Part shown: positions 1 to 64,000 of the stretch, piece by piece | Layout: every line of letters starts with the position of its first letter | Position numbering within the stretch: position 1 is the first letter of the stretch | NCBI RefSeq assembly: GCF_023078455.1 | Contig: NZ_CP095740.1 | Span: 2,344,001 to 2,408,000 of the forward strand | Direction: 5' to 3' | Origin: Luteibacter aegosomatis | GTDB taxonomy: Bacteria > Pseudomonadota > Gammaproteobacteria > Xanthomonadales > Rhodanobacteraceae | Length of the DNA: 64,000 nt | Position numbers and translations under genes: made by a program | Notes under the pieces: generated by a model | The model's input: only the letters and a program-made list of their open reading frames with translations | What the model was told of the DNA's origin: nothing | The model's database searches: none

Positions 1-69
1 ATCTCTAGTCGCGTGGCGTGATGCCAGTCAGTTTTCAGTCCGTTTCGATCCTGTAGTGTTCAACAGGAC

Positions 70-858
70 GTGCGGCGACCTTCCGTCGACGCCACGTTCA
101 CATCAGTGCAGTCCTTGCACGCCCCGCCCAGGGGCTCGACACCTTACCTACCGGACCGATCACTGATCTTGGCTTGGCCCGACGAGAATAAACGCGCGCA
201 CGTCGCGCCACGGCGTTTCTGGCCCGGTGGACTGGCACTGGTGCTGTGCATGCTCGCCGGGTGTTCCCCGGTATCGCGCGGCAGCCTTCAGTCGATCCGT
301 CTCGCCATGCACGGAGAACGGGTCGATCCGACGGCCGAATCGGTTGCATCGAGCCCTTATTACCAGCTCCAGGTGAACACGCCGGGTGGCGAGGCCATCC
401 TGATTCTCGCCAAGACGGAGCAAGGCAGGCTCGGATGGTACGGGACGGGAAACGATATCGTCTTTACGCGCGATGGCCTCATCGTCAAAACCGTGGGGCT
501 GCCGCAGAACCTCGACGATTCCGCGTTCCCGCAACGTGATCCGTTTCGCGAAGGGCTACAGCACGTCACGGCCCCCATCGATTACGCAAGGCGCCTGGAC
601 TGGTCGCCCGGTTATCGCTACGGCAACGTCCTGCAGGCCCATCTCGTCCCGGGTGCGACGGAAGACATCGATATCCTCGGTACCGTGCACAGGCTTCGTC
701 GCATCGACGAACATCTCTCGGGGCCCGGCGTCGACCTGGCCAACCGCTACTGGATCGATCCGGTCGACGGCTTCATCTGGAAAAGCAGGCAGTACGTCGC
801 TCCGGGGTATCCCGTCGAAGCGATCCAGTTGCGTCCCTACCGGGGGAATGCCCCGTGA
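70..858 (+). CDS. YjbF/GfcB-like capsule lipoprotein
   Basis: Outer-membrane-type lipoprotein of the YjbF/GfcB family (group 4 capsule/EPS accessory proteins). From the GTG at 70 the protein is 262 aa. A hydrophobic stretch ending in a lipobox (L-A-G-C, Cys about 65) is preceded by an unusually long N-terminus, so the true start is probably internal, for instance the TTG near 168, which leaves a normal-length lipoprotein signal. The conserved body (YYQLQVNT..., GRLGWYGTGNDIVFTRDG, V.GLPQNL, then Y.G...YWIDP..G.IWKSRQ) matches the family. It overlaps the next gene by four bases (ATGA), so the three genes form an operon. Family function is known only as support of polysaccharide secretion. Product call is good, start is uncertain. 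Confidence 0.8.
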   Translation: MRRPSVDATFTSVQSLHAPPRGSTPYLPDRSLILAWPDENKRAHVAPRRFWPGGLALVLCMLAGCSPVSRGSLQSIRLAMHGERVDPTAESVASSPYYQLQVNTPGGEAILILAKTEQGRLGWYGTGNDIVFTRDGLIVKTVGLPQNLDDSAFPQRDPFREGLQHVTAPIDYARRLDWSPGYRYGNVLQAHLVPGATEDIDILGTVHRLRRIDEHLSGPGVDLANRYWIDPVDGFIWKSRQYVAPGYPVEAIQLRPYRGNAP

Positions 859-1646
859 AGCGGGCACGTTTCTCGGTCGGCCTGCTTCTCCTGCTGTCGA
901 CGTCGGCGGCCTTCGCGCAATCGGCGGCGTCGCTGCGCGTGTCCGCCGAGGGTGCCGTGGGCCGCCCCGGCTCGGCCGTCTATCCATCCGACGCGCGGCT
1001 TTCGACGGTGGCCCTGGCCGCGCACGTCGACCTCGACGCCTACCTTCTGGGCGCGGCGTGGCTTAGGCCCGAACTGGAGCGCGACCAGCTTCGCCTGCAT
1101 GCGGGCGTCGTCTACGAGCTCGGTGCGATTCGCCGTGCGGCGATGGCCTCGGGCGACGACGCCCTGGCCGATGCGGGAGCCGCCTTCCAGCGATGGTTCG
1201 CGGGCCTGCCGGTCACGGGACGCCGCACGGGCGTGACGCTCGATCCTTCCCGCCTCGAGGTCACACCGGCGGAAGACTGGCCCGTGCACGACGGCGACCG
1301 CCTGTTCTATCCCCGACGCCCGAACGACATCCGCGTGGTCGGTGCCGTCGCGAAACCCTGTCGCCTGCCCCAGGTAGCGACGCGCGACGCGCGGCGCTAC
1401 CTGGCCGACTGCCCCCGATCGCCCGCGGCCGATCCGGATGCCATCTACGTCGTGCAGCCCGACGGCGTGGTGTTCAGGCAGAACGTGGCCTTGTGGAATC
1501 GCGATGCCGCCAGGGTTCTGGCCCCGGGCGCCTGGATCTACGTTCCCTTCGCCGAGAAAGCCATCGCGGGTGCCACGGACGGCCGGTTCAATCGCGACGT
1601 CGCGGACTTCCTCGCCACCCAGTTGCTCGACGAGGGGGCGCGTTAG
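855..1646 (+). CDS. YjbG/GfcC-like periplasmic capsule protein
   Basis: Periplasmic protein of the GfcC/YjbG family, 263 aa. It starts with a clear Sec signal peptide (MKRARFSVGLLLLL...AFAQ, cleavage near residue 22). The mature part ends with the family-typical segment on pyrophosphate-style polysaccharide handling (D.IYVVQPDG.V......WN.......PGAWIYVPF), followed by a short amphipathic C-terminal helix. The ATG overlaps the upstream lipoprotein stop, and the stop codon overlaps the GTG of the yjbH-like gene. That is the order yjbF-yjbG-yjbH seen in enterobacteria. GfcC is structurally characterised but its biochemical role is unknown, so the name states family only. Confidence 0.85.
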   Translation: MKRARFSVGLLLLLSTSAAFAQSAASLRVSAEGAVGRPGSAVYPSDARLSTVALAAHVDLDAYLLGAAWLRPELERDQLRLHAGVVYELGAIRRAAMASGDDALADAGAAFQRWFAGLPVTGRRTGVTLDPSRLEVTPAEDWPVHDGDRLFYPRRPNDIRVVGAVAKPCRLPQVATRDARRYLADCPRSPAADPDAIYVVQPDGVVFRQNVALWNRDAARVLAPGAWIYVPFAEKAIAGATDGRFNRDVADFLATQLLDEGAR

Positions 1647-3784
1647 TGCGGCGGCGGGTGTGGCGAGGGTGCCGTCGCGCGGGGTGGGTCCTATGGGCCG
1701 GCGGGTTCGCGATGGCGGCTTCCGCACAGGAAACCTACACGCAGAGCGATTTCGGCGGCGTGGGCCTGTTGCAGTCGCCCACCGCGCGCATGGCCCAGGA
1801 GGGCGAGTTCAGTTTCGTGCTCAGCCGGGCCACGCCCTATACCAACTACAACGTCTCATTGCAGCCGATCCCCTGGCTGGAAGCCTCGTTTCGCTACACC
1901 AACGTGAGCAATCGCCTGTACGGCCCGCGTTCGCTCAGCGGCGACCAGACGTACAAGGACAAATCGATCGACGTCAAGGTCAGGCTCTGGCAGGAAACAC
2001 GCTGGTGGCCGGCGGTTTCCGTGGGTACGCGGGACATCGGCGGCACCGGACTGTTCTCCAGCGAATACATCGTCACCAGCAAGCGCGTGGGGCCGCTGGA
2101 TTTCAGCCTGGGCCTGGCCTGGGGTTACATCGGCAACCGCGGCGACATCGCCAATCCGCTGAACGTCATCAGCGATCGGTTCCGCACGCGACCGAGCAAC
2201 GGCACGCAGACCGGTGCGCTCAGCATCAACAAGTTCCTGCGCGGCCGTCCCGGTTTCTTCGGCGGGGTGGAATATCGCTCGCCGTGGGAATGGCTCGTGC
2301 TGAAGGCCGAGCTGGACGGCAACGACTACAAGCATCAGCCGCAGAAGAACAACCAGCCGCAGCGCTGGCCGGTGAATCTCGGCGCCGTGTTTCGCCTGAA
2401 CCGCAACGTGGATCTCACCCTCGGCTACGAGCGAGGCAAGGTCGCCACCGCCGCGTTGAACCTGCACGCCAACCTGGCGACCCACGTCGATCCGCCGAAG
2501 TCGTTCGATCCGCCGCCCGAACCGGTCTCCTTCACCTCGACCCCCGTGGAAGCACCTCCGGACAGGCGTCCCCCGGAGCAGGTCGATTGGCAAGACGTGG
2601 CCAGGCGCCTCGGCGCCAACGCGGGCATCGACGTGAGCAGCATCCGTCGTCGCGGTTCGGAACTGGTCATCCACGGACAGCAGAACCGGTTCTTCTACAC
2701 CTCCGAAGGGGTGGGCCGCGCGACGCGTATCGTGGACAACCGCCTCGACGGCAGCGTCGACTGGGTCACCGTCTCCGCCGAACGCAACGGGCTGAATACG
2801 GTGGATACCAGCGTGCATCGGCCGAAGTTCATCGAGCTTCTCGATCACCGCATCGACCTGCCGACCTTCCGGCGCAGCGTCGAGCAGGACCCCGTGACCG
2901 CCCGCGACGAGGAGATCCTTTACCGGGCCCCGTTGAAGCGGCTGACGGGCGGCGTGTCGCTGGGTTACCAGCAGAACGTCGGCGGCCCGGACGCTTTCGT
3001 GCTCTACCAGGTCTACGGCGCGGGTTCGGCCACGTTCAACATCACCCGCAACCTGTGGCTCGACGGCGTGCTCGCGGTGAACATCAAGAACAACTACGAC
3101 CAGTTCAGGTACGACGCGCCGAGCAGGTTGCCACGCGTGCGTACGGACATCCGCAAATACCTCACCAGTTCCGACGTGACGCTACCCAATTTTCAGCTCA
3201 CCGGCACGCGTCACCTGGGGCAGGACCTCTACGGCCTGGCTTATGCCGGCCTGCTGGAAGACATGTACGCGGGCGCGGGCGGCGAGGTGCTTTACCGTCC
3301 CTTCGGCGAACGCTGGGCCTTCGGTGCCGACCTGAACTGGGTGCGGCAACGCGGATTCAAGCAGGATTTCTCGCTGCGCCATTACCACGTCATCACGGGG
3401 CAGGCGACGGGCTACCTCGATACCGGCTTCCACAACGTGACGGTGGCGGTGAGCGTCGGCCGCTACCTGGCCGGCGATTGGGGTACCACCATCGACGTGT
3501 CGCGGCAGTTCGCCAATGGCGCGCGGATGGGAGCGTATGCCACGGTGACCAACAAGTCCGGCGCGGCGGGGTATGGCGAAGGCAGTTTCGACAAGGGCAT
3601 CTACGTGTCGATTCCGTTCGACATGCTGTTGCCCAGCTCGACGCGCAATCGCGCGACCCTGTTGTGGCAGCCTCTGCAACGTGACGGCGGTGCGCGACTG
3701 AACAAGCGTTACACGCTCTATACGCTGACCAACGACCTGGACGGCGATCTGTTTGACAAGAACCTGGGCAAGATCACGCAGTAA
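1646..3784 (+). CDS. YjbH/GfcD-like outer-membrane protein
   Basis: Large outer-membrane beta-barrel-like protein of the YjbH/GfcD family, 712 aa from the GTG at 1646, which overlaps the previous stop (TAGTG). An open frame continues upstream to 1193, but that part lies inside yjbG and is not coding. Residues 1-28 form a signal peptide (MRRRVWRGC...FAMAASAQ). The mature protein begins with the family signature T-Q-S-D-F-G-G-V-G-L-L-Q-(S/T)-P-T-A-R and carries many alternating aromatic/Gly strands (YTNVSNRLYG, VSVGTRDIGGTGLFSSEY, SVGRYLAGDWG) to the C-terminus. It is the last gene of the yjbF-G-H-like operon and is followed by a long inverted repeat. It probably acts in EPS passage or modification at the outer membrane; mechanism is not established for the family. 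Confidence 0.87.
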   Translation: MRRRVWRGCRRAGWVLWAGGFAMAASAQETYTQSDFGGVGLLQSPTARMAQEGEFSFVLSRATPYTNYNVSLQPIPWLEASFRYTNVSNRLYGPRSLSGDQTYKDKSIDVKVRLWQETRWWPAVSVGTRDIGGTGLFSSEYIVTSKRVGPLDFSLGLAWGYIGNRGDIANPLNVISDRFRTRPSNGTQTGALSINKFLRGRPGFFGGVEYRSPWEWLVLKAELDGNDYKHQPQKNNQPQRWPVNLGAVFRLNRNVDLTLGYERGKVATAALNLHANLATHVDPPKSFDPPPEPVSFTSTPVEAPPDRRPPEQVDWQDVARRLGANAGIDVSSIRRRGSELVIHGQQNRFFYTSEGVGRATRIVDNRLDGSVDWVTVSAERNGLNTVDTSVHRPKFIELLDHRIDLPTFRRSVEQDPVTARDEEILYRAPLKRLTGGVSLGYQQNVGGPDAFVLYQVYGAGSATFNITRNLWLDGVLAVNIKNNYDQFRYDAPSRLPRVRTDIRKYLTSSDVTLPNFQLTGTRHLGQDLYGLAYAGLLEDMYAGAGGEVLYRPFGERWAFGADLNWVRQRGFKQDFSLRHYHVITGQATGYLDTGFHNVTVAVSVGRYLAGDWGTTIDVSRQFANGARMGAYATVTNKSGAAGYGEGSFDKGIYVSIPFDMLLPSSTRNRATLLWQPLQRDGGARLNKRYTLYTLTNDLDGDLFDKNLGKITQ

Positions 3785-3796
3785 GGCAACCTGGAT

Positions 3797-3873
3797 TCGC
3801 CGATACGATCGGCTCCCACCCCTTCGGTAGGCGATGTTTCCAGGACATGCCTACCGAAGGATCGTATCGGCGA
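3797..3873. repeat. Nested inverted repeat, REP-like, between convergent genes
   Basis: A 14-bp arm (3797-3810, TCGCCGATACGATC) pairs exactly with 3860-3873. Inside it a 12-bp arm (3821-3832, CCTTCGGTAGGC) pairs with 3849-3860, and ATGT/ACAT closes the loop. The left side read on the minus strand (GGTGGGAGCCGATCGTATCGG) looks like a short REP unit with the GCCGAT/ATCGGC stem, and the right side is a second degenerate copy in opposite orientation. It lies between the stops of the yjbH-like and ugd genes, so it could end transcription in both directions. No T-tract follows. Confidence 0.6.
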
Positions 3874-5211
3874 TCAGCGCTGCAGCGAGCGACCCCGCCC
3901 GATGCCGTAGTAGGCGATCCCGGCGTCCTCGACGACCTGCGGATCGTAGAGATTGCGGCCATCGAAGATGGCGGGCTCCTTCAATGCCGCCTTGATGCGG
4001 GCGAAGTCCGGGCTGCGAAACGCCTTCCATTCCGTCGCCAGGGCCAGTACGTCGGCCCCAGCCAGCGCGTCATAAGGCGAATCGCACAGCACCAGGTCCG
4101 CCCGCTGTCCATAGATGCGCGACGTCTCCGCACGCGCCTCCGGATCGTAAGCGCGAACGCGCACGCCGGCGTCCCACAACGACTCCATCAGCCGCCGACT
4201 CGGCGCCTCGCGCATGTCGTCCGTGTTCGGCTTGAACGCCAGCCCCCACAGGGCCACCGTGCGGCCCTGGAGCTTTCCGTCGAAATGCCGGTGGATCTGC
4301 TCGAACAGGCGCGTCTTCTGCGAATGGTTGACGGCCTCGACCATGGAGAGCAGCCGAGCATCGTAGTCATGCGAGCGCGCGATACGCTCCAATGCCTGGA
4401 CGTCCTTGGGGAAACACGATCCGCCGTACCCGACGCCCGGGTAGATGAAGTGGTACCCGATACGGGGATCGGCACCGATACCCTGGCGTACGAGTTCCAC
4501 GTCGGCGCCCACGCGCTCGGCGATGTTGGCGATCTCGTTCATGAAGCTGATCTTCGTCGCCAGCATGGCGTTGGCGGCGTACTTGGTCAGTTCGGCCGAT
4601 CGCTCGTCCATCACCACCATGCGGTCGTGATTGCGGTTGAACGGCGCGTAGAGCTTGCGCAGGCGCGCCACGGCGCGATCGCTCGATGCGCCGACGACGA
4701 CCCGATCCGGCCTCAGGCAGTCTTCGACCGCATCGCCTTCCTTCAGGAATTCGGGGTTGGACACCACGTCGAACTCGATCTGGGCACCACGGGACGCCAA
4801 CACGTCGTCGATGGCTCTGCGCACGCGGTCGGCCGTGCCCACCGGTACCGTGGACTTGTTGACCACCACCGCGTAGCGGTCCAGGTGGGTGCCGATCGTG
4901 CGCGCGACGCCGAGCACGTACTTCAGGTCGGCGCTGCCATCCTCATCGGGGGGCGTGCCCACCGCGATGAAGATGAGTTCGCCGTGGGCGATGGCGGGGG
5001 CGGGATCGGTGGTGAATTCCAGTTGTCCCGCGGCATGGTTGCGCTTGACGATGGGCTCCAGGCCGGGTTCGTAAATGGGAATGATGCCGTTGCGCAGGCC
5101 TTCCACCTTGGCCTCGTCCACGTCCACGCAGACCACGTGGTTTCCCATTTCCGCAAGACAGGCACCGGTGACGAGTCCCACGTAACCGGTGCCGAAGATC
5201 GTTACCTTCAT
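3874..5211 (-). CDS. ugd: UDP-glucose 6-dehydrogenase
   Basis: Oxidises UDP-glucose to UDP-glucuronate with two NAD+, supplying an acidic sugar for the EPS. 445 aa, normal for the family. The N-terminal Rossmann domain opens with [21 protein letters not shown]. The catalytic cysteine lies in the invariant [12 protein letters not shown] motif in the middle third, and the C-terminal UDP-binding domain follows ([18 protein letters not shown]). The gene sits 24 bases downstream of the wza-like gene on the same strand, consistent with co-transcription. Cytoplasmic. A long antisense open frame covers this gene and wza and is treated as a shadow. Confidence 0.95.
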
Positions 5212-5235
5212 GCGTATCGCCTTCTGAGCGTTGAA

Positions 5236-6351
5236 TCAGAGATTCTGGTCGCGGTCCAGGTTGTATTGCGCACTGGTCGCGTTGTTGAGCAGCCCCGACG
5301 AGGGAAGCAGCTGGCTGATGAAGCGGTTCCAGCGGGTGATGCCCGCGGGACCGACATAAATGACGTCGCCAGGCTTGACGGAGAATTGCGAGGCCACGGC
5401 GTAGGCCGAAGGCGATGTGTTGTCGAGCTGGTAAATCGACGCGGGGGCCTTTTCCATGTCGTCGACGCCGCGGATCACGTAGACGGATTTGCCGCGCGCG
5501 CTCGCCTGGTTCAGGCCGCCCGAGCGGCCCAGCGCCTGGGTCAGGCTCAGGTCGCTGGTCTTGAAGGGAATGGCCTGCGGACGTCCCACTTCGCCGAGCA
5601 CATACACCTCGTGGCGATCGTTGTACGGCAGGTAGATGCTGTCACCGCCCTTGAGATAGACCTCCTGGCTCCCCCCGGGCGAATGCGACAGGGCATCGAG
5701 GTCGAGATGGTATTCCTGGCCGTCGCGGCGCAGCACCACGTCCGACAGGTCGGCCAACTGCGCGTTCACGCCGGCGGCACCGATGGCCTGCGACAGCGTG
5801 AGGGGATTCACCGTGATGTTCTGCGGATCGGTTCTCACGAAGGCACCGCCGAGCGTCACCTTCTGGCTGCCGTAGGCCACGATGCTGATGTCGACCTGCG
5901 GTTTCTCGATGTATTTGGTCAGACGGTCGGTGATGGCGACGCGGAGCTCTTCCAGGGTGAGCCCGGAGGCCTTGAGCAGGCCCACGTAGGGGTAGAAGAG
6001 GGTGCCATCGGGCCTTACCAGGCGGCCGTTGGCGGACGTCTGTTGTTGCGAACCGGCCGGAGACGTCAGCTCGGGATGCTCCCAGATGGTGATGTAGAGC
6101 GAATCGCCCGGCCCGATGCGATAGGGCTCAGGGCGATAGGCCACCAGTCCGGGATCGATACCCGCCGAGACCGCGCTCGCCTTGTCCATGGCGATCAGCT
6201 TGGGCGTGATGGGGATCAGCTGGTAACGGCTCCCCGTCGCGCTCTCCTTGTCGTTCAGCTCGCCGGTTTTCATGTGCTGGCCGGGCGCCAGGACGCACGC
6301 GTTCAGGAAAAGGCAGCACCCGGCCAGACCGAGAGTCGGCAGAAACTTCAT
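5236..6351 (-). CDS. Wza-type polysaccharide export lipoprotein
   Basis: Outer-membrane polysaccharide export protein. I take the ATG at 6351, because it directly begins a lipoprotein signal (MKFLPTLGLAGCCLFLNAC, lipobox LNAC, Cys19), rather than an in-frame codon 18 residues upstream. The mature protein is about 353 aa. The Poly_export domain (YRIGPGDSLYITIWEHPEL...) is followed by SLBB-type repeats (VTLGGAFVRTDPQ, VYVLGEVGRPQAIPF) and a C-terminal amphipathic segment (W.RFISQLLPSSG) expected to form the membrane pore helix. With the Wzc kinase encoded at 18.6-20.8 kb it should form the trans-envelope export channel. Located between the Gly/Thr-repeat protein gene and ugd. Confidence 0.9.
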   Translation of the reverse strand: MKFLPTLGLAGCCLFLNACVLAPGQHMKTGELNDKESATGSRYQLIPITPKLIAMDKASAVSAGIDPGLVAYRPEPYRIGPGDSLYITIWEHPELTSPAGSQQQTSANGRLVRPDGTLFYPYVGLLKASGLTLEELRVAITDRLTKYIEKPQVDISIVAYGSQKVTLGGAFVRTDPQNITVNPLTLSQAIGAAGVNAQLADLSDVVLRRDGQEYHLDLDALSHSPGGSQEVYLKGGDSIYLPYNDRHEVYVLGEVGRPQAIPFKTSDLSLTQALGRSGGLNQASARGKSVYVIRGVDDMEKAPASIYQLDNTSPSAYAVASQFSVKPGDVIYVGPAGITRWNRFISQLLPSSGLLNNATSAQYNLDRDQNL

Positions 6352-6476
6352 CGTTTGAGGGATCCTTCGGTCGCCTGGCTGCTCGGGGGCGAGCCATCGG
6401 CGCACTTGAACTCACGTTTCGTTAACGTAACGGGGGAGGCTGGGGGACATCTAGACGTCCAAACGTCGATTTGGCC

Positions 6477-6794
6477 TCAACGCGTGCCGGACGTTCCACC
6501 GGTGCCGCCGGTGCCGCCCGTACCTCCGGTACCACCCGTACCGCCCGTGCCATCGTTGCCGGTACCGGACGTATCGTTCGCCGTGGCGCCCGTCGCCGCC
6601 GCCATCGCAGCCGTGCCGGCACCGACGCGCGCGGGTGCCATGGCGCCTTTCGAAGCCTGTTTCGCCTCGTTCGGAGTGGCAACCCGCGGCGCCTGCGACG
6701 GCGAGGCGTCGTTCGTGGAGGCGCGACGGCTTTGGGCGAACGCGGGAACCGCTATCGCGAGAATCGTGCAGGCAAGCAACAGACGCTTCATCAT
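6477..6794 (-). CDS. Small secreted Gly/Thr-repeat protein, YjbE/GfcA-like
   Basis: 105-aa exported protein. An AGGAG-type ribosome site lies just before two consecutive ATG codons (6794 and 6791), which fixes the start, although the frame is open further upstream. Residues 1-22 are a Sec signal (MMKRLLLACTILAIAVPAFAQ). The mature chain is low-complexity Ala/Ser/Thr-rich and ends in tandem Gly-Thr-Gly triplets followed by S-G-T-R. Size, signal and Thr/Gly-rich tail resemble YjbE/GfcA, the small first product of yjbEFGH/gfcABCD operons. Sequence identity in such a composition-biased protein cannot prove homology, so this is an inference supported by the yjbF-G-H-like genes 3 kb away. Confidence 0.6.
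   Translation of the reverse strand: MMKRLLLACTILAIAVPAFAQSRRASTNDASPSQAPRVATPNEAKQASKGAMAPARVGAGTAAMAAATGATANDTSGTGNDGTGGTGGTGGTGGTGGTGGTSGTR
6490..6560. repeat. Coding 9-bp tandem repeat
   Basis: Degenerate 9-base units (GGTACCGGC-like on the minus strand) encode successive Gly-Thr-Gly triplets at the C-terminus of the small secreted protein. Third positions vary between copies, so selection appears to act on the amino-acid pattern. Repeat number could change by slippage or recombination without frameshift. Confidence 0.6.
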
Positions 6795-7035
6795 CGTCTC
6801 CTGTTGGGATTTGAGGTGGGTGACGCGCACGTCGTGCACATTCATGAACGCGTATCGCGGTACGCGACGCATACGCCATTCACTGCCAACCGTCGTCGAC
6901 AATCAAGTCAATACGCTGAACGTCGCGTTCGCGAAACTCTTTCTGTGACACGACACGCAAATTTTTGCCAATCGGATTGCTGTGAACTTCGTGGCGATGC
7001 AGCATCGGTCACAGCTACTCGCAAGTGAGAACACC

Positions 7036-7065
7036 TTGCACCACCGAACCCGGCGATCCTAGGGT
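7036..7065 (+). promoter_or_regulatory. Candidate promoter of the polyprenyl glycosylphosphotransferase gene
   Basis: TTGCAC (7036-7041), an 18-base spacer and TAGGGT (7060-7065) fit a weak sigma-70 promoter. The start would fall near 7072, giving a leader of about 115 bases that includes the hairpin at 7144-7166. Based on pattern only. Confidence 0.35.
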
Positions 7066-7143
7066 CCGGTCTTACCGCGTGTTGTATCGGACAGCGCCCG
7101 AAGGATGGGGTGCACCGGTTCTACAGGGGGCACGTACCTTCCG

Positions 7144-7166
7144 GCGACCGTTTTTCAGGCGGTCGC
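7144..7166 (+). promoter_or_regulatory. Leader hairpin before the EPS initiating transferase
   Basis: GCGACCG (7144-7150) pairs with CGGTCGC (7160-7166) around a U-rich nine-base loop, 22 bases before the chosen ATG. No run of T follows the stem, so it is more likely a leader structure affecting mRNA stability or translation than an intrinsic terminator. Confidence 0.4.
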
Positions 7167-7188
7167 AGCGCAGCCCAAGGTACTTGTC

Positions 7189-8631
7189 ATGCAACTGACA
7201 AAAATCAACGCGTTACTGGATGTCGAGCTGCGCGCGATCGACCCGATGATCGCGGTCGCCGCCGCCCACATGGCCTACTTCATGCGCTTCGACACGGCGC
7301 CGATGAACAGCCTGTATACCGTCGCCCTGGTCATCCTCGTGCTGTTGACCCTGACCACGTCGGTGCTGTTCCGCGTATACGAGCAGTCCGTGGTGGAGCG
7401 CCCCGCCAGTCAATTTTTGCGCATCGCAGCATCGTGGTCGGTGGCGTTCGCGGGGCTTACGGTGCTGGGTTACCTGCTCAAGGCGAGCGAGCTTTATTCG
7501 CGCGGGTGGATGCTTCTCACGTTCGCCTTCGGCATCGCCCTGATGGCGATCTCGCGCATGGTGGCTGTATCCGTGGTGCGGCGACTTCGGCGTCGCGGCG
7601 AGGGCCTCGCCACATGCCTTCTCGTGGGTGCCACCGAGTCGGGCATCCACATGGCGAACCAGGTCGAATCCAATGCCGCGATGGGCATGAAGATCACCGC
7701 CTACGTAAAGACCACCTACGACCAGGGTCCGCTCGACGGCGTGCCGCTGGCCGGCTCGCTGCTCGAGCTGGACGATATCCTCAAGCGCGGCGAATGGGAC
7801 CAGGTGCTCATCGCTTTGCCCATGACCGCGACGCGTGCGATCGACTACGTGCTTCACCGCATGGACCAGCATGTGATGGCGGTGAAGTTCGTGCCGGACA
7901 TGCTCGGCCGGCAACTCATCAATCACCGCACGGAAGACTGTGCCGGCGTGCCCGTGGTGACGCTTCGCGAGAGCCCGCTCAACGGCCGCGCATGGCTTCT
8001 CAAGGGCGTCGAAGACCGGATCATCGCGGCAGGCATCCTGTTGCTGATCCTGCCCATGATGCTGATCCTCGCCGTGGGCGTGAAGCTCTCCAGTCCCGGG
8101 CCCGTCCTTTACCGGCAGCGCCGCATCGGCCTCGACGGCAAGGAATTCGAGATGCTGAAGTTCCGCTCGATGCCGGTCGACATGGAGAAGGGCGGTGCGG
8201 TGAAGTGGGGCGGTGCGCAGAACAAGACCACCACGCGCTTCGGCCGCTTCATCCGGCAGACGAGCCTCGACGAGCTTCCGCAGTTCATCAACGTGCTGCG
8301 CGGCGACATGTCGATCGTGGGACCGCGTCCCGAGCGCCCGATGTTCGTGCAGCAGTTCAAGGGCGAGATTGCTGGCTACATGCACAAGCACCTGGTCAAG
8401 GCGGGCATCACGGGCTGGGCACAGGTCAACGGTTGGCGCGGCGACACCGATCTCAACAAGCGCATCGAACACGACCTGTATTACATCAAGCATTGGTCGG
8501 TCGGGTTCGATCTCTGGATCATCTTCCTGACGATCTTCAAGGGGTTCGTGCACAGCGAACGCGCCACCTCCGTGCAGACCGGGCTCGCCGCCATGACGAT
8601 GGCGAACACGGCCGACGAAAAATCACGCTGA
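7189..8631 (+). CDS. Undecaprenyl-phosphate glycosyl-1-phosphate transferase (EPS initiation)
   Basis: Membrane enzyme that loads the first sugar phosphate onto undecaprenyl phosphate (WcaJ/GumD/PssY family). I choose the ATG at 7189 (MQLTKIN...), which has an AAGG eight bases upstream; an in-frame start at 7105 would add residues with no family match. 480 aa. The N-terminal half has four predicted helices (MIAVAAAHMAYFM; LYTVALVILVLLTL; WSVAFAGLTVLGYLL; GWMLLTFAFGIAL) and a CoA-binding-like domain. A fifth helix (IIAAGILLLILPMMLIL) leads into the catalytic C-terminal domain with the hallmarks KFRSM, DELPQ, GPRPERP and DLYYI. It is followed 16 bases later by galE. Sugar specificity (glucose versus galactose) cannot be read from sequence. 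Confidence 0.93.
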   Translation: MQLTKINALLDVELRAIDPMIAVAAAHMAYFMRFDTAPMNSLYTVALVILVLLTLTTSVLFRVYEQSVVERPASQFLRIAASWSVAFAGLTVLGYLLKASELYSRGWMLLTFAFGIALMAISRMVAVSVVRRLRRRGEGLATCLLVGATESGIHMANQVESNAAMGMKITAYVKTTYDQGPLDGVPLAGSLLELDDILKRGEWDQVLIALPMTATRAIDYVLHRMDQHVMAVKFVPDMLGRQLINHRTEDCAGVPVVTLRESPLNGRAWLLKGVEDRIIAAGILLLILPMMLILAVGVKLSSPGPVLYRQRRIGLDGKEFEMLKFRSMPVDMEKGGAVKWGGAQNKTTTRFGRFIRQTSLDELPQFINVLRGDMSIVGPRPERPMFVQQFKGEIAGYMHKHLVKAGITGWAQVNGWRGDTDLNKRIEHDLYYIKHWSVGFDLWIIFLTIFKGFVHSERATSVQTGLAAMTMANTADEKSR

Positions 8632-8647
8632 ATCGGGAATCGATCGC

Positions 8648-9625
8648 TTGAAGCTACTGATCTGCGGCGGCGCCGGCTACGTGGGATCGCACATGGTGCG
8701 TTACCTCGTGGAGCGGCGGCATGAGGTGGTCGTTTACGACGATTTGTCGACGGGACACCGGGCATCCGTTCCGGACGAGGTGACCTTCGTTCACGGCGAC
8801 ATCGGCGACGCCGGGAAGCTCGGCCGCGTCTTCGCCGGCCATCGCTTCGATGCGGTGATGCATTTCTGCGCCCGCTCCCTGGTGGGCGAATCGGTGGTCG
8901 ATCCCTATGTCTACTACCAGAACAACATCGGCAACACGCTGGTCCTGCTCGCGGCGATGAACCAGGCGGGCGTGGACAAGCTGGTGTTTTCCTCGACGGC
9001 GGCCGTTTTCGGCCACCCCCACGCCGAAACCATCGACGAGTCGCACCCGACGGAGCCGATCAATCCGTACGGACAGAGCAAGCTGATGGTGGAGAAAGTG
9101 CTGGCCGACGCGGCCCGCGCCTATGGCCTGAGATCGGTCGCCCTACGGTACTTCAACGCGGCGGGTGCCGATCCCTCGGCGACCATCGGCGAGGCGCACG
9201 ATCCGGAGACGCATCTCATCCCCAACGTGCTCAAGGCCGTGTTGGGTCAGGGCGGCGGACTGAAGGTGTTCGGTGCGGATTACGACACGCGCGACGGCAC
9301 CTGCGTGCGTGACTACGTCCACGTGAACGACCTGGCGTCCGCGCACCTGCTGGCCATCGAATACCTGGCGGAGCACGAGGGGGCCTTCCGGTTCAACCTG
9401 GGCAACGGTTCGGGGTTCAGCGTGAAAGAGGTGATCGCCGCGGCGGAACGCGTGACCGGTCGTCCCGTGCCGCACGAGTTCGCGCCGCGAAGGCCGGGTG
9501 ATCCCGCGACGTTGGTGGCCTCGAGTCGTCAAGCACGGGAAAAGCTCGGCTGGAAGCCCGTGGTGGATGTACTCGACGACATCCTGAGCAGCGCATGGCG
9601 TTGGCACCAGGAGCCCAGGTACTAG
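8648..9625 (+). CDS. galE: UDP-glucose 4-epimerase
   Basis: Interconverts UDP-glucose and UDP-galactose; extended SDR family, 325 aa. The start is a TTG at 8648, the only initiator that retains the complete Rossmann strand (KLLICGGAGYVGSHMVRYLVE). Further hallmarks are the catalytic Ser in FSSTAAVFG, the Tyr/Lys pair in Y-G-Q-S-K, and RYFNAAGADP with HLIPN, which are typical of GalE. It lies immediately after the initiating transferase, so UDP-galactose is probably a precursor of this EPS. Cytoplasmic. Confidence 0.93.
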   Translation: MKLLICGGAGYVGSHMVRYLVERRHEVVVYDDLSTGHRASVPDEVTFVHGDIGDAGKLGRVFAGHRFDAVMHFCARSLVGESVVDPYVYYQNNIGNTLVLLAAMNQAGVDKLVFSSTAAVFGHPHAETIDESHPTEPINPYGQSKLMVEKVLADAARAYGLRSVALRYFNAAGADPSATIGEAHDPETHLIPNVLKAVLGQGGGLKVFGADYDTRDGTCVRDYVHVNDLASAHLLAIEYLAEHEGAFRFNLGNGSGFSVKEVIAAAERVTGRPVPHEFAPRRPGDPATLVASSRQAREKLGWKPVVDVLDDILSSAWRWHQEPRY

Positions 9626-9629
9626 GACG

Positions 9630-9770
9630 GGACACATCTTCCTCACGTCGTTCCAGCGCAGGCGGGAACCAGCGCCTTGCATCGGGTTTTCGCGAGGACG
9701 TCGTTCGGCTCTTCGCTCGCACGGGTACCGAGGCCCTGGGCTCCTGCTCACGCAGGAGCGATGGTGGGAT
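9630..9770. repeat. Degenerate REP/BIME-like intergenic repeat
   Basis: The short gap between the galE and beta-helix gene ends is filled by repeat-like sequence. A CGTTCCAGCGCAGGCGGGAAC segment starts at 9650 and resembles the common 'sorting of TTCC...GGAA' intergenic palindromes. A perfect stem GCTCCTGC (9740-9747)/GCAGGAGC (9752-9759) lies at the other end. The latter (GCAGGAGCGATGG) has the look of a Xanthomonadales REP unit. It could also terminate transcription from both convergent genes. Confidence 0.45.
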
Positions 9771-11209
9771 CAGGCAAGCTTCGCTATAAGGTCCAACGCG
9801 TTCGGCACGGCCTTCCCGTCGACGAAACACGCCTTCACCAACGCGTTCACCTGCGCCAGCGTGGGCCGCTTTTCCTTGAACCGTTCCGGCAACGCGTCCC
9901 CCGCGTGGAACTGGTTCTCGCCCAGTCGTGTCTTCGTCGCCTTGGCCATGTCCACGCCGGGCGATCGCGGCGAGACCACGATATTGTCGTGAATGGCGGT
10001 ATCGTCGGGCACGCCCTTCCAGCTTGTCGCCCGGAATACCGTCGTCTCCGCTCCGGCCACCGGTTTCTCGGGGATGATGATGATGTTGTTGTAGATCTGG
10101 CTCCCGTCCACCGGCCCCGAAATGCGCAGCGATGACGCTCCCGTCTTGCGCAAGGCGTCGTTGATGCTCACGTTGTAGCGCACGATGGTGCCCGTGTTGC
10201 CGATCGAGCCCGCGCTCCTTCCGTCGTTGCAGACCAGTGCCATGCCACCCGCGTTATCGTGGCTGTAGTTGTACTGGATGATCGTATGGCGGCAATGGAA
10301 GTCGGCGTCGTACGCCTGCCCATCCGCATAGGCCCGATGCCCGCTGACTTCGTTGTACTGGATGGTGGTGTTGTCGCAATCGAAGGGCCAGATGCCCGCG
10401 GCGGCCTCGCCCCGGGGCAGTTCGCCGCAGTCGCTTACGGTGTTGCGTTCCACGAGCGCGCCGTCGCAGCCCTTGACGAGGATGCAATCGCCCGGCACGC
10501 GGCGAATGCGATTGCCGCGCACGACCACGCCGCTGGCCAGCCCCGTCTTGCGGTTGCCGGCGGCAAGGAAAAGGATGCCGTCTCGTCCCGCGTCGTCGAT
10601 CGTGTTGTCGGTGATGACCAGGCCGTCATGGCGCGAATTGCCCTTGGCTTCCACCAGGATGGCGCTGCCGCCCCCCTCCTTCTTCACGGAAGATCCGTTG
10701 ACGTCGCGGACGGTCAGGCCCTGCAGCACGATGCCGTGCACGACGCCGGCGTCCTGGTGGAAGAGGTGCACACCGGTCCGGCGTGGCGCGGGTTGGGGGC
10801 CCCGGTTGGATACCGTGAGGTTCCGCACCGTCCAGTACTCGACGTTCTGCAATCGAATCGTCGAAGGGCTTCGGCCGTCGGCATGCAGGTGCGGTGGGGC
10901 GCCTTCGCCGTAGGCGTCCACCGTGACGGGCGCGCCGGCGCGACCCGACCCCTTCGCCAGCAGCGCGCCGGGGTAGTCACCGTCACGCTTGAACAGGAGC
11001 CGGTCCCCCGGGGCGAAGGTCGTCCGGTTCACGCGGTCCAGGCTGCGCCAGGCTTGGGTCGCGCTCTTTCCGTCATGGGCGTCGTTGCCGGCGGCGCCGT
11101 CGACGTAATAAGTGGTTCCCGTACCCGCCGCACGCAGCGTGGCGAGGGGAAGGAGGGCCGTGACGCCGGTGGCCCAGACCGAATGGCGCAGAAACGTCCT
11201 GCGATCCAT
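9770..11209 (-). CDS. Tat-exported right-handed beta-helix protein
   Basis: 479-aa exported protein. The N-terminus MDRRTFLRHSVWATGVTALLPLATLRAAG has a twin-arginine motif (RRTFLR) and an AxA-like cleavage site near 28. The rest consists of beta-helix coils with recurring N-x-I/V strands (VRGNRIRRVPGDCILVKG, VERNTVSDCG, IQYNEVSGH, IIQYNYSHDNAGGMALV), as in pectate-lyase-fold polysaccharide lyases, epimerases and acetyl-modifying enzymes. A clear GGAGG precedes the ATG. It is the last gene of the EPS operon, 11 bases after a GT2 gene, so it may trim, epimerise or degrade the exported polymer. Catalytic residues are not identifiable by eye, so the reaction is unassigned. Confidence 0.75.
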   Translation of the reverse strand: MDRRTFLRHSVWATGVTALLPLATLRAAGTGTTYYVDGAAGNDAHDGKSATQAWRSLDRVNRTTFAPGDRLLFKRDGDYPGALLAKGSGRAGAPVTVDAYGEGAPPHLHADGRSPSTIRLQNVEYWTVRNLTVSNRGPQPAPRRTGVHLFHQDAGVVHGIVLQGLTVRDVNGSSVKKEGGGSAILVEAKGNSRHDGLVITDNTIDDAGRDGILFLAAGNRKTGLASGVVVRGNRIRRVPGDCILVKGCDGALVERNTVSDCGELPRGEAAAGIWPFDCDNTTIQYNEVSGHRAYADGQAYDADFHCRHTIIQYNYSHDNAGGMALVCNDGRSAGSIGNTGTIVRYNVSINDALRKTGASSLRISGPVDGSQIYNNIIIIPEKPVAGAETTVFRATSWKGVPDDTAIHDNIVVSPRSPGVDMAKATKTRLGENQFHAGDALPERFKEKRPTLAQVNALVKACFVDGKAVPNALDLIAKLA

Positions 11210-11220
11210 GATGTCCTCCG

Positions 11221-12042
11221 TCAGCGTCGTTCGCTGAGCGAATAGCGATAGACTCCGCCGTGTTTGCGCAGCATGTAGGCGAACCCGGCGAGGTGCTTGA
11301 GGGTGAGCCGGGAAAACTTGCGCGTGCGCCGCTTGTAGTCGTGCACCACGGAGATCTTCCGGCTGTAGTAATTGCGCAGGCCCAGCTTGCGGGTGCGCAC
11401 GCAGAACTCGGCGTCTTCCGGACCGAAGAAAATCCTGTCGTCATAGCCCATGAGGCGGGCGGCGGTGTCCTTCGTGAAGGTCTGGTTCGCACCGAGCACG
11501 TAGTCGACCTCCATCGGATCGGCGCTTTCGTCGAAACGGGTGTCGAGCATCAGGTGTCGCTCCAGCTCGCGCCTGACGAAGCCGAGCATGCGGCTGGCCG
11601 GAATACGCGCGGCGATGGGCTGGTAGAACCGGGGAAAACGGCGCGTCGAGTCCTGGCGCGTGCGATCGACGTTGAGCAGCTGGAATCCGACCACGCCCGC
11701 GTCCGGATGCGTACGAAAGAACTCCTCCACGATCGCGCCGGGATCGGCCGTGAGGAAGATGGTGTCGTTGTCCAGCGTCATGCAGTACTTGCCTCGGGCG
11801 AGGAAGAGGCCGCGATTGCGGGCAGGACCCACCCCGTGGTTGTGCTCGAGGGGAAAATACCGGATCCGCGGCAACGTGGCGACGAATTCGGCGCTGCCGT
11901 CGCGCGAGCCGTTGTCCACGACGATCACTTCGTCGCGCTCGAAATCCACCTTGTCCATCAGCGACAGAAGGCAGCGCTCCAGGTTTTCCCGTTCGTTCCA
12001 GGTGATGATGATGATCGACAGGCGCACGTCGGCTTCGCTCAT
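11221..12042 (-). CDS. Family 2 glycosyltransferase
   Basis: 273-aa cytoplasmic GT-A enzyme. The ATG at 12042 overlaps the upstream acetyltransferase stop (ATGA) and has AGGAGC eight bases before it; the frame stays open upstream but without coding character. The N-terminal motif RLSIIIITWNERENLERCLLSL, the donor-site D-N-G-S-R-D-G-S, and the metal-binding DxD-type L-D-N-D-T identify GT2. The late F-G-P-E-D-A-E-F segment is the usual acceptor/catalytic ED motif. It adds one sugar during assembly of the lipid-linked EPS repeat. Donor and acceptor are unknown. Confidence 0.88.
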   Translation of the reverse strand: MSEADVRLSIIIITWNERENLERCLLSLMDKVDFERDEVIVVDNGSRDGSAEFVATLPRIRYFPLEHNHGVGPARNRGLFLARGKYCMTLDNDTIFLTADPGAIVEEFFRTHPDAGVVGFQLLNVDRTRQDSTRRFPRFYQPIAARIPASRMLGFVRRELERHLMLDTRFDESADPMEVDYVLGANQTFTKDTAARLMGYDDRIFFGPEDAEFCVRTRKLGLRNYYSRKISVVHDYKRRTRKFSRLTLKHLAGFAYMLRKHGGVYRYSLSERR

Positions 12043-12542
12043 GGCGATGCTCCTAGGGGGGATTGGGCTGGGCTCTGGGCGCGTTCGCGCATCGATGAAG
12101 GGGTGATGACCTCGTTGGCCTTCACCACGAAGCCGTCGGGAATGACCACGGGGCCGAAGATGCAGGCACCGGTGCCGATGGTGACGTTGTCGCCGATCAC
12201 CGGCGTGCCGTCGCCCGGCCAGCGGTTGCCGATGCACACGCGCGCGTAGAGCGTGCAGTTGGCGCCGAGGGTGCTCTTGCCGTTCACGATGATGCCGAAC
12301 GCGTGGTAGATCACCAGGCCCGGACCGATGGTCGCCGTGGTCGGCAGGTAGCACTTGAAGACGAACTCGGCCACCTTTTCCAGCACCCGGAAGGGCGCAT
12401 GGAACGGCGTGCCGCGCGCGGTGGCGAGCAGGCGATAGGTGAGGATCACCCAGAACGACTGGTCGAGCATCCACCACGCCATGCCGCGAAAGCCGGGCAA
12501 GGACTTCAGGCGCTTCACGTCGGCGCGAAAATCGTCAAGCAT
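12039..12542 (-). CDS. Serine-acetyltransferase-like hexapeptide acetyltransferase (WcaB-like)
   Basis: 167-aa left-handed beta-helix acyltransferase of the CysE/WcaB type. A helical N-terminal region (MLDDFRADVKRLK...FWVILTYRLLATARG) is followed by hexapeptide repeats (IGPGLVIYHAFGIIVNGKSTLGANCTLYARVCIGN...VIGDNVTIGTGACIFGPVVIPDGFVVKANEVI). The catalytic His is expected in the IYHAFG segment. Located between the Wzy-like gene and a GT2 with overlaps on both sides, it most likely O-acetylates a sugar of the EPS. It is shorter than true serine acetyltransferases (about 270 aa), which argues against a cysteine-biosynthesis role. Confidence 0.82.
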   Translation of the reverse strand: MLDDFRADVKRLKSLPGFRGMAWWMLDQSFWVILTYRLLATARGTPFHAPFRVLEKVAEFVFKCYLPTTATIGPGLVIYHAFGIIVNGKSTLGANCTLYARVCIGNRWPGDGTPVIGDNVTIGTGACIFGPVVIPDGFVVKANEVITPSSMRERAQSPAQSPLGASP

Positions 12543-13761
12543 GGGCGGGATCCGGGCGACCGAGGGGGGAACGGCTCTTCAGCCATGCGTTGCGCTCGCG
12601 CGTACGCGCATCCGCCTCGACCCGCAGGCGGCCGAGGCGCTTGTCGCGCTGGGCATAGAACATGCCCACGAAAAACCAGAAGTAGGCCTCGTAACCGCTG
12701 AACTCGATGAACGCCAGCATCAGGTAGCAGAGCAGGAACGCCTTGACGTTGCCCTGCTGGCCGTCGGTGCGGGAAAACAGGATGTGCCCGGCCAGCGCCA
12801 GGAAGAGCAGCAACGACTGAACGCCGCCTTCGAGGAGGAACTGGAGATAGATGTCGTGGACGTTGTTCTCGACGAACTCCAGGCCGGAGATCTGCTCCAT
12901 CACCGGAACGCCGTTACCCACGCCGTAGCCCATCAGGTTGTGTTCGAGTGCGGTACCCGCGCTGGTCCAGAGGGCGAGGCGGCCGACGTTCTTCTGCTCC
13001 AGCTGCGTTTCGGCCTGAAGGTTGAATCGGTCGATCACGGGGATGTCGATCACGGAGGACAGCACCAGGCCCGCCACCAGCACCACCGCCGCCACGCCGA
13101 TGAAGGTGTAGAAGTAATAGTGGCGCGTCTTGCGCATGCGGTAGGCGGCGATGCCGATCGACACGGCCGTGCCCAGCAGGCCCGACCGGGACAGCATCAT
13201 GCCGCTGGTGAGCAGGGCGATGCCGGCGGCGATGGGATAGACGCGCGTGCCGATGAGCAGGATCGACAACAGGGCCAGCAGGCTGGCCTCGATGTTGCGG
13301 CCGCCCGTGGACATGTAGAGCACGCTGGAGGTGGTTTCGCTGCGCGTATAGATGGCGCCGAGCTGGCCCGCGTATACGGCATCGCGCAGCAGGATGAAGG
13401 CGATGCAGCACCCGAGTATCCAGACGAAGATCCTGCGCAGGTCCAGGTCGTCGAGCTTGCGGCCGAAGACCGTGCCGAGGAAGTAGGAGGCCGCCACGAA
13501 CACGATCAGGGTCGAGCGGAGCCCGCCGCCGTACGACGCGGACGCCGCCAGCGAGGTGCCCATCATGGTCGCTATGAAGGCCGTGGCCGGGTTCACCTTG
13601 AGATAGCGCACGGCGGGCAGGTAGATCACCGGCATCAGGAGAAGCAGCAGGTGATAGACGTTCACGTGCGACTTGCTCTCGGTACTGTGCGTGAGCGGAA
13701 TCTGCACGAAGATCATCGCGATCAGCAGCACCGCCGCGGCCCGGGTCTTTCGGATGACCAT
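12535..13761 (-). CDS. O-antigen ligase/Wzy-type polysaccharide polymerase
   Basis: 408-aa inner-membrane protein with about ten to twelve hydrophobic helices, belonging to the O-antigen ligase/polymerase (Wzy_C) superfamily. The start ATG at 13761 overlaps the upstream GT2 stop (TGATG); the frame continues upstream only as a shadow. The large periplasmic loop (VIDRFNLQAETQLEQKNVGRLALWTSAGTALEHNLMGYGVGNG, then NNVHDIYLQFLLEGG) has the R-x-x-L-W and H-x-x-x-L features of these enzymes. Next to Wzx and GT genes it is best read as the Wzy polymerase joining repeat units in the periplasm. Confidence 0.85.
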   Translation of the reverse strand: MVIRKTRAAAVLLIAMIFVQIPLTHSTESKSHVNVYHLLLLLMPVIYLPAVRYLKVNPATAFIATMMGTSLAASASYGGGLRSTLIVFVAASYFLGTVFGRKLDDLDLRRIFVWILGCCIAFILLRDAVYAGQLGAIYTRSETTSSVLYMSTGGRNIEASLLALLSILLIGTRVYPIAAGIALLTSGMMLSRSGLLGTAVSIGIAAYRMRKTRHYYFYTFIGVAAVVLVAGLVLSSVIDIPVIDRFNLQAETQLEQKNVGRLALWTSAGTALEHNLMGYGVGNGVPVMEQISGLEFVENNVHDIYLQFLLEGGVQSLLLFLALAGHILFSRTDGQQGNVKAFLLCYLMLAFIEFSGYEAYFWFFVGMFYAQRDKRLGRLRVEADARTRERNAWLKSRSPLGRPDPAHA

Positions 13762-14633
13762 CAGCCCAGCGCCACGCCGAAGAACTTGTGGATCAGCACC
13801 TTCACGGTCGACTTGTAGCCTCCCAGCGAGACGTTGCGGGCGATGTCGGCCAGGGGAGGGCGCTCGCGGTTCATCACGTACTGGATGTTGCGATGGTTGC
13901 GCAGCTGGTCGGCGTTCATCAGGCGCGCGTGCTTGGCGATGAAACGCTCGCTCCCTTCGGCCCGGCGGCTGGAATTGCGGATGCGCGCGCGTGAACGATC
14001 GTCGTCGACGAACGACAACAACGCCTTCGATCGCACGGCGGGACCATACCGATCCATCATCCGGATCCACATGTCGTAGTCCTGCCAGGACGGCATGGCC
14101 TCGTCGAAACCGCCCAGCTCGCGCATGCGCGACAGCTCGGTCAGCACCTGGTTGCCCGCCAGGTTGGCGTAGAGCATCGAACCGAGGTCGATCGGATCGA
14201 CGCGGTGCAGCTCGGCATCGCCGAACGCGCGGCCGGCGATACCGGCGATCTGGTCCATCGACTGGAAATAACGGAAGCGGCTGCAGGCGAACGACGGCGA
14301 ATGCCTGCGATAGAGGTCCACCAGGCATTGCACGCGCTGGGGATGGAACAAGTCGTCGTCGTCCAGGCCCGTGACGTAGGTGCCGGTCGCCTGTTCGATG
14401 CACCGGTTCCGTGCCCGGCAGGCGCCCTGGGGGGTGTCGTTGCGCAGATAGGTGAAGCGGTCCGGATGGGTGCGGGCGTAGCTTTCGATCAGCTCGGGCG
14501 TGTCGTCGGTCGAGGCTTCGTCGCACACCAGGATTTCGATGTGCGGATACGTCTGCGCGAGCACGGAATCGATCGCCCGCCTGAGCAGCGCGGACCGGTT
14601 TCGGGTGGGGATGTATACGCTTACCAGCGCCAT
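13761..14633 (-). CDS. Family 2 glycosyltransferase
   Basis: 290-aa GT2 enzyme. The N-terminus MALVSVYIPTRNRSALLRRAIDSVLAQTYPHIEILVCDEASTDDT and the metal-binding G-L-D-D-D-D-L are diagnostic. A central W-Q-D-Y-D-M-W-I-R motif marks the acceptor side. It lies between wzx (27 bases upstream) and wzy (overlap of one base). It transfers one sugar of the EPS repeat; the DDD-type active site is that of retained-polarity inverting GTs. Specificity unknown. Confidence 0.88.
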   Translation of the reverse strand: MALVSVYIPTRNRSALLRRAIDSVLAQTYPHIEILVCDEASTDDTPELIESYARTHPDRFTYLRNDTPQGACRARNRCIEQATGTYVTGLDDDDLFHPQRVQCLVDLYRRHSPSFACSRFRYFQSMDQIAGIAGRAFGDAELHRVDPIDLGSMLYANLAGNQVLTELSRMRELGGFDEAMPSWQDYDMWIRMMDRYGPAVRSKALLSFVDDDRSRARIRNSSRRAEGSERFIAKHARLMNADQLRNHRNIQYVMNRERPPLADIARNVSLGGYKSTVKVLIHKFFGVALG

Positions 14634-14660
14634 GGGTTCGCTCCGCCTAGGCTCGTCATG

Positions 14661-16085
14661 TCAGGCTCCCACCGGGTGCGCGTGTCGCTCGAGCAGGGCA
14701 TGCCGATGCCGCCAGATCACCCAGCACAGGGGCGGCGTCGCCAGCACCAGGCGAAGCGCGCACGCCTTCCAGTCGTTGGCCGGATACAGCGCGACGGCCA
14801 GCATGAGGAAGGCGTAGGGAACGAGGCTCTCGACCGTCCACGAACCGAAGAACTCGCGCGGTGTGAGCCGGATGATCTTCGAGGAGAAGAAGTAATAGGA
14901 CAGCACGGTGGACAGCACCTGGCTGACGGCGAGCGCCACCGCCATGATTTCCAGCGAGCGCGACATGGCGCCGAGCACGCTCACCGCCAGGGTGATGCCG
15001 CAGATCTTCAGGTTCCAGCCGAACTCGATGTCGGAGCGCCCCAGGCTCTGGCTGAGCGCGCCGATCAACGAACCGAGCGGACGGAGCATGCCGAACAGCA
15101 GCATGAGCGGAATCAGCTCCGCGACACCGGCGTAACGCTGTCCGTACAGAAGGGTCACCGCCAGCGGCGCGGCCACGGCAAGCATGATGAACACGCAGGC
15201 GCTGAAAATCGATACGCCGCGCAGGCCCAGCAGGTAAATGCGGCGCAGCGCCTCCGGGTCGCCCTGCAGGGTGGCCAGGCGGGGAAGCGCGAGGCGTTGG
15301 GCCACCGGCATGATCAACTTGGTGGGCTGCAGCACGAGCTCCTTCGCGAGCGAATACACGCCCAGCGAGGCCAGGCCGAGGAATTTGCCGAGGATGATCT
15401 GGTCGGCCTGGCTGCGCAGCTGGTTGATCACCTGCGAGCCCAGCTGGAAGGCACCGTAACGCAACGCTTCGCCGACGATGCCCCGGTCGTAGCGGCGTCC
15501 CGGATGCCAGTCGCGCTCGGCGGCCATGAGGAACAGGCCCAGGCGCACGAAGCTGTTCACGATCATCGCGTAGACGGCCGCCTCGATCGACGCGCCGAAC
15601 ACCAGCACCATGAGCAGCAAGGTGGCCAGGCCCGACAGGCGTCCGGCCACTTCGATGCGCGCCAGGCGCGGGATGCGGAACGCCTTGATGAGGCTGGCCT
15701 GGTACTGCGCCGCGAGGCCGAGCAGCACGAAGTTGATCGTGGACAGGCGCAGGAGGCCACCGAGCACGTCGGAACCGTAGAACGCGGCGACGGCATAGGA
15801 TGCGCCGAACAGCACCGCCGCCGACAGCAGCCCCAGTCCGGCGCTGATCATGAACAGCGAGGTGCGCCCGGCCCGGTCGATGTCCTGGCGATGGATGAGA
15901 TAGCTGCTGAGGCCCATGTCCTGCAAAAGCGTCGCGATGGCGTTCACCACGTTGACGATGGCCAGGGCGCCGAGCAGGTGGGCGTCCACGTGGTGCGCGA
16001 GCACCGCGATCTGCAACAGCTGGCTCGCCGCGCTCACCACGGTCGAGCCGGCGGTCCACAGGGCATCGCGACGGACGGAGGTCAT
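14661..16085 (-). CDS. wzx: Wzx-type oligosaccharide flippase
   Basis: 474-aa polytopic membrane protein of the MATE/MVF (RfbX/PST) superfamily with about 12 to 14 helices. It begins MTSVRRDALWTAGSTVVSAASQLLQIAVLAHHV, the usual opening of lipopolysaccharide-type flippases. The start at 16085 overlaps the upstream GT4 gene by four bases. Conserved features include LLQDMGLSSYLIHRQD after helix 2 and the loop Q-L-G-S-Q-V-I-N-Q-L-R-S-Q-A-D-Q-I-I-L-G. It would flip the lipid-linked repeat unit to the periplasm for Wzy. Part of the single EPS assembly operon. Confidence 0.88.
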   Translation of the reverse strand: MTSVRRDALWTAGSTVVSAASQLLQIAVLAHHVDAHLLGALAIVNVVNAIATLLQDMGLSSYLIHRQDIDRAGRTSLFMISAGLGLLSAAVLFGASYAVAAFYGSDVLGGLLRLSTINFVLLGLAAQYQASLIKAFRIPRLARIEVAGRLSGLATLLLMVLVFGASIEAAVYAMIVNSFVRLGLFLMAAERDWHPGRRYDRGIVGEALRYGAFQLGSQVINQLRSQADQIILGKFLGLASLGVYSLAKELVLQPTKLIMPVAQRLALPRLATLQGDPEALRRIYLLGLRGVSIFSACVFIMLAVAAPLAVTLLYGQRYAGVAELIPLMLLFGMLRPLGSLIGALSQSLGRSDIEFGWNLKICGITLAVSVLGAMSRSLEIMAVALAVSQVLSTVLSYYFFSSKIIRLTPREFFGSWTVESLVPYAFLMLAVALYPANDWKACALRLVLATPPLCWVIWRHRHALLERHAHPVGA

Positions 16086-17341
16086 CGCGCGTGCTCCGGC
16101 CGGATCAATTGCGCCGCGAGCTGGTCGTGCAGCCGGCGCTGGTTGAAACGGGCATCGACGGTGTCGCGGGCACGGCGTGCGATCGCCGGCAGATCGAAGT
16201 CGCCTCGCTGGATCCGCGCAAGCGTGTCGGAAAGAGCGACGGCGTCGCGCTCGGGCACGAGCCAGCCCGACCTGCCGTCTTCGATGAGTTCGGGGATGCC
16301 GCTGTGCAGGGTCGACAGGCAGGGCACGCCGCTGGCCATGGCTTCCATCAGCGACACGGGAATGCCTTCCTGATCGCCGTCGGCGGCGGTCACGCTGGGC
16401 AGGGCGAACACGTCCGCCCCACGCAGCGCGGCCTGGACGTAGTCCTTGTCCTTGCGGCCGCTGATACGGATCCGGCCTTCGAGGCCGCCGGCCGATACGA
16501 ATCGTTCGAGCGCGCCCTGGAGCGGGCCGTCGCCGATCACCTCGAGTTCGACGGGAACGTGCCGGCGCGCCAGGCGCGCCACCGCTTCGCACAGGTAGAT
16601 GACGCCTTTCTTCTCCACCAGTCGCGCCACGCAGACCACGCGCAACACGCGATCGGCCAAGGATTCCCTTGTGTCGGGCGGAAGACGGAAGCGGAAGCTT
16701 TCCAGATCCACGCCCATGCGATGCACGCGAATCTTTTCCGGCGAACAGCCGAGGGATTCGAGTTTCACGCCCCAGCGGTCGCTGATGGGAAGCATGACGT
16801 CGCCGCTATGGAACAGGCGCCGATAGTCGTCGGCGTGCCTTGCCAGCACGCCATGCTGCGACAGGTCGAAACCATGGAAGACCGTATACAGCGGCCCATC
16901 GATCAGTCCGAGCGAGCGCAAGTGCGATGCCACCACGCCCGTCGGGCCGAAATGCGCGACGATCGCGCGGGCCTTGAGAGGGGAGGTCAGGCGCCTGGCC
17001 GCGCCGGCGAGAGCGAGGCTCTTCGCCGCGTGGCCGTAGCGGCGGACCGATAGCGCTCGCCGCACGCGGGATCGGCCCAGGGCGGGAAGCACGTGGCGCA
17101 GCCGTGCCAGGGCGATACGCCATCCGGTCGATGCGCTCGCGGCCTGTTCGAACACGAAGATGGCGCGTTCCATCAGTCCGCGCTCGGACACGACGTCGCC
17201 GGGCGTGGGGGCCTGGCCGCGACTGACCGCGAGAATACGCACGTCCAGCCCCCGGTCGAGCAACCCGACGATCTGGTCGATCACGAAGGTTTCCGAGTAC
17301 TTCGGAAATTCGGGCAGCACGAAGAGGACGTCCATGCTCAT
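16082..17341 (-). CDS. Family 4 glycosyltransferase
   Basis: 419-aa GT-B enzyme of family GT4. The N-domain opens MSMDVLFVLPEFPKYSETFVIDQIVGLLDRG, with the S-E-T-F-V motif typical of EPS GT4 enzymes. The C-domain has VCVARLVEKKGVIYLCEAVARL, GDGPLQGALE, and the retaining-GT E-x7-E signature in EGIPVSLMEAMASGVPCLST. An internal ATG at 17335 is an alternative start. It overlaps wzx downstream and the pyruvyl transferase gene upstream, both by four bases. It adds a sugar to the lipid-linked intermediate. Confidence 0.9.
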   Translation of the reverse strand: MSMDVLFVLPEFPKYSETFVIDQIVGLLDRGLDVRILAVSRGQAPTPGDVVSERGLMERAIFVFEQAASASTGWRIALARLRHVLPALGRSRVRRALSVRRYGHAAKSLALAGAARRLTSPLKARAIVAHFGPTGVVASHLRSLGLIDGPLYTVFHGFDLSQHGVLARHADDYRRLFHSGDVMLPISDRWGVKLESLGCSPEKIRVHRMGVDLESFRFRLPPDTRESLADRVLRVVCVARLVEKKGVIYLCEAVARLARRHVPVELEVIGDGPLQGALERFVSAGGLEGRIRISGRKDKDYVQAALRGADVFALPSVTAADGDQEGIPVSLMEAMASGVPCLSTLHSGIPELIEDGRSGWLVPERDAVALSDTLARIQRGDFDLPAIARRARDTVDARFNQRRLHDQLAAQLIRPEHAR

Positions 17342-18570
17342 GCTCCGATGGCAAGGGTCGCCAGTACGGATTCGCGGGCGAAGGCCTTCTCCCTGGCCAC
17401 GGCGGCCTGGATGCCCGGGCGCAGCGACTCGTCGCCGAGCAGCGCGAGCACCTTGGCACGCAGGCTTCCGTCGAGCAGCGAACCCACCGGCATGGCGAGA
17501 TCGTCGACACCCAGTCGCTTCATGATGCCGTCGGTCTTGTGTTCGTAGCTCAGCGCCACCGCCGGCGTGCCGAAGTTCATCGAGATGATGGCGCTATGCA
17601 GGCGGGTGGCGATGGTAAGCACGCAGGCACCGAAGCGGCGCCCCAACTCGACGTCGTTGAGTTCATTCATTTCCACGAAGAGCGAACCGGGGTGCCGCAT
17701 GCGCGACCGCACGCGCAGGGCGATCATGCGATCGTCCTTGGGGTAACCGTCGATGGCCGTGCAGGTGGAGAACGCCGTCACCGCGTACCCTGCTTCGACC
17801 ACCGCATCGAGCAATTCGGCGAAGGCCGTTTCGTACTGCGCCTGGGTGATGCCGAGCCGCTTGTCGAAGGGCGCCAGTTCACGGAACGTGACGGCTACCG
17901 TCGGTCGCTCCCGATCCACCGCCACCGGCTCGCCCGGATCGACCAGCCAGGCGGTGTCCGACGACCATCGCACGCGGGTATCGGGGATGCCACCGTCGGC
18001 CATGTGCTTCGCGCTCACTTCCTCGCGCAGCGCAAGGGCGTTCACGCGGCTCATGACGTCCTGCGATACCTTGCGGAAGAACGCGTGCTCGAACGGACCG
18101 ACGCTGTGGCCGATCATGTAGATGGGCCGCCCGGCGAGCAGGGCGCAGATGGCATGGTCGTACTGCGTCGGGCCGTAGAGGTCGACGAAGAACGAGCCGC
18201 CCACCTGGATGACGAGGTCGTAGTCCCGCAACGAAGCGATATGCTGGCGGTGGCGTGCCGGCAACCTCGCCCATCGCGTCCACCAGCGCTTTCGCAGGTG
18301 GGCATGCAGCAACCAGGGGACCAGCCGGCGCAGCAGGGTGGCACGCACCATGCCGAAGCGTCGCTTGCCCGCTTCGAGGTAGTAGGCATTCAGGGTGTCG
18401 GGTAGCAGCTCGCGCCCCAGCAACCATGCCGAGCTGGTGGGAAAGCGGCTGAGCGTGTCGATGCGGGCATCGGGGAGTCCGCTCTCCAGGCACTGCAGCA
18501 GGCCGCGAAGGATCGCGCCGTCGCCGCGGTTGCCGCAGGTATGGTTGCCGACGATGAGGATACTGGTCAT
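17338..18570 (-). CDS. Polysaccharide pyruvyl transferase (WcaK/AmsJ-like)
   Basis: 410-aa enzyme of the polysaccharide pyruvyl transferase family. It begins MTSILIVGNHTCGNRGDGAILRGLLQCL; the G-N-x-G-D-x-A-I-L motif is characteristic of the WcaK/AmsJ/CsaB group. The C-terminal half contains VLTIATRLHSAIISMNFGTPAVALSYEHKTDGIMKRLG, again diagnostic (RLH...A...YEHKT). It transfers a ketal-linked pyruvate from phosphoenolpyruvate to an EPS sugar, which makes the polymer acidic. The stop overlaps the GT4 start and the start overlaps the end of wzc. Confidence 0.9.
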   Translation of the reverse strand: MTSILIVGNHTCGNRGDGAILRGLLQCLESGLPDARIDTLSRFPTSSAWLLGRELLPDTLNAYYLEAGKRRFGMVRATLLRRLVPWLLHAHLRKRWWTRWARLPARHRQHIASLRDYDLVIQVGGSFFVDLYGPTQYDHAICALLAGRPIYMIGHSVGPFEHAFFRKVSQDVMSRVNALALREEVSAKHMADGGIPDTRVRWSSDTAWLVDPGEPVAVDRERPTVAVTFRELAPFDKRLGITQAQYETAFAELLDAVVEAGYAVTAFSTCTAIDGYPKDDRMIALRVRSRMRHPGSLFVEMNELNDVELGRRFGACVLTIATRLHSAIISMNFGTPAVALSYEHKTDGIMKRLGVDDLAMPVGSLLDGSLRAKVLALLGDESLRPGIQAAVAREKAFARESVLATLAIGA

Positions 18571-20756
18571 GCCGGGTCCGCCTTGTACTTGTAATAGGCG
18601 TAGGCGGAGTAGCCTGCGGTGCGACGTTCCACGGCGTTGAAGATGGCACCTTTCAGTTCCACGCCGTTCTGCTCGAACCGCTGCTTGGCGATCGCCAGTT
18701 CGCGTGCCTTGTTGAGTCCGAAGCGGGCCACCAGGAGGCTGGTGCCCGCGTGGTGGCCGATGACCGCCGCGTCGGTGACCGCCAGGATGGGAGGGGTGTC
18801 GATGATCACCAGCTGGTAGCCGACGCCCACTTCATCGATGAAGCGGCTGAAGTTCTCGTGCATCAGCAGCTCGGACGGGTTGGGTGGCACCCGGCCGCGG
18901 CTGATGAAATCGACGTTCTCCAGCGGGCCTTTCACCACCACCTCGGCGACGGTCGCGCTGCCGACGAGCACGTCGGACAGGCCCCGTTCCGGCTTGATGT
19001 CCAGGTGCTGGTGCAGCGTGCCGCGCCGCATGTCGCCGTCGATGAGCAGCACGCGCTGGCCCGCCTGCGCGATGACGGCGGCGAGGTTGGCCGACACGAA
19101 GGTCTTGCCCGCGAACGGACTGGAGCCGGTGATCATGAGGATGTTGTTCTTCGCCTCGAGCCGGGCGAAGTGCAGGCTCGTGCGCAGGCTGCGGAAGGCC
19201 TCGACGGCGAGGTCGGCCGGATCGGCGATGGCCAGGAGCGGGCCCCGGCCGCGCTGGCCGTGGCCACCCTTCGGCGAGCGGGACGTCTGCCCGGCGCTGA
19301 GCGGTACCGACGCGTAGACCGGCAGGCCGAGGTCTTCGATCTGCGCGGGATCTTCGATGCCCCGGTTGAGGATCTGCCGCAGGAACACGAAGGCCAGCGC
19401 GATGAATCCGCCCAGCACCGTGGCGATGGCGACGATCAGGATCTTGCGCGGCTTCACCGGGTGGGTGGTATCCACCGCCGACGTGTCCACGACGCGCACG
19501 TTGCCGACGGTGCCGGCGCGGGCGATGTCGAGCTGCTGGGCCTGGTTGAGCAGGCTGGTGTAGGTGGTGGTACTCACCTGCACGTCGCGGCTGAGCTTGA
19601 GCAGTTCCTGCTGGGTATCGGGCAGGTCGCCCACCTGCTTCTGGAAGTTGTCTTTCTGCGCCTGCAGCTGCGCCATCTGCTGCTGCAAGGCCTTGTACGC
19701 CGGGTGGTCATGGGTGAAACGGCGATCGATGTCGGCTTCCTGCATGTGCAGTTGCTGGATGTTGTTCTCGACCGCCACGATCTGGTCGAGCAATCCCTTG
19801 GTCTGCATGCTGATGTCGACGGAATGCGATTTGCTCTGGAAAACGCTCATCGCGGCCTGCGCGCGATCGAGTTCCTGGCGAACCTTGGGCAGTTGGTCCT
19901 TGACGAACTGCAATTGACTGGCCGCCTCCGCCGAATTGCGCTCGACGTTCTGGCGGACGTAGGCCGTCGATATGTGCGCGAGCACTTCCTGGGCGAGATC
20001 GGGATCCTCGTTGTTGTAGGAAAGCCCGATGATGCCCGAGTCGTTCCCCTGTTCCAGGGCGATGATGTCGTTCTGCAGCTTGGTGATGGTGGTCAGCCGC
20101 GGCTGTTCGGTCACGTCGAAGCGGGTGCCGGGGTTGGCCGCGAGCCGCCTCACCTGGATCGTGACGCCGTGGCCGCGGGCGACGTCCCCCACGCTGCCGG
20201 CGAGCAGTTGCTTGCCGTCGTCGTCGTAAAGGACGAAGCGGCCGCCCTCGGCCGCCCTCAACTCGAGCGTGTGGCCGAGCAGGTTATCGGGAAGCTCCAG
20301 CTTGAAGATATCGAGCGTTTCGCCGCCCCAGCCGTAACGGCTCAGTCCGAAGCGCGGCGGTGCGGGATGTCCCGGCGAATGTCCCCGGGACAGGTAATCG
20401 CCGACGATCGGCATGCGTCGCGGTTCGGCATCGATGTTCAGCCGAAGATCGTCCACGGCCTGGCCGATGACGAGTCGGGAGGTGATGAGGGCGATTTCGG
20501 TGGTCGCCTGCGAGCCGGTGGTGCCCAAGGATTGCGTGAGATCGCTCAATCCCGGCAGCGACGGCGTCTTCTGCTCCACCTGCACGATCGCCGTGGCCTG
20601 ATATACCGGCGTCGCCAGCAGCGTATAGAGCACGCCCACGGCGAAGAAGGTACCCGTGATGGCGACGATCAACCATTTATGGTCGAGGAGCGTGCCGAAC
20701 AGCGCATTGAGATCGAGGGTGTCGTCGTCGTGCACCTGATCATTCTTCGTCGTCAT
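18567..20756 (-). CDS. wzc: Polysaccharide co-polymerase/tyrosine autokinase Wzc
   Basis: 729-aa inner-membrane protein, chain-length regulator fused to a BY-kinase. Start ATG at 20756 (MTTKNDQV...), with GGAAAA about 12 bases upstream; a TTG six codons earlier is less likely. Helix 1 (WLIVAITGTFFAVGVLYTLL) follows a 30-residue cytoplasmic tail. A periplasmic Wzz domain with long coiled coil comes next, then helix 2 (ILIVAIATVLGGFIALAFVFL) after the PRKI boundary. The kinase has Walker A (SSPFAGKTFVSANLA), Walker A' (LLIDGDMRRGT) and Walker B (LVIIDTPPI). The extreme C-terminus is a Tyr cluster (GYSAYAYYKYKADPA), the autophosphorylation site. First gene of the EPS assembly operon. No Wzb-type phosphatase gene is nearby. 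Confidence 0.93.
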   Translation of the reverse strand: MTTKNDQVHDDDTLDLNALFGTLLDHKWLIVAITGTFFAVGVLYTLLATPVYQATAIVQVEQKTPSLPGLSDLTQSLGTTGSQATTEIALITSRLVIGQAVDDLRLNIDAEPRRMPIVGDYLSRGHSPGHPAPPRFGLSRYGWGGETLDIFKLELPDNLLGHTLELRAAEGGRFVLYDDDGKQLLAGSVGDVARGHGVTIQVRRLAANPGTRFDVTEQPRLTTITKLQNDIIALEQGNDSGIIGLSYNNEDPDLAQEVLAHISTAYVRQNVERNSAEAASQLQFVKDQLPKVRQELDRAQAAMSVFQSKSHSVDISMQTKGLLDQIVAVENNIQQLHMQEADIDRRFTHDHPAYKALQQQMAQLQAQKDNFQKQVGDLPDTQQELLKLSRDVQVSTTTYTSLLNQAQQLDIARAGTVGNVRVVDTSAVDTTHPVKPRKILIVAIATVLGGFIALAFVFLRQILNRGIEDPAQIEDLGLPVYASVPLSAGQTSRSPKGGHGQRGRGPLLAIADPADLAVEAFRSLRTSLHFARLEAKNNILMITGSSPFAGKTFVSANLAAVIAQAGQRVLLIDGDMRRGTLHQHLDIKPERGLSDVLVGSATVAEVVVKGPLENVDFISRGRVPPNPSELLMHENFSRFIDEVGVGYQLVIIDTPPILAVTDAAVIGHHAGTSLLVARFGLNKARELAIAKQRFEQNGVELKGAIFNAVERRTAGYSAYAYYKYKADPA

Positions 20757-20796
20757 GCGTCGGCGGTTTTCCAAAGGTCGAATGGACGTCTATCCG

Positions 20797-20831
20797 TTTA
20801 TACCGAAGCTTTGATGAATGACTCACAAAGC
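20797..20831 (-). promoter_or_regulatory. Candidate wzc operon promoter with overlapping inverted repeat
   Basis: On the minus strand TATAAA (20802-20797) is a good -10 box, placing the start about 35 bases before the wzc ATG. No good -35 exists at normal spacing. Instead the -35 zone is occupied by GCTTTG (20808-20813)/CAAAGC (20826-20831), arms of a 24-bp inverted repeat that includes a TGTGA half-site. This fits a regulator-dependent or repressed promoter; the bound protein is unknown. Confidence 0.45.
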
Positions 20832-20907
20832 ATTGTCTAATATGGAGTTTTTGCGCGGATCGAGGGCGCGCGACCGCCCGTGCGCATGCCGTCGTGGCAA
20901 GCGCATG

Positions 20908-20926
20908 GCGCATCGGTCCGATGCGC
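20908..20926. repeat. Perfect 19-bp palindrome in the EPS leader
   Basis: GCGCATCGG-T-CCGATGCGC is exactly symmetric. It lies about 150 bases upstream of the wzc start, upstream of the candidate promoter. It may be an operator or an upstream hairpin. Confidence 0.5.
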
Positions 20927-21292
20927 GGTCGCAGCGTTCGCTAGGCGGACACCGGGGCTCCGTGGCGGTGGGAGGACCGCCTCGACCCGTTGCCGTTCGT
21001 GTGATCCACGATGTCCTTCGCCGGTGTCGACGGGTAGCGTCATGTCGTGACGCACCGCGTCAATGGATCCAGCTTAGACGCCTCCCCGATGGCGGCAAAG
21101 CGACGAAGGTCGTTTTTGCGACCTGTATCAAGTAACCGGTGCGGATGTGTCCGTCTCAAGGCGGAAATGTAAATTCCGCGTTATGAATTGGGCGGCGCGG
21201 CAGCGCCTGTTCATACATCCTTTATACGGCGGCCGAACTACGTTGACGCGGCCGTTGCCGTTCCCTTCCACCTCGCACAGGGATCGAAGCCC

Positions 21293-21736
21293 ATGAGTTA
21301 CCGCATTGAACACCGCCGTTCCGTGGTGGCGCAGGCCGTTTATGGCCTCCTCAACCCGATTCCCTTCGGTTTCTTCGTCGCCGGCCTGGTTTTCGACATC
21401 CTCTATGCCAGCACGGCGGAATTGCTGTGGGGCAAGGGTGCCGCCTGGCTCATCACCCTCGGCCTGCTTTTCGCGATCGTCCCGCGCGTGGTGAATCTCG
21501 TACAGGTGTGGGTCACTTCGCGGCGTAGCGCGATGGCGGCCGACCGGATCGACTTCGCGCTCAATCTGCTCGCCATCGTCGCGGCCGTGGTGAACGCCTT
21601 CGTTCATAGCCGCGATGCCTACGGCATCGTGCCCGCCAACGTCTGGTTGTCCGCCTGCACGGTACTCCTGATATCGCTGGGCCACGTCATCATGGCCGTG
21701 CGGCAGGCCACCCTGGGAGAGCGCCTCCATGGCTGA
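21293..21736 (+). CDS. DUF2231 family membrane protein
   Basis: 147-aa integral membrane protein with four predicted helices (PIPFGFFVAGLVFDILY; GAAWLITLGLLFAIVPRVV; IDFALNLLAIVAAVVNAFV; VWLSACTVLLISLGHVIMA). The P-I-P-x-G-F-F-V-A-G segment and the helix layout match DUF2231 proteins. Start ATG at 21293 (MSYRIEHRR). It overlaps the following sugar-dehydrogenase-like gene by eight bases; this pairing suggests a membrane partner, perhaps for electron transfer or anchoring. No biochemical function is known for the family. Confidence 0.75.
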   Translation: MSYRIEHRRSVVAQAVYGLLNPIPFGFFVAGLVFDILYASTAELLWGKGAAWLITLGLLFAIVPRVVNLVQVWVTSRRSAMAADRIDFALNLLAIVAAVVNAFVHSRDAYGIVPANVWLSACTVLLISLGHVIMAVRQATLGERLHG

Positions 21737-23048
21737 TCTGTTTCGTCGTCGCGTCCTGGCCCTGGCGTGCATCGGCGTGCTGGCCGCATGCAGCGGGAAG
21801 GCATCCTTCGAGCCGGCGCAACAGTCGGGCGATCATCCCAGCCTGCCGGCCCCCGACCGTTTCCTGCTACCGCCGATGCAGGTGCCGGACAAGGCGGGCT
21901 GGGGGCCGGGTCAGGCGCCGAAGGTCGCCCCGGGACTGAAGATCGAAGCCATCGCCCGGGGGCTGATGCACCCTCGCCAGTTGCTGACCCTGCCCAACGG
22001 CGATGTTTTGGTCGTGGAATCCAACAGCCCGGGCACCGAGCCGGTGACCACGCCCAAGCAACTCATCGCCGGGATGGTGAAGAACCAGTCCGGGAAGGGT
22101 GGCAAAGGCGGTAACCGGATCACGTTGCTGCGCAGGAACGGCGCCGCGGGTGGCGAGTGGGAAAAACACGTGTTCATCGAACACCTGAATTCTCCGTTCG
22201 GCGTGCAGTTGATCGGCGACTCGCTGTACGTCGCCAACACCGACGGCATCGTCAAGTTTCCGTACGCGGCCGGCCAGACGCACATCGACGCGCCGCCGGT
22301 CGATTTCGCCGATCTTCCCAATACGATCAACCACCACTGGACCAAGGCCCTGCTGGCCAGCCCCGACGGCAGCAAGCTCTACGTCGGCGTGGGCTCCAAC
22401 AGCAACGTCACGGAGAACGGCCTGGCCGTGGAGTATCGCAGCGCCGACGTACTCGAAGTGGACGTCGCCACCGGTGCCAGTCGCATCTACGCGGCGGGCA
22501 TACGCAATCCCACGGGACTGCAATGGGAACCGACCACGGGTAAACTCTGGGCGATCGCGAACGAACGTGACGAAATCGGTGCCGATCTCGTGCCCGATTA
22601 CATGACCTCGGTCCAGGAAGGCGGTTTCTACGGTTGGCCCTACAGTTACTTCGGCCAGCACGTCGACGTCCGTGTCATGCCGCAACGTCCCGACCTGGTG
22701 CGGAAAGCGATCAAGCCCGACTACGCCATCGGATCGCATGTCGCACCGCTGGGATTCCTGATGACACGGGCGAACGGTTTGCCGGAGAAATATCACGACG
22801 GCGCGTTCATCAGCGAGCACGGCAGTTGGGACCGCTCGCCCTTGAGCGGCTACGAGGTGGTGTTCGTCGCGTTTCGCGACGGCAAGCCCGTGGGTAAACC
22901 GGAGACGGTCGTGAGCGGATTCTATTCCGACGACGAATCGACGTTGTATGGAGCCCCCGTTGGCATCGTGCAGGATGCACAGGGCGCGTTGCTGATTGCC
23001 GATGACGTGGGCGATGCGGTGTGGCGGGTGACGGCCACGGGTCCTTGA
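21729..23048 (+). CDS. PQQ-type sorbosone/glucose dehydrogenase-like lipoprotein
   Basis: 439-aa periplasmic six-bladed beta-propeller of the L-sorbosone/soluble glucose dehydrogenase family. The N-terminus MADLFRRRVLALACIGVLAACSG is a lipoprotein signal (LAAC, Cys21). Propeller motifs include LKIEAIARGLMHPRQLLTLPNGDVLVVESN, LNSPFGVQLIGDSLYVANTDG, YAAGIRNPTGLQWEP and FISEHGSWDRSPLSGYEVVFV; the R-N-P-x-G-L and H-G-S-W-x-R segments are typical of the family. It probably oxidises sugars or aldehydes with PQQ, but cofactor use is not proven by sequence. Co-transcribed with the DUF2231 gene. Confidence 0.82.
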   Translation: MADLFRRRVLALACIGVLAACSGKASFEPAQQSGDHPSLPAPDRFLLPPMQVPDKAGWGPGQAPKVAPGLKIEAIARGLMHPRQLLTLPNGDVLVVESNSPGTEPVTTPKQLIAGMVKNQSGKGGKGGNRITLLRRNGAAGGEWEKHVFIEHLNSPFGVQLIGDSLYVANTDGIVKFPYAAGQTHIDAPPVDFADLPNTINHHWTKALLASPDGSKLYVGVGSNSNVTENGLAVEYRSADVLEVDVATGASRIYAAGIRNPTGLQWEPTTGKLWAIANERDEIGADLVPDYMTSVQEGGFYGWPYSYFGQHVDVRVMPQRPDLVRKAIKPDYAIGSHVAPLGFLMTRANGLPEKYHDGAFISEHGSWDRSPLSGYEVVFVAFRDGKPVGKPETVVSGFYSDDESTLYGAPVGIVQDAQGALLIADDVGDAVWRVTATGP

Positions 23049-23062
23049 CGCCGGCGCCATAT

Positions 23063-23082
23063 CCCGGTTGAAGGCCGGGTTT
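23063..23082 (+). terminator. Possible terminator of the DUF2231/dehydrogenase operon
   Basis: CCCGG-N7-CCGGG followed by TTT, 15 bases after the dehydrogenase stop. Short stem and short T run, so only weak support. Confidence 0.35.
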
Positions 23083-23145
23083 CGATCTGCCGTCCATTCG
23101 TTGAACCGTGACGTAGGCTTGCGCGATCGTCGCCGAACCGCGAGG

Positions 23146-23397
23146 TCACTCCTCCGGATAGGCCTGCACGGTTTCCCACGCCCCGTCTTCGCCCTCGAAA
23201 CGCATGCGCACGGCGATGCGGTGGTTGCGATGGATGCTCGCGGCGAGATGGAGGGCGAATTTCAGCGATTCGTCCTGGGTGGCGAAGGCGCCCACGCGAT
23301 GTTGTTCGTGCAACACCCGCCACGGAAAAGGACCTTCGACGGCGTGGGGAAGGTAAAGCGTGGTCGGGGACGGCATGGCGACTTTTTTTCGGTTCAT
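23146..23397 (-). CDS. Small conserved hypothetical protein (DUF2188-like)
   Basis: 83-aa cytoplasmic protein from the ATG at 23397 (MNRKKVAMPSP...); an open frame continues upstream but overlaps the promoter region of the divergent regulator. A second ATG lies at 23376. The middle, W-R-V-L-H-E-Q-H-R-V-G-A-F-A-T-Q-D-E-S-L-K-F-A, with an alternating charged tail, resembles the short one-domain proteins that rewrite a residue string per line (DUF2188-like), but I cannot be sure of the family. Head-to-head with the NtrC-type regulator gene. Function unknown. Confidence 0.5.
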   Translation of the reverse strand: MNRKKVAMPSPTTLYLPHAVEGPFPWRVLHEQHRVGAFATQDESLKFALHLAASIHRNHRIAVRMRFEGEDGAWETVQAYPEE

Positions 23398-23562
23398 GCC
23401 CTCCGTCAGCAGGGACCGTGCCAGCCTGAAGCCCGCCTGGCAGCTCACGATGCGGTCACGGAACGCAATATTTGCATGCAGGGGGTGCAGGATCGCGACA
23501 TAACTTCGACATTTGTCCGCGCGCGTTGTTCTAAGCTGTGGCATTGAAGCCAAGGCATGCCT

Positions 23563-24855
23563 ATGAAACCCCTGCGGAGCATGCTCGTTCTTGACGACGA
23601 CCTGTCGTTTTCCGACGCCACGTGCGGATGGCTGCGGGCGATCGGCATGGAGGCGCATGCGGCAGCCAACTGCGCGCAGGCGCGGCAGGCGATGCGGGAT
23701 CGTCGGTTCGACGCCGCGATGATCGACATCGGCTTGCCGGACGGTTGCGGCCTGGACTTATTGAACGAACCCGGGTTCGCTTCGCTTCGGCGCACCATCG
23801 TGATGAGCGGCGACCAGGCGTTGGCGTCGTCGCTCGAACATGTCCTGCCCGGCGCACGCTGTCTCGGAAAACCCTTCAGTTCGTCGTCCCTGCACGCGGC
23901 ATTGCTCATGACCGCCTTGGACGGCGACGACGAGGAGCTGGTCGGCGAATCCCGACCGATGGACGACGTACGCCGGGAGATCGACGATGTAGCGGGTCTT
24001 CCGGTGTCGGTGCTGCTCCACGGGGAAAGCGGAACCGGGAAAGAATTGGCGGCGAGACGGCTGCACCGGGCGAGCGGTCGCCGGGGTCGGTTCGTCGCTT
24101 TCAATGGCGCAGCCCTGTCGCCGGAATTGCTGGCGAGCCAGCTGTTCGGACACCTGAAGGGGAGTTTCACCGGCGCGAGCGAACGTCGCATCGGACTGGC
24201 CGACGCGGCGGACGGCGGCACGCTGTTCATCGACGAACTGGGCGACATGCCCGAGCCCGTGCAGGTCGCCTTGCTGAGGTTTCTCGAGACGCGCGAGGTG
24301 ATGCCGGTGGGTGCGACGCGTGGGCACCGGGTGGACGTGCGGGTGGTCAGCGCCACCCATCGGTCGCCGAGGCGGGCCATGAGCGAAGGACGTATCCGTA
24401 CGGACCTGTACTTCCGGCTTGCCGGCTACGAGATCCGCATGCCCGCGCTGCGCGAGCGGCGACAGGACGTCCCACTCATCGCGGAGAGGGTATTGGCGGA
24501 TATCAACGCCTCGGCGGGGCGCGTCAAGTGGTTCGGCCCGTCGGCCTTCGACGCGGTGGCGGACTACGCCTGGCCCGGCAACGTGCGCGAACTCCGGCAG
24601 CAGGTCCAGCGGGCCTATGTCCGTAGCGATGGAAGCATCCGCCTGGCACGTCCGGTCGACGATGCCATGCGCGTGCCGGTCGCTGGCGACGCGCAACGGC
24701 TGGCGGACATCGAACGCGAGGCCGTTCTCGCGGCACTGGGCGTCTGCGACGGAGACCGGGCGAAGGCGGCGCGGCGCCTGGGGATCAGCCTGAGGACGAT
24801 CTACAACAAGCTTTCCACGTACCGCGCGGCGGGCGTGGTCGAGCCTGCGGCATGA
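23563..24855 (+). CDS. NtrC-family sigma-54 response regulator
   Basis: 430 aa from the second ATG, which has AAGG seven bases upstream (the first ATG, at 23557, is too close). Receiver domain residues 1-115 with acidic pocket DDD near 11-13, phospho-acceptor Asp55 (MIDIGLPDG) and Lys103. The AAA+ domain has Walker A GESGTGKE (154-161) and Walker B TLFIDELGD. The sigma-54 contact loop is GSFTGA (200-205), not the canonical GAFTGA. The C-terminal Fis-type helix-turn-helix is ERE..LAALGVCDGDRAKAARRLGISLRTIYNKL. It overlaps the histidine kinase gene downstream by four bases. It should activate a sigma-54 promoter, but I find none close by. Confidence 0.88.
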   Translation: MKPLRSMLVLDDDLSFSDATCGWLRAIGMEAHAAANCAQARQAMRDRRFDAAMIDIGLPDGCGLDLLNEPGFASLRRTIVMSGDQALASSLEHVLPGARCLGKPFSSSSLHAALLMTALDGDDEELVGESRPMDDVRREIDDVAGLPVSVLLHGESGTGKELAARRLHRASGRRGRFVAFNGAALSPELLASQLFGHLKGSFTGASERRIGLADAADGGTLFIDELGDMPEPVQVALLRFLETREVMPVGATRGHRVDVRVVSATHRSPRRAMSEGRIRTDLYFRLAGYEIRMPALRERRQDVPLIAERVLADINASAGRVKWFGPSAFDAVADYAWPGNVRELRQQVQRAYVRSDGSIRLARPVDDAMRVPVAGDAQRLADIEREAVLAALGVCDGDRAKAARRLGISLRTIYNKLSTYRAAGVVEPAA

Positions 24856-25523
24856 ATGACGTCGCGACCGGCGCGGCCTCGGAAACCCGGCGCGAATGGC
24901 GCTCGCGCAGCCTTCATGCCCTCAATAGCCCGCTCGGCGCGATACTCGCCCAGGCCGAGCTCGTGCAATTGCTCGTATCGCGAGGGCGTACCGCCAGCGC
25001 CATCGAAGCCGCGACGAACATCGTCGGCGATTGCGAACGGTACGGGCGCATGCTTCGCGACGCGTTCGCGGCGGCGGACGCCATCGACACATGGTCGCCG
25101 GGATACTGCACGGTCGCCGAAGCCTTGGACCTCGCGGCCGGTTCGCTCGAAGGCGACGACATCGCGCTCGAAGCGGAAGGGCGCGACGTGGTGCTTCCCT
25201 GGCCGGCTCCGGTGGCCGCGTCGTTTCTGTCGCGCTGCTTCGACAATGCACGGCGTCACGGGGCCAGGCGCATCGGCGTCACGGCGACGACGGATCGCGG
25301 CGCACTTCGCCTGCTCGTTCGCGACGACGGAACGGGTTTGCAAGGCGTCAGTGCCGAGGCGGCCTTGCGCTCTTTCGTGTCGTCGACACCCGCCACGCAT
25401 ACGGGGCTCGGGCTATGGATCGCCCAGGCCCTGGCGCATCGCGTGGGAGGAGAGCTTTTCCTGCCGCCCACGGAGCATGGTTTCCTGGTCGAATGCCGTC
25501 TGCCGGCCGGGCCGATCCGTTGA
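24852..25523 (+). CDS. Minimal soluble histidine kinase
   Basis: 223-aa kinase core with no sensor or membrane segment. The phospho-acceptor is His22 in S-L-H-A-L-N-S-P-L-G-A-I (H-box of HisKA type). The HATPase domain has the N-box FDNARRHGA, the G1 box RDDGTGL and the G2 box THTGLGLWIAQALAHRVGG. It sits between the NtrC-type regulator and the single-receiver gene with overlaps on both sides (ATGA, TGATG), so it most likely phosphorylates one or both. With no input domain, signal input must come from a partner protein, possibly the CheB/CheR-HWE hybrid encoded downstream. Confidence 0.82.
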   Translation: MNDVATGAASETRREWRSRSLHALNSPLGAILAQAELVQLLVSRGRTASAIEAATNIVGDCERYGRMLRDAFAAADAIDTWSPGYCTVAEALDLAAGSLEGDDIALEAEGRDVVLPWPAPVAASFLSRCFDNARRHGARRIGVTATTDRGALRLLVRDDGTGLQGVSAEAALRSFVSSTPATHTGLGLWIAQALAHRVGGELFLPPTEHGFLVECRLPAGPIR

Positions 25524-25924
25524 TGAACCGACCGCGTGTCATGCTGGTGGAAGACGAATTCCTGATCGCCCACGCCGTAAGCGAATTGCTCGAATCGGCG
25601 GGCGCGACCGTGCTCGGGCCATACCCCTCGATGCAGCCGGCCATGGCCGCGCTCGACGAAGGCATCCCCCCGGATGCGGCCATACTCGACGTGAACCTGG
25701 CCGAGCAACGGGTCTTCGCGCTTGCCGACCGCATGATCGAATTGCGCGTACCCATCGTCTTCACCACCGGATACGACGCATCCACCTTGCCCGAACGCTA
25801 TGCCGGTATCCCTTGCCTGCAGAAGCCGGTTCGCATCGCCCTGGTGCTCGATGCGCTGGGCCTCACCATGCCGCGCTCGGACGAGACGCGGCCATCCAGC
25901 CCTCGCAAGGAGGGGCAGCCATGA
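25523..25924 (+). CDS. Single-domain response regulator, FAT-GUY type
   Basis: 133-aa stand-alone receiver. The acidic pocket is VEDE near residue 9, and the phospho-acceptor is the Asp in A-I-L-D-V-N-L. The beta-4/alpha-4 region reads VPIVFTTGYD with a Lys-Pro later (C-L-Q-K-P-V). The P-x-x-F-x-T-G-Y pattern is the signature of the FAT-GUY subfamily, best known from alphaproteobacterial stress circuits with HWE/HisKA_2 kinases. It overlaps the kinase gene by one base and cheB by four. No output domain, so it likely relays phosphate or acts by protein-protein contact. Confidence 0.85.
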   Translation: MNRPRVMLVEDEFLIAHAVSELLESAGATVLGPYPSMQPAMAALDEGIPPDAAILDVNLAEQRVFALADRMIELRVPIVFTTGYDASTLPERYAGIPCLQKPVRIALVLDALGLTMPRSDETRPSSPRKEGQP

Positions 25925-26934
25925 ACGAACGCGTTTCCCATCGAGACATCGTGGTCGTCGGCGGATCGCTCGGCGCGCCGCAGGCGCTACAGGCGCTCCT
26001 GGCGAGGTTGCCCCCCATGCCCGATGCCGCCATGTTCGTCGTGCTGCACATGCCACCGTACGGCGGCGGCATATCGGCGACGGTACGCATGGCGGCAGCC
26101 CACCATTCGGTGGTGGAGGCACGGCACGGCATGGACATCGAACCGGGTCGCATCTACCTGGCCGTGCCGGATCGCCATCTGATGCTGGAACGGGGCCGCG
26201 TCGTCCTGGGCCGGGGACCGCGCGAGAACCTGTCGAGGCCGTCGATCGACGCCCTGTTCCGTTCCGCCGCGATGCATTACGGGCCGCGGGTCGTCGGCGT
26301 GGTGCTCTCGGGTATGTTGAACGATGGCAGCGCGGGCCTGCATGCCGTGCGAGATTGCGGTGGGGTGACTCTCGTGCAGGATCCCGCCGATGCGTTGGCC
26401 GGCGACATGCCGGCCAACGCCTTGCGGGCCGTCGAGGTCGATGCCTGCGCGCCGGCTTCGCAATTGCCCGAACTGATCGTGCGCTGGGTCCGCGAGCCGG
26501 CGGGGCAGGGGCCGCCGATCCCGGCGGACCTTCGCTTCGAGGTGGATGTCGCCATGGGAGGGCGGTCCGACTCCGATCGCCTCGCGGCGGCCGCGGTACC
26601 GTCGCCCGTCACCTGCCCATCCTGCGGTGGCGTCATGTCCGAAATGAAGGGAGACGGGCCGTTGCGCTACCGCTGCCAGGTGGGGCACGCGATGACCGCC
26701 GACGTGCTCGCCCGTGAGCAGGAAAGTGCCGTGGACGAAGCCCTGCGGGTGGCGTTGCGCATGGTCGAGGAGCGTGCCGAGCTGGTCGCCCGCATGGCGG
26801 CCGATGCGCTCCGTCACCAGCGGCTGGCCATCGCCGAAGGCTATCGCAAGCGCTCGGACGAATATCGACGTCACGCCGAAGCCATCCGAAGGACGGTTCT
26901 CGCATCGATGGAGCGCGATGGAGGCGCCGCCTGA
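25921..26934 (+). CDS. Stand-alone CheB methylesterase-like protein with C-terminal zinc-ribbon-like domain
   Basis: 337 aa; the frame is open far upstream but the ATG at 25921 overlaps the previous stop. Residues 8-190 are a CheB methylesterase domain with the catalytic set preserved: Ser16 (GGSLGAP), His43 (VLHMPP) and Asp135 (GMLNDGSAG). There is no N-terminal receiver. Residues 225-255 contain C-P-S-C-G-G ... R-C-x-x-G-H-A, a probable zinc-binding knuckle, followed by an alpha-helical tail rich in Arg/Glu. Such proteins accompany CheB/CheR-PAS-kinase fusions. The target (a receptor or the partner kinase) is unknown, and no chemoreceptor gene is in the window. Confidence 0.85.
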   Translation: MNERVSHRDIVVVGGSLGAPQALQALLARLPPMPDAAMFVVLHMPPYGGGISATVRMAAAHHSVVEARHGMDIEPGRIYLAVPDRHLMLERGRVVLGRGPRENLSRPSIDALFRSAAMHYGPRVVGVVLSGMLNDGSAGLHAVRDCGGVTLVQDPADALAGDMPANALRAVEVDACAPASQLPELIVRWVREPAGQGPPIPADLRFEVDVAMGGRSDSDRLAAAAVPSPVTCPSCGGVMSEMKGDGPLRYRCQVGHAMTADVLAREQESAVDEALRVALRMVEERAELVARMAADALRHQRLAIAEGYRKRSDEYRRHAEAIRRTVLASMERDGGAA

Positions 26935-26941
26935 CACGCGC

Positions 26942-26967
26942 GGAACGTCGGTGGCGGTTCACGCGTT
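26942..26967 (+). promoter_or_regulatory. Candidate ECF-type promoter (GGAAC-N17-CGTT)
   Basis: GGAAC (26942-26946), 17 bases, then CGTT (26964-26967), ending 39 bases before the chosen ATG of the hybrid kinase. This equals the EcfG general-stress promoter consensus of alphaproteobacteria. A nine-base pattern is expected about once by chance in 64 kb on two strands with two allowed spacings, so only the position makes it notable. Confidence 0.35.
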
Positions 26968-27006
26968 ATGCTAACGGGCGTCCCCAAAGCATCATGTCAG
27001 GTATTC

Positions 27007-30000
27007 ATGAGCCCAACCCTGTCCTCGGACGATTTCGCAAGCCCCGCGCTTCCCCTGGTCCTGGCGATCGGCACGAGCGGGACCGACGATGCTCAGCTCG
27101 CGCAGCTCGTCGCGGCGCTGCCCGCGTCCGACGAACTCGCCGTGGTGCTGGTGCTGCGCAACCGCATGGCATTCAACCTGCCGCGTTTTCGGCAGTTGCT
27201 GGGCGAACGTGCCGACCAGCTTCATCCGGCGGTGGACAATGAGCCGTTGTGCGGAAGCCGGTGCTACTTCGTGCCCCCGGACGTCCTGGCCACCCTGGAC
27301 AACGGCAGGTTCCATCTCGTGGGCACCGGTGGCGTCATGGCGCGTGGAACGATCGATACGCTCTTCGTCTCCATGGCGAAGGACCTCCAGGGCCACGCCA
27401 TCGGCGCGGTGCTTGGCGACACCGGTGGCGAGGGCACGCTCGGCATCGTCGCCCTGAAGGAGGCCGGCGGCCTTACCCTCGCCGTGACCGGCGACGACCC
27501 CGATGATGCGCGATTGGTGCATTCGGGAAGCCCGGCGGCGTTGGCCGACGAGATTCTCGACGTCGAAGCCTTCGCGCGGCGCGTCGCTTCCTACGTGGCG
27601 CAGCGCAAGCTGGGTCCCGGGGACGAGGACGATCCCGAACGCCTGAACCAGGTTGCCGTGATCCTGCGTAACCATACGGGTCACGATTTCCATGGCTACA
27701 AGCGCGCCACCTTCGCGCGGCGCGTGGAGCGCCGCATGCAAGTGGTGCAGGCGCCCACGCTGGCGGCCTACGTCGACGTGCTGAGGGCGAAGCCGGACGA
27801 GGCGCAGCAACTCTTCAACGACCTGCTCATCGGCGTGACGCAGTTCTTCCGTGATACCCGCGAATTCGAATTCCTCGAATCGCATGTGGTTCCCAAGCTT
27901 TTCGCGGGCAAGAACCGCAGCGATACCCTGAGGATCTGGGTGCTGGGTTGCTCCACCGGCGAGGAGGCCTATTCGCTGGCGATCCTGCTGCGCGAGTACG
28001 CCAGCACGCTCGAAACGCCGCCGCACATCCAGATCTTCGCCAGCGACATCGACGGCCGGGGGCTCGCCGTGGCGCGCGTCGGCCGGTATCCGCCCTCGAT
28101 CGCCGATGACGTGGGGCCCGGACGCCTCGAGCGCTGGTTCACCAAGGAGGGCGAGACGTATTCGATATCGAAGGAACTTCGCGAGATGTGCGTGTTCTCC
28201 CAGCACAGCATCGTGAAGGATCCCCCGTTCTCTCGACTGGATCTTATTTCCTGTCGCAACCTTCTGATCTACCTGGACAACGACCTCCAGGACCAGATCA
28301 TCCCCGTGTTCCATTTCGCCCTGAAGCCAGGTGGCTACCTGTTCCTGGGCAATTCGGAAAACGTGTCTCGCCATACCCGGCTCTTTGCCCCCGTGGAGCG
28401 AAGCTACCGCATCTTCCAGAAGGTGGATGCCGGTACGCGGCTGGCCGGCGAGCTTCGCGTGCCGGAGTCGGCGCCCCAGGCGCCCCCGTATGTGGAGCTT
28501 CCACGCGCCCGCGTTCCGAACATGGGCCTCATGAGGCTGGGCGAGCGCATCGCCGAGCGCCATGCGCCCGCCTACGCCATCGTCGACATGAATCACGAGG
28601 TGCTGCATTTTTCCGCGCAGGCCGGCCGATACGTCCATCCCGGCGGCGGCACGCCCACGTTGAACCTGCTCAACCTCGTGCATCGCGATCTTCGACTCGA
28701 CCTGCGGGCGGCGCTTGGTCGCGCCGCGATGGAAGATCGCACCATCCGTCTCGACGGTTTGCCGATGACCGAGGGCGGCGAGCGCCAGCTGGTCGATCTC
28801 ATCGTCGAACCGACGTCCGCCACGGCGTCGGGTGAGCGTGGTTTCGTCGTGCTGTTCAAGGAAGGGACGCCGGTTGCGCCCCCGGCCGAGACCGCGGATT
28901 CGGGCGACGCCCACGAAGAGCGCATACAGGCGTTGGACGCCGAGCTTCGCGTCACGCGCGAGCGCCTCCAGGCGATGATCGAGGAACTGGAAAGCGCCAA
29001 CGAGGAGCTGAAGGCTTCCAACGAGGAATACCAGTCGCTCAACGAAGAGTTGCAGAGTTCCAACGAGGAGCTGGAAACCTCCAAGGAGGAGCTCCAGTCG
29101 GTGAACGAGGAAGTGACCACCGTCAACGGGGAGCTGGCCCATCGCGTGCAGGAGCTCGCCCACGCCAACAGCGACCTGAAAAACCTGCTGGAAAGTACCC
29201 GCATCGCCACGGTGTTCCTCGACAACGAGCTGCGCATCACCAACTTCACCCCGGCCGTCGCGGAGATCGTTCCGCTGGTGGAAACCGACATCCATCGACC
29301 GATCAGCCACATACGCCTCAAGGTGGCGTACGACGAGCTGCATTACGACGTGCGCAAGGTGATCCGGACCCTGGTGACCGTGGACAGGGAAGTGGAAAAC
29401 CCCGAAACCCAGGCGCGCTATATCGTTCGCGTGCTGCCGTATCGAAGCGTCGACAACTACATCGGCGGCGCCGTGGTGACGTTCCACGACGTCACCCCGC
29501 TATCCCGTGCCGAACGTGCCTTGCGTGAAAGCGAACAACGCCTTCGTACGCTCATGGAAGGCATTCCGCAGTTGGTCTGGCGTGCCGTGGACGGTGGCCA
29601 ATGGACCTGGTCCAGTCCGCAGTGGTCCGCGTTCACCGGGCAGACGGCAGAAGAAAGCGTCGGCATGGGGTGGCTGGACGCGATCCATCCCGACGATCGC
29701 GAGAATACGTCACGTGCGTGGAGCGACGCGGCCGACGCCGGGTTCATCAACATCGAACACCGTATCCGTGCGAAGGACGGCGCGTATCGCTGGTTTCATA
29801 CGCGCAGCCGGCCGGTGCACGACGAACGGCACCGCATCGTCGAGTGGCTCGGCACGTCCACCGACGTGGACGACCTGCGCACGCTGCAGGAAGAACAGCG
29901 GGTGATGGTCTCCGAGTTGCAGCATCGCACCCGCAACCTCATCTCGGTGGTGCAGTCGATCGCCATGCAGACCACCCGGGAGGCCGAATCCGTCGATCTT

Positions 30001-30513
30001 TTCCGAACGCTGTTCGACGATCGCCTGGGCGCGCTGTCGCGCGTGCAAGGCGTGCTGTCGCAGTCGGAAGCCGATCCGATCACCGTGGGTGACCTGATCT
30101 TGCTCGAACTGGATGCGTTGGCGAGCGGCGGAGGCCGGGAGCGGATCCGGCTGGAGGGGCCTGATGTCCGCCTGCGCAAATCCGCGGTGCAGACCCTGTC
30201 CCTTGCCTTGCACGAGCTCGCCACCAACGCGCGCAAATATGGCGCACTCGCTGCGGAAGACGGCCACATCTCGGTGACATGGCGGAAGACCGTCGAAGAC
30301 GGTGAGCAGCGACTCGTGCTGGAGTGGCTGGAGCGTGGCGTCTCGCCCGATGCGTGGTCCGGCAATCGCGGAACCGGTTACGGCCGCACCCTGATCGAAC
30401 ACGCCTTGCCATATACGCTTGGCGCACGTACCGAGTTCCATCTGGATACGGACGGCCTGCGTTGCGTGGTGGATCTTCCGCTCGATCGCCGCGACGCGTC
30501 GTCCGGGTCCTGA
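27007..30513 (+). CDS. CheB/CheR-PAS-HWE hybrid histidine kinase
   Basis: 1168 aa from the ATG at 27007; an ATG 13 codons earlier would lie at the candidate promoter. Domain order: degenerate CheB (about 15-190; the Ser and His of the active site are missing, GTSGTDD and VLRNRMAF, but LGDTGGEGT keeps the Asp); CheR (210-475; SAM motif GCSTGEEAYS 314-323, ISCRNLLIY); PAS-like region (515-625); coiled coil of S-N-E-E-L repeats (635-725); PAS (730-830); PAS_3 (840-960); HWE kinase with His973 in E-L-Q-H-R-T-R-N and the N-box ALHELATNARKYGAL. Soluble. It likely couples methylation chemistry to a phosphorelay with the FAT-GUY receiver upstream. The gene ends inside a strong hairpin. Confidence 0.9.
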   Translation: MSPTLSSDDFASPALPLVLAIGTSGTDDAQLAQLVAALPASDELAVVLVLRNRMAFNLPRFRQLLGERADQLHPAVDNEPLCGSRCYFVPPDVLATLDNGRFHLVGTGGVMARGTIDTLFVSMAKDLQGHAIGAVLGDTGGEGTLGIVALKEAGGLTLAVTGDDPDDARLVHSGSPAALADEILDVEAFARRVASYVAQRKLGPGDEDDPERLNQVAVILRNHTGHDFHGYKRATFARRVERRMQVVQAPTLAAYVDVLRAKPDEAQQLFNDLLIGVTQFFRDTREFEFLESHVVPKLFAGKNRSDTLRIWVLGCSTGEEAYSLAILLREYASTLETPPHIQIFASDIDGRGLAVARVGRYPPSIADDVGPGRLERWFTKEGETYSISKELREMCVFSQHSIVKDPPFSRLDLISCRNLLIYLDNDLQDQIIPVFHFALKPGGYLFLGNSENVSRHTRLFAPVERSYRIFQKVDAGTRLAGELRVPESAPQAPPYVELPRARVPNMGLMRLGERIAERHAPAYAIVDMNHEVLHFSAQAGRYVHPGGGTPTLNLLNLVHRDLRLDLRAALGRAAMEDRTIRLDGLPMTEGGERQLVDLIVEPTSATASGERGFVVLFKEGTPVAPPAETADSGDAHEERIQALDAELRVTRERLQAMIEELESANEELKASNEEYQSLNEELQSSNEELETSKEELQSVNEEVTTVNGELAHRVQELAHANSDLKNLLESTRIATVFLDNELRITNFTPAVAEIVPLVETDIHRPISHIRLKVAYDELHYDVRKVIRTLVTVDREVENPETQARYIVRVLPYRSVDNYIGGAVVTFHDVTPLSRAERALRESEQRLRTLMEGIPQLVWRAVDGGQWTWSSPQWSAFTGQTAEESVGMGWLDAIHPDDRENTSRAWSDAADAGFINIEHRIRAKDGAYRWFHTRSRPVHDERHRIVEWLGTSTDVDDLRTLQEEQRVMVSELQHRTRNLISVVQSIAMQTTREAESVDLFRTLFDDRLGALSRVQGVLSQSEADPITVGDLILLELDALASGGGRERIRLEGPDVRLRKSAVQTLSLALHELATNARKYGALAAEDGHISVTWRKTVEDGEQRLVLEWLERGVSPDAWSGNRGTGYGRTLIEHALPYTLGARTEFHLDTDGLRCVVDLPLDRRDASSGS

Positions 30514-30525
30514 CGACGCGTCGCG
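30490..30525 (+). terminator. Hairpin spanning the hybrid-kinase stop codon
   Basis: A perfect 14-bp stem (30490-30503, CGCGACGCGTCGTC, with 30512-30525) encloses an eight-base loop whose last base starts the TGA. No T-tract follows. It is likely a transcript-end or stability element between convergent genes. Confidence 0.55.
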
Positions 30526-30537
30526 GCGCGCGGGGGC

Positions 30538-31422
30538 CTACTTGGGTGGCGGCTGGCTGCCCAGGTCCGCACCCGTGATGGGGTCGGCGGAAGGATCGGA
30601 CGCGAGCCGCGTGCCGAATGCCTTCACCGCCTTCTTCTCCGCCGCCGACAGGCCGACCTCGGCATGGCCGTCGCCGCCATCCACCGGCAGGGCGTTCTCG
30701 TCGGGAACGATCACTTCCGAAAAGCCGGTGCCTTCACACCACGGTCCCGTGGTGTCGCCTTCGCCACGCGAGGTATTGACGTATACGTCGGCGAAGCGCG
30801 GATCGCCCGGCAACTTGCCCGGCGGGAAGCTGCGATCCATGGAATACAGGGCCTTCTCGAACGATTTCTGATGCGAGATCTCGCGGGTCATCAGGAAGGT
30901 GAGGGCATCGCGCACGCCGGGATCGGCGGTAACGTTGATGAGCCGCTCGTAGACGATCTTCGCCCGGGCCTCGGCGGCGATGTTGGAACGAAGATCGGCC
31001 GTGGGTTCGCCGATGCTGTCGATGTAACCCGCGTTCCACAACTGCCCGCCCGAATTGATCAGCGCCGGTCCGCCGCCATACAGCACCTGCGTGACATGGC
31101 TGTCGTTTCCGGCGCCCTGCAAGGCTCGGAACGCTTCGGCCTGCTCATCGATGCCTTCGGCCAGGCGCCCCTTGGCACCGCGATTGAGCATGGCGACGAT
31201 CGACCCGATGACCTCCAGGTGGGAGAGCTCTTCGGTGGCGATGTCCAGCAGCATGTCCTTGCGGCCCGGATCCTCCTCGGCCAGCGCCTGGGTGAAGTAA
31301 CGCATGGCCGCGGCGAGTTCGCCTTGCGGGCCGCCGAACTGCTCGAGCATGAGATTGGCGAGCGCCGGATTGCACTCGTCGACGCGCACCGTGTATTGCA
31401 GCCGCTTGTTGTGGTTGAACAT
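30538..31422 (-). CDS. Manganese catalase
   Basis: 294-aa non-haem dimanganese catalase (KatN type) that converts hydrogen peroxide to water and oxygen. Start ATG at 31422 with AAGGAG eight bases upstream. The four-helix ferritin-like core shows the metal ligands: Glu in QGELAAAMRYF, Glu and His in ATEELSHLEVIG, Glu in NIAAEARAKIVYERL, and Glu/His in MTREISHQKSFEKAL. The C-terminal tail is proline- and glycine-rich, as usual. It stands alone, divergent from a zinc dehydrogenase gene. Cytoplasmic, expected to be stress or stationary-phase expressed. Confidence 0.93.
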   Translation of the reverse strand: MFNHNKRLQYTVRVDECNPALANLMLEQFGGPQGELAAAMRYFTQALAEEDPGRKDMLLDIATEELSHLEVIGSIVAMLNRGAKGRLAEGIDEQAEAFRALQGAGNDSHVTQVLYGGGPALINSGGQLWNAGYIDSIGEPTADLRSNIAAEARAKIVYERLINVTADPGVRDALTFLMTREISHQKSFEKALYSMDRSFPPGKLPGDPRFADVYVNTSRGEGDTTGPWCEGTGFSEVIVPDENALPVDGGDGHAEVGLSAAEKKAVKAFGTRLASDPSADPITGADLGSQPPPK

Positions 31423-31617
31423 CGGTCGCTCCTTGTGTGGGGAGCGACCAGTCTGTCGCCGCAAACGTTGCCTGCGGGGGCAGCGCGCGTGACGAGGCCT
31501 CCACGGGCGTGAACGGCCATGGCGATTCAGCAACGTGAGTCGGCCTTCGCCGAATGTTGGCACGTGTTTTCCGGGCGGATGGGAACCTCGAACGACGTTC
31601 CGTCACGGAGACATCCC

Positions 31618-32811
31618 TTGAAAGCCATCGTATTCCATGCCCTCGGCGACATCCGTCTCGACGAGGTATCCGAGCCCACCATCGAGAGCGATACCGACGC
31701 CGTCGTGCGCCTGACGCGCTCCGCGATCTGCGGGACGGATCTCCATTTCATACGCGGTACCATGGCAGGCGTGGAGCCGGGAACGATCCTCGGACACGAA
31801 GGCGTGGGCATCGTCGAATCGCTCGGCGACGGCGTACGAAACTTCAAGGTGGGCGATCGCGTGGTGGTTCCCTCGACGATCGGCTGCGGCTACTGCTCCT
31901 ATTGCCGCGCGGGCTACTACGCGCAATGCGACAACGCCAATCCGAACGGCCCCGGCACGGCCTTCTACGGCGGCCCGAAGGAGGCCGGCGGCCTGCATGG
32001 CATGCAGGCGGAGAAGGTGCGCGTGCCGTTCGCCAACGTGAACCTGGTCAAGCTGCCCGAGGAGGTGAGCGACGACGAAGCCATCCTCATTTCCGATATC
32101 TTTCCCACGGGGTACTTCGGTGCCGACATGGCCGGCATCAAGCCGGGCCACACCGTCGCGGTCTTCGGATGCGGGCCGGTGGGGCAGTTCGCCATCGCAT
32201 CGGCGAAGCTGTTCGGGGCCGGCAGGGTGTTCGCGGTCGACAGGCATGCCGATCGCCTCGACATGGCCAGGGAGCAGGGCGCGGAAACGGTCGATTTCTC
32301 CAAGGAGGATCCCGTGGAGACCATCAAGCGTCTTACCGGGGGCATCGGTGCGGATAGCGTGATCGATGCCGTCGGCGTGGATGCCGAGATGCCGCATTCC
32401 GGGCCCGCGGAGGCGTCGAAGGCCGCCGGGTCGGCAAAGGACGCATCGCCGTCCGCTCGCGACGAAGGCGACGCGTGGCGTGCCGGCGACGGCCCCGCGC
32501 AGGCGCTGACATGGGCCGTGGACGCCGTGGCGAAGGCGGGAACGATATCGATCATCGGCGTCTATCCGCCCAGCGATACGATGTTTCCCATCGGCGCCGC
32601 GATGAACAAGAACCTGACCGTGCGCATGGGTAACTGCAACCACCGCAAGTACGTTCCCATGCTGGTCGAGTTGGTCCGTTCCGGGCAGATGGTGCCTACG
32701 AAGATCCTTACCCAGCGCGAGCCGATGGGCCATGCGATCGAGGCGTACGAGCGCTTCGATCATCGCCAGCCAGGGTGGATCAAGGTGGAACTGGAGCCGT
32801 CGTCGTCCTGA
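31618..32811 (+). CDS. Zinc-dependent alcohol/formaldehyde dehydrogenase-like protein
   Basis: 397-aa MDR dehydrogenase. A TTG at 31618 preceded by GGAG is the best start (LKAIVFHALGDIRLDEV); the upstream extension is noncoding. Catalytic zinc ligands are Cys in AICGTDLH, the His-Glu of GHEGVG and a later acidic residue. The structural-zinc lobe has four Cys (IGCGYCSYCRAGYYAQC). The cofactor site is VAVFGCGPVGQFA with VDRHADR, suggesting NAD. About 40 Ala/Ser/Asp-rich residues are inserted around AEMPHSGPAEASKAAG, as in glutathione-independent formaldehyde dehydrogenase-like proteins. The substrate is unproven. A hairpin spans the stop codon. Confidence 0.85.
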   Translation: MKAIVFHALGDIRLDEVSEPTIESDTDAVVRLTRSAICGTDLHFIRGTMAGVEPGTILGHEGVGIVESLGDGVRNFKVGDRVVVPSTIGCGYCSYCRAGYYAQCDNANPNGPGTAFYGGPKEAGGLHGMQAEKVRVPFANVNLVKLPEEVSDDEAILISDIFPTGYFGADMAGIKPGHTVAVFGCGPVGQFAIASAKLFGAGRVFAVDRHADRLDMAREQGAETVDFSKEDPVETIKRLTGGIGADSVIDAVGVDAEMPHSGPAEASKAAGSAKDASPSARDEGDAWRAGDGPAQALTWAVDAVAKAGTISIIGVYPPSDTMFPIGAAMNKNLTVRMGNCNHRKYVPMLVELVRSGQMVPTKILTQREPMGHAIEAYERFDHRQPGWIKVELEPSSS

Positions 32812-32819
32812 CGACGGCT
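32795..32819 (+). terminator. Hairpin spanning the dehydrogenase stop codon
   Basis: AGCCGTCGTC (32795-32804) pairs with GACGACGGCT (32810-32819) around a five-base loop; the TGA lies at the loop edge. No T-tract. It separates this gene from the convergent DUF4142 gene. Confidence 0.5.
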
Positions 32820-32836
32820 ACGTGCGACGCGGCGGT

Positions 32837-33370
32837 TTACGGAGCGGCGTTGGTCGCCGCTTCCTTGCCAGGCAGCTTCTTCGCCATCTCGAGGTGATGC
32901 TTCAGCGTCGGGAGCGTCTCGGTCGCGAAGGCCTTCAGGTCGCTGTCCTCGCCCTGTTTCGATTCCTTCTCGAACAAAGCGACCGCCTTCTGGTGGTCGG
33001 CGACCATCTTGGTGGCGAACGCCTGGTCGAAATCGGCGGACTTCAGTTGCCCCAGTCGTTCGATCGCCTTGGAGTCTTCCGCGGACGGGCTGCCGACCGA
33101 GGCGCCTTTCTTCGCGGCGATGGCCGTGAGCTTCTCGTTCGCGGCGGTGTGGTCGGTCACCATCTGGCGGCCGAACGACTGCACGTCGCCTGACTTCCCT
33201 TGGGTGCTGCCCAGCTTGCCCAGCGCGACTTCGGCTGCGCCCGATGCGCCAGCCATCTGAACGAACTGGGCATCGCCCTGCGAGAGCTGGGTGGATGCGG
33301 CCGTTTGGGCGAAGGCCGAGCCGGCGAGAAGCACGGCGCCGAGACCGGAAAGGATGACGTGGCTCTTCAT
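32837..33370 (-). CDS. DUF4142 periplasmic protein
   Basis: 177 aa with a Sec signal (MKSHVILSGLGAVLLAGSAFAQ). The mature domain is a ferritin-like helical bundle of DUF4142 type: FVQMAGASGAAEVALGKLGSTQGKSGDVQSFGRQMVTDHTAANEKL, then FATKMVADHQKAVALFEKES and TLPTLKHHLEMAK. The spaced D-H, D-H and H-H pairs are the conserved features. The start at 33370 is fixed by the signal peptide and a GAGG upstream. Family function is unknown, often linked to envelope stress. Divergent from the M14 peptidase gene. Confidence 0.85.
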   Translation of the reverse strand: MKSHVILSGLGAVLLAGSAFAQTAASTQLSQGDAQFVQMAGASGAAEVALGKLGSTQGKSGDVQSFGRQMVTDHTAANEKLTAIAAKKGASVGSPSAEDSKAIERLGQLKSADFDQAFATKMVADHQKAVALFEKESKQGEDSDLKAFATETLPTLKHHLEMAKKLPGKEAATNAAP

Positions 33371-33518
33371 GGGGACCTCACGAGTCATGAAAGGAGGCCT
33401 GAGCGTGCGTTCGCTGGCGTCGCGGAAAGGTACCGGACGTGGGACGGCGTCTTCACGAGGGTGAAGATCGTTCGCCGGACCCTTAGAATGGCGTTTTTCG
33501 ACGCAAGCGAAGCCTGCC

Positions 33519-34445
33519 ATGAATCCAGCCACGTTCGATCGCATCGGTACCCCCGGCCAGCCTTGGGGAGACGCGGAAAGGCGACAGTGGCGCTCCCGGC
33601 AGGTCAAGCATCGCGACGTCGCGGCCGACGTGCTCGCGCCAGTCGATGCGCTACGCGACCGCTTCGACGTGGAGGAGTACGGCGCCGCGACGTACGACGG
33701 CGTGCGCTATCCGTTCCTGGCGGTACGCAGTCGCGCCTGGCGAGACGATCTCCCCGTGATGGTGGTCACCGGCGGCGTCCACGGTTACGAGACGAGCGGC
33801 GTGCTCGGCGCGCTTCAATTCCTGGCGCGACACGGTCGAGACTACGACGGGCGCGCCAACCTGCTGGTGGTGCCGTGCGTCAGTCCGTGGTCCTACGAGC
33901 GCATCCATCGCTGGAATCCCGACGCCATCGATCCCAACCGCCATTTCCGTGCCGACAGCCCCGCCGCCGAATCGGCGGCACTGGTTCGCCTGCTTTCGCC
34001 GCTGGGCGATCGCGTGCTGATGCATATCGACCTCCACGAGACGACCGACTCGGACGAGACCGAGTTCCGCCCTTCGCTCGCGGCGCGCGACGGCAAGGCG
34101 TATGAGCCGGGCGAAATCCCTGACGGTTTCTACCTGGTCGACGACACCGCGAAACCGCAGCCCGCGTTCCAACAAGCCGTGATCGATGCGGTGTCCAGGG
34201 TCACCCATATCGCGCCCGCCGATGCGAACGGCATGATCATCGGCTCGCCGGTGGTGGCTCCCGGCGTCATCCGGTATCCGCTGAAGCAGCTCGGGCTCTG
34301 CGCTGGCATCACGCCGGCACGCTTCTGCACCACGACCGAGGTCTATCCGGACAGCCCTCGCACGACGCCCCAGGAGTGCAACGATGCGCAGGTAGCCGCC
34401 GTGCGCGCCGCCATCGCGTTCGCCCTGGAGCACGGGGACGACTGA
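33519..34445 (+). CDS. M14-family zinc carboxypeptidase-like protein
   Basis: 308-aa cytoplasmic protein of the M14 metallopeptidase/succinylglutamate desuccinylase superfamily. Zinc ligands are His and Glu in GGVHGYETSG and His in LMHIDLHE. A substrate-carboxylate region is R-x-x-N-P-D-A-I-D-P-N-R-H-F, and the catalytic Glu is in CTTTEVYPDS. There is no signal peptide. It is convergent with the alpha/beta-hydrolase lipoprotein gene, one base between the stops. The true substrate (peptide, N-acyl amino acid) is not deducible. Confidence 0.85.
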   Translation: MNPATFDRIGTPGQPWGDAERRQWRSRQVKHRDVAADVLAPVDALRDRFDVEEYGAATYDGVRYPFLAVRSRAWRDDLPVMVVTGGVHGYETSGVLGALQFLARHGRDYDGRANLLVVPCVSPWSYERIHRWNPDAIDPNRHFRADSPAAESAALVRLLSPLGDRVLMHIDLHETTDSDETEFRPSLAARDGKAYEPGEIPDGFYLVDDTAKPQPAFQQAVIDAVSRVTHIAPADANGMIIGSPVVAPGVIRYPLKQLGLCAGITPARFCTTTEVYPDSPRTTPQECNDAQVAAVRAAIAFALEHGDD

Positions 34446-34446
34446 G

Positions 34447-35199
34447 TCAATCGGATGTCCGGTGCACGGCCGCGAATACCTTCGCGGCAAGCGGTGTCCA
34501 TGACGTCCATTCGTGGATGCCCGATCCGGTGACGATGTGCTCTCGCGGCACCGCCGGCGCGAGCAAGGGCATGTTGGGTGCGAACGTGTCGCGGTCGCCG
34601 TAGGCCAGCCACACGCGTGGGTCGCCGCCGGGCCGGGATGCCCGCGCCTTTGCCCGTCGCCATATCTGTGCCTGCCAGTTGCCGGGGCCGGGCGTCGCGG
34701 GCGCCGGCGCCGTCCATCGTGCCAGCCCTCCGGCCGAGCGGATCTCCGCGAGCATCGAATCCTCGCCGAGGAATGGCGCGAGCAAAACGATGCCCTCGAC
34801 CTGGTCGGGCCACGCCGTGTCGTAGAGCAGGGCGCCCATGCCGCCCAGCGAGGCGCCGACGAGCCATACGTGGCGGTATCCCTTGCCCTTGGCGGACGAC
34901 ACGATATCGTGAAGCGCGGGAAGCATGCGGCTGTTCTTGTAATAGCCGATGGTCATTTCGACCAGCAGCACGTCCGCGTCGGGCCACGCATCGTGAACCG
35001 CCGTACCGATGCCGCCGGCCTCCAGCGAAGCGAGGTTGTCGGCAATGCCCGGAAGCACGATCACGAGGGTACGGGCCGATGCGGCGCCCGGCAGCATCTT
35101 CATGGCGGGTGGCCCCGACGTATCGCGTATCGGATAGCAGCCCGTGAGCATGCCCAGGGCAATCAGGAGCGTCCAGCGAGACAGCGTGGGCATTCTCAT
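34447..35199 (-). CDS. Alpha/beta-hydrolase lipoprotein
   Basis: 250 aa. The N-terminus MRMPTLSRWTLLIALGMLTGCYP is a lipoprotein signal (LTGC, Cys21). The hydrolase core has L-V-I-V-L-P-G-I-A-D-N before the nucleophile elbow G-A-S-L-G-G, a possible acid in AYGDRDTFAP, and His in GSGIHEWTSW. The start overlaps the stop of the UDG-like gene (ATGA), so the two are cotranscribed. Possibly an esterase or lipase in the envelope; substrate unknown. A second ATG two codons in is an alternative start. Confidence 0.78.
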   Translation of the reverse strand: MRMPTLSRWTLLIALGMLTGCYPIRDTSGPPAMKMLPGAASARTLVIVLPGIADNLASLEAGGIGTAVHDAWPDADVLLVEMTIGYYKNSRMLPALHDIVSSAKGKGYRHVWLVGASLGGMGALLYDTAWPDQVEGIVLLAPFLGEDSMLAEIRSAGGLARWTAPAPATPGPGNWQAQIWRRAKARASRPGGDPRVWLAYGDRDTFAPNMPLLAPAVPREHIVTGSGIHEWTSWTPLAAKVFAAVHRTSD

Positions 35200-35801
35200 C
35201 GGATACGTTTTCCGCCTGCGTCGGTGGAGAGTATGTCGGCCACGCGTGCACGCAGCACGGGCAGCAGCGCTTCATCGAACCAGGGATGGCGCTTGAACCA
35301 CGCGAGGTTGCGTGGACTGGGATGGGGAAGGGCGACCGCCGTGGGCCACGTCTCCTGCCAGCGGCTCACGGCTTCGGTCACCGACTTGCCCTGGCCGGGA
35401 AGGTGGTAGGCGATCGCGTACTGGCCCAGCACGATCGTCAGCTCCACCCGCTTGAGGCGGGCCAGCAACGGCGCCCGCCAGGTGGCGGCGCATTCGGGCC
35501 GGGGAGGGAGATCCCCCGAGGGCCCGGTGCCGGGGAAGCAGAAACCCATGGGCACGATGGCGAACCTGCGTTCGTCGTAGAAGAGGTCACGCGACACGCC
35601 GAGCCAGTCGCGCAGGCGGTTGCCGCTGGCGTCGTTGAAAGGCAGGCCCGTCTCGTGCACTTTCCTCCCCGGCGCCTGCCCGACGATGAGGATGCGCGAG
35701 GAAGCGTGAGCCTGCACCACGGGGCGAGGTCCCAACGGCAGGTACTTCGCGCAGATCGTGCAGGCGCGGATGTCTTCGAGCAGTACCGGCAGGGAGGCCA
35801 T
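35196..35801 (-). CDS. Uracil-DNA-glycosylase superfamily protein
   Basis: 201 aa from the ATG at 35801; the 13 codons upstream overlap a promoter. UDG-fold motifs: G-Q-A-P-G-R (motif 1, normally GEAPG), N-D-A-S-G-N-R-L-R-D-W-L, VPMGFCFPG, and the C-terminal H-P-S-P-R-N-L-A-W (catalytic loop of this subfamily). Two Cys near the N-terminus (CTICAK) could belong to an iron-sulfur site, but the four-Cys pattern of family 4 is incomplete. Probable DNA repair function; which base it excises is uncertain. Divergent from an exported alpha/beta hydrolase. Confidence 0.78.
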   Translation of the reverse strand: MASLPVLLEDIRACTICAKYLPLGPRPVVQAHASSRILIVGQAPGRKVHETGLPFNDASGNRLRDWLGVSRDLFYDERRFAIVPMGFCFPGTGPSGDLPPRPECAATWRAPLLARLKRVELTIVLGQYAIAYHLPGQGKSVTEAVSRWQETWPTAVALPHPSPRNLAWFKRHPWFDEALLPVLRARVADILSTDAGGKRIR

Positions 35802-35810
35802 GGGCGACAG

Positions 35811-35816
35811 TATAAT
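35811..35816 (+). promoter_or_regulatory. Consensus -10 box before the exported hydrolase gene
   Basis: A perfect TATAAT stands 28 bases upstream of the ATG at 35844 and 10 bases from the divergent UDG-like ATG. No recognisable -35 at 16-18 bases. With a GGAGG at 35831-35835 it gives a short leader. Confidence 0.6.
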
Positions 35817-35843
35817 CGTGCGGCCCCTCCGGAGGTTCACGCC

Positions 35844-37340
35844 ATGCGCTCGATCGTTCGCACGCTGTGGTTAGCCCTGTATTTCCTCTTGCCGGCCGTC
35901 GTATTCGCGCAACGCAGGCCGAACGACATCGTGGTCGAACGAGGCACGATCCATGACGAGAGCGGTCGCACGGTACCTTATGAGATCGGTACGCTCTACG
36001 TGCCGGAAAACCGCGGGAAGCCCGACAGTCGCCTCATAGGCGTCGGGTTCGCGCGCATCCGCTCACCACATCCCACGGGAGCGCCTCCGGTTTTCTGGTT
36101 GCCCGGTGGCCCCGGGCTCAGCGTCCTGGGCGCGTTCACCGAGAATGACCGGGGCAAGTTGCGTACCTGGCTGTCGCTCAGCGAGGTGGCCGACGTGGTG
36201 GTACTCGAACAGCGCGGCTATACCGAACGCGGCGAGAAGCTTCTCGGCAAGCGTCCGGCCTATCCATTGGACAAACCCGGCTCCGTCACCGCCGACGTGG
36301 CCCAGATGCGTGCGCTTGCCGCGGCGGCCGTCGCCGCGCATCCGGGAAAGGATCTCTCCGGCTACGACATCGGCGAATTCGCCGCCGACGTCGATTCGCT
36401 GCGTGTGGCGCTCGGCTACGACAAGGTAACGTTGTTCGGCGGCAGCTTCGGATCGCAGTGGAGCCTTGCCGTGATGCGGCTGCATCCGCGGATCGTCGCG
36501 CGCGCCGTGCTGTCGTCGGTGGAGCCGCTCGATGGCGGCTACGACATGCCCTCGCAGGTCTACGCGTCGCTGCAACGCATGGCTTACGACGCCGATCGAG
36601 ACCCCGGCCTGAAGCCCTACCTGCCGACGGGTGGCGTGATGGGAGCGATCGCCGCATTGCACGACCGATTCGCCAAGGGACCGGTAAGCGTCACGGTAAA
36701 GGGCGAGGACGGCACGGTGCGGAACGTGGTGCTGGGCGCGGAAGACCTGCAACGGGCCCTGCTGTCGCACACGCAGGATGGCGGGCAGGACGGCGAACGC
36801 TGGCCGAGGTTCATCCTGTCGCTCTATCACGGCCATTACGAGGAATGGGCGAAGGACACGATCGAAGACCGGCGGGCCGGCGACGTCATCCTGATCGGCC
36901 CGCTGGCGGACAGCAGCCTCGGCGTGACCGCCGCACGCGAACTGCAACTGCGTAGCGATCCCGCCGTGGCCATGCTGGGTACCTGGAACTTCGCATCCAA
37001 CATCGCCTCGGCGCCGGCGTGGCCGACTCGCGACATGGGCGACGCGGTGCGCGAACCGATTCCCAATGACATCCCCGTGGTCTTCATCCACGGGGACTGG
37101 GACACGTCGACGCCTATCGACAATACGCTTGGCCTCTTGCCGTACTTTCGCAACGGCCACGCGATCGTCGTGCATCGCGGTGCCCACAACGGCGCCATGT
37201 ACCAGATCAGGAACGAGCCCAGGGCGACGCGGGCGGTCTATGACTTCCTGAAGACGGGAGCAACCCAGGACCTGCCCGTGGCGGTGGTATTGCCCGTGCC
37301 GAAGTTCGCCGTACCGGACTTTCCGCCACCCGGTGGATAG
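35844..37340 (+). CDS. Exported alpha/beta hydrolase (tripeptidyl-aminopeptidase-like)
   Basis: 498 aa with a Sec signal (MRSIVRTLWLALYFLLPAVVFAQ). The hydrolase fold shows the oxyanion segment FWLPGGPGLS, the nucleophile elbow G-G-S-F-G-S-Q-W, a late V-F-I-H-G-D-W-D-T-S-T-P (acid residue) and H-R-G-A-H-N-G (histidine). This order is that of proline iminopeptidase/SlpD-like secreted hydrolases. The start at 35844 has GGAGG eight bases upstream and TATAAT above it; the long upstream open frame is a shadow of the UDG-like gene. Periplasmic peptidase or esterase. A hairpin spans the stop. Confidence 0.82.
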   Translation: MRSIVRTLWLALYFLLPAVVFAQRRPNDIVVERGTIHDESGRTVPYEIGTLYVPENRGKPDSRLIGVGFARIRSPHPTGAPPVFWLPGGPGLSVLGAFTENDRGKLRTWLSLSEVADVVVLEQRGYTERGEKLLGKRPAYPLDKPGSVTADVAQMRALAAAAVAAHPGKDLSGYDIGEFAADVDSLRVALGYDKVTLFGGSFGSQWSLAVMRLHPRIVARAVLSSVEPLDGGYDMPSQVYASLQRMAYDADRDPGLKPYLPTGGVMGAIAALHDRFAKGPVSVTVKGEDGTVRNVVLGAEDLQRALLSHTQDGGQDGERWPRFILSLYHGHYEEWAKDTIEDRRAGDVILIGPLADSSLGVTAARELQLRSDPAVAMLGTWNFASNIASAPAWPTRDMGDAVREPIPNDIPVVFIHGDWDTSTPIDNTLGLLPYFRNGHAIVVHRGAHNGAMYQIRNEPRATRAVYDFLKTGATQDLPVAVVLPVPKFAVPDFPPPGG

Positions 37341-37348
37341 CCGGGTGG
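37326..37348 (+). terminator. Hairpin spanning the exported-hydrolase stop codon
   Basis: CCACCCGG (37326-37333) pairs with CCGGGTGG (37341-37348); the loop contains the TAG. It separates this gene from the convergent M1 peptidase gene. No T-tract. Confidence 0.45.
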
Positions 37349-37359
37349 ACGGGCAGGGA

Positions 37360-39081
37360 TCAGGAAGACGTCTTCGCCTTGCGCTTCGCCTTGGCGTACG
37401 CCCGATACGCCTCGATCCCCGCGTCCTGGCGCAGCAGTTTCGATTCCGGATCGATCGAGTACATCGCGCCGTCGGGCAAGGTGACCTCGCCATGGCCGTC
37501 GGTCATCGGCAGGGTCACCACGTGGTCGCCCACCTGCACGTCCACCGGTAGCGGGAAGGGACCGTCGCCGGACACTTTCCAGCTCAGGCGCAGCACCTGG
37601 CCGTCGCGCGCCACCTGCAGGTCGGGCAGCTTGGCTTGGTAAAGGTAAACGTCGAAGAACCAGTCCATCTTCTTGCCGGTGACCTTGTCGACGATGTCGA
37701 TGAAGTCCCGCGTGGTGGCGTAGCGCGGCGAGAAGTTGCCCGGCACCGGGTGTTCGGTGCCGTAGACCAGCAGGCGCACCGAGCGGTAGAAGGCATCGTC
37801 GCCGATGGTGTTGCGCAGGGTGTGCAGCATGAGCGCACCCTTGTTGTAGATGTCCTGGCCCGGACCGTCGCGGTCGTCGTTATAGACGTCTTCCTCGCGC
37901 CGCGGCTTGCCCGAGACGATGGGATGGCGATTGCCGATCAGCGTGCGCAGGTGCATGAGGGTGGAGAAATACGCCTGCTTGCCGCCTAGCGCGCCCGCGT
38001 ACAGCGGCTGCATGTAGGTGGCGAAGGACTCATGCAGCCACATGTCGTCCCAGTTGGCGTTGGTCATCTGGTTGCCGAACCACTCGTGCGAGAGTTCGTG
38101 CTGGAGCAGGTCGTCGTAGCCGTAGGGGATCTTCGCGTAGTCGTTGCCGTAGGCGTTGATCGTCTGGTGTTCCATGCCCAGGAACGGTGTCTCTGCCACG
38201 CCCATCTTTTCCGCGCCGAACGGATAGGGGCCGATGGTGCCTTCGAGGAAATCGAGCATCGAGGGGAACTCCGCGAACAGGGCCCGGGCCTTGGTCTCGT
38301 CGTCCACGTACCAGTAGTGCATCGGATAGCTGTTGCCGAAGCGGCTCTTGTACGTCGCCGTGAGTTCGCGATACGGTGCGACGTTCAACGAGATGCCGTA
38401 GGTGCTGACTTCGTGCGCACGCCAATGATAGGTGCGCATGCCGTCCTTTTCTTCCATGCCCACGGCCACGCCGTTGCCGACGGCCACCAGCGGCGCCGGC
38501 ACGGTGACGTGTTCGTCGACGAGCGCCGGCCGGCCGGTGGGATGATCGATGCACGGCCAGAACAGGTCGCAGCCTTCGCCTTCCACCGCCGTGGCGATCC
38601 ATGGCTGTCCGCTCGGCGTGGTCGACCAGACCATGCCGCCGTCCCAAGGGGCGTGCACCGCCGTATGCGGTCGGCCGTGATAGATCACGCGGACCGTCGT
38701 GCGGGCACCCGCATCGAGCGGGTGGGGCAGGTCGATCTCGAGGTGCCCGTCGGTATTGCGATACGCCGACCGGGAGAGCCGCGTGCCGTCGACGTCCGCC
38801 GAGTCGACGGGAAGGTTTCGATCCAGGTCGAGCACCACGCGCCGAAGCGGCGACTTCAGCAGGAACGTGAGTGTCGCGTCGCCTTCGATGCGACGTGCGT
38901 CCGGATCCACGCGGAAGTGAAGGTCGGCGTGCTCAAACCTCACCGCCAGTTGTTCCGGCACGCGCGGGCCGCCCGAGTTGGCCGTGTAATCGGTCAGCGG
39001 CGGCGGTGCCGGTGGCGCGGAGGGAGAGCAGGCGCAAAGGCCGAAAGCAAGGCAGGCACCTGCCAGGAGGGTATGACGCAT
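37360..39081 (-). CDS. M1-family zinc aminopeptidase lipoprotein
   Basis: 573 aa from the ATG at 39081; the 20 upstream codons are not signal-like. N-terminal lipoprotein signal (MRHTLLAGACLAFGLCAC, LCAC). A beta-saddle domain (60-260) precedes the catalytic domain: G-M-E-H-Q-T (GxMEN-like exopeptidase motif with His), then H-E-L-S-H-E-W-F-G-N-Q followed 18 residues later by the Glu of M-W-L-H-E-S-F-A. A Tyr in Y-N-K-G-A stabilises the transition state. The C-terminal helical domain is absent, so it is shorter than PepN (about 870 aa), as in periplasmic M1 peptidases of this group. Envelope peptide degradation. Confidence 0.9.
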   Translation of the reverse strand: MRHTLLAGACLAFGLCACSPSAPPAPPPLTDYTANSGGPRVPEQLAVRFEHADLHFRVDPDARRIEGDATLTFLLKSPLRRVVLDLDRNLPVDSADVDGTRLSRSAYRNTDGHLEIDLPHPLDAGARTTVRVIYHGRPHTAVHAPWDGGMVWSTTPSGQPWIATAVEGEGCDLFWPCIDHPTGRPALVDEHVTVPAPLVAVGNGVAVGMEEKDGMRTYHWRAHEVSTYGISLNVAPYRELTATYKSRFGNSYPMHYWYVDDETKARALFAEFPSMLDFLEGTIGPYPFGAEKMGVAETPFLGMEHQTINAYGNDYAKIPYGYDDLLQHELSHEWFGNQMTNANWDDMWLHESFATYMQPLYAGALGGKQAYFSTLMHLRTLIGNRHPIVSGKPRREEDVYNDDRDGPGQDIYNKGALMLHTLRNTIGDDAFYRSVRLLVYGTEHPVPGNFSPRYATTRDFIDIVDKVTGKKMDWFFDVYLYQAKLPDLQVARDGQVLRLSWKVSGDGPFPLPVDVQVGDHVVTLPMTDGHGEVTLPDGAMYSIDPESKLLRQDAGIEAYRAYAKAKRKAKTSS

Positions 39082-39204
39082 GATCGGGCGGTCCTTGGGG
39101 ACGTGCGGGAGGTCACGGCCTTCGACGCGTGCATCCTGCACTGTCGGGCCTGGCTAACCGCCGGAACATAGGGGCCACCGGATGGGCGACGCATGTGCCG
39201 ATAG

Positions 39205-40407
39205 TCAGCCCGGGTAGACGCGGAACACGGCGACGCCATGGCGGGGAATGACGGGGGCCAACGGTTTGCCGGGGTCCACGTCGGCGTGATGCCAGAGATC
39301 CCGTACCTTCGTCGGCGCCGAGAAGTGCGTGCCGAGTTCGTTCCATGCCACGTGGGCCGTCGCGGACGCTTCGCCTCGGTTGAAGAGTCCGACCACCATC
39401 GAACCATCGCCCATCTCGCGTACAAGGATGTCGATCGAACCCTCCTGCCGCAGGCGCTTCGCGGGACGCCCGGCCGGATCCTGGTCGACGGCGATGAGCT
39501 CGCGGTTGAGAAGGATGTCCCGCGTGGCCGCATCCATCGTGCGCAGGTCATTGCCTGCCAGCAACGGTGCCGGAAGCATCGACCACAGGCTCATCTGGGT
39601 TCGGTATTCGTCGTCGGTCATGCCGCCGTTACCGATCTCCAGCATGTCGGGATCGTTCCAGTGGCCGGGGCCCGACCAGGTGGCCAGGTCGAGTTGGCGA
39701 AAGCCACGGTCGATCATCGAATCCCAGCGATCGCTGATGTCCGGCGTGGTACGCCACAGGCTGGCCCCCGTTTTCGGTCCCCACCTCCAGATGTCGAACT
39801 CACCCGACTGCGACAGGCTGTAGACGATCGGGTGCCCGGCGTCGCGCAGGGCCGCGCCCATGCGCCTGAACAGGGCTTCCTGGTTCGCCTGGGTCACCGG
39901 GTATTGATCCCGCGCGCCGCAATAGTCGTACTTGAGGAAGTCCACGCCCCATGCGGCGTAGGTGCGCGCGTCCTGCTTCTCGTGGCCGAAGCTGCCGGCG
40001 AAACCGGCGCACGTCTTCGCGCCGGGGGAGGAATAGAGGCCGAATTTCAGGCCCTTGGCATGGACGTAATCGGCCAGGGCCTTCATGTCGCCGAACTTGG
40101 CATTCGGCTGGATGTTGCCGTCGGCGTCGCGCTCGCCTTCCCATGTATCGTCGACGTTGACGTACACGTAGCCGGCCTCGCGCATGCCGTTGGCCGCCAT
40201 CGCGTCGGCCATGCCACGCACGTCGGCCGCCGTCACCTTTCCCGCGAAATGGTTCCAGCTGTTCCAGCCCATCGGCGGAAGGGCGGCGAGGCCGCTGGTG
40301 GGAACAGGCTGCTCGAAAGGCACGGAGCGGCCGTCGCCATTCGCGGCGTGGCCGGCGATCGGCAGCGCGAGGCAGGCCAGCCAAACGAGGCGATGGAAAG
40401 ATGGCAT
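39205..40407 (-). CDS. Exported GH27 alpha-galactosidase
   Basis: 400 aa from the ATG at 40407, which begins a Sec signal (MPSFHRLVWLACLALPIAGHAA). The GH27 TIM barrel shows P-P-M-G-W-N-S-W-N-H-F, Y-V-N-V-D-D-T-W, GLKFGLYSSPG, the nucleophile Asp in F-L-K-Y-D-Y-C-G, and the acid/base region S-L-W-R-T-T-P-D-I-S-D-R-W. A C-terminal beta domain follows (VGLFNRGEAS...). It releases terminal alpha-galactose from oligosaccharides in the periplasm. It stands alone between the M1 peptidase and a LysR gene. Whether it acts on the cell's own EPS or plant galactosides is unknown. Confidence 0.92.
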   Translation of the reverse strand: MPSFHRLVWLACLALPIAGHAANGDGRSVPFEQPVPTSGLAALPPMGWNSWNHFAGKVTAADVRGMADAMAANGMREAGYVYVNVDDTWEGERDADGNIQPNAKFGDMKALADYVHAKGLKFGLYSSPGAKTCAGFAGSFGHEKQDARTYAAWGVDFLKYDYCGARDQYPVTQANQEALFRRMGAALRDAGHPIVYSLSQSGEFDIWRWGPKTGASLWRTTPDISDRWDSMIDRGFRQLDLATWSGPGHWNDPDMLEIGNGGMTDDEYRTQMSLWSMLPAPLLAGNDLRTMDAATRDILLNRELIAVDQDPAGRPAKRLRQEGSIDILVREMGDGSMVVGLFNRGEASATAHVAWNELGTHFSAPTKVRDLWHHADVDPGKPLAPVIPRHGVAVFRVYPG

Positions 40408-40471
40408 GGGTGTTCCCTGGGGCGTGACAGGTCGAAAACTGTAGCGGAAGCCCTTGCGACGAACCACTTTC

Positions 40472-41371
40472 TCAACTTGCCCCGGGTGTCGCCTGAATCC
40501 CTTGCGGAGCGCTCAGCGCATCGCGCAGTTCCCGCAAACCGGCCCGATGACGCCGCCCCGTTGGCACGACGAGGTAATACGTTTCCGTACCCTGGTCGAC
40601 GCGTACGTCGAACGGCGCGATAAGCCGTTCCGTGGCCAGTTCGTCGGCAACGAGGATCTCCTGTGCCACGACGACGCCGAGGCCCTGTTGCGCGGCCTCG
40701 TAGGCGAGCGTGGAACTTTCGAACGTGCGTTTTCTCGCCATCGTCCCCGGGGCGAACCCGGCCGCCTCGCACCACCGGTTCCAATCGTCGGGACGCGACG
40801 TGACCTCCAGGAGGGTTTGCCCCGCCAGCCAGACCTCGTCGATCGGGCGGCTCTTCTGGATGAGCTGAGGCGAGCAAACCGCGACCAGTACGTTGGCGAC
40901 GAGGGGCATGGCCTCGTAGCCCGGCCAATGGCCGCCGCCCAGCCGGACGGCGGCGTCGCAGTCGATGCTGTCGTTCCACTCGGACGACGTGGTCAGGCGG
41001 ACGTCGATCCGCGGATGCGTGACCTGGAACCGGCTGAGCCTGGGGATGAGCCAACGCGTGGCGAAGGTCGTATGCGAATGAAGCCGGACGACCGGACGGA
41101 GTTCGTCGCCCTGCACGTGGCGCGTGGCCTGGCGGATGCCGTCGACGTGGATGCTGATGCGTTGGAAATACGCGGCACCGGTGGGCGTCAGTGCGAGGCC
41201 GCGTCCCTGCTTCTCGAAGAGATTCGTTTCGAAAAACTCGTCCAGCGTCTTCAGCTGTCGGCTGATGGCACCGGACGTCACGAACAGTTTCTCGGCCGCC
41301 GACGCGACCGAGCCCGTGCGGGCGACGGCCTCGAAGGCGATCAGGGCGTTCAGGGGCGGAAGCGAGCGCAT
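40472..41371 (-). CDS. LysR-family regulator (GcvA-like)
   Basis: 299-aa transcription factor. The N-terminal winged helix is L-P-P-L-N-A-L-I-A-F-E-A-V-A-R-T-G-S...A-A-E-K-L-F-V-T-S-G-A-I-S-R-Q-L-K-T-L, typical of the GcvA/AmpR branch. The rest is a type-2 periplasmic-binding effector domain (RPVVRLHSHTTFATRWLIPRL...). Divergent from a semialdehyde dehydrogenase gene 121 bases away, which it probably controls. A short inverted repeat lies just upstream of its own start. Effector unknown. Confidence 0.9.
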   Translation of the reverse strand: MRSLPPLNALIAFEAVARTGSVASAAEKLFVTSGAISRQLKTLDEFFETNLFEKQGRGLALTPTGAAYFQRISIHVDGIRQATRHVQGDELRPVVRLHSHTTFATRWLIPRLSRFQVTHPRIDVRLTTSSEWNDSIDCDAAVRLGGGHWPGYEAMPLVANVLVAVCSPQLIQKSRPIDEVWLAGQTLLEVTSRPDDWNRWCEAAGFAPGTMARKRTFESSTLAYEAAQQGLGVVVAQEILVADELATERLIAPFDVRVDQGTETYYLVVPTGRRHRAGLRELRDALSAPQGIQATPGAS

Positions 41372-41386
41372 GACAGTTTCCGAAAG

Positions 41387-41399
41387 CTCAACGATTGAG
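41387..41399. promoter_or_regulatory. Candidate LysR operator
   Basis: CTCAA-CGA-TTGAG, a perfect inverted repeat containing a T-x11-A-type core, 16 bases before the LysR ATG and within the 121-bp region shared with the dehydrogenase gene. Position suits autorepression plus control of the divergent gene. Confidence 0.45.
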
Positions 41400-41492
41400 G
41401 AAAATTAATCGATAGTCCTGGCGCCGTCCACTCGGGAAACTTGCCTCAAGCCGCTTACGGGCGGCCCCCACTGCCCCCCGAGGACAACGAAC

Positions 41493-42872
41493 ATGATCAA
41501 GGTCTATAACCCGGCCGACGGCAGCGTCGTCGGCGAAGCTCCCGAAATGACCACGGCCGAGGTTCTGGCCGCCATCGATCGCACCTGCGATGCCTTCCCG
41601 GCCTGGGCGGGCTTGCTGGCGAAAGAGCGTGGCGCCCGGCTGCGGCGGTGGTTCGAGATGGTCAGCGCGGATCGCCGCGACTTCGCCGAACTGATGGTCA
41701 AGGAAAACGGCAAGTGCATGAGTGAGGCGCTGGGCGAGGTCGCCTACGGCCTGGGCTTCATCGAGTGGTATGCCGAGGAAGCCAAGCGTGTCTACGGCGA
41801 CACCATTCCGACGCACGCCCCCAACGCCTCGGTGATTGTCACTAAGGAGCCGGTCGGCCCGACGGCCGCCATCACGCCCTGGAATTTCCCCTTCATGATG
41901 ATCGCGCGGAAGATCGCAACGGCGCTCGCCGCCGGCTGCACGATGATCATCAAGCCGTCGGAAGAGACCCCGCTCACCGCCTACAAGCTCCTCGACTACG
42001 CCCGCAAGGCGGGGATTCCGGAAGGCGTCTTCGAGATGGTGACCGGCGATCCGAAGACGATCGGCGAGGCTTTCACCGCCGATGACCGCATCCAGAAGAT
42101 TTCCTTCACCGGCTCGACCAACGTCGGCAGGATCCTTGCCCGCCACAGCGCCGCCACGCTGAAGAAGATGACCATGGAGCTGGGTGGCAACGCGCCGTTC
42201 ATCGTCTTCGACGACGTCGACGTCGATGAGGCCGTGGCCGGGCTCGTGGCCGCCAAGCTGCGCAACTCCGGCCAGGTGTGCATTTCGCCGAACCGGATCT
42301 ACGTGCAGGACGCCATCTACGACGTGTTCGCCGAGAAGCTGAAGGTGGCCGTGGAGCGCATCCGCGTCGACCAGGGCTTGCAGGAGGAGTTCGTCGTCGG
42401 ACCGTTGATCAACCAGTCCGCGGTGAACAAGGTCGAGGCGCTCGTGGCGGACGCGGTCACACACGGTGCGAAGGTGCTCTCCGGCGGCGAACTGGCGCGG
42501 AAGAACTCGCTGTTCTACAGGCCGACCATCCTGGTCGAGGTGCCGGACGATGCGCAGATCCGCACCACGGAAATCTTCGGGCCCGTGTTCCCGCTCTACC
42601 GTTTCACCACCGAGGACGAAGTGACCCGGCGCGCGAACGACACCGAGTATGGCCTCGTCGCCTACGCCTTCACCCCGAACCTCGGCACGGCCTTCCGCAT
42701 GTCGCGCAACATCAAGTCGGGCATGGTGGTGATCAACAGCGGTTCGGTGGGTACCGAATCGGTACCGTTCGGCGGCGTGAAGCAGTCCGGCTACGGTCGC
42801 GAGGGAAGCTACTACGGCATCCAGGAATACGTGAGCGTGAAATACACGCTGATGGCCGGCCTGGATAAATGA
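41493..42872 (+). CDS. NAD(P)-dependent succinate-semialdehyde dehydrogenase-like protein
   Basis: 459-aa ALDH superfamily enzyme. The segment P-W-N-F-P-F-M-M-I-A-R-K-I, the general-base Glu in M-E-L-G-G-N-A-P, and the catalytic Cys in N-S-G-Q-V-C-I-S-P-N-R are all present. The absence of an N-terminal extension and the YneI/Sad-like length favour succinate or related omega-semialdehydes. It is followed by a GC-rich hairpin and is convergent with yaeQ. The divergent LysR gene suggests substrate-induced expression. Exact substrate unproven. Confidence 0.88.
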   Translation: MIKVYNPADGSVVGEAPEMTTAEVLAAIDRTCDAFPAWAGLLAKERGARLRRWFEMVSADRRDFAELMVKENGKCMSEALGEVAYGLGFIEWYAEEAKRVYGDTIPTHAPNASVIVTKEPVGPTAAITPWNFPFMMIARKIATALAAGCTMIIKPSEETPLTAYKLLDYARKAGIPEGVFEMVTGDPKTIGEAFTADDRIQKISFTGSTNVGRILARHSAATLKKMTMELGGNAPFIVFDDVDVDEAVAGLVAAKLRNSGQVCISPNRIYVQDAIYDVFAEKLKVAVERIRVDQGLQEEFVVGPLINQSAVNKVEALVADAVTHGAKVLSGGELARKNSLFYRPTILVEVPDDAQIRTTEIFGPVFPLYRFTTEDEVTRRANDTEYGLVAYAFTPNLGTAFRMSRNIKSGMVVINSGSVGTESVPFGGVKQSGYGREGSYYGIQEYVSVKYTLMAGLDK

Positions 42873-42894
42873 GCCGATAGCCTCGGCTTCCGTG

Positions 42895-42922
42895 CCGCCG
42901 CCGTGGTGACCCGCGGCGGCGG
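42895..42922. terminator. Bidirectional terminator between ALDH and yaeQ
   Basis: CCGCCGCCG (42895-42903) pairs with CGGCGGCGG (42914-42922) around a ten-base loop in the 58-bp gap between convergent genes. No strong T-tract. Confidence 0.5.
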
Positions 42923-42930
42923 TCGGCGTG

Positions 42931-43467
42931 TCAGGCCAGGGTCTTCAGCTCGATCGGCACGACGGTGTCGCCGCTGATGACCTGGGCGTGGCCGTCCTGC
43001 ACCATGAACTGGATCTGCATCGTCCGCTGGGTGAGTGTCGCCAGCGCCTCGACCGTGGCCGGATCGACATCGATCACGGAGACGTTTTTCGTACGTGCCA
43101 CGGCCGCGGCGGTCTTCTTCCACCAGACCTCGGCGGCACGACCGCTGTAGGTATAGATGATCACCCGTTTCGCCCGGCCGGCCGCGCGACGGATGCGTTG
43201 TTCGTCGGGCTGGCCGAGGTCGATCCACAGATCGACCTCGCCGGTGAGTTCCTTGCGCCACAGGTCGGGTTCGTCCTCCGAGCTCAGGCCCTTGCCGAAG
43301 GTCAACGCATCGTCGGCATTCAGCGCGAAGGCCAGCACGCGCACCATCATGCGCTCGTCGGTTTCCGACGGATGCTGGGCGATGGTCAGGGCGTGGCCCT
43401 GGTAATAATGCCGGTCCATGTCGCTGACCTGCAGGTCGGCCTTGAAGATGGTCGATTTGAGTGCCAT
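42931..43467 (-). CDS. yaeQ: YaeQ family protein
   Basis: 178-aa cytoplasmic protein. The ATG at 43467 (MALKSTIFKADLQVSDMDRHYYQGHALTIAQHPSETDERMMVRVLAFALNADD) gives the full family N-terminus; 27 upstream codons are discarded. Conserved GLSSEDEPDLWRKELTGEVDLWIDLGQPDEQRIRRA. The fold is PD-(D/E)XK nuclease-like, with E-D-E-P-D-L and D-L-W-I-D-L-G carrying acidic residues. YaeQ compensates loss of RfaH in enterobacteria, but its activity is unresolved. Confidence 0.92.
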   Translation of the reverse strand: MALKSTIFKADLQVSDMDRHYYQGHALTIAQHPSETDERMMVRVLAFALNADDALTFGKGLSSEDEPDLWRKELTGEVDLWIDLGQPDEQRIRRAAGRAKRVIIYTYSGRAAEVWWKKTAAAVARTKNVSVIDVDPATVEALATLTQRTMQIQFMVQDGHAQVISGDTVVPIELKTLA

Positions 43468-43585
43468 GGGGCTGCTTGCGTGGCGATGTCGGCCGCCAAG
43501 CCTACACGACATCCCGATGGCTTCGTGGATCGGCCCGGGGGCATCCATAATCGAGGACCCCGATCACCCACCGTCCGATGCCTTC

Positions 43586-44437
43586 ATGAGCCTTCTTTCG
43601 TTCCGCCAGGTCGATGTTTTCTCCGCCCGCCCACTGATGGGCAACCCGCTGGCCGTCGTGCTTGGCGCGGACGGCATGGCCGACGCCACCATGATGGCGT
43701 TGGCGCGCTGGACCCAGCTCAGCGAGACGGTGTTCCTCCAGCGGCCGTCCCATCCCGACGCCGACTATCGCGTGCGTATCTTTTCACCGCGAGGCGAAAT
43801 GGCCTTCGCGGGACACCCCACGCTGGGTGCCTGCCACGCGTGGTTGTCCACCGGAGGGGCGCCGAAGGGATCGGATGTGATCCAGGAGTGCGGCATCGGG
43901 CTGGTACGCGTGCGGCGTGGGAACGGCTTGCTGTCGTTCCTGGCACCTCCGTTACTGAAGAACGACCCCTTCGAGCCGGACGTCCGCGGCACGATCGCGC
44001 GAGGGCTCGGATTGGACGAACGCGACGTGGCGGATGCGCGCTGGGTGGACAACGGTGCGCAGTGGCGCGCGGTATTGCTGCACGACGCCGAAAAGCTCCA
44101 CCGGCTGTCGTTCGACGCGACGCTGCTCCAAGGCATGAAGCTGGGTGTCGTCGCGCCCACGCCCGATGGCGCGCAGGCCCGCTACGAAGTGCGCGCGCTG
44201 GTATTCGACTCGAGCCTGCTCGAGGACCCCGCCACCGGCAGCCTGAACGCGGGCATCGCCCGTTGGTTCGCCGAGGCGGGGAAGGGGACGGACGACTACG
44301 CCATCGCCCAGGGCCGCGCCCTGGGCCGCGATGCGCGGCTGCACGTCCGGCACGTGGGTGACGAGGTCTGGATCGGCGGCCAGGTCTCCGACTGCATCGA
44401 AGGGCACATTCGGCTGGACGTGCCGGTCACGGTCTGA
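43586..44437 (+). CDS. PhzF-family isomerase/epimerase
   Basis: 283 aa from ATG 43586 (MSLLSFRQVDVFSARPLMGNPLAVVL). PhzF family proteins have a diaminopimelate-epimerase-like fold; the catalytic Glu is in the Q-L-S-E-T-V-F-L segment, with G-E-M-A-F-A-G-H-P-T-L-G-A and the C-terminal D-P-A-T-G-S-L-N-A-G as further signatures. No phenazine genes are nearby, so the role is unlikely to be phenazine synthesis. The DUF2945 gene follows 52 bases downstream. Confidence 0.9.
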   Translation: MSLLSFRQVDVFSARPLMGNPLAVVLGADGMADATMMALARWTQLSETVFLQRPSHPDADYRVRIFSPRGEMAFAGHPTLGACHAWLSTGGAPKGSDVIQECGIGLVRVRRGNGLLSFLAPPLLKNDPFEPDVRGTIARGLGLDERDVADARWVDNGAQWRAVLLHDAEKLHRLSFDATLLQGMKLGVVAPTPDGAQARYEVRALVFDSSLLEDPATGSLNAGIARWFAEAGKGTDDYAIAQGRALGRDARLHVRHVGDEVWIGGQVSDCIEGHIRLDVPVTV

Positions 44438-44489
44438 CGACGTCCGGCTGCCCAGGCTTTTCCGCAAAGGCCTGGGCGAGGTGCGCAAG

Positions 44490-44702
44490 ATGACGAAGAC
44501 GTTCAAAGTGGGCGATCACGTGCGGTGGAATTCCGAGGCGGGCCATGTCACCGGCACGATCACGAAGATCCACAAGCGTGACTTCGAGTTCATGGGTCGC
44601 ACCCGACGGGCGACGGAAGACGAGCCCCAGTACGAGGTCAGGAGCGATAAGACCGGCCACGTCGCCGCGCACAAGGCGGGCGCGCTGGACCATGTCAGGT
44701 AG
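44490..44702 (+). CDS. DUF2945 (HVA1/TUDOR-like) small protein
   Basis: 70-aa protein, MTKTFKVGDHVRWNSEAGHVTGTITKIHKRDFEFMGRTRRATEDEPQYEVRSDKTGHVAAHKAGALDHV in outline. The opening K-V-G-D-x-V-x-W-N and the final A-x-H-K-x-x-A-L are the DUF2945 hallmarks. GAGG lies eight bases before the ATG. Predicted small beta-barrel, possibly nucleic-acid or cation binding; function unknown. Likely in an operon with the PhzF gene. Confidence 0.88.
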   Translation: MTKTFKVGDHVRWNSEAGHVTGTITKIHKRDFEFMGRTRRATEDEPQYEVRSDKTGHVAAHKAGALDHVR

Positions 44703-44739
44703 CGTTCCATCGCTCGCTGCGGGGTAGACTGGTCTCGCC

Positions 44740-45642
44740 ATGCATACCGATCAGCTCGCTACGTCCCCCGCCGCCCTGGCGGCCTACATCGGAACCACGG
44801 TACTAGCCAGTTCGGACGAGCGGATCTGGCATGACGCCTTCGTGCAGATATTCGACCAGGCCCACGTGCAGGATGCCGTCATGATTCCGGCGGTGGCGGA
44901 GCCTGTCATTTCCTGGACGATTTCCGGCTCCGCCAGGGTGGAGGAGCGCGAGATCGGTGGAACGTGGACATCCTACGAGGTGCGGGAAGGCGACTTCTAC
45001 CTCACGCATTCCGACGCACCCTATGAACTTCGCTGGCGCGCGGACAGCTCCAAGCCTTTTCGCGCCATGCATGTCTATCTGTCGCTTTCGCGCCTGGCGC
45101 AGGCGGGTTACGCGGTGCTCGGTAAATCCAATCCGGGCATCCGGCTCACCGAAGTCTCGTGCAGCCGCGACGACACGGTATCGGCGCTCCTGGAGCTGAT
45201 AAGGCGCGAACTGCTGGCGCCGGCTCCCGGCGGCACGCTCTGGGTCGATGGCGTGCTGTCCGCACTTGCGGTGCATCTGGTGCGGCATTACGTGCGCACA
45301 GGCCATGCGCGAATCCACAAGGGGCTGGCGGCCGCCAAGTTGCGCAAGGCGGTGTTGTTCATGGACGAGCACCTCGACGAGGCTTTCGACCTGGCGCGGC
45401 TCGCCGACGAGGTGGGGCTGAGCGCCTTCCATTTCAGCCGCCAGTTCACCGCGGCGGCGGGCATGGCGCCGTCCCGCTACTTCATCTCCCGCCGCGTGGA
45501 CAAGGCGAAGCGGCTCCTCAGGGAATCCGAACTGAGCATCGTCGACGTAGCGCTCGCCGTGGGATATTCCAACCCCAGCCACTTCGCCCAGGTCTTCCGC
45601 CGCGAGTCCGGCGTGGCGCCCAGCGACTACCGAAACGCCTAG
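44740..45642 (+). CDS. AraC-family regulator
   Basis: 300 aa. An N-terminal cupin-like effector domain (about 20-150) lacks a clear sugar signature. The C-terminal double helix-turn-helix (LRKAVLFMDEHLDEAFDLARLADEVGLSAFHFSRQFTAAAGMAPSRYFISRRVDKAKRLLRESELSIVDVALAVGYSNPSHFAQVFRRESGVAPSDYR) matches the AraC core in all key positions. Located directly upstream of the SDR/EthD gene pair on the same strand, which it probably regulates. Effector unknown. Confidence 0.9.
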   Translation: MHTDQLATSPAALAAYIGTTVLASSDERIWHDAFVQIFDQAHVQDAVMIPAVAEPVISWTISGSARVEEREIGGTWTSYEVREGDFYLTHSDAPYELRWRADSSKPFRAMHVYLSLSRLAQAGYAVLGKSNPGIRLTEVSCSRDDTVSALLELIRRELLAPAPGGTLWVDGVLSALAVHLVRHYVRTGHARIHKGLAAAKLRKAVLFMDEHLDEAFDLARLADEVGLSAFHFSRQFTAAAGMAPSRYFISRRVDKAKRLLRESELSIVDVALAVGYSNPSHFAQVFRRESGVAPSDYRNA

Positions 45643-45752
45643 ATCGCAAGATCCCGATGATGGCGGCAAGGCCACGGCGGAAGCGTTTCCGGCAGGCGGG
45701 TAACGTTCCGTTCATGGCGCTGCCTCCGCGCCGCATCCCATGAAGGACATCC

Positions 45753-46505
45753 ATGTCATCTGCCATATCGGGCAAATGTGCGCTGATTACCGGCGCGTCC
45801 AGCGGAATCGGTGAAGCCACGGCGAGGCGCCTGGCCGCCCTCGGCATGCGGGTAGGCATCGCCGCCAGGCGCATCGATCGACTCACCGCACTTCGCGACG
45901 CGATCGTCGCCGACGGCGGGGACGCCTTCGCCATCGAGATGGACGTCACCGACACCGACTCCGTCGCCGCGGGCGTGGAATCGTTCGTCGCTGCCCATGG
46001 TGCCGTCGACGTGCTGTTCAACAACGCCGGGGTCATGCCGGTATCGGACATCGACCGTCTCCGGCTCGACGAATGGCACCGCATGGTCGACGTGAACCTC
46101 AAGGGCATGCTCAACGCCACCGCGATGGTCCTGCCGCACATGATCCGCCAGCACGCCGGTCATATCTTCAACACGTCGTCCATTGCCGGACGACGTGTGT
46201 TCGGTCCCGGCTACACCGTGTATTCGGCGACGAAGTTCGCGGTGACGGCCTTTAGCGAGGGTCTGCGCATGGAAGTCGGAAAAAAGCACAACATCCGCGT
46301 CACCTGCATCCAGCCGGGCGCGGTGATCACGGAGTTGCCCGAGCAGACCGCGGATGGCGAAAAGCGCGAGGCCATGCGGGCCTATCGCAAGCAGATCCGT
46401 TTCCTCGACGCCGACGACATCGCCGATGCGGTGGCATATGCCGTCATGGCACCGCCCCACGTGAACGTCGCCGAGCTTTTCGTCCTTCCCACCGAACAGG
46501 CCTAG
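45753..46505 (+). CDS. Short-chain dehydrogenase/reductase
   Basis: 250-aa classical SDR. Cofactor loop TGASSGIGEATARRLA, the D-V-T-D-T-D motif, N-N-A-G-V, Ser in the NTSSIAG strand and the active pair Y-S-A-T-K. The Ala-Arg-Arg after strand 2 suggests NADP(H). AAGGA lies before the ATG. It forms an operon with the EthD-domain gene 18 bases downstream. Cytoplasmic oxidoreductase of unknown substrate. Confidence 0.9.
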   Translation: MSSAISGKCALITGASSGIGEATARRLAALGMRVGIAARRIDRLTALRDAIVADGGDAFAIEMDVTDTDSVAAGVESFVAAHGAVDVLFNNAGVMPVSDIDRLRLDEWHRMVDVNLKGMLNATAMVLPHMIRQHAGHIFNTSSIAGRRVFGPGYTVYSATKFAVTAFSEGLRMEVGKKHNIRVTCIQPGAVITELPEQTADGEKREAMRAYRKQIRFLDADDIADAVAYAVMAPPHVNVAELFVLPTEQA

Positions 46506-46523
46506 GCCTGCTGGAGCACGCAC

Positions 46524-47345
46524 ATGACCCCACCAGACGATCGCCGACCCTTCGACGAATCAAGCCTCCTCTCGCGCCGCGACTTCATCGCCGCATCGTC
46601 GGTGGCGCTGCTCGGCGCCGCCGCGGGCGTCGTCGCGGCTCCCGCTCCCTCGGTCGCGGCACCTGGCACCCATGTCGGCCCGGTCAAGTTGATCCAACTG
46701 GCCCATCCCCGGGCGGGCATCAGCCGCCAGGCGTTCGACGACCACTGGCGCCATCCCCACGGCACCCTCGTCCACGACATGCGCGGGAACCGGAAGTACA
46801 TCCAGCATCACCGACTGGATAGCGCGGTATTCAAGGACTCGGATTCGACCTATCTCGCCATCGCCGAGGTGTGGCACGACAGCCTCCCCGCGGCCGACCT
46901 GAGCAAGGATCCACACTTCATCAAGTACGTGCAGCCGGACGAGCCGAACTTCGTCGATCAATCCAAGCACATCATCACGATGGCCGCGGAGGACGTGGTG
47001 CAGGCCAGCCGCGGCTCCATCGCGCCGGATGCCCCGTTCGGCGACCTGTACTGGTCGGACAAGGATTCCAACGTCTACGTCACGCTCACGCAGTTCGTCG
47101 GCGACCGGTCGGTGGACTGGACCGTCGACGAGTCGCTGGCGCTCTCCCGGCGCATGCGGACGTTCCGGCAGGTGATCAACCGCAGCGTGGTGCCGGGATC
47201 ACGGATGGCGATCATCCGCCAGTTCATCTGGCCGACGCAGACGCACTTCGAAGAGGCGGTGGCCGCCGATCGCGACGCCTTCGAATCGCTGCGCAAGACG
47301 CCGTCGTCGTTCCTCTACCTGGCCCGTTCCGAACGCGTCTTCTGA
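46524..47345 (+). CDS. Tat-exported EthD-domain protein
   Basis: 273 aa. A Tat signal (SRRDFIAASSVALLGAAAGVVAAP, twin Arg near 18-19) precedes two repeated ferredoxin-like EthD-type halves: VKLIQLAHPRAGISRQAFDDHWRHPHGTLVHD...KYIQHH and a second, VYVTLTQFVGDRSVDWTVD...MAIIRQFIW. The W-R-x-P-H-G-x-L and a conserved His fit the EthD/YciI group. EthD proteins usually act in the cytosol, so export is unusual. Follows the SDR gene. Possible heme-, polyketide- or aromatic-modifying role; unproven. Confidence 0.75.
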   Translation: MTPPDDRRPFDESSLLSRRDFIAASSVALLGAAAGVVAAPAPSVAAPGTHVGPVKLIQLAHPRAGISRQAFDDHWRHPHGTLVHDMRGNRKYIQHHRLDSAVFKDSDSTYLAIAEVWHDSLPAADLSKDPHFIKYVQPDEPNFVDQSKHIITMAAEDVVQASRGSIAPDAPFGDLYWSDKDSNVYVTLTQFVGDRSVDWTVDESLALSRRMRTFRQVINRSVVPGSRMAIIRQFIWPTQTHFEEAVAADRDAFESLRKTPSSFLYLARSERVF

Positions 47346-47352
47346 CCCGCGT

Positions 47353-48258
47353 TCAATCGTAGATCCCGTTCTGCCGGCGAACCATGTCCACCAGTTGCGT
47401 CAAGCCCGGCGGTGACCGCCGCCGGCTCGGGTAGTACATGCAGAACGGGTCGCCCATCGACGACCAGTCCGGCATCACCTGCAGGAGCTGGCCGCGTGCC
47501 AGCTCTTCCCTGACGCGTATTTCCAGGCAGTACGCCAGGCCCACGCCGCGCATGGCCGCCACGATGGTCGCTTCGGTTTCGTTGACGCGCATGACGCCGG
47601 GCACGTCGACGCGGGCCATGGATGGACCGTCGCCCAGCTCCCAGGGATAGGTCGAGTTGTCGCCCACGCGCATCTGGATGCACATGTGCTTGTAGAGATC
47701 GTCCGGGTGGCGCGGAGGCGTGTGCCTGCCGAGGTATTCCGGCGAGCCGACCACGATCCAGCGCAACGGCGGCGTCAGCGGCACGGCCACCATGTCGCGC
47801 GGCACGCTGCCCGCATACCGGATGCCCGCATCGAAACCCTCCGCCACGATGTCTATCGGACGATCGTCCACGATCAGGTCGAGGTGGATCTGCGGATACC
47901 TCCGTACGAAATCCACCACCATCGGCGCGATGAGCAACCGGGCGGCATCGCGTGGCGCGTTGATGCGAAGGCTCCCGACGGGATCGCCGCGATGCGCTTC
48001 CAGCGCGTTCAGGCCCTCGGCGATGGTGTCCAGGCCGTGGGAAAGCGCTTCGGCCAGTTCGCGTCCCGCCGCCGTGAGCGACACGGATCGGCTGGTGCGA
48101 TTGAGCAGGCGAACTTCCAGCCGGTCTTCCAGCTTGCGCATCGTGTGGCTGAGCGCCGACGTCGTGAGGCTGAGATCGATGGCCGCGGCGCGAAAGCTGC
48201 CGCGTCGAGCGATGGCGAGAAACACGTTGAGGTCGGCCAATTCCGAACGGGACAGCAT
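47353..48258 (-). CDS. LysR-family regulator
   Basis: 301 aa. The N-terminal helix-turn-helix is L-A-D-L-N-V-F-L-A-I-A-R-R-G-S-F-R-A-A-A-I-D-L-S-L-T-T-S-A-L-S-H-T-M-R-K-L-E. The effector domain follows, with GSLRINAPRDAARLLIAPMVVDFVRRYPQIHLDL. This subfamily commonly controls oxidoreductases for aldehydes or quinones. Divergent from an aldo/keto reductase gene (114 bases between starts), with an inverted repeat between. Convergent with the EthD gene (7 bases). Confidence 0.9.
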   Translation of the reverse strand: MLSRSELADLNVFLAIARRGSFRAAAIDLSLTTSALSHTMRKLEDRLEVRLLNRTSRSVSLTAAGRELAEALSHGLDTIAEGLNALEAHRGDPVGSLRINAPRDAARLLIAPMVVDFVRRYPQIHLDLIVDDRPIDIVAEGFDAGIRYAGSVPRDMVAVPLTPPLRWIVVGSPEYLGRHTPPRHPDDLYKHMCIQMRVGDNSTYPWELGDGPSMARVDVPGVMRVNETEATIVAAMRGVGLAYCLEIRVREELARGQLLQVMPDWSSMGDPFCMYYPSRRRSPPGLTQLVDMVRRQNGIYD

Positions 48259-48289
48259 GGCCTTCGCCTTCGCCTGTTATCGGGGCATT

Positions 48290-48315
48290 GAATGGATTTC
48301 AACAAAAACCCATTC
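48290..48315. promoter_or_regulatory. Candidate LysR/AKR operator
   Basis: GAATGG (48290-48295) and CCATTC (48310-48315), perfect six-base arms 14 bases apart, lie midway in the LysR/AKR divergent region. Spacing resembles LysR-type target sites, but no footprint supports it. Confidence 0.35.
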
Positions 48316-48372
48316 CGCTCGCAAGCGCCAGCGCATAGTTTGTATTCCGGCATCACGACGCTGGAGGATTCG

Positions 48373-49458
48373 ATGAAATACCGTCCCTTGGGCCAGTCCG
48401 GCCTGTATGTTTCCGAATACGTTCTCGGTTCGTTGACGTTCGCCGGAACCAACGGTTTCGAAGCACTGGGTTCCGTCGACGTGGCGCAGGCGCGCCGCAT
48501 GGTGGATGCCGCGCTCGACGCGGGCGTGAACGCCGTCGACACCGCCAATCTCTATTCCAAGGGTGACGCGGAGTCGGTGGTGGGCCGAGCGATCGCGGAC
48601 CGGCGCGACGACCTCCTGCTTTTCAGCAAGGCGGCCAGTCCGATGACCGACGGTCCCAACGGCGCCGGTGCGTCGAGAGCGCATCTCTCACGCCAGATCG
48701 ACGATTCGCTGCGACGCCTGGGTACCGATCATCTCGACCTGTATTTCATCCATCGCTGGGACGGCGTGACGCCGGTGGAGGAAACCGTCCAAACGATGGG
48801 TGGATTGGTCAAGTCCGGGAAGATCCGCTACTGGGGCATTTCCAATTACTCGGGATGGCAGGTCGCGAAGACCGTCATGCTCGCTCGCCAGATGCATCTG
48901 CCGCCGCCGGTGGCGCACCAGGTGTATTACACGCCGGCGGCGCGCGAAGCCGAGTATGAAATCATTCCCGCGGGCGAGGAACTCGGCGTCGCGACGGTCG
49001 TCTGGAGTCCATTGGGCCAGGGCCTGCTCACCGGACGGGTCGATCGGCATACACCGCCGCCCGCCGACACGCGCCAGGGCGACGATCATTGGCCCGAGCC
49101 CTACGTGGCCGATCGCGACACGTTGTGGAACGTCATCGATGCGCTGAAGCGGGTCGCCGCGGCGCGCGACGTCAGCGTGGCACAGGTGACCCTCGCCTGG
49201 CTGCGAGGACAACCGCCGGTTCATTCCATCGTGCTGGGTGCGCGCAACGAGGCGCAACTTGGCGACAACCTCGACTCGGCTCGCCTGGAGCTCAGTTCCG
49301 GCGAGTTGGAGACCATCGAGAGCGCCGGGCGCCCCCCGGCCATCTATCCGTATTGGCATCGCGCGATGTGGGCACTGGATCGCCCCACGCCTGCCGAGCG
49401 CGAGTACCTGCAACGCCACCGCCTCACCATGGGCCTGAAGCGTACCGACGAGCAATGA
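48373..49458 (+). CDS. Aldo/keto reductase
   Basis: 361 aa from ATG 48373, which has GGAGG seven bases upstream; 27 codons in front are noncoding. AKR tetrad: Asp and Tyr in V-D-T-A-N-L-Y, Lys in L-L-F-S-K-A, His in Y-F-I-H-R-W-D. Further: TVQTMGGLVKSGKIRYWGISNYS and the C-terminal VLGARNEAQL NADPH site. Subgroup resembles YajO/YhdN general stress reductases. An adjacent small exported protein gene follows in the same direction 28 bases away. NADPH-dependent carbonyl reduction in the cytosol. Confidence 0.92.
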   Translation: MKYRPLGQSGLYVSEYVLGSLTFAGTNGFEALGSVDVAQARRMVDAALDAGVNAVDTANLYSKGDAESVVGRAIADRRDDLLLFSKAASPMTDGPNGAGASRAHLSRQIDDSLRRLGTDHLDLYFIHRWDGVTPVEETVQTMGGLVKSGKIRYWGISNYSGWQVAKTVMLARQMHLPPPVAHQVYYTPAAREAEYEIIPAGEELGVATVVWSPLGQGLLTGRVDRHTPPPADTRQGDDHWPEPYVADRDTLWNVIDALKRVAAARDVSVAQVTLAWLRGQPPVHSIVLGARNEAQLGDNLDSARLELSSGELETIESAGRPPAIYPYWHRAMWALDRPTPAEREYLQRHRLTMGLKRTDEQ

Positions 49459-49486
49459 GCGGCGCTTTCGCCGAGAGGGAGAAACC

Positions 49487-49921
49487 ATGAACTCCACGAT
49501 TCGATACCTTGCTACGCGCGGCGTGTTCGTTTTGGCCGCTGGCTCCAGCCTGTCTTCCGTGGCGCACGAGGTCGCCTCGCATGCGCTGGTGTCGCCCACG
49601 TCCGAGACCGCTCGCCAGGTCGAAGCGTTGGTACGTGGCCAGTCGTCCGACGTGTCGTTGCGATACGTGTACGGTTACGGCCCGAACGGCCCGGACACGT
49701 GCGACGCGCCCAAGCCGAGCCCCACGCGCGCGGAGGACCGCTACGGCGTGCTCGTATGCCGCTCGGCACAGCCGCTTTCCGCGGCTTATTACGTGCGTCC
49801 CGGTGGCAACGCATGGGCGTCGGCCGAAGATGCCGATCGTCGCCTTGCACGCATCGTGTCCCACGCGCTGGTGCCGGCGGGTGACGACGGGGCCCATCCG
49901 TCGACGAGGAGCGAGCTGTGA
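49487..49921 (+). CDS. Small exported hypothetical protein
   Basis: 144 aa with an N-terminal signal-like stretch (MNSTIRYLATRGVFVLAAGSSLSSVA), probably cleaved near residue 26. The mature chain has two Cys (DTCDAPKP, VLVCRSAQ) that could form one disulfide, and a patterned Y-G-Y-G-P-N-G-P repeat. GAGGGAG precedes the ATG. Cotranscribed with the aldo/keto reductase. I do not recognise the family and assign no function. Confidence 0.6.
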   Translation: MNSTIRYLATRGVFVLAAGSSLSSVAHEVASHALVSPTSETARQVEALVRGQSSDVSLRYVYGYGPNGPDTCDAPKPSPTRAEDRYGVLVCRSAQPLSAAYYVRPGGNAWASAEDADRRLARIVSHALVPAGDDGAHPSTRSEL

Positions 49922-49925
49922 TCCA

Positions 49926-49958
49926 CGACGGAGGGCGGTCGAGGACCGTCCTCCGTCG
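49926..49958. terminator. Strong bidirectional terminator hairpin
   Basis: CGACGGAGG (49926-49934) pairs with CCTCCGTCG (49950-49958), with an inner CGGTC/GACCG stem, making an almost continuous 14-bp hairpin. It is in the gap between two convergent genes. Confidence 0.65.
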
Positions 49959-49976
49959 CGTGCGGTCGGACCGGCC

Positions 49977-51119
49977 TCACTGCCTCACGGGTGGCAAGGC
50001 GATCGCGGAGATGGCGTGGTCGTCGTCGAGGCGGCTATTGACGGCACTTCCCGGCGCGGCCGAGACGTAGTCCATGTTCGCCACCAGGAGGATGTCGCCG
50101 AGGATGAGCACGGCGCAAGGCTCGTCGAGTTTGCCCGTTGCGCTACCGGAGTCGTCGTTGCGTTGCAGGGTGGTGACCTTGCCCTGCATGTCGATGGCAT
50201 GGATGGCGTTGCCGAGAAAATCGGCCACATAGATCCGTCGACGCCGCGCATCGAACGCCATGCCGTCGGCCGACAGCATGGACGCGTCCCTCGCGAACAG
50301 CTGCGGCGCCCCGGCGGGACGCCCGTCGGCACCCATCGCCACCTTGAAGATCGTGCCTTCCTCGTTGATCCCGACGTACAGGTCGCCCGCATCGTCGAAG
50401 GCGATGCCATCCGCCCCCGCACCCGTCTTGTTGTTGGACACGAAGGTCGTCAGAAGGTGCGGATCGGGAATCCCGTCTCCGTAGGGACGCAGATGCACGG
50501 GCCCGTTCGCGAACTCGTCGAGGTCGAACGCGAACACGCCACTGATGTTGTTCGCCGTTTTCGGAACGATTTCCATGGCGGCGTCTGTGACGTAGAGCCG
50601 GCGGCCACGCCAGGCCAGGTCATTGGTGCCGAAGCCGCCTTCGACGACCACTTCCTGGCGCATCGGCTTGCCGTGTTCGATCACGATCCTGGCGATGCGG
50701 CTGTACGGGCCCTTTTTATAAGGGGATTGCCTGTCGACGTAGTAAAGATTGCCGTCGGGTCCGAAGGCGACGCCCATCGGCGCGACTTTCCCCGTCTCGG
50801 GGCTCAGGTCGCCGGGGGCGAAGCGATACCAGTCGGTAAGCCTCCTGCTGACCGGATCGAGCAGCGCCAGCCGGGCGGGCGAGGCGGCTGCCGCCCGCCC
50901 GGTCTTTTCGAGCGTGAGGTTGTTGTAGTTGGGCACCGCCACGACGATCTTGCCGTCGGGTCCCCGTGCCATGCTGTCCATCGTGTTGTATTCGCGAGGC
51001 TGGATGGCGAAAACGGCGGCATGGTCGGTGGCGGGAGGGGCGTTCGAGAACGCAGCGCTCGCCGTGCAACCGGCGAGCGCTGCGCCCGCTACCAGGGCGG
51101 TCAGGATCAACTTATGCAT
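49977..51119 (-). CDS. SMP-30/gluconolactonase-like lipoprotein
   Basis: 380 aa from ATG 51119 (MHKLILTALVAGAALAGC, lipobox LAGC); a GGAGG is eight bases upstream, so the 32 earlier codons are noncoding. Beta-propeller repeats: DSMARGPDGKIVVAVPN, PMGVAFGPDGNLYYVDRQ, ADGIAFDDAGDLYVGINEEG, ADGMAFDARRRRIYVADFLGNAI. These match the SMP-30/NHL class. Periplasmic. A lactonase or sensor-like role is possible; metal ligands are not certain. Downstream of the Tat-AKR gene on the same strand (67-base gap), probably cotranscribed. Confidence 0.8.
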   Translation of the reverse strand: MHKLILTALVAGAALAGCTASAAFSNAPPATDHAAVFAIQPREYNTMDSMARGPDGKIVVAVPNYNNLTLEKTGRAAAASPARLALLDPVSRRLTDWYRFAPGDLSPETGKVAPMGVAFGPDGNLYYVDRQSPYKKGPYSRIARIVIEHGKPMRQEVVVEGGFGTNDLAWRGRRLYVTDAAMEIVPKTANNISGVFAFDLDEFANGPVHLRPYGDGIPDPHLLTTFVSNNKTGAGADGIAFDDAGDLYVGINEEGTIFKVAMGADGRPAGAPQLFARDASMLSADGMAFDARRRRIYVADFLGNAIHAIDMQGKVTTLQRNDDSGSATGKLDEPCAVLILGDILLVANMDYVSAAPGSAVNSRLDDDHAISAIALPPVRQ

Positions 51120-51186
51120 ACGGGGAACCTCCATGGGCCGAATCGGCCTGGGCCGGTACGGTGGCCGATGCCGATGGCGGGTGTCG

Positions 51187-52353
51187 TCAGGCTTTCGCCG
51201 ACGGAATCGGCGCATTCTGCTCGATGAGTCCCTGGTTCTTGAGCTCGGCCCAGAACGCCGGTGGGACGGTCGCCTTCATCGAGCTAGCGTTGGCGAGCGC
51301 TTGCGCCTCGGTGTGCGCACCGACGATGAGCGCGGCGGCCACGTCGGGCGCGGCGGAGAACTGGATGGCGGCGGTGCGCAGGTCCACGCCGAACTGGCTC
51401 GCGACCGCGCGCAGGCGATCGCGCTTGGTGAGGTGTTCGCGGGAAATATCCCAGGAGCGCTTTCCATAGTTGTAGCGTGGGCTACCCGAGATAAAGCCTG
51501 CATTCAACGACGAGCCGACGACGAATTCGACGCCGTGCTGTCGGGCCACCGGGAAGATGGTGTTCAGCGCGTTCGCGTGGTCGATCAACGAATATTGCGA
51601 GGCGAGGAGGCAGACGTCGGGATCGGATTCCTTGATGACGCGGAGGATCGGTTCCGGCGTATTCACGCCGATGCCCCAGCCGCGGATGATTCCCTCGTCG
51701 CGCATCCGGGACAGCTCGGGAAACGCGCCCTTCAGGGCGATGGCGAACTGCTCCGGCCACGGCGTGGGGAGAAGGGCGTTGTCCGAGGAGATATCGTGCA
51801 CGAAAACGACGTCGATGCGGTCGACGCCGAGCCTCTGCAGGCTGTCTTCGATGGATCGGCGAACACCGGCGGCCGTGTAATCGAACGTCACGTTGTTCGG
51901 CGAATTGCCGTATTCGAAAAGCTCCTTGGCGTTGTTCTTCGGGGAGGCCTTGAGAAGCTTGCCGACCTTGGTGGAGAGGAGGTAACTGTCGCGCGGCTGG
52001 TTGTGCAGGAAGCTGCCGAATCGGCGTTCCGCCAGCCCGAGTCCGTACCAGGGCGAGACGTCGAAATAGCGGGCGCCGGCCTTCCACGTGGCTTCCAGCG
52101 TGCGATACGCATCCTCGTCGGTGACGACCTCGAATTCGTTGCCGATGGGGACGCCTCCCAGGCCGTAGCGGAATTCGGGGCGGTCGAAAATACGCGACGC
52201 TCGGGTGTTGCGCGTTCCCGAGGCGCTGGCCGGCGTCCTCGCATCCATGGCGAAAGGCCGGGCGCCCGCGAGGCTCGGCATCGCCAATGCGCCCGACACG
52301 GTGGCCGCGAGCGTCAGGAAGTCACGACGATTGAGCGAAGAGTCGAAGGACAT
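51187..52353 (-). CDS. Tat-exported aldo/keto reductase
   Basis: 388 aa from ATG 52353 (MSFDSSLNRRDFLTLAATVSGALAMPSLAGA), a Tat signal with twin Arg and an AxA site; AAGGAG precedes it. The AKR core follows: Y-F-D-V-S-P-W-Y-G-L-G (Asp, Tyr), L-L-S-T-K (Lys), V-F-V-H-D (His), then I-I-R-G-W-G-I-G-V-N. Resembles D-threo-aldose/L-fucose dehydrogenases. An AKR with an export signal is unusual because its nucleotide cofactor is cytosolic; a folded Tat substrate carrying cofactor would explain it. Upstream of the SMP-30 lipoprotein gene. Confidence 0.85.
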   Translation of the reverse strand: MSFDSSLNRRDFLTLAATVSGALAMPSLAGARPFAMDARTPASASGTRNTRASRIFDRPEFRYGLGGVPIGNEFEVVTDEDAYRTLEATWKAGARYFDVSPWYGLGLAERRFGSFLHNQPRDSYLLSTKVGKLLKASPKNNAKELFEYGNSPNNVTFDYTAAGVRRSIEDSLQRLGVDRIDVVFVHDISSDNALLPTPWPEQFAIALKGAFPELSRMRDEGIIRGWGIGVNTPEPILRVIKESDPDVCLLASQYSLIDHANALNTIFPVARQHGVEFVVGSSLNAGFISGSPRYNYGKRSWDISREHLTKRDRLRAVASQFGVDLRTAAIQFSAAPDVAAALIVGAHTEAQALANASSMKATVPPAFWAELKNQGLIEQNAPIPSAKA

Positions 52354-52478
52354 GGTGGGCTCCTTGGGTTGGAAGGCCGCGATACGGCAGATGACGGTCG
52401 TCATGAAAGACCGCACGCATGCCATCGTAGCGAGGCCACCGCGTCGGCATGGCGTGAATTCGTTGATGTTCTTTCAAT

Positions 52479-52496
52479 GCCTCCTTGATAGGAGGC
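52479..52496 (-). terminator. Hairpin downstream of the DUF2878 operon
   Basis: GCCTCCT-TGAT-AGGAGGC, perfect seven-base stem, 83 bases after the DUF2878 stop on the minus strand. The gap 52354-52578 otherwise shows no gene. A terminator is plausible despite the missing T-tract. Confidence 0.4.
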
Positions 52497-52578
52497 CCCG
52501 ATCGCATCGATCGGCACCGGCGTTCATCTTTGTGTGTCGCTTTTCACGCGACGATCGTTCGATGCACGGCCGCGCGAG

Positions 52579-53136
52579 TTACGACTGACGGATTGCCGGA
52601 GGCGATATCGCCATCTGGGAGAGCAACGGCAAGGCCAGGCCCCATGTGACGCCCAGCCAAAGCACGGCCGGCACGGGAGACGCGGGCAAGATCACCGCTT
52701 GCCAGCCATGCGCGGCGGCCAGATAGGCCATCGGTGCGCCAATCGCTCCCAGCAGCGCCGCGACGAAAGGTCGGCCGCGCACGAAGGCCATCGACCGGCC
52801 GAGGGTCGTGGCGAAACTGAGCCAGAGCATGAGGATCCACGCCGGCGCGCCGCCCGGCGGTAACGCGGGGTAGGGTGACGCGTAGTGCCACCAGCCGAGC
52901 ATCGATGGCACGCCGTCGACCGCCATGCCTACGAGCAGCGCCATGCCCAACAGCCCGCATTCGCGGACGATGTGGCGGGAAAAGGCCAGTTGAGACATGA
53001 CGAACAGCGCTCCGGCGACCAGGCCCCAGGCGGGGCGTCCATGGCCGGCCCCGATGACCACGGTGAACCAGACGGCCTGATAGCCGATGAGGTTGAACCA
53101 GGTCCCGGCGCGGCGGCGGATGACTGTCGGATCCAT
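52579..53136 (-). CDS. DUF2878 membrane protein
   Basis: 185 aa with six hydrophobic helices (WFNLIGYQAVWFTVVIGAG; AWGLVAGALFVMSQLAF; LLGMALLVGMAVDGV; APAWILMLWLSFATTLG; FVAALLGAIGAPMAYLAAA; VPAVLWLGVTWGLALPLL). The W-F-N-L-I-G-Y-Q-A-V-W start and later G-x-P-M-A-Y are DUF2878 signatures. The ATG at 53136 overlaps the upstream gene stop (TGATG), more likely than a TTG four codons earlier. Function of the family is unknown, often beside lipid-modification genes. Confidence 0.82.
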   Translation of the reverse strand: MDPTVIRRRAGTWFNLIGYQAVWFTVVIGAGHGRPAWGLVAGALFVMSQLAFSRHIVRECGLLGMALLVGMAVDGVPSMLGWWHYASPYPALPPGGAPAWILMLWLSFATTLGRSMAFVRGRPFVAALLGAIGAPMAYLAAAHGWQAVILPASPVPAVLWLGVTWGLALPLLSQMAISPPAIRQS

Positions 53137-53933
53137 CAACGCGAGCAACTCGTCACGAGGGGCTGGACCCGAAGCGAGGCGATCTCATCGGGCGAGACGG
53201 GCGGCCGGTCGTCGGACGATGGGAAGACGATGCGGACCTTCCGGTTCTTTCCGTCGTCCGACTTGATGTTGCTTGGGCCTTCGAAACCGATCAGTCGATG
53301 ATCGGCTTCGGTGTAGGCAAGTGACACCGTCGGGGCGAACGCTCCCAGCCAGCCGTCAAGGGTCATGCGGAACTGCCGCACCGATGGCGACCCGGTCGAC
53401 GTAGCATCCGGCCGGATGACGAGCCGCAGGTCGTCGAGTCGGCTCGGCACCACGAAACGTACGGTCATGCCTTTCGGATTCGATACGCCCGACCAATGCG
53501 CCTTGACGAAGTCGTCGAACCCCGCATCGACGACCGTATCGGCGTGGAGCGCCACGCTGCCCGTGCGCGGTGACTTGTCGGCGTCATGAGACACGGTCGC
53601 GATGATCCGTTCGCCCTCGACCTTCACGCTTTCCCGGTGCCCGCTTCGCGCATCCTCGTATTCGAAATCCGGTACCCAGGCCGTCCCGGTGTAGCGGACC
53701 AGCTTGCGCGCGAACGGCCGGCCGTCGGGGCAGCGATAGAGCACCAGTCGCTGGCGAGCCTTGCCATTGCCCGTCAGCCAGTGTTCTTCCCGATAGCGAA
53801 CCTGGGACGTTTCCGGGTCGTAGGCCACGCCGGTGTAATGTCCCGTCGTGGTGTCCGCTGCGTGCGCCGCGGAGCATGCCGCCATGGCAAGGACGAAGCA
53901 TGCCCAGAGAAAACCGGTGGAACGATTCGACAT
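53136..53933 (-). CDS. Periplasmic hypothetical protein
   Basis: 265 aa. Sec signal MSNRSTGFLWACFVLAMAACSAAHA; there is an LxxC-like sequence (MAAC) so it might be a lipoprotein instead. The mature part is all-beta-looking: TTTGHYTGVAYDPETSQVRYREEHWLTGNGKARQRLVLYRCPDGRPFARKLVRY, then VRFVVPSRLDDLRLVIRPDA. It is translationally coupled to DUF2878 and is the kind of exported protein that occurs with it in Xanthomonadales. No function is assigned. Confidence 0.65.
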   Translation of the reverse strand: MSNRSTGFLWACFVLAMAACSAAHAADTTTGHYTGVAYDPETSQVRYREEHWLTGNGKARQRLVLYRCPDGRPFARKLVRYTGTAWVPDFEYEDARSGHRESVKVEGERIIATVSHDADKSPRTGSVALHADTVVDAGFDDFVKAHWSGVSNPKGMTVRFVVPSRLDDLRLVIRPDATSTGSPSVRQFRMTLDGWLGAFAPTVSLAYTEADHRLIGFEGPSNIKSDDGKNRKVRIVFPSSDDRPPVSPDEIASLRVQPLVTSCSR

Positions 53934-53993
53934 GCTGGGGGGCCTTCGTGGCGGTTGATCGAAGGAAGACAGCCTCGACGAGCGCTATCCGGC

Positions 53994-55271
53994 TTATCCG
54001 GCTCTTACGGATTTTTCCGTCGTTTGGATGCGTGGCCCGGTCGCCGATGTGTCGGTGCCGTGGGCGCCCAGGAGCCGCCGATAGCTCCACCATAGTCCCA
54101 GGGAGCCGACCGATATGGCGCCCAGGAGGAGGAATGCACCACGAAACCCGACGGACTGCGCCACCCAGCCGCCGAGCGCGGGGCTGAGCGCGGCGCCGAT
54201 ACCCTGCATGGTCATGACGGCGCCCTGGGCGACGTTGACGCGGCCCGTTCCCTGCATGAGCCGCGCCACCATGGCGGGGACGGCCACGCTCTGCAATCCG
54301 GCGCCGATGCCGTCCAGTGCCTGGACGGGGTAGACACCCCAGCGACCGACGAAAAACGCGGCCAGCAGTCCGCGGATCGGCAACGCGAGAAAGGTGACGA
54401 GAATGACGGTCCAGTAGCCATGCGTTCGGATGAGTCGCATCGCGAGGAGGGATGCGCCGACCATCACGACTTGCGCCACGACGATGGTCAGGGCCGTGAA
54501 CGCACTGGGATCGCCTTGTCGCGTAGCGACCACCGCCATGCCATACAAGGGCAGCATGGCCGCGTTGCCCAGGTGAAACAGGGCCAGCGCCGCCGACAGC
54601 ACGAGTAACGGTCGACAGGTCACGAGGATGGAAAACCCCGACGGCGCAGCGGACCCATCGTCCGCCTCGTGACCTTCCAGCCCACGAGCGGCTCGGTGGT
54701 CGATGGCCCGTTCCGGGATGAGCAGCGTGGCGATGATGGCGAACATCCCGAACGTCGCGGCCACCAGGAAGATGCCGCCGAAGCCGAAACGCCAGCCGAT
54801 GTATCCCGAAAGCCCCGCACCGACGACGTTCCCCGCGTGGTTGGCCACCTGGTTGCGTCCGAACTGGCGGTCGAAGCCCTTGGATCGCACCATGCCCAGG
54901 GTCATGCCGGCGATCGCGGGACCGAGGAGCGCACCCGCGATGGCGGTGGCCACCTGCGACAGCACCACCATGCCAAAGGAATGCGCGTACCAGACGATGC
55001 ACGACGCCAGTACCGTGCATGCGCACGAGATCACCACGGCCAGCCGCTTGTGGCGCGTGGCGTCGACGACGGCACCGGCCGGCGCGGTCACCAGCCATCC
55101 CGCGACACCGCCGATCGTCATCACCGTGCCGATCGCGCCGGTCCGCCAGCCGATGGATTGCAGGAACACGCCGAGGAACGGGCCGATGCCCGCCTGGACG
55201 TCCGCGACGAAAAAGTTCAGCGCCTCCAGCGGACGCTGCCCGCCGACGACCCGTTTTCCCGTGGCGCTCAC
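53994..55271 (-). CDS. MFS transporter
   Basis: 425-aa major facilitator with twelve hydrophobic helices. The GTG at 55271 overlaps the metallophosphoesterase stop (GTGA). After a short cytoplasmic start (MSATGKRVVGGQRPLEALNFFVADVQAGIGPFLGVFL), helix 2-3 loop G-A-V-V-D-A-T-R-H-K-R is the classical MFS motif. A further GRNQVANHAGNVVGAG follows. It resembles small-molecule efflux or uptake permeases; the substrate is not deducible. Last gene of the probable sigma-54 operon. Confidence 0.85.
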   Translation of the reverse strand: MSATGKRVVGGQRPLEALNFFVADVQAGIGPFLGVFLQSIGWRTGAIGTVMTIGGVAGWLVTAPAGAVVDATRHKRLAVVISCACTVLASCIVWYAHSFGMVVLSQVATAIAGALLGPAIAGMTLGMVRSKGFDRQFGRNQVANHAGNVVGAGLSGYIGWRFGFGGIFLVAATFGMFAIIATLLIPERAIDHRAARGLEGHEADDGSAAPSGFSILVTCRPLLVLSAALALFHLGNAAMLPLYGMAVVATRQGDPSAFTALTIVVAQVVMVGASLLAMRLIRTHGYWTVILVTFLALPIRGLLAAFFVGRWGVYPVQALDGIGAGLQSVAVPAMVARLMQGTGRVNVAQGAVMTMQGIGAALSPALGGWVAQSVGFRGAFLLLGAISVGSLGLWWSYRRLLGAHGTDTSATGPRIQTTEKSVRAG

Positions 55272-56371
55272 CACTTTCTCCCATGCTTGTTGGGCCCGAG
55301 TTGCGTGCCCAGCAAGCCGTGCTCGGGCCACGGCTCGACCGCATGCGCGTCGGTGCCCAGGGGAGCGTCGGACAACTCTCGCGTGCGCTGGCGCGCGCCG
55401 AGCCATTCGATGCGATCCGTATGGCTGTTTCCGCGCGAGTCGGTAGCGGTGACCACCAGCTCCGCGCCGGACCTTTCGTAGTGCCTGCCGAGCGGCGCCG
55501 ACCAGACCGCAGCGTTCCATTCGTCCTGATCCATCACCTGGGCCGCCTGGCCGTTCACGGCGAGGGTCACGATGGCGATGTCGCGCCCGAATATCTTCGC
55601 CCGCACCACCGGAACGGGCGTGTATCCCGTATCCAGACGACGATCGGCCGGCGCGGTGATCGTCACGAACGGCCACGAAGAGGCCAGTCTCTTGAACCGC
55701 CAGCCCACATGGCATCCGTCCAGGGTGACGATGGAGAATCCCGGCTGTCCGTCGTCCTCTTCGATCTGCGCCAGGGAGCGAGTCGATGCATGGATGACGC
55801 GGCCGTCATTGAGCACCTCGTTGTAGTGGGTATGCCCGGTGTCGACCACCGCCACGTTCGCCTGGGCGAAGAGCTGCCCCAACGCCTCGCCCTCGTGCGC
55901 GAGGTCACCGGGGTAGGCGTGCATGAAGACGGCCGGGCGATGGGTGTCGGAGCGCGAGGCCTCCAGTTCGTCCGCAAGCCATGCGAGTTGCGCCTCACCG
56001 AGACGGAAATCTGGCCCGCCGCCTGCCGAGACGACGTCCAGGAACAGGCAGCGCCGGCCGTCGGCGTGCACGGCCCGCGGCAATACGCCCGCGCCGGGCA
56101 TGCGGGCGAATGCATTCAGGTGCCCCGGCTCCCGGTCGTGATCGCCGGGAATGGCATGGATCGGGATGTCCAGCCCGTCGAGCGCATCGACGATGCGCGC
56201 GTACTGCGCGGGAAGGCCGTTGTTGGCGTTGTCGCCCGGCACGAAGACGAAGTCCACGGCGCCGCGTAGCTGTTGCCTTGCTTGCGCCGCCCACTCGGCG
56301 AGGCGCGCGGTGCCGAGATAGTCGTCGTCGGAGGACGCATGCAGATCGCCGATGTGTGCCCAGGTAAGCAT
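55268..56371 (-). CDS. Calcineurin-like metallophosphoesterase
   Basis: 367 aa, cytoplasmic (no signal). Motifs in order: I-G-D-L-H (Asp, His metal ligands), V-P-G-D-N-A-N, P-G-D-H-D-R, M-H-A-Y-P, and T-G-H-T-H-Y-N. The third motif has Asp where the usual GNH(D/E) has Asn. An immunoglobulin-like C-terminal extension (about 250-340) follows. Closest in pattern to Icc/class III cyclic-nucleotide phosphodiesterases. Starts 29 bases after the module-protein gene and overlaps the MFS gene, so all belong to the same operon. Confidence 0.85.
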   Translation of the reverse strand: MLTWAHIGDLHASSDDDYLGTARLAEWAAQARQQLRGAVDFVFVPGDNANNGLPAQYARIVDALDGLDIPIHAIPGDHDREPGHLNAFARMPGAGVLPRAVHADGRRCLFLDVVSAGGGPDFRLGEAQLAWLADELEASRSDTHRPAVFMHAYPGDLAHEGEALGQLFAQANVAVVDTGHTHYNEVLNDGRVIHASTRSLAQIEEDDGQPGFSIVTLDGCHVGWRFKRLASSWPFVTITAPADRRLDTGYTPVPVVRAKIFGRDIAIVTLAVNGQAAQVMDQDEWNAAVWSAPLGRHYERSGAELVVTATDSRGNSHTDRIEWLGARQRTRELSDAPLGTDAHAVEPWPEHGLLGTQLGPNKHGRKW

Positions 56372-56400
56372 CGGATGGCCTCGTCTACGGGGGATGGGTG

Positions 56401-56970
56401 TCAGTGGCCGGGCTTCTTCGGCATCGGGCCGACCGCGTCGGCTCGGGGGCCGACGGCATCGGCCGCCACGACGGCGCCATGGGGCGTGTCGAGCCAGCGA
56501 CCTTCGACGGCGACGTGCTTGCCGACGGTCAGCAGGCGATCCAGCGCAAGCGCCGCGTGGGGCGGTATCCGGACCACGACGCCGTCCTCGAGCAGCACGC
56601 CATGCACCGAACCCTTGGGACCGTGCAGGCGCCGTTCGATCCGGCCTTCGTAGGCCCAGCGTTCGTCATCCTTCGGTGGGTTATCGCGATGCGATCCCTC
56701 GCGAGGGCCTTCGTCGAGGATGCGCTTGCCTTTCGGCGGGTCGATGGCCACGGCGACGATGACGTTCGCGCCGCGCACCGCGAGCCCACGTACCGCGAGC
56801 CTGGCACCGGGCTTGATCGCGCGTGCGAGAGCGGCCGAGAGATGTGGCGGCGTGTGGATTTCCGTGCCGTCGGTCAGCAGCATGCCGTCGATGGCGCCGT
56901 GGCTGTTGGGCACGAAACGGTCGAACGTGCCGTGTGTGGCGGGGAGATGATCGGGGTCGATCCAATGCAT
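56401..56970 (-). CDS. Two-module hypothetical protein (paralog 2)
   Basis: 189 aa from ATG 56970 (MHWIDPDHLP...); a GTG at 57042 overlaps the upstream stop by four bases (GTGA) and would add 24 residues, so coupled initiation there is also possible. No signal peptide. Two copies of one module: (1) about 12-80, H-G-T-F-D-R-F-V-P-N-S-H-G-A-I-D-G-M-L-L-T-D-G-T...PPHLSAAL; (2) about 108-175, E-G-R-I-E-R-R-L-H-G-P-K-G-S-V-H-G-V-L-L-E-D-G-V...IPPHAALAL. Each ends in a G-x-x-V-x-V-x-G strand. Possibly OB-like small barrels. Function unknown. Confidence 0.7.
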   Translation of the reverse strand: MHWIDPDHLPATHGTFDRFVPNSHGAIDGMLLTDGTEIHTPPHLSAALARAIKPGARLAVRGLAVRGANVIVAVAIDPPKGKRILDEGPREGSHRDNPPKDDERWAYEGRIERRLHGPKGSVHGVLLEDGVVVRIPPHAALALDRLLTVGKHVAVEGRWLDTPHGAVVAADAVGPRADAVGPMPKKPGH

Positions 56971-57038
56971 GCGTGGGCTCTCGATGAAGAAGGGAATAGG
57001 TTCGCCGGCCGCCCTTGCGGACGGCCGGGTGCGATCGT

Positions 57039-57770
57039 TCACGGCGTGGTGGCCGCGGCGGTGGGAACGCCAGCCGGTGGGGGCGGCGGCAGCGGGCCCG
57101 GTTGGGGCGGCACGGCGAGGGGCTGCTCGCTACCCGGACGAGTGCCCAGGGCAGTGACCTGGATGGATCGGCCGTAACGCGTCTCCACGCCGAAGCCCTT
57201 CACACTCACGGGTGCATGGGGCGTCGCCCATGCGGTGGTTCGCTCCGAGGCCGGTGGCGGCAGATGCAGCAACGTACCGTCGTCGAGGACGGCGCCGTTG
57301 ATGTCCCCGCGTGGACCGTATAGCGGCTGCGCGACCTGGCCATGCGCCTCCATCGGGGAGAGTGCCGGCGGCTCGGGTGGCGCCGTCGGCGGCCTATCGG
57401 TCCATCGCGTCCCCTTGGCGCTGACGGCCGCGGCTTGCAACAGCGGAAGGTCTCCCACGCGCCATCCGTCGACGAGGACGTCATCGCCCCGATGTACGTG
57501 CGCAGCCACCGCATTGCCGAGTCCGGGCGGCATCGCCACCTGCGTGCCGTCGGCGAGCAGGAGGCCGTCCACATCACCATTGGGATTGACGAGAAAGCGC
57601 GCGACCCGGCCGTTGCGCGTGGCGTTGGCTGAGGGCTGGCCGGGGGGCGGTGGCGGTACCGGCGCGATCGCGCCGGCATCGGGAGACGGTGGTGTCGGCG
57701 GTCGGTCTTGCGCCGACGCGACGCCGATGGCCAAGGCCATCGCGCTCATGATCAGAGGAAGACGCTGCAT
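57039..57770 (-). CDS. Exported two-module hypothetical protein (paralog 1)
   Basis: 243 aa. Sec signal MQRLPLIMSAMALAIGVASAQ with AAGGAG seven bases before the ATG. A Pro-rich linker leads to module 1 (N-G-R-V-A-R-F-L-V-N-P-N-G-D-V-D-G-L-L-L-A-D-G-T...MPPGL) and, after another Pro-rich linker, module 2 (H-G-Q-V-A-Q-P-L-Y-G-P-R-G-D-I-N-G-A-V-L-D-D-G-T...LPPPA); the tail is Pro-rich. Module 2 of each paralog has G-P-(R/K)-G before the second Gly, so the pair arose by duplicating a two-module gene. First gene behind the sigma-54 promoter. I cannot name the family. Confidence 0.75.
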   Translation of the reverse strand: MQRLPLIMSAMALAIGVASAQDRPPTPPSPDAGAIAPVPPPPPGQPSANATRNGRVARFLVNPNGDVDGLLLADGTQVAMPPGLGNAVAAHVHRGDDVLVDGWRVGDLPLLQAAAVSAKGTRWTDRPPTAPPEPPALSPMEAHGQVAQPLYGPRGDINGAVLDDGTLLHLPPPASERTTAWATPHAPVSVKGFGVETRYGRSIQVTALGTRPGSEQPLAVPPQPGPLPPPPPAGVPTAAATTP

Positions 57771-57811
57771 CGGAGACTCCTTGGCTGCGGTGAACCCCGC
57801 ATGGTTCCCGT

Positions 57812-57827
57812 TGCATCCTCCGTGCCA
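57812..57827 (-). promoter_or_regulatory. Sigma-54 promoter
   Basis: On the minus strand, C-TGGCACG-GAGG-ATGCA matches YTGGCACGrNNNTTGCW with one mismatch and exact GG/GC spacing (-24 at 57825-57826, -12 at 57813-57814). The start should be near 57801, leaving a 30-base leader before the module-protein ATG. It is downstream of a sigma-54-type regulator gene on the same strand. Strongest promoter call in the window. Confidence 0.8.
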
Positions 57828-57877
57828 GCGCTCGATGCCCGTGGTTTCGCCATTCGGCGAGCCGTCGCGCCCCCGGG

Positions 57878-57894
57878 TGTCCCTTTCGGGGACA
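57878..57894. promoter_or_regulatory. Upstream activator site 1
   Basis: TGTCCCTTTCGGGGACA, a 17-bp near-palindrome centred about 85 bases upstream of the predicted sigma-54 start. Flanking bases extend the symmetry to GGTGTCCC/GGGACACC. Confidence 0.7.
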
Positions 57895-57899
57895 CCTCA

Positions 57900-57916
57900 T
57901 GTCGCCGAAAGGGACA
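57900..57916. promoter_or_regulatory. Upstream activator site 2
   Basis: TGTCGCCGAAAGGGACA; its complement TGTCCCTTTCGGCGACA equals site 1 in 16 of 17 positions. Its centre is 22 bases from that of site 1, about two helical turns, and about 107 bases upstream of the predicted start. It abuts the stop codon of the response-regulator gene. Confidence 0.7.
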
Positions 57917-59242
57917 TCACTCCAGGCCGTAGTCGACCAACTTGCGATAGAGCAGTTGCCGTCGAATCCCAAGGCGGCGCGCCGCTTCGGCACGATTGCC
58001 GTCGGCGTTCGCGAGCGCTTGCGCGATCATGCGGCGCTCCAACTCGGCTATCGCGTCGGGCAAGGAAAGATCCTCCGATGCCGGAGTCGCGGAGGGGGCA
58101 GGGGGTAGCATGCCCTCGATATCGGAAACGTCGACCACGGGCCCGGGAACCAGTACCCGGCAACGCTCCATCAGGTTGCGCAACTCGCGCACGTTGCCCG
58201 GCCAGGGATGCCGTTCCAGGCGCGCGAGGGCCGCGTCGGACAAGACCTTGCGCCGGGAGGGGGCGGCATCGAGGACATGGCGTGCGATGACGGCGATGTC
58301 CTCGGTGCGCTCGCGCAAGGGAAGCAGTTCGATGGGCAGCACGTTGAGCCGATAGAACAGGTCCATGCGGAATTCGCCGGCCGCGATGCGCTCTTCGATG
58401 AAGCGGTGCGTGGCCGCGATGATGCGCACGTCGACGCGCACGGGACGACTGCTGCCGACCGGCGTGACTTCGCCTTCCTGGAGCACGCGCAGCAGCTTCG
58501 CCTGCATGGCCAGCGGCATGTCGCCGATCTCGTCGAGCAGCAGCGTGCCGCGGTCGGCCTCGCGAAAGTAACCCTTGCGGTCCGCGATGGCGCCCGAGAA
58601 TGCGCCTTTCTGATGACCGAACAGCTCGCTTTCGAGCAGTTCCGGTGGAATCGCCGCGCAGTTGACCGCGACGAACGCTTGCCCCGCGCGCTCTCCCGCC
58701 CGATGCAGCGCCCGCGCCACCATTTCCTTGCCCGTGCCGGTCTCACCGGTGATCAGTACCGGTACGTCGGTGGCGGCGGCCAGCCCGATGCGCTTGTGGA
58801 CCTGCCGCATCGCCGGGCTCGCTCCCAGCATTTCTCCATCCTCGGCGGCGGATGTCGCTTCCGTCGGTGGCGAACCGACGGAAGCGAGGGCGCGCTCCAC
58901 CGCGCTGGCCACTTCCTGGCGGCCGATGGGCTTGATCAGGTGATCGAACGCACCCAGCCGCATCGCATCGATGGTGTTCTGCGCCGAGGCGAATGCGGTG
59001 AGCATGATGATCGGAACGGGCGATGCGGCGGCGTCGGTGCGACGCGCGCGCAGCAACGACAGGCCATCCATGCCCGGCATGCGGTAGTCCAGGAAGGCGA
59101 GGTCGATGCCATCGGCGTCCAGCCGGCGCAGGCCCTCGGTGGCATCGGCCGCCATCGTGACCTGATGGCCGAGCGACTCCAGCGTCGCGGCCAGTGTCGC
59201 GCGGAAGTCGTGATCGTCGTCGATGATCAGGATGCGTGCCAT
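57917..59242 (-). CDS. Sigma-54-dependent response regulator
   Basis: 441 aa from ATG 59242. Receiver 1-120: acidic DDD (8-10), phospho-acceptor Asp52 (LAFLDYRMPG), Lys104. AAA+ domain: Walker A GETGTGKE (166-173), contact loop GAFSGA (213-218; GAFTGA in the family, Thr to Ser), Walker B TLLLDEIGD. C-terminal Fis helix-turn-helix: ERRMIAQALANADGNRAEAARRLGIRRQLLYRKL. Overlaps its kinase gene by 16 bases. The matching palindromes and sigma-54 promoter immediately downstream are its most likely target. Confidence 0.92.
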   Translation of the reverse strand: MARILIIDDDHDFRATLAATLESLGHQVTMAADATEGLRRLDADGIDLAFLDYRMPGMDGLSLLRARRTDAAASPVPIIMLTAFASAQNTIDAMRLGAFDHLIKPIGRQEVASAVERALASVGSPPTEATSAAEDGEMLGASPAMRQVHKRIGLAAATDVPVLITGETGTGKEMVARALHRAGERAGQAFVAVNCAAIPPELLESELFGHQKGAFSGAIADRKGYFREADRGTLLLDEIGDMPLAMQAKLLRVLQEGEVTPVGSSRPVRVDVRIIAATHRFIEERIAAGEFRMDLFYRLNVLPIELLPLRERTEDIAVIARHVLDAAPSRRKVLSDAALARLERHPWPGNVRELRNLMERCRVLVPGPVVDVSDIEGMLPPAPSATPASEDLSLPDAIAELERRMIAQALANADGNRAEAARRLGIRRQLLYRKLVDYGLE

Positions 59243-60654
59243 GGGATATCCATGATGAACCGGTGCATGTCGGCGTCCCGCACGTAACGCGCGGCGCCTC
59301 CGTGGGCCAGGGCGATCTCGTGGACGAGGGCCAGGCCGAGTCCGTTGCCGTTCGGCCGACCGCTGACGAACGGTTCGAAGAGCCGATCCCGTATGTCTTC
59401 CGGCAACGGTTCGCCGGGATTCGACACGTTGATGTGCAGCGTCGCATCCCGTCGTTCGATGCTCAGCACCACCTGCGTCGCATCGTGTTCGAACGCATTG
59501 CGGAGCAGGTTTTCGATGGCCCGATGCATCTGGTCCGCGTCGATGCGCCAGTGCAGACCGTTCGGGAACGCGCGGTGCACGATCAACGTCTCGTGGGGCC
59601 AGTCGTGCAGCAAGGTATCGAGCCATGCGCCGAGGTCCGTATCCGCCAACCGCACGCGCATGGGTTGGACCATGCCGAGCAGGCTCTCGACCAGGCCGTC
59701 CAGCTTGTTCACCTGGTTCAGCACCATCGCCAGCGAGCCGCCTGCATCGTGCCTTCCCGACGTCTGGGCGAGCGCATTCTCGGCGGCCAATCGCATGGTG
59801 GCGATGGGATTGCGAATCTCGTGCGCCACCGTGGCGGTCATGCGGCCCAGACTCGCCAGCCGATCATGCCGACGCAACTCGTTTTCCAGGGCCTCGGCCT
59901 CTCGTCGGCTCTCCGCCAGACGGGACGCGTGAGCGACGACGGCGGCCGCCAGACGATCGACCTCGGGCGAGCCGGTGGGCGGGATCACGGGCACCTCGGA
60001 AGCATGCATCAACGCGTCCTCGACCGCCGACAGCTTCCGTCGCCAGCGTCGCATGATGGCCAGGAGTCCGCCGGCCGACGCCAGGACCAGGGCCAGCGGG
60101 ATACTCAAGCCGATGGTCAGCCATCCGGACCATCGTCCCGGCGCACGGGGCAGGCGCGTCATCGTCCACACGCCGCGGGTCGCGTCGAGAGGGCAGGCGG
60201 TGATCAGGACCGTTTCGCGGTCGCCTTGCCTGGCATAGGTTCGGGGTTGTCCCGTGGCGACGGCGGCCTCGGCGACCGTGGCGATATTCCCTCGTTCGGC
60301 ATCGGGCACGTCGGTTTTCGCGCCGGAACCCTCATAGGTGGGATAAGCATAGGCGGTGAATCCGCGGCCACGCTCCCATGCTCCACCTTCCATGCCGACG
60401 GCGTCCTCCAGGACCAGTTGCAGTACCACGTCCAGCAAGCCGTTGGATGACGAAGCCGCCCTGGCCGCCGGCGTCGCCGTTCGATAGCGGTGCACGATGG
60501 CGTTGCAGTCGGCGGACAAGGACTGCCGGGCTTCGGCGATCTGGACGGACCCGGTCTGTTGCCAGGCGATGAGCAGGAGGCCCGCCATGCCGAGGGATGC
60601 CACGGCCACGAGGGCCCAGATGACCAGCAATTGGCGGGAAAGCGCGCTAGGCAC
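59227..60654 (-). CDS. Membrane sensor histidine kinase
   Basis: 475 aa from a GTG at 60654. Helix 1 (LLVIWALVAVASLGMAGLLLIAW, 9-31), a periplasmic sensor of about 140 residues rich in Ala/Gly without a recognisable fold, and helix 2 (WLTIGLSIPLALVLASAGGLLAIM, 179-201). A linker follows, then HisKA with His278 in V-A-H-E-I-R-N-P-I, and HATPase with N-box E-N-L-L-R-N-A-F-E-H-D and G2 box G-N-G-L-G-L-A-L-V-H. AtoS/NtrB-like. Partner of the sigma-54 regulator encoded after it. Stimulus unknown. Confidence 0.9.
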   Translation of the reverse strand: MPSALSRQLLVIWALVAVASLGMAGLLLIAWQQTGSVQIAEARQSLSADCNAIVHRYRTATPAARAASSSNGLLDVVLQLVLEDAVGMEGGAWERGRGFTAYAYPTYEGSGAKTDVPDAERGNIATVAEAAVATGQPRTYARQGDRETVLITACPLDATRGVWTMTRLPRAPGRWSGWLTIGLSIPLALVLASAGGLLAIMRRWRRKLSAVEDALMHASEVPVIPPTGSPEVDRLAAAVVAHASRLAESRREAEALENELRRHDRLASLGRMTATVAHEIRNPIATMRLAAENALAQTSGRHDAGGSLAMVLNQVNKLDGLVESLLGMVQPMRVRLADTDLGAWLDTLLHDWPHETLIVHRAFPNGLHWRIDADQMHRAIENLLRNAFEHDATQVVLSIERRDATLHINVSNPGEPLPEDIRDRLFEPFVSGRPNGNGLGLALVHEIALAHGGAARYVRDADMHRFIMDIPWHAS

Positions 60655-60744
60655 GTCTTATCACTCGTGAGGAGACGAAATCCTATGTACGCGGTCGGAA
60701 GGAACGCGTGAAGACCGGTCCTGATCTTCCCGACCGCGGCGACG

Positions 60745-60786
60745 TTGACGAGCGTCAATCGTCGGCTTGGCCGGGTTGCCTAAAGT
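60745..60786 (+). promoter_or_regulatory. FNR/ANR-like class II promoter of usp
   Basis: TTGAC-GAGC-GTCAA at 60745-60758 differs from the FNR/ANR consensus (TTGAT-N4-ATCAA) by one base per half-site. A TAAAGT -10 element starts 22 bases downstream (60781-60786), so the box is centred about 41.5 bases upstream of the predicted start near 60793, the class II activation position. It also lies 90 bases from the kinase gene, where no matching -10 exists. Confidence 0.6.
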
Positions 60787-60813
60787 AGGTGTATCACCAT
60801 CGGAGATGCGCCC

Positions 60814-61698
60814 ATGTCCACGTTGACCGTCGCGACCATGGATGGCGCCGCCTTGCCCAGCCAGGTGGGGATGCCCGCCGTGGGCGATGTTCTCGTCGTC
60901 GCCGGCCCCGGATGCGTCGCGGCAACCCGCGTGGGCAGCTGGCTCGCCGCAAGGGGGCGCGGCGTGGTGACCGGTTGCGCCATGCCTGAGGCGTTCCATC
61001 ACGGCAGGATCCGTGGCCGAGAGCCCACCGTGATGGCGCTCCTGCAGAGCACGCCCGAACGGCAACGCGGCGACGACCTCGGCAGGGACCACGCAGGCGA
61101 ACGTTTCGTCCACGAGGCGCTGATCGCCGGTGCGCACGATCCCCAGTGGGCCGTGCTGGGGGACGATTATCTCCGCGAGCTGAAGGCGCTGTGCAGTTGG
61201 CACGACCTCATCGTCGTCCAGCGCACGTCGCCGGCGCGGGAGAAGCCGCTGGGTGGCCTGGACGAACTGGCGCTGGCCTGCGGCCTTCCGATGCTCATCC
61301 TGCCGACGCCGTGCGCACCGGGAGCGACGTACGACCGCATCGTGATCGCCTACGACGGCAGCGGCCCGGCCACGCGTGCGCTGCGATCGGCGATGCCTCT
61401 CATCGTTGCCGCACGCCATGTCCACCTCCTCGACGGAAGCGGCGGCCGGACGCACCTGCCGCGGTTCGATCCGATGCGTTTCCTCGCGCGTTTCGGCGTT
61501 ACGGCCCACCGCAAGCGCGTGGCGGAGCGTTCCGTCGACGGCTCCCAATTGCTGGCGCGGGTCGCGAAGCTCGAGCCCGACCTGCTGGTGATGGGCGCAT
61601 ACGGACACTCGCCCCTGCGCGAGCGCGTGCTGGGCGGAACGACGCACCATATCCTGGGCTCGGCGACACTTTCCGTGTCCGTACTCGTCCAGCACTGA
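60814..61698 (+). CDS. Universal stress protein (UspA-like, tandem domain)
   Basis: 294 aa. The C-terminal half (about 172-294) is a complete UspA domain: Y-D-R-I-V-I-A-Y-D-G-S at its start and the ATP motif G-x-x-G-H-x9-G-G-T (residues 261-276). The N-terminal half looks like a degenerate second Usp domain without the nucleotide motif, so the protein is a tandem Usp of the E type. Preceded by an FNR-like promoter and followed by a hairpin. Cytoplasmic survival protein for stress or oxygen limitation. Confidence 0.88.
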   Translation: MSTLTVATMDGAALPSQVGMPAVGDVLVVAGPGCVAATRVGSWLAARGRGVVTGCAMPEAFHHGRIRGREPTVMALLQSTPERQRGDDLGRDHAGERFVHEALIAGAHDPQWAVLGDDYLRELKALCSWHDLIVVQRTSPAREKPLGGLDELALACGLPMLILPTPCAPGATYDRIVIAYDGSGPATRALRSAMPLIVAARHVHLLDGSGGRTHLPRFDPMRFLARFGVTAHRKRVAERSVDGSQLLARVAKLEPDLLVMGAYGHSPLRERVLGGTTHHILGSATLSVSVLVQH

Positions 61699-61709
61699 TC
61701 CGATGGCGC

Positions 61710-61731
61710 GCTCCCGGCCTGGACCGGGAGC
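61710..61731. terminator. Bidirectional terminator between usp and the BON gene
   Basis: GCTCCCGG (61710-61717) pairs with CCGGGAGC (61724-61731) around CCTGGA, 11 bases after the usp stop and 11 before the BON stop on the other strand. Confidence 0.55.
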
Positions 61732-61742
61732 GACACCCGTCG

Positions 61743-62405
61743 TCAACCGGCATGCCACTGGATGTGCAGGTTGTCGTGCACGGCGCGCACGCCCGGCACC
61801 GACCACGCGGCACGTTCGATGGCGCGACGCTCCTCGTAGTCGCCCACGTCGCCTTCGAGCGTGACATCGCCAGGCGACTTGACGTCGATGCGTATCCGCG
61901 ACGCTTCGCCGTCGACATGGCGACGAAGCGCGTCCTTGATCTTCTCGCGCACGTTTTCCGATTTCAGCGCCTGTTTGATCTCCACGTTGTTGAAGACGCC
62001 GTGGATACCGGTCAGCCGGCGGACCGCGGCTTCGGCGGCGAAGCGCTGGAAGTGCCAGTCCACGGTGCCGCTCAGCGTGATCCAGCCGTTGGACACCTTG
62101 ACGTGGATGGTATCGGCGGGCACGCCGACGTTCCAGGCGATGATCCTTGCGGCACGCTTGGCGATCTCGTCGTCGTTGACCTTGGCATGCTCGGGAAGCC
62201 GGACCTCCAGCTCCTGCGCGAGCGCCTTGACGCCCTTGATGCGCCACACCGCTTTTTCCGCATCGATCTTCTGCGAGTAGCTGGGCACGTGGCCGTTGAG
62301 GGTCACCACGCCGTCCGCGACCGATACTCCGATACCCCTGGCATCGATGCCGGGCTCGAAGTCGAGCTCCTCGACGATGTCCTGACGCAGCTGCATGTCG
62401 TTCAT
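61743..62405 (-). CDS. Triple-BON domain protein
   Basis: 220 aa with three BON domains (about 4-70, 77-144, 151-216), each with the alternating G-V-(V/I)-T-L-x-G-x-V ... A-x-x-x-x-G-V motif: VADGVVTLNGHV...IKGVKAL, VSNGWITLSGTV...LTGIHGV, SPGDVTLEGDV...VPGVRAV. No signal peptide, so unlike OsmY it should be cytoplasmic or membrane-surface associated. BON domains bind phospholipid. Divergent from hsp20, sharing an FNR box. Confidence 0.9.
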   Translation of the reverse strand: MNDMQLRQDIVEELDFEPGIDARGIGVSVADGVVTLNGHVPSYSQKIDAEKAVWRIKGVKALAQELEVRLPEHAKVNDDEIAKRAARIIAWNVGVPADTIHVKVSNGWITLSGTVDWHFQRFAAEAAVRRLTGIHGVFNNVEIKQALKSENVREKIKDALRRHVDGEASRIRIDVKSPGDVTLEGDVGDYEERRAIERAAWSVPGVRAVHDNLHIQWHAG

Positions 62406-62432
62406 GGTGCTTCTCCGTGGGAAGGAAGCTCC

Positions 62433-62501
62433 TTTCTAGCGAGGCCCGGATCGCCCGGCATTGATCGCGATCAATCGATCGCGCCCCCGATGGCCTAGGT
62501 T
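62433..62501. promoter_or_regulatory. FNR/ANR box shared by the BON and Hsp20 genes
   Basis: TTGATCGCGATCAA at 62461-62474 is a perfect FNR/ANR site. Outward on the minus strand TAGAAA (62438-62433) begins 22 bases from it; on the plus strand TAGGTT (62496-62501) begins 21 bases from it. Both positions fit class II activation from a single dimer site serving two divergent promoters. Confidence 0.75.
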
Positions 62502-62576
62502 TCATGGGCGTATCCCGGCGGCGGGCACGTGCCGTTGCGGATACCCATCCGAAGACCGAAAGAGGAGTCACCGACC

Positions 62577-63023
62577 ATGGCGAGCATGATTCGCTGGAAT
62601 CCACTCAAGACGCTGTCCGCCATCGACCGCTTTCCCGATGTCGACGATCTCTTCCGCAGCACCTTTTCCCGGAGTTCGTGGGGCGGTGCGGATATCGCGC
62701 CCGACATGCGCATCGACGTGACGGAAAGCGACGGATCGTACAAGGTCAAGGCCGACCTGCCTGGCGTGGACAAGAAAGACATCGAGGTATCGATCAACGA
62801 CAACCAGGTCGTCATCAGCGCCGAAGTGCGGCGTGAAACCCACCAGAAGGAAGGAGAGCGCGACATCGTGACGGAGCGTTCCTTCGGCCAGGCGTACCGC
62901 GCGTTCACCTTGCCCGCCGCCGTCTCATCCGACAAGGCCGACGCGCGTTACGAGGACGGCGTGCTGACCCTTACCCTGCCGAAGAAGGAAAACGGAAGCG
63001 CGCGCAAGCTCAAGGTGAGCTGA
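62577..63023 (+). CDS. Hsp20/alpha-crystallin small heat-shock protein
   Basis: 148 aa from ATG 62577 (AGAGGAG nine bases upstream; 16 codons before it are discarded). N-terminal arm MASMIRWNPLKTLSAIDRFPDVDDLFRSTF, alpha-crystallin core about 40-135 (MRIDVTESDGSYKVKADLPGVDKKDIEVSINDNQVVISAE), and the G-V-L-T-L-T-L-P-K (I/V-x-I/V-like) C-terminal segment. ATP-independent chaperone. Transcribed from the FNR-type promoter shared with the BON gene; a hairpin follows. Confidence 0.93.
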   Translation: MASMIRWNPLKTLSAIDRFPDVDDLFRSTFSRSSWGGADIAPDMRIDVTESDGSYKVKADLPGVDKKDIEVSINDNQVVISAEVRRETHQKEGERDIVTERSFGQAYRAFTLPAAVSSDKADARYEDGVLTLTLPKKENGSARKLKVS

Positions 63024-63032
63024 GACGACCGT

Positions 63033-63060
63033 CGCGCCTCCTCGCATCCGGGGAGGCGCG
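63033..63060. terminator. Terminator hairpin between hsp20 and the acyl-phosphate transferase gene
   Basis: CGCGCCTCC (63033-63041) pairs with GGAGGCGCG (63052-63060) around a ten-base loop, ten bases after the Hsp20 stop. Likely serves both convergent genes. Confidence 0.55.
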
Positions 63061-63098
63061 CAGCGTTGCCGTCGAGCGCCGTCGGCGCGTCCATCGCA

Positions 63099-64000
63099 TC
63101 AGCCGCCGTGCAGCGGCGCGGGAGCGGTCAATACGGCGAGCGCGGCCGACGCCACGCGTGCCGCCGCTCCGTCGGCGCGACTGCCCAGGGCGATGGGAAC
63201 GGCGGCGCCCATGACGATGCCGGCCGCGATGCCGTCGGCAAGCAGCACCAATTCCTTGGCCAGGACGTTGCCCGCCTCCAGATCGGGCACGATGAGTACG
63301 TTGGCGCGTCCCGCCACGACGGAATCCAGATGCTTGGCGCGTGCGGCGTCGGCGCGGATGGCGTCGTCCAGGGCCAGCGGCCCGTCGACCGAGGCCCCCG
63401 TGATCTGTCCCCGCTCGGCCATCTTCGCCAGGGCGGCGGCGTCGACCGTGGCCGGCATGGCGGCATGGATCGTCTCGACCGCCGCAAGCACCGCCACCTT
63501 GGGATGGCGGATGCCGATGGCCACGGCAAGGTCGATGGCGTTCTGGCAGATGGCGCGCTTTTCGTCCAACCCGGGCCTCACGTTGAGCGCGGCGTCGCTG
63601 ACGATCAACGGGTGCGCGTAGCCCGGCACGTCGATCGCGAACGCGTGCGACATGCGCTTCGCCGTGCGCAAGCGGCTTTCCGGCGCGAGAAGCGCGTGCA
63701 TCATGTCCGACGTGTGGATATCGCCCTTCATCAGCGCGGCCACGCGGCCGTGCTTCACCGCTTCGGCGGCATACAGCGCGGCGGCGGACGGCGTCGGCGA
63801 CGCATGGATGGCGATACCGTCCAGCGAGCGATCGATCTCCGCCGCGACCTCGCGGATGCGCTTCTCCGGTCCGAAGAGCACCGGCTCGATCAGGCCCAGC
63901 GCCGTGGCTTCGAGAGCACCGTGCAGGGAGAGCGCATCGCACGGATGGATGATGCCCATGCGAAGCGGGGGGCGCTCCCGGCAACTGGAGATCAGCAGGC
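63099..64000 (-). CDS. Phosphate acetyl/butyryltransferase, 5' end outside window
   Basis: At least 300 residues visible; the ATG at 63959 is internal. The frame is open to the window edge and reads L-L-I-S-S-C-R-E-R-P-P-L-R before M-G-I-I-H-P-C-D-A-L-S, as homologs do, so the true start lies past 64000. Pta/Ptb (PTA_PTB) family: L-H-G-A-L-E-A, M-K-G-D-I-H-T-S, V-S-D-A-A-L-N-V-R-P, V-P-D-L-E-A-G-N-V-L-A-K. It converts acyl-CoA and phosphate to acyl phosphate, for fermentative ATP with an acetate kinase expected upstream. Fits the low-oxygen context. Confidence 0.88.
   Translation of the reverse strand, partial: LLISSCRERPPLRMGIIHPCDALSLHGALEATALGLIEPVLFGPEKRIREVAAEIDRSLDGIAIHASPTPSAAALYAAEAVKHGRVAALMKGDIHTSDMMHALLAPESRLRTAKRMSHAFAIDVPGYAHPLIVSDAALNVRPGLDEKRAICQNAIDLAVAIGIRHPKVAVLAAVETIHAAMPATVDAAALAKMAERGQITGASVDGPLALDDAIRADAARAKHLDSVVAGRANVLIVPDLEAGNVLAKELVLLADGIAAGIVMGAAVPIALGSRADGAAARVASAALAVLTAPAPLHGG

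Follow-up and report, generated by a model that had tools for sequence, protein, structure and literature searches.

A pair of 17-bp palindromes, located between a two-component gene pair and the operon next to it, very probably represents the upstream activating sites through which the adjacent NtrC-type regulator would switch on this operon from a sigma-54 promoter. By sequence comparison, we established the sites themselves, the constancy of their geometry, their association with the target promoter instead of the regulator stop codon, and their co-occurrence with one regulator clade. In the window, which denotes the whole analyzed stretch of 64,000 nucleotides, the regulator stop codon (57917–57919, minus strand) and the start of the module protein 1 gene (57770, minus strand) enclose a gap at 57771–57916, and its length of 146 bp, given in the earlier sequence-only reading, could be read directly. 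The gap contains two palindromes of the form TGTC-N9-GACA with their centers at 57886 and 57908, separated by 22 bp (Table 1). The sequence-only reading had described both copies and their spacing correctly, and what it lacked was their opposite orientation, with the second copy being inverted. The positions it had assigned to the centers, about 85 and 107 bases upstream of the start, were borne out with a transcription start at about 57801, which we inferred as lying some 12 nt past the −12 GC of the sigma-54-like site. A search for the 17-bp motif with up to three mismatches gave four matches in the window compared with 0.31 expected; sites A and B were the only two without a mismatch.

Table 1. 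Positions of the palindromes, the promoter, and the genes of the circuit in the window
Feature	Position	Strand	Remarks
Distal site (site A)	57900..57916	-	TGTCCCTTTCGGCGACA; abuts the regulator stop codon; center ~-107; kept in relatives
Proximal site (site B)	57878..57894	reads TGTCCCTTTCGGGGACA on +, TGTCCCCGAAAGGGACA on -	center ~-85; kept in relatives
Sigma-54 promoter, predicted	57812..57827	-	TGGCACGGAGGATGCA; 89 bp past the start of site A; position and sequence conserved
Sensor histidine kinase, 475 aa	59227..60654	-	overlaps the regulator gene by 22 bp; hydrophobic segments 3-33 and 176-202
NtrC-type response regulator, 443 aa	57917..59248	-	receiver, sigma-54 AAA+, AAA lid, Fis helix-turn-helix; GAFSGA loop
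Module protein 1, 243 aa	57039..57770	-	N-terminus resembles a signal peptide by eye; model with two OB-fold domains
Module protein 2, 189 aa if ATG 56970 (MHWIDPDH...)	56401..56970	-	same module repeated
Metallophosphoesterase, 367 aa	55268..56371	-	found in 6 of 80 named loci
MFS transporter, multidrug-like	53994..55265	-	start approximate

The regulator matched the Pfam families PF00072, PF00158, PF25601, and PF02954, each above its cut-off. Its sigma-54-contacting loop is a variant of GAFTGA, in which serine in place of threonine is tolerated. Among 72 regulators, including that of the window, the loop read GAFTGA in 37, GAFSGA in 29, and GSFTGA in three, and none was found in the other three. 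The kinase gene, which lies upstream, encodes HisKA and HATPase_c domains, and the two hydrophobic segments of its product flank about 140 residues. Thus, the features by which the NtrC-type class was judged, namely the domains, the loop variant, the paired dyads upstream of a −24/−12 promoter, and the partner kinase, were all found. Further upstream of the kinase gene, at 60814–63023, universal-stress-like, BON-like, and small-heat-shock-like genes were recognized by eye.

The comparison set was assembled by scanning named genomes with an alignment of the module protein, whereby 87 candidates encoded a relative and the best 80 of these 87 were taken; with the window and the loci L039 and L040, the set comprised 83 loci. 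The physical linkage of regulator, sites, promoter, and target put forward in the sequence-only reading has its counterpart in 72 of the 83, where the regulator is located upstream of the module gene. Among the 11 loci arranged otherwise, the module gene of L087, L105, L121, L154, and L158 lies no more than 250 bp from a contig end. At L125 a contig end lies within 450 bp of this gene, and the composite of pair and promoter is still present. The same layout was seen in the relatives G018, G005, G007, and G031; the twin site is complete in the first three, and in G031 one copy is perfect and the other has one mismatch. An unbiased search for the twin-site pattern in 233 genomes of the family returned seven genomes compared with none for the control, and five of the seven (G000, G018, G005, G007, and G219) carried this circuit. 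Twin TGTC-N9-GACA palindromes with another inner sequence were also observed in other genera (L078 and L083, at G058:C9:931856 and G216:C2:2783), where the circuit genes are absent from the 3-kb stretches.

In the 71 other loci with an upstream regulator, a perfect site was found within 300 bp past the regulator stop in 53, compared with 0.08 in shuffled sequences, and 64 had a site with at most one mismatch in this interval, compared with 6.2. Pairs at 21–23 bp with at most two mismatches in total occurred in 34 of the 71 and in none of 50 shuffle rounds. The reversed pattern gave no perfect site, six sites with at most one mismatch, and one pair in the same loci, and a control stretch inside the regulator gene gave one, two, and one, respectively. 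Five of the 71 loci had been viewed before this site test (L039, L040, L085, L139, and L151), the last three being taken as the records behind L084, L041, and L044. Many of the loci are close kin, in particular those of Xanthomonas and the Burkholderiaceae, so that these counts are inflated and do not represent independent events; it is the spread over genera that is the real evidence for conservation. The sequence-only reading had named a lack of conservation next to orthologs as its own test of refutation. This test was run and did not refute it: the sites, spacing, and promoter proved to be kept in several genera of both gamma- and betaproteobacteria, and their conservation is weaker in alphaproteobacteria. 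Xanthomonas and the Comamonadaceae have a degenerate proximal site. The weak alphaproteobacterial sites require three mismatches in L127 and L156 and up to four in L136, and no composite of pair and promoter was found in L166 and L167.

With at most four mismatches over the pair, 65 of the 72 loci had both pair and promoter, with the centers 20–23 bp apart (22 bp in 31 loci). In 64 loci, 89–93 bp separated the start of the distal site from the promoter; since site A was sought 81–97 bp before the promoter, this range partly builds in narrow distances, which were borne out by a free search for site A 41–300 bp upstream of sigma-54-like matches, with the best pair at 89–93 bp in 64 of 72. In the remainder, three loci tied with this distance, one each had the best pair at 83, 113, and 172 bp, one exceeded four mismatches, and one had no scorable promoter. 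A cruder measure, taking the best single site and the best sigma-54 score separately, gave the distal spacing in 42, the proximal spacing in 12, and another in 18 of the 72 loci. When the sites were allowed to overlap the end of the regulator gene, 68 loci scored, the sites of the Bradyrhizobium loci L127, L136, and L156 then being at −44 from the regulator stop; four of the 72 (L086, L116, L160, and L162) failed the pair-plus-promoter rule even so. The offset between sites and regulator stop ranges from −44 to +1322, and the distance of the sites is thus fixed to the promoter and not to the stop codon.

This geometry bears on the reading of the inverted repeat as a terminator or RNA hairpin at the 3′ end of the regulator gene instead of an operator. 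The hairpin predicted for the two window copies is indeed strong (−33.4 kcal/mol, z −3.3) and starts directly after the stop codon, with eight of the nine inner positions cross-complementary between the copies, and all nine are so in five of 68 loci. In contrast, no T run follows the window hairpin, and in 41 of the 68 loci the inner complementarity is at most four of nine (one in L151 and three in L040), while the arms of each copy persist. The spacing is tied to the promoter rather than to the stop codon, and the sites are also present before divergent operons; composites before moved or divergent targets argue against a terminator hairpin. Consequently, this reading was rejected on the geometry and the weak cross-copy pairing in other loci, and we consider it highly improbable.

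At 57812–57827, a sigma-54-like site reads toward the module-protein operon, and the single mismatch claimed for it in the sequence-only reading was confirmed, although the match taken alone is at chance level. The window contains 13 sigma-54-like sites with up to two mismatches compared with 10.9 expected, one other of which, at 23408, also has a single mismatch, and therefore 57812–57827 is not significant by itself. The −12 element of the window has A in place of the consensus T, which, like the GAFSGA loop of its regulator, counts against the proposed mechanism. Across loci, the promoter reads TGGCAC or TGGCAT plus TTGC or a variant of it, with TTGA in many Comamonadaceae. A sigma-54 score of at least 12 of 15 was reached on the coding strand in 61 and on the opposite strand in 18 of the 72 loci, and at a score of at least 11 of 15 the strand contrast was small (67 vs. 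53 of 72). The genome to which the window belongs has one sigma-54 gene.

Loci with altered gene order provided a further line of evidence (NATURAL REARRANGEMENTS): where the targets have moved, pair and promoter are found along with the target. Pair and promoter precede the target in nine loci in which the operon is divergent, interrupted, rearranged, or without a linked regulator. L134 and L149 have their own composite before a divergent MFS gene, and on a Caballeronia plasmid (L169) the composite precedes a divergent operon encoding a metallophosphoesterase, an MFS protein, an anion carrier, and an exporter. In L106, L111, L115, and L124, regulator and module gene are separated by more than 1 kb with the composite before the module gene, and a degenerate pair also persists just after the regulator in L106, L115, and L124. 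In L138, the module operon retains the composite even though the kinase and regulator genes are placed downstream of it in the opposite orientation. The exception is L144, in which the composite is present and kinase and regulator are absent from 11.4 kb. At L116, the MFS part and the module part are each preceded by perfect single sites, with no composite under the search pattern. At the loosest setting, 67 real composites were found, compared with 1, 1, 1, 1, 2, 11, and 2 for seven control patterns; the pattern giving 11 was the permuted TTGC/GCAA one, and the other six gave 1–2.

We also weighed whether a non-adjacent regulator uses the palindromes, or whether the adjacent regulator acts there as a repressor. 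L144, with its composite and no linked kinase or regulator, speaks for another regulator. Against it, the sites track one regulator clade even after changes of gene order, and no composite was found in six loci (L042, L043, L045, L129, L135, and L164) in which the upstream sequence is present and the orthologous kinase and regulator are absent from the stretch. Near one of these, L043, another regulator of the NtrC type is encoded (42% identity), and the genome of L045 is G007, which has the circuit elsewhere. Placement upstream of a sigma-54 promoter is typical of activators of this class, and the observed position fits an activator rather than a repressor. Hence, we regard both variants as unlikely and retain activation by the adjacent regulator as the preferred reading. 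As an observation apart, the Luteibacter relatives L042, L043, and L045 carry a module-protein-2 gene in a stretch that lacks both the orthologous kinase and regulator and the paired palindromes, and in L042 and L043 an MFS gene lies beside it.

Homologs of kinase, regulator, and module protein are present in all five plasmid loci, and the composite in two of them (L165 and L169). No composite was found by the pattern used in L166, L167, and L168, and in L168 two perfect single sites follow the regulator. On a Methylocystis plasmid (L165, 5625–10386), a composite stands before a module-like gene, a CHASE3 gene, the kinase gene, and the regulator gene; this composite preceding kinase and regulator suggests possible autoregulation there.

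The 77 module-linked regulators formed one clade with a support of 100 against 25 other NtrC-type regulators in a quick tree that gave long-branch warnings and from which the L151 fragment was left out as too short. Its members come from gamma-, beta-, and alphaproteobacteria, the alphaproteobacterial ones being associated with weaker sites. The regulator of Frateuria, a gammaproteobacterium, was placed inside a group of Burkholderiaceae with a support of 99, and 82 at its own fork. This nested position suggests that the circuit may have been transferred horizontally along with its sites.

The spacer between sites and promoter was searched on either strand for the IHF consensus, WATCAANNNNTTR. 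Exact matches were present in 10 of 68 loci compared with 0.07 in mononucleotide shuffles, and matches with at most one mismatch in 23 of 68 compared with about 1.6. The exact IHF-type sites belong to Xanthomonas, the Comamonadaceae, and one Bradyrhizobium locus (L089, L090, L094, L110, L111, L113, L115, L124, L127, and L155), and in Xanthomonas, the Comamonadaceae, and Bradyrhizobium the matches occupy near-fixed, lineage-specific positions. At up to one mismatch, no IHF site was found in the Luteibacter loci, including the window spacer at 57828–57877. With IHF sites in some lineages and not in Luteibacter, related circuits seem to differ in their need for DNA bending.

The exact 39-bp pair has a single occurrence in the window's own 4.76-Mb genome. 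When up to three mismatches were allowed, it was found at six places, as was the reversed control, and the single palindrome TGTCC-N7-GGACA with at most one mismatch was not over-represented in this genome (66 vs. 107 for the control). The genes flanking the best other pair, which has two mismatches (G000:C1:962743), were judged by eye to be KdsD-like and MurA-like. A genome-wide regulon in this genome was rejected, the other sites being at or below control level. Since the exact pair is unique, the circuit seems to be dedicated to one operon here, as read from the sequence. Module protein 1 was matched in eight of the 101 genomes searched, its own included, and the distribution of the operon is therefore patchy.

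The structural model of module protein 1 had a pLDDT of 86, and its domains at about residues 44–121 and 136–211 aligned to OB-fold proteins, so that, according to this model, it has a tandem OB fold; given its signal-peptide-like start, it is apparently secreted. Its closest named protein match is from Luteibacter. For module protein 2, no signal peptide was seen by eye, and its OB assignment is based on sequence similarity, with the Pfam OB match of a relative being below cut-off (E 0.0025). The MFS transporter resembles multidrug antiporters, matching NorA chains with an E of 5e-5 in a PDB search and TIGR00880 with 50.6 bits, under the cut-off of 131. The kinase gene was found in 69, the regulator gene in 70, the MFS gene in 73, and the metallophosphoesterase gene in six of the 80 named loci; thus, the four-gene target operon of the sequence-only reading holds for the window, and its metallophosphoesterase is not a general member elsewhere. 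Two more same-strand genes follow closely after the MFS gene (52579–53933, encoding 265 aa and 189 aa). For the 265-aa gene, the compared relatives contained no match, and membership of these two genes in the operon is not supported. Both module proteins and the metallophosphoesterase matched no PADLOC family at E ≤ 0.01, and with no match for these three operon proteins, a role in anti-phage defense was rejected.

A complement to the proposed mechanism is that the operon serves inducible export and protection of the envelope, whereby a secreted protein with a tandem OB fold and an exporter of the MFS type would act against a toxic compound sensed in the periplasm. We consider this a possible function, with the balance somewhat against it. 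The frequent, multidrug-antiporter-like MFS gene is in line with it, as are the two hydrophobic segments of the kinase and the additional carriers on plasmid loci, three of which encode an ArsB/CitMHS-type anion transporter beside the MFS protein and two of these three also a YdcZ-type exporter; the rarity of the metallophosphoesterase speaks against it. A wider picture, in which a horizontally moving, self-contained sigma-54 cassette of kinase, activator, two-site operator, and promoter controls an unnamed OB-fold/MFS export system, in some lineages together with an ArsB/CitMHS-type carrier, against a periplasm-sensed compound, is offered tentatively and must be considered doubtful.

The regulator scored under the curated cut-off in each of the best 25 of 125 NCBIfam matches. 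It shares its domain order and activation class with NtrC, AtoC, ZraR, and the PEP-CTERM regulator PrsR, whereas its scores fell short of the respective cut-offs: 430.5 against 558.6 bits for the NtrC equivalog TIGR01818, 409.9 against 714 for AtoC, 362.8 against 760 for ZraR, and 341.8 against 502.6 for PrsR. In the passages of PMC8745638, PMC4987338, PMC3162934, PMC4641369, and PMC5979394, the nearest published site is that of GlrR (QseF) of enterobacteria, TGTC(N)10GACA, located upstream of sigma-54 promoters (PMC4987338; PMC8745638). As described in these passages, GlrR is likewise an NtrC-type response regulator with TGTC/GACA arms upstream of a sigma-54 promoter. In contrast, the spacer here is 9 instead of 10, the target is a protein operon instead of a small RNA, and the regulator reached 366.7 bits, below the GlrR cut-off of 763. 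Module protein 1 resembles SSB and PriB in the OB fold only, with 5–20% identity among the 50 matches listed, and differs from them in being tandem, proline-rich, and apparently secreted. In the open-access literature, searched by titles and abstract openings, there was no paper on this circuit, which agrees with its description as unstudied in the sequence-only reading, and a term search in the main texts of the Desulfovibrio sigma-54 regulome and Paraburkholderia phymatum RpoN papers returned nothing on it. The circuit is ordinary in kind, being a linked two-component system with a sigma-54 operon, and, as far as searched, it is new as a particular family.

The mechanism that we infer, from phosphorylation and binding to sigma-54-dependent activation, is as follows. 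The membrane histidine kinase would sense a signal, probably a periplasmic one, and phosphorylate the regulator. Regulator dimers would then occupy the two sites, two helical turns apart, and oligomerize. ATP-driven opening of the sigma-54 RNA polymerase complex would follow, with the −12 element about 75–95 bp from the site centers, and the operon encoding module protein 1, module protein 2, the metallophosphoesterase, and the MFS transporter would be switched on.

With these results, binding site and promoter are predicted and a target is defined for an uncharacterized regulator family that occurs in many plant- and soil-associated Proteobacteria, and signal and substrate can therefore be searched for with one reporter. 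In addition, the rearranged operons constitute a natural series in which the operator–promoter geometry is kept when genes move.
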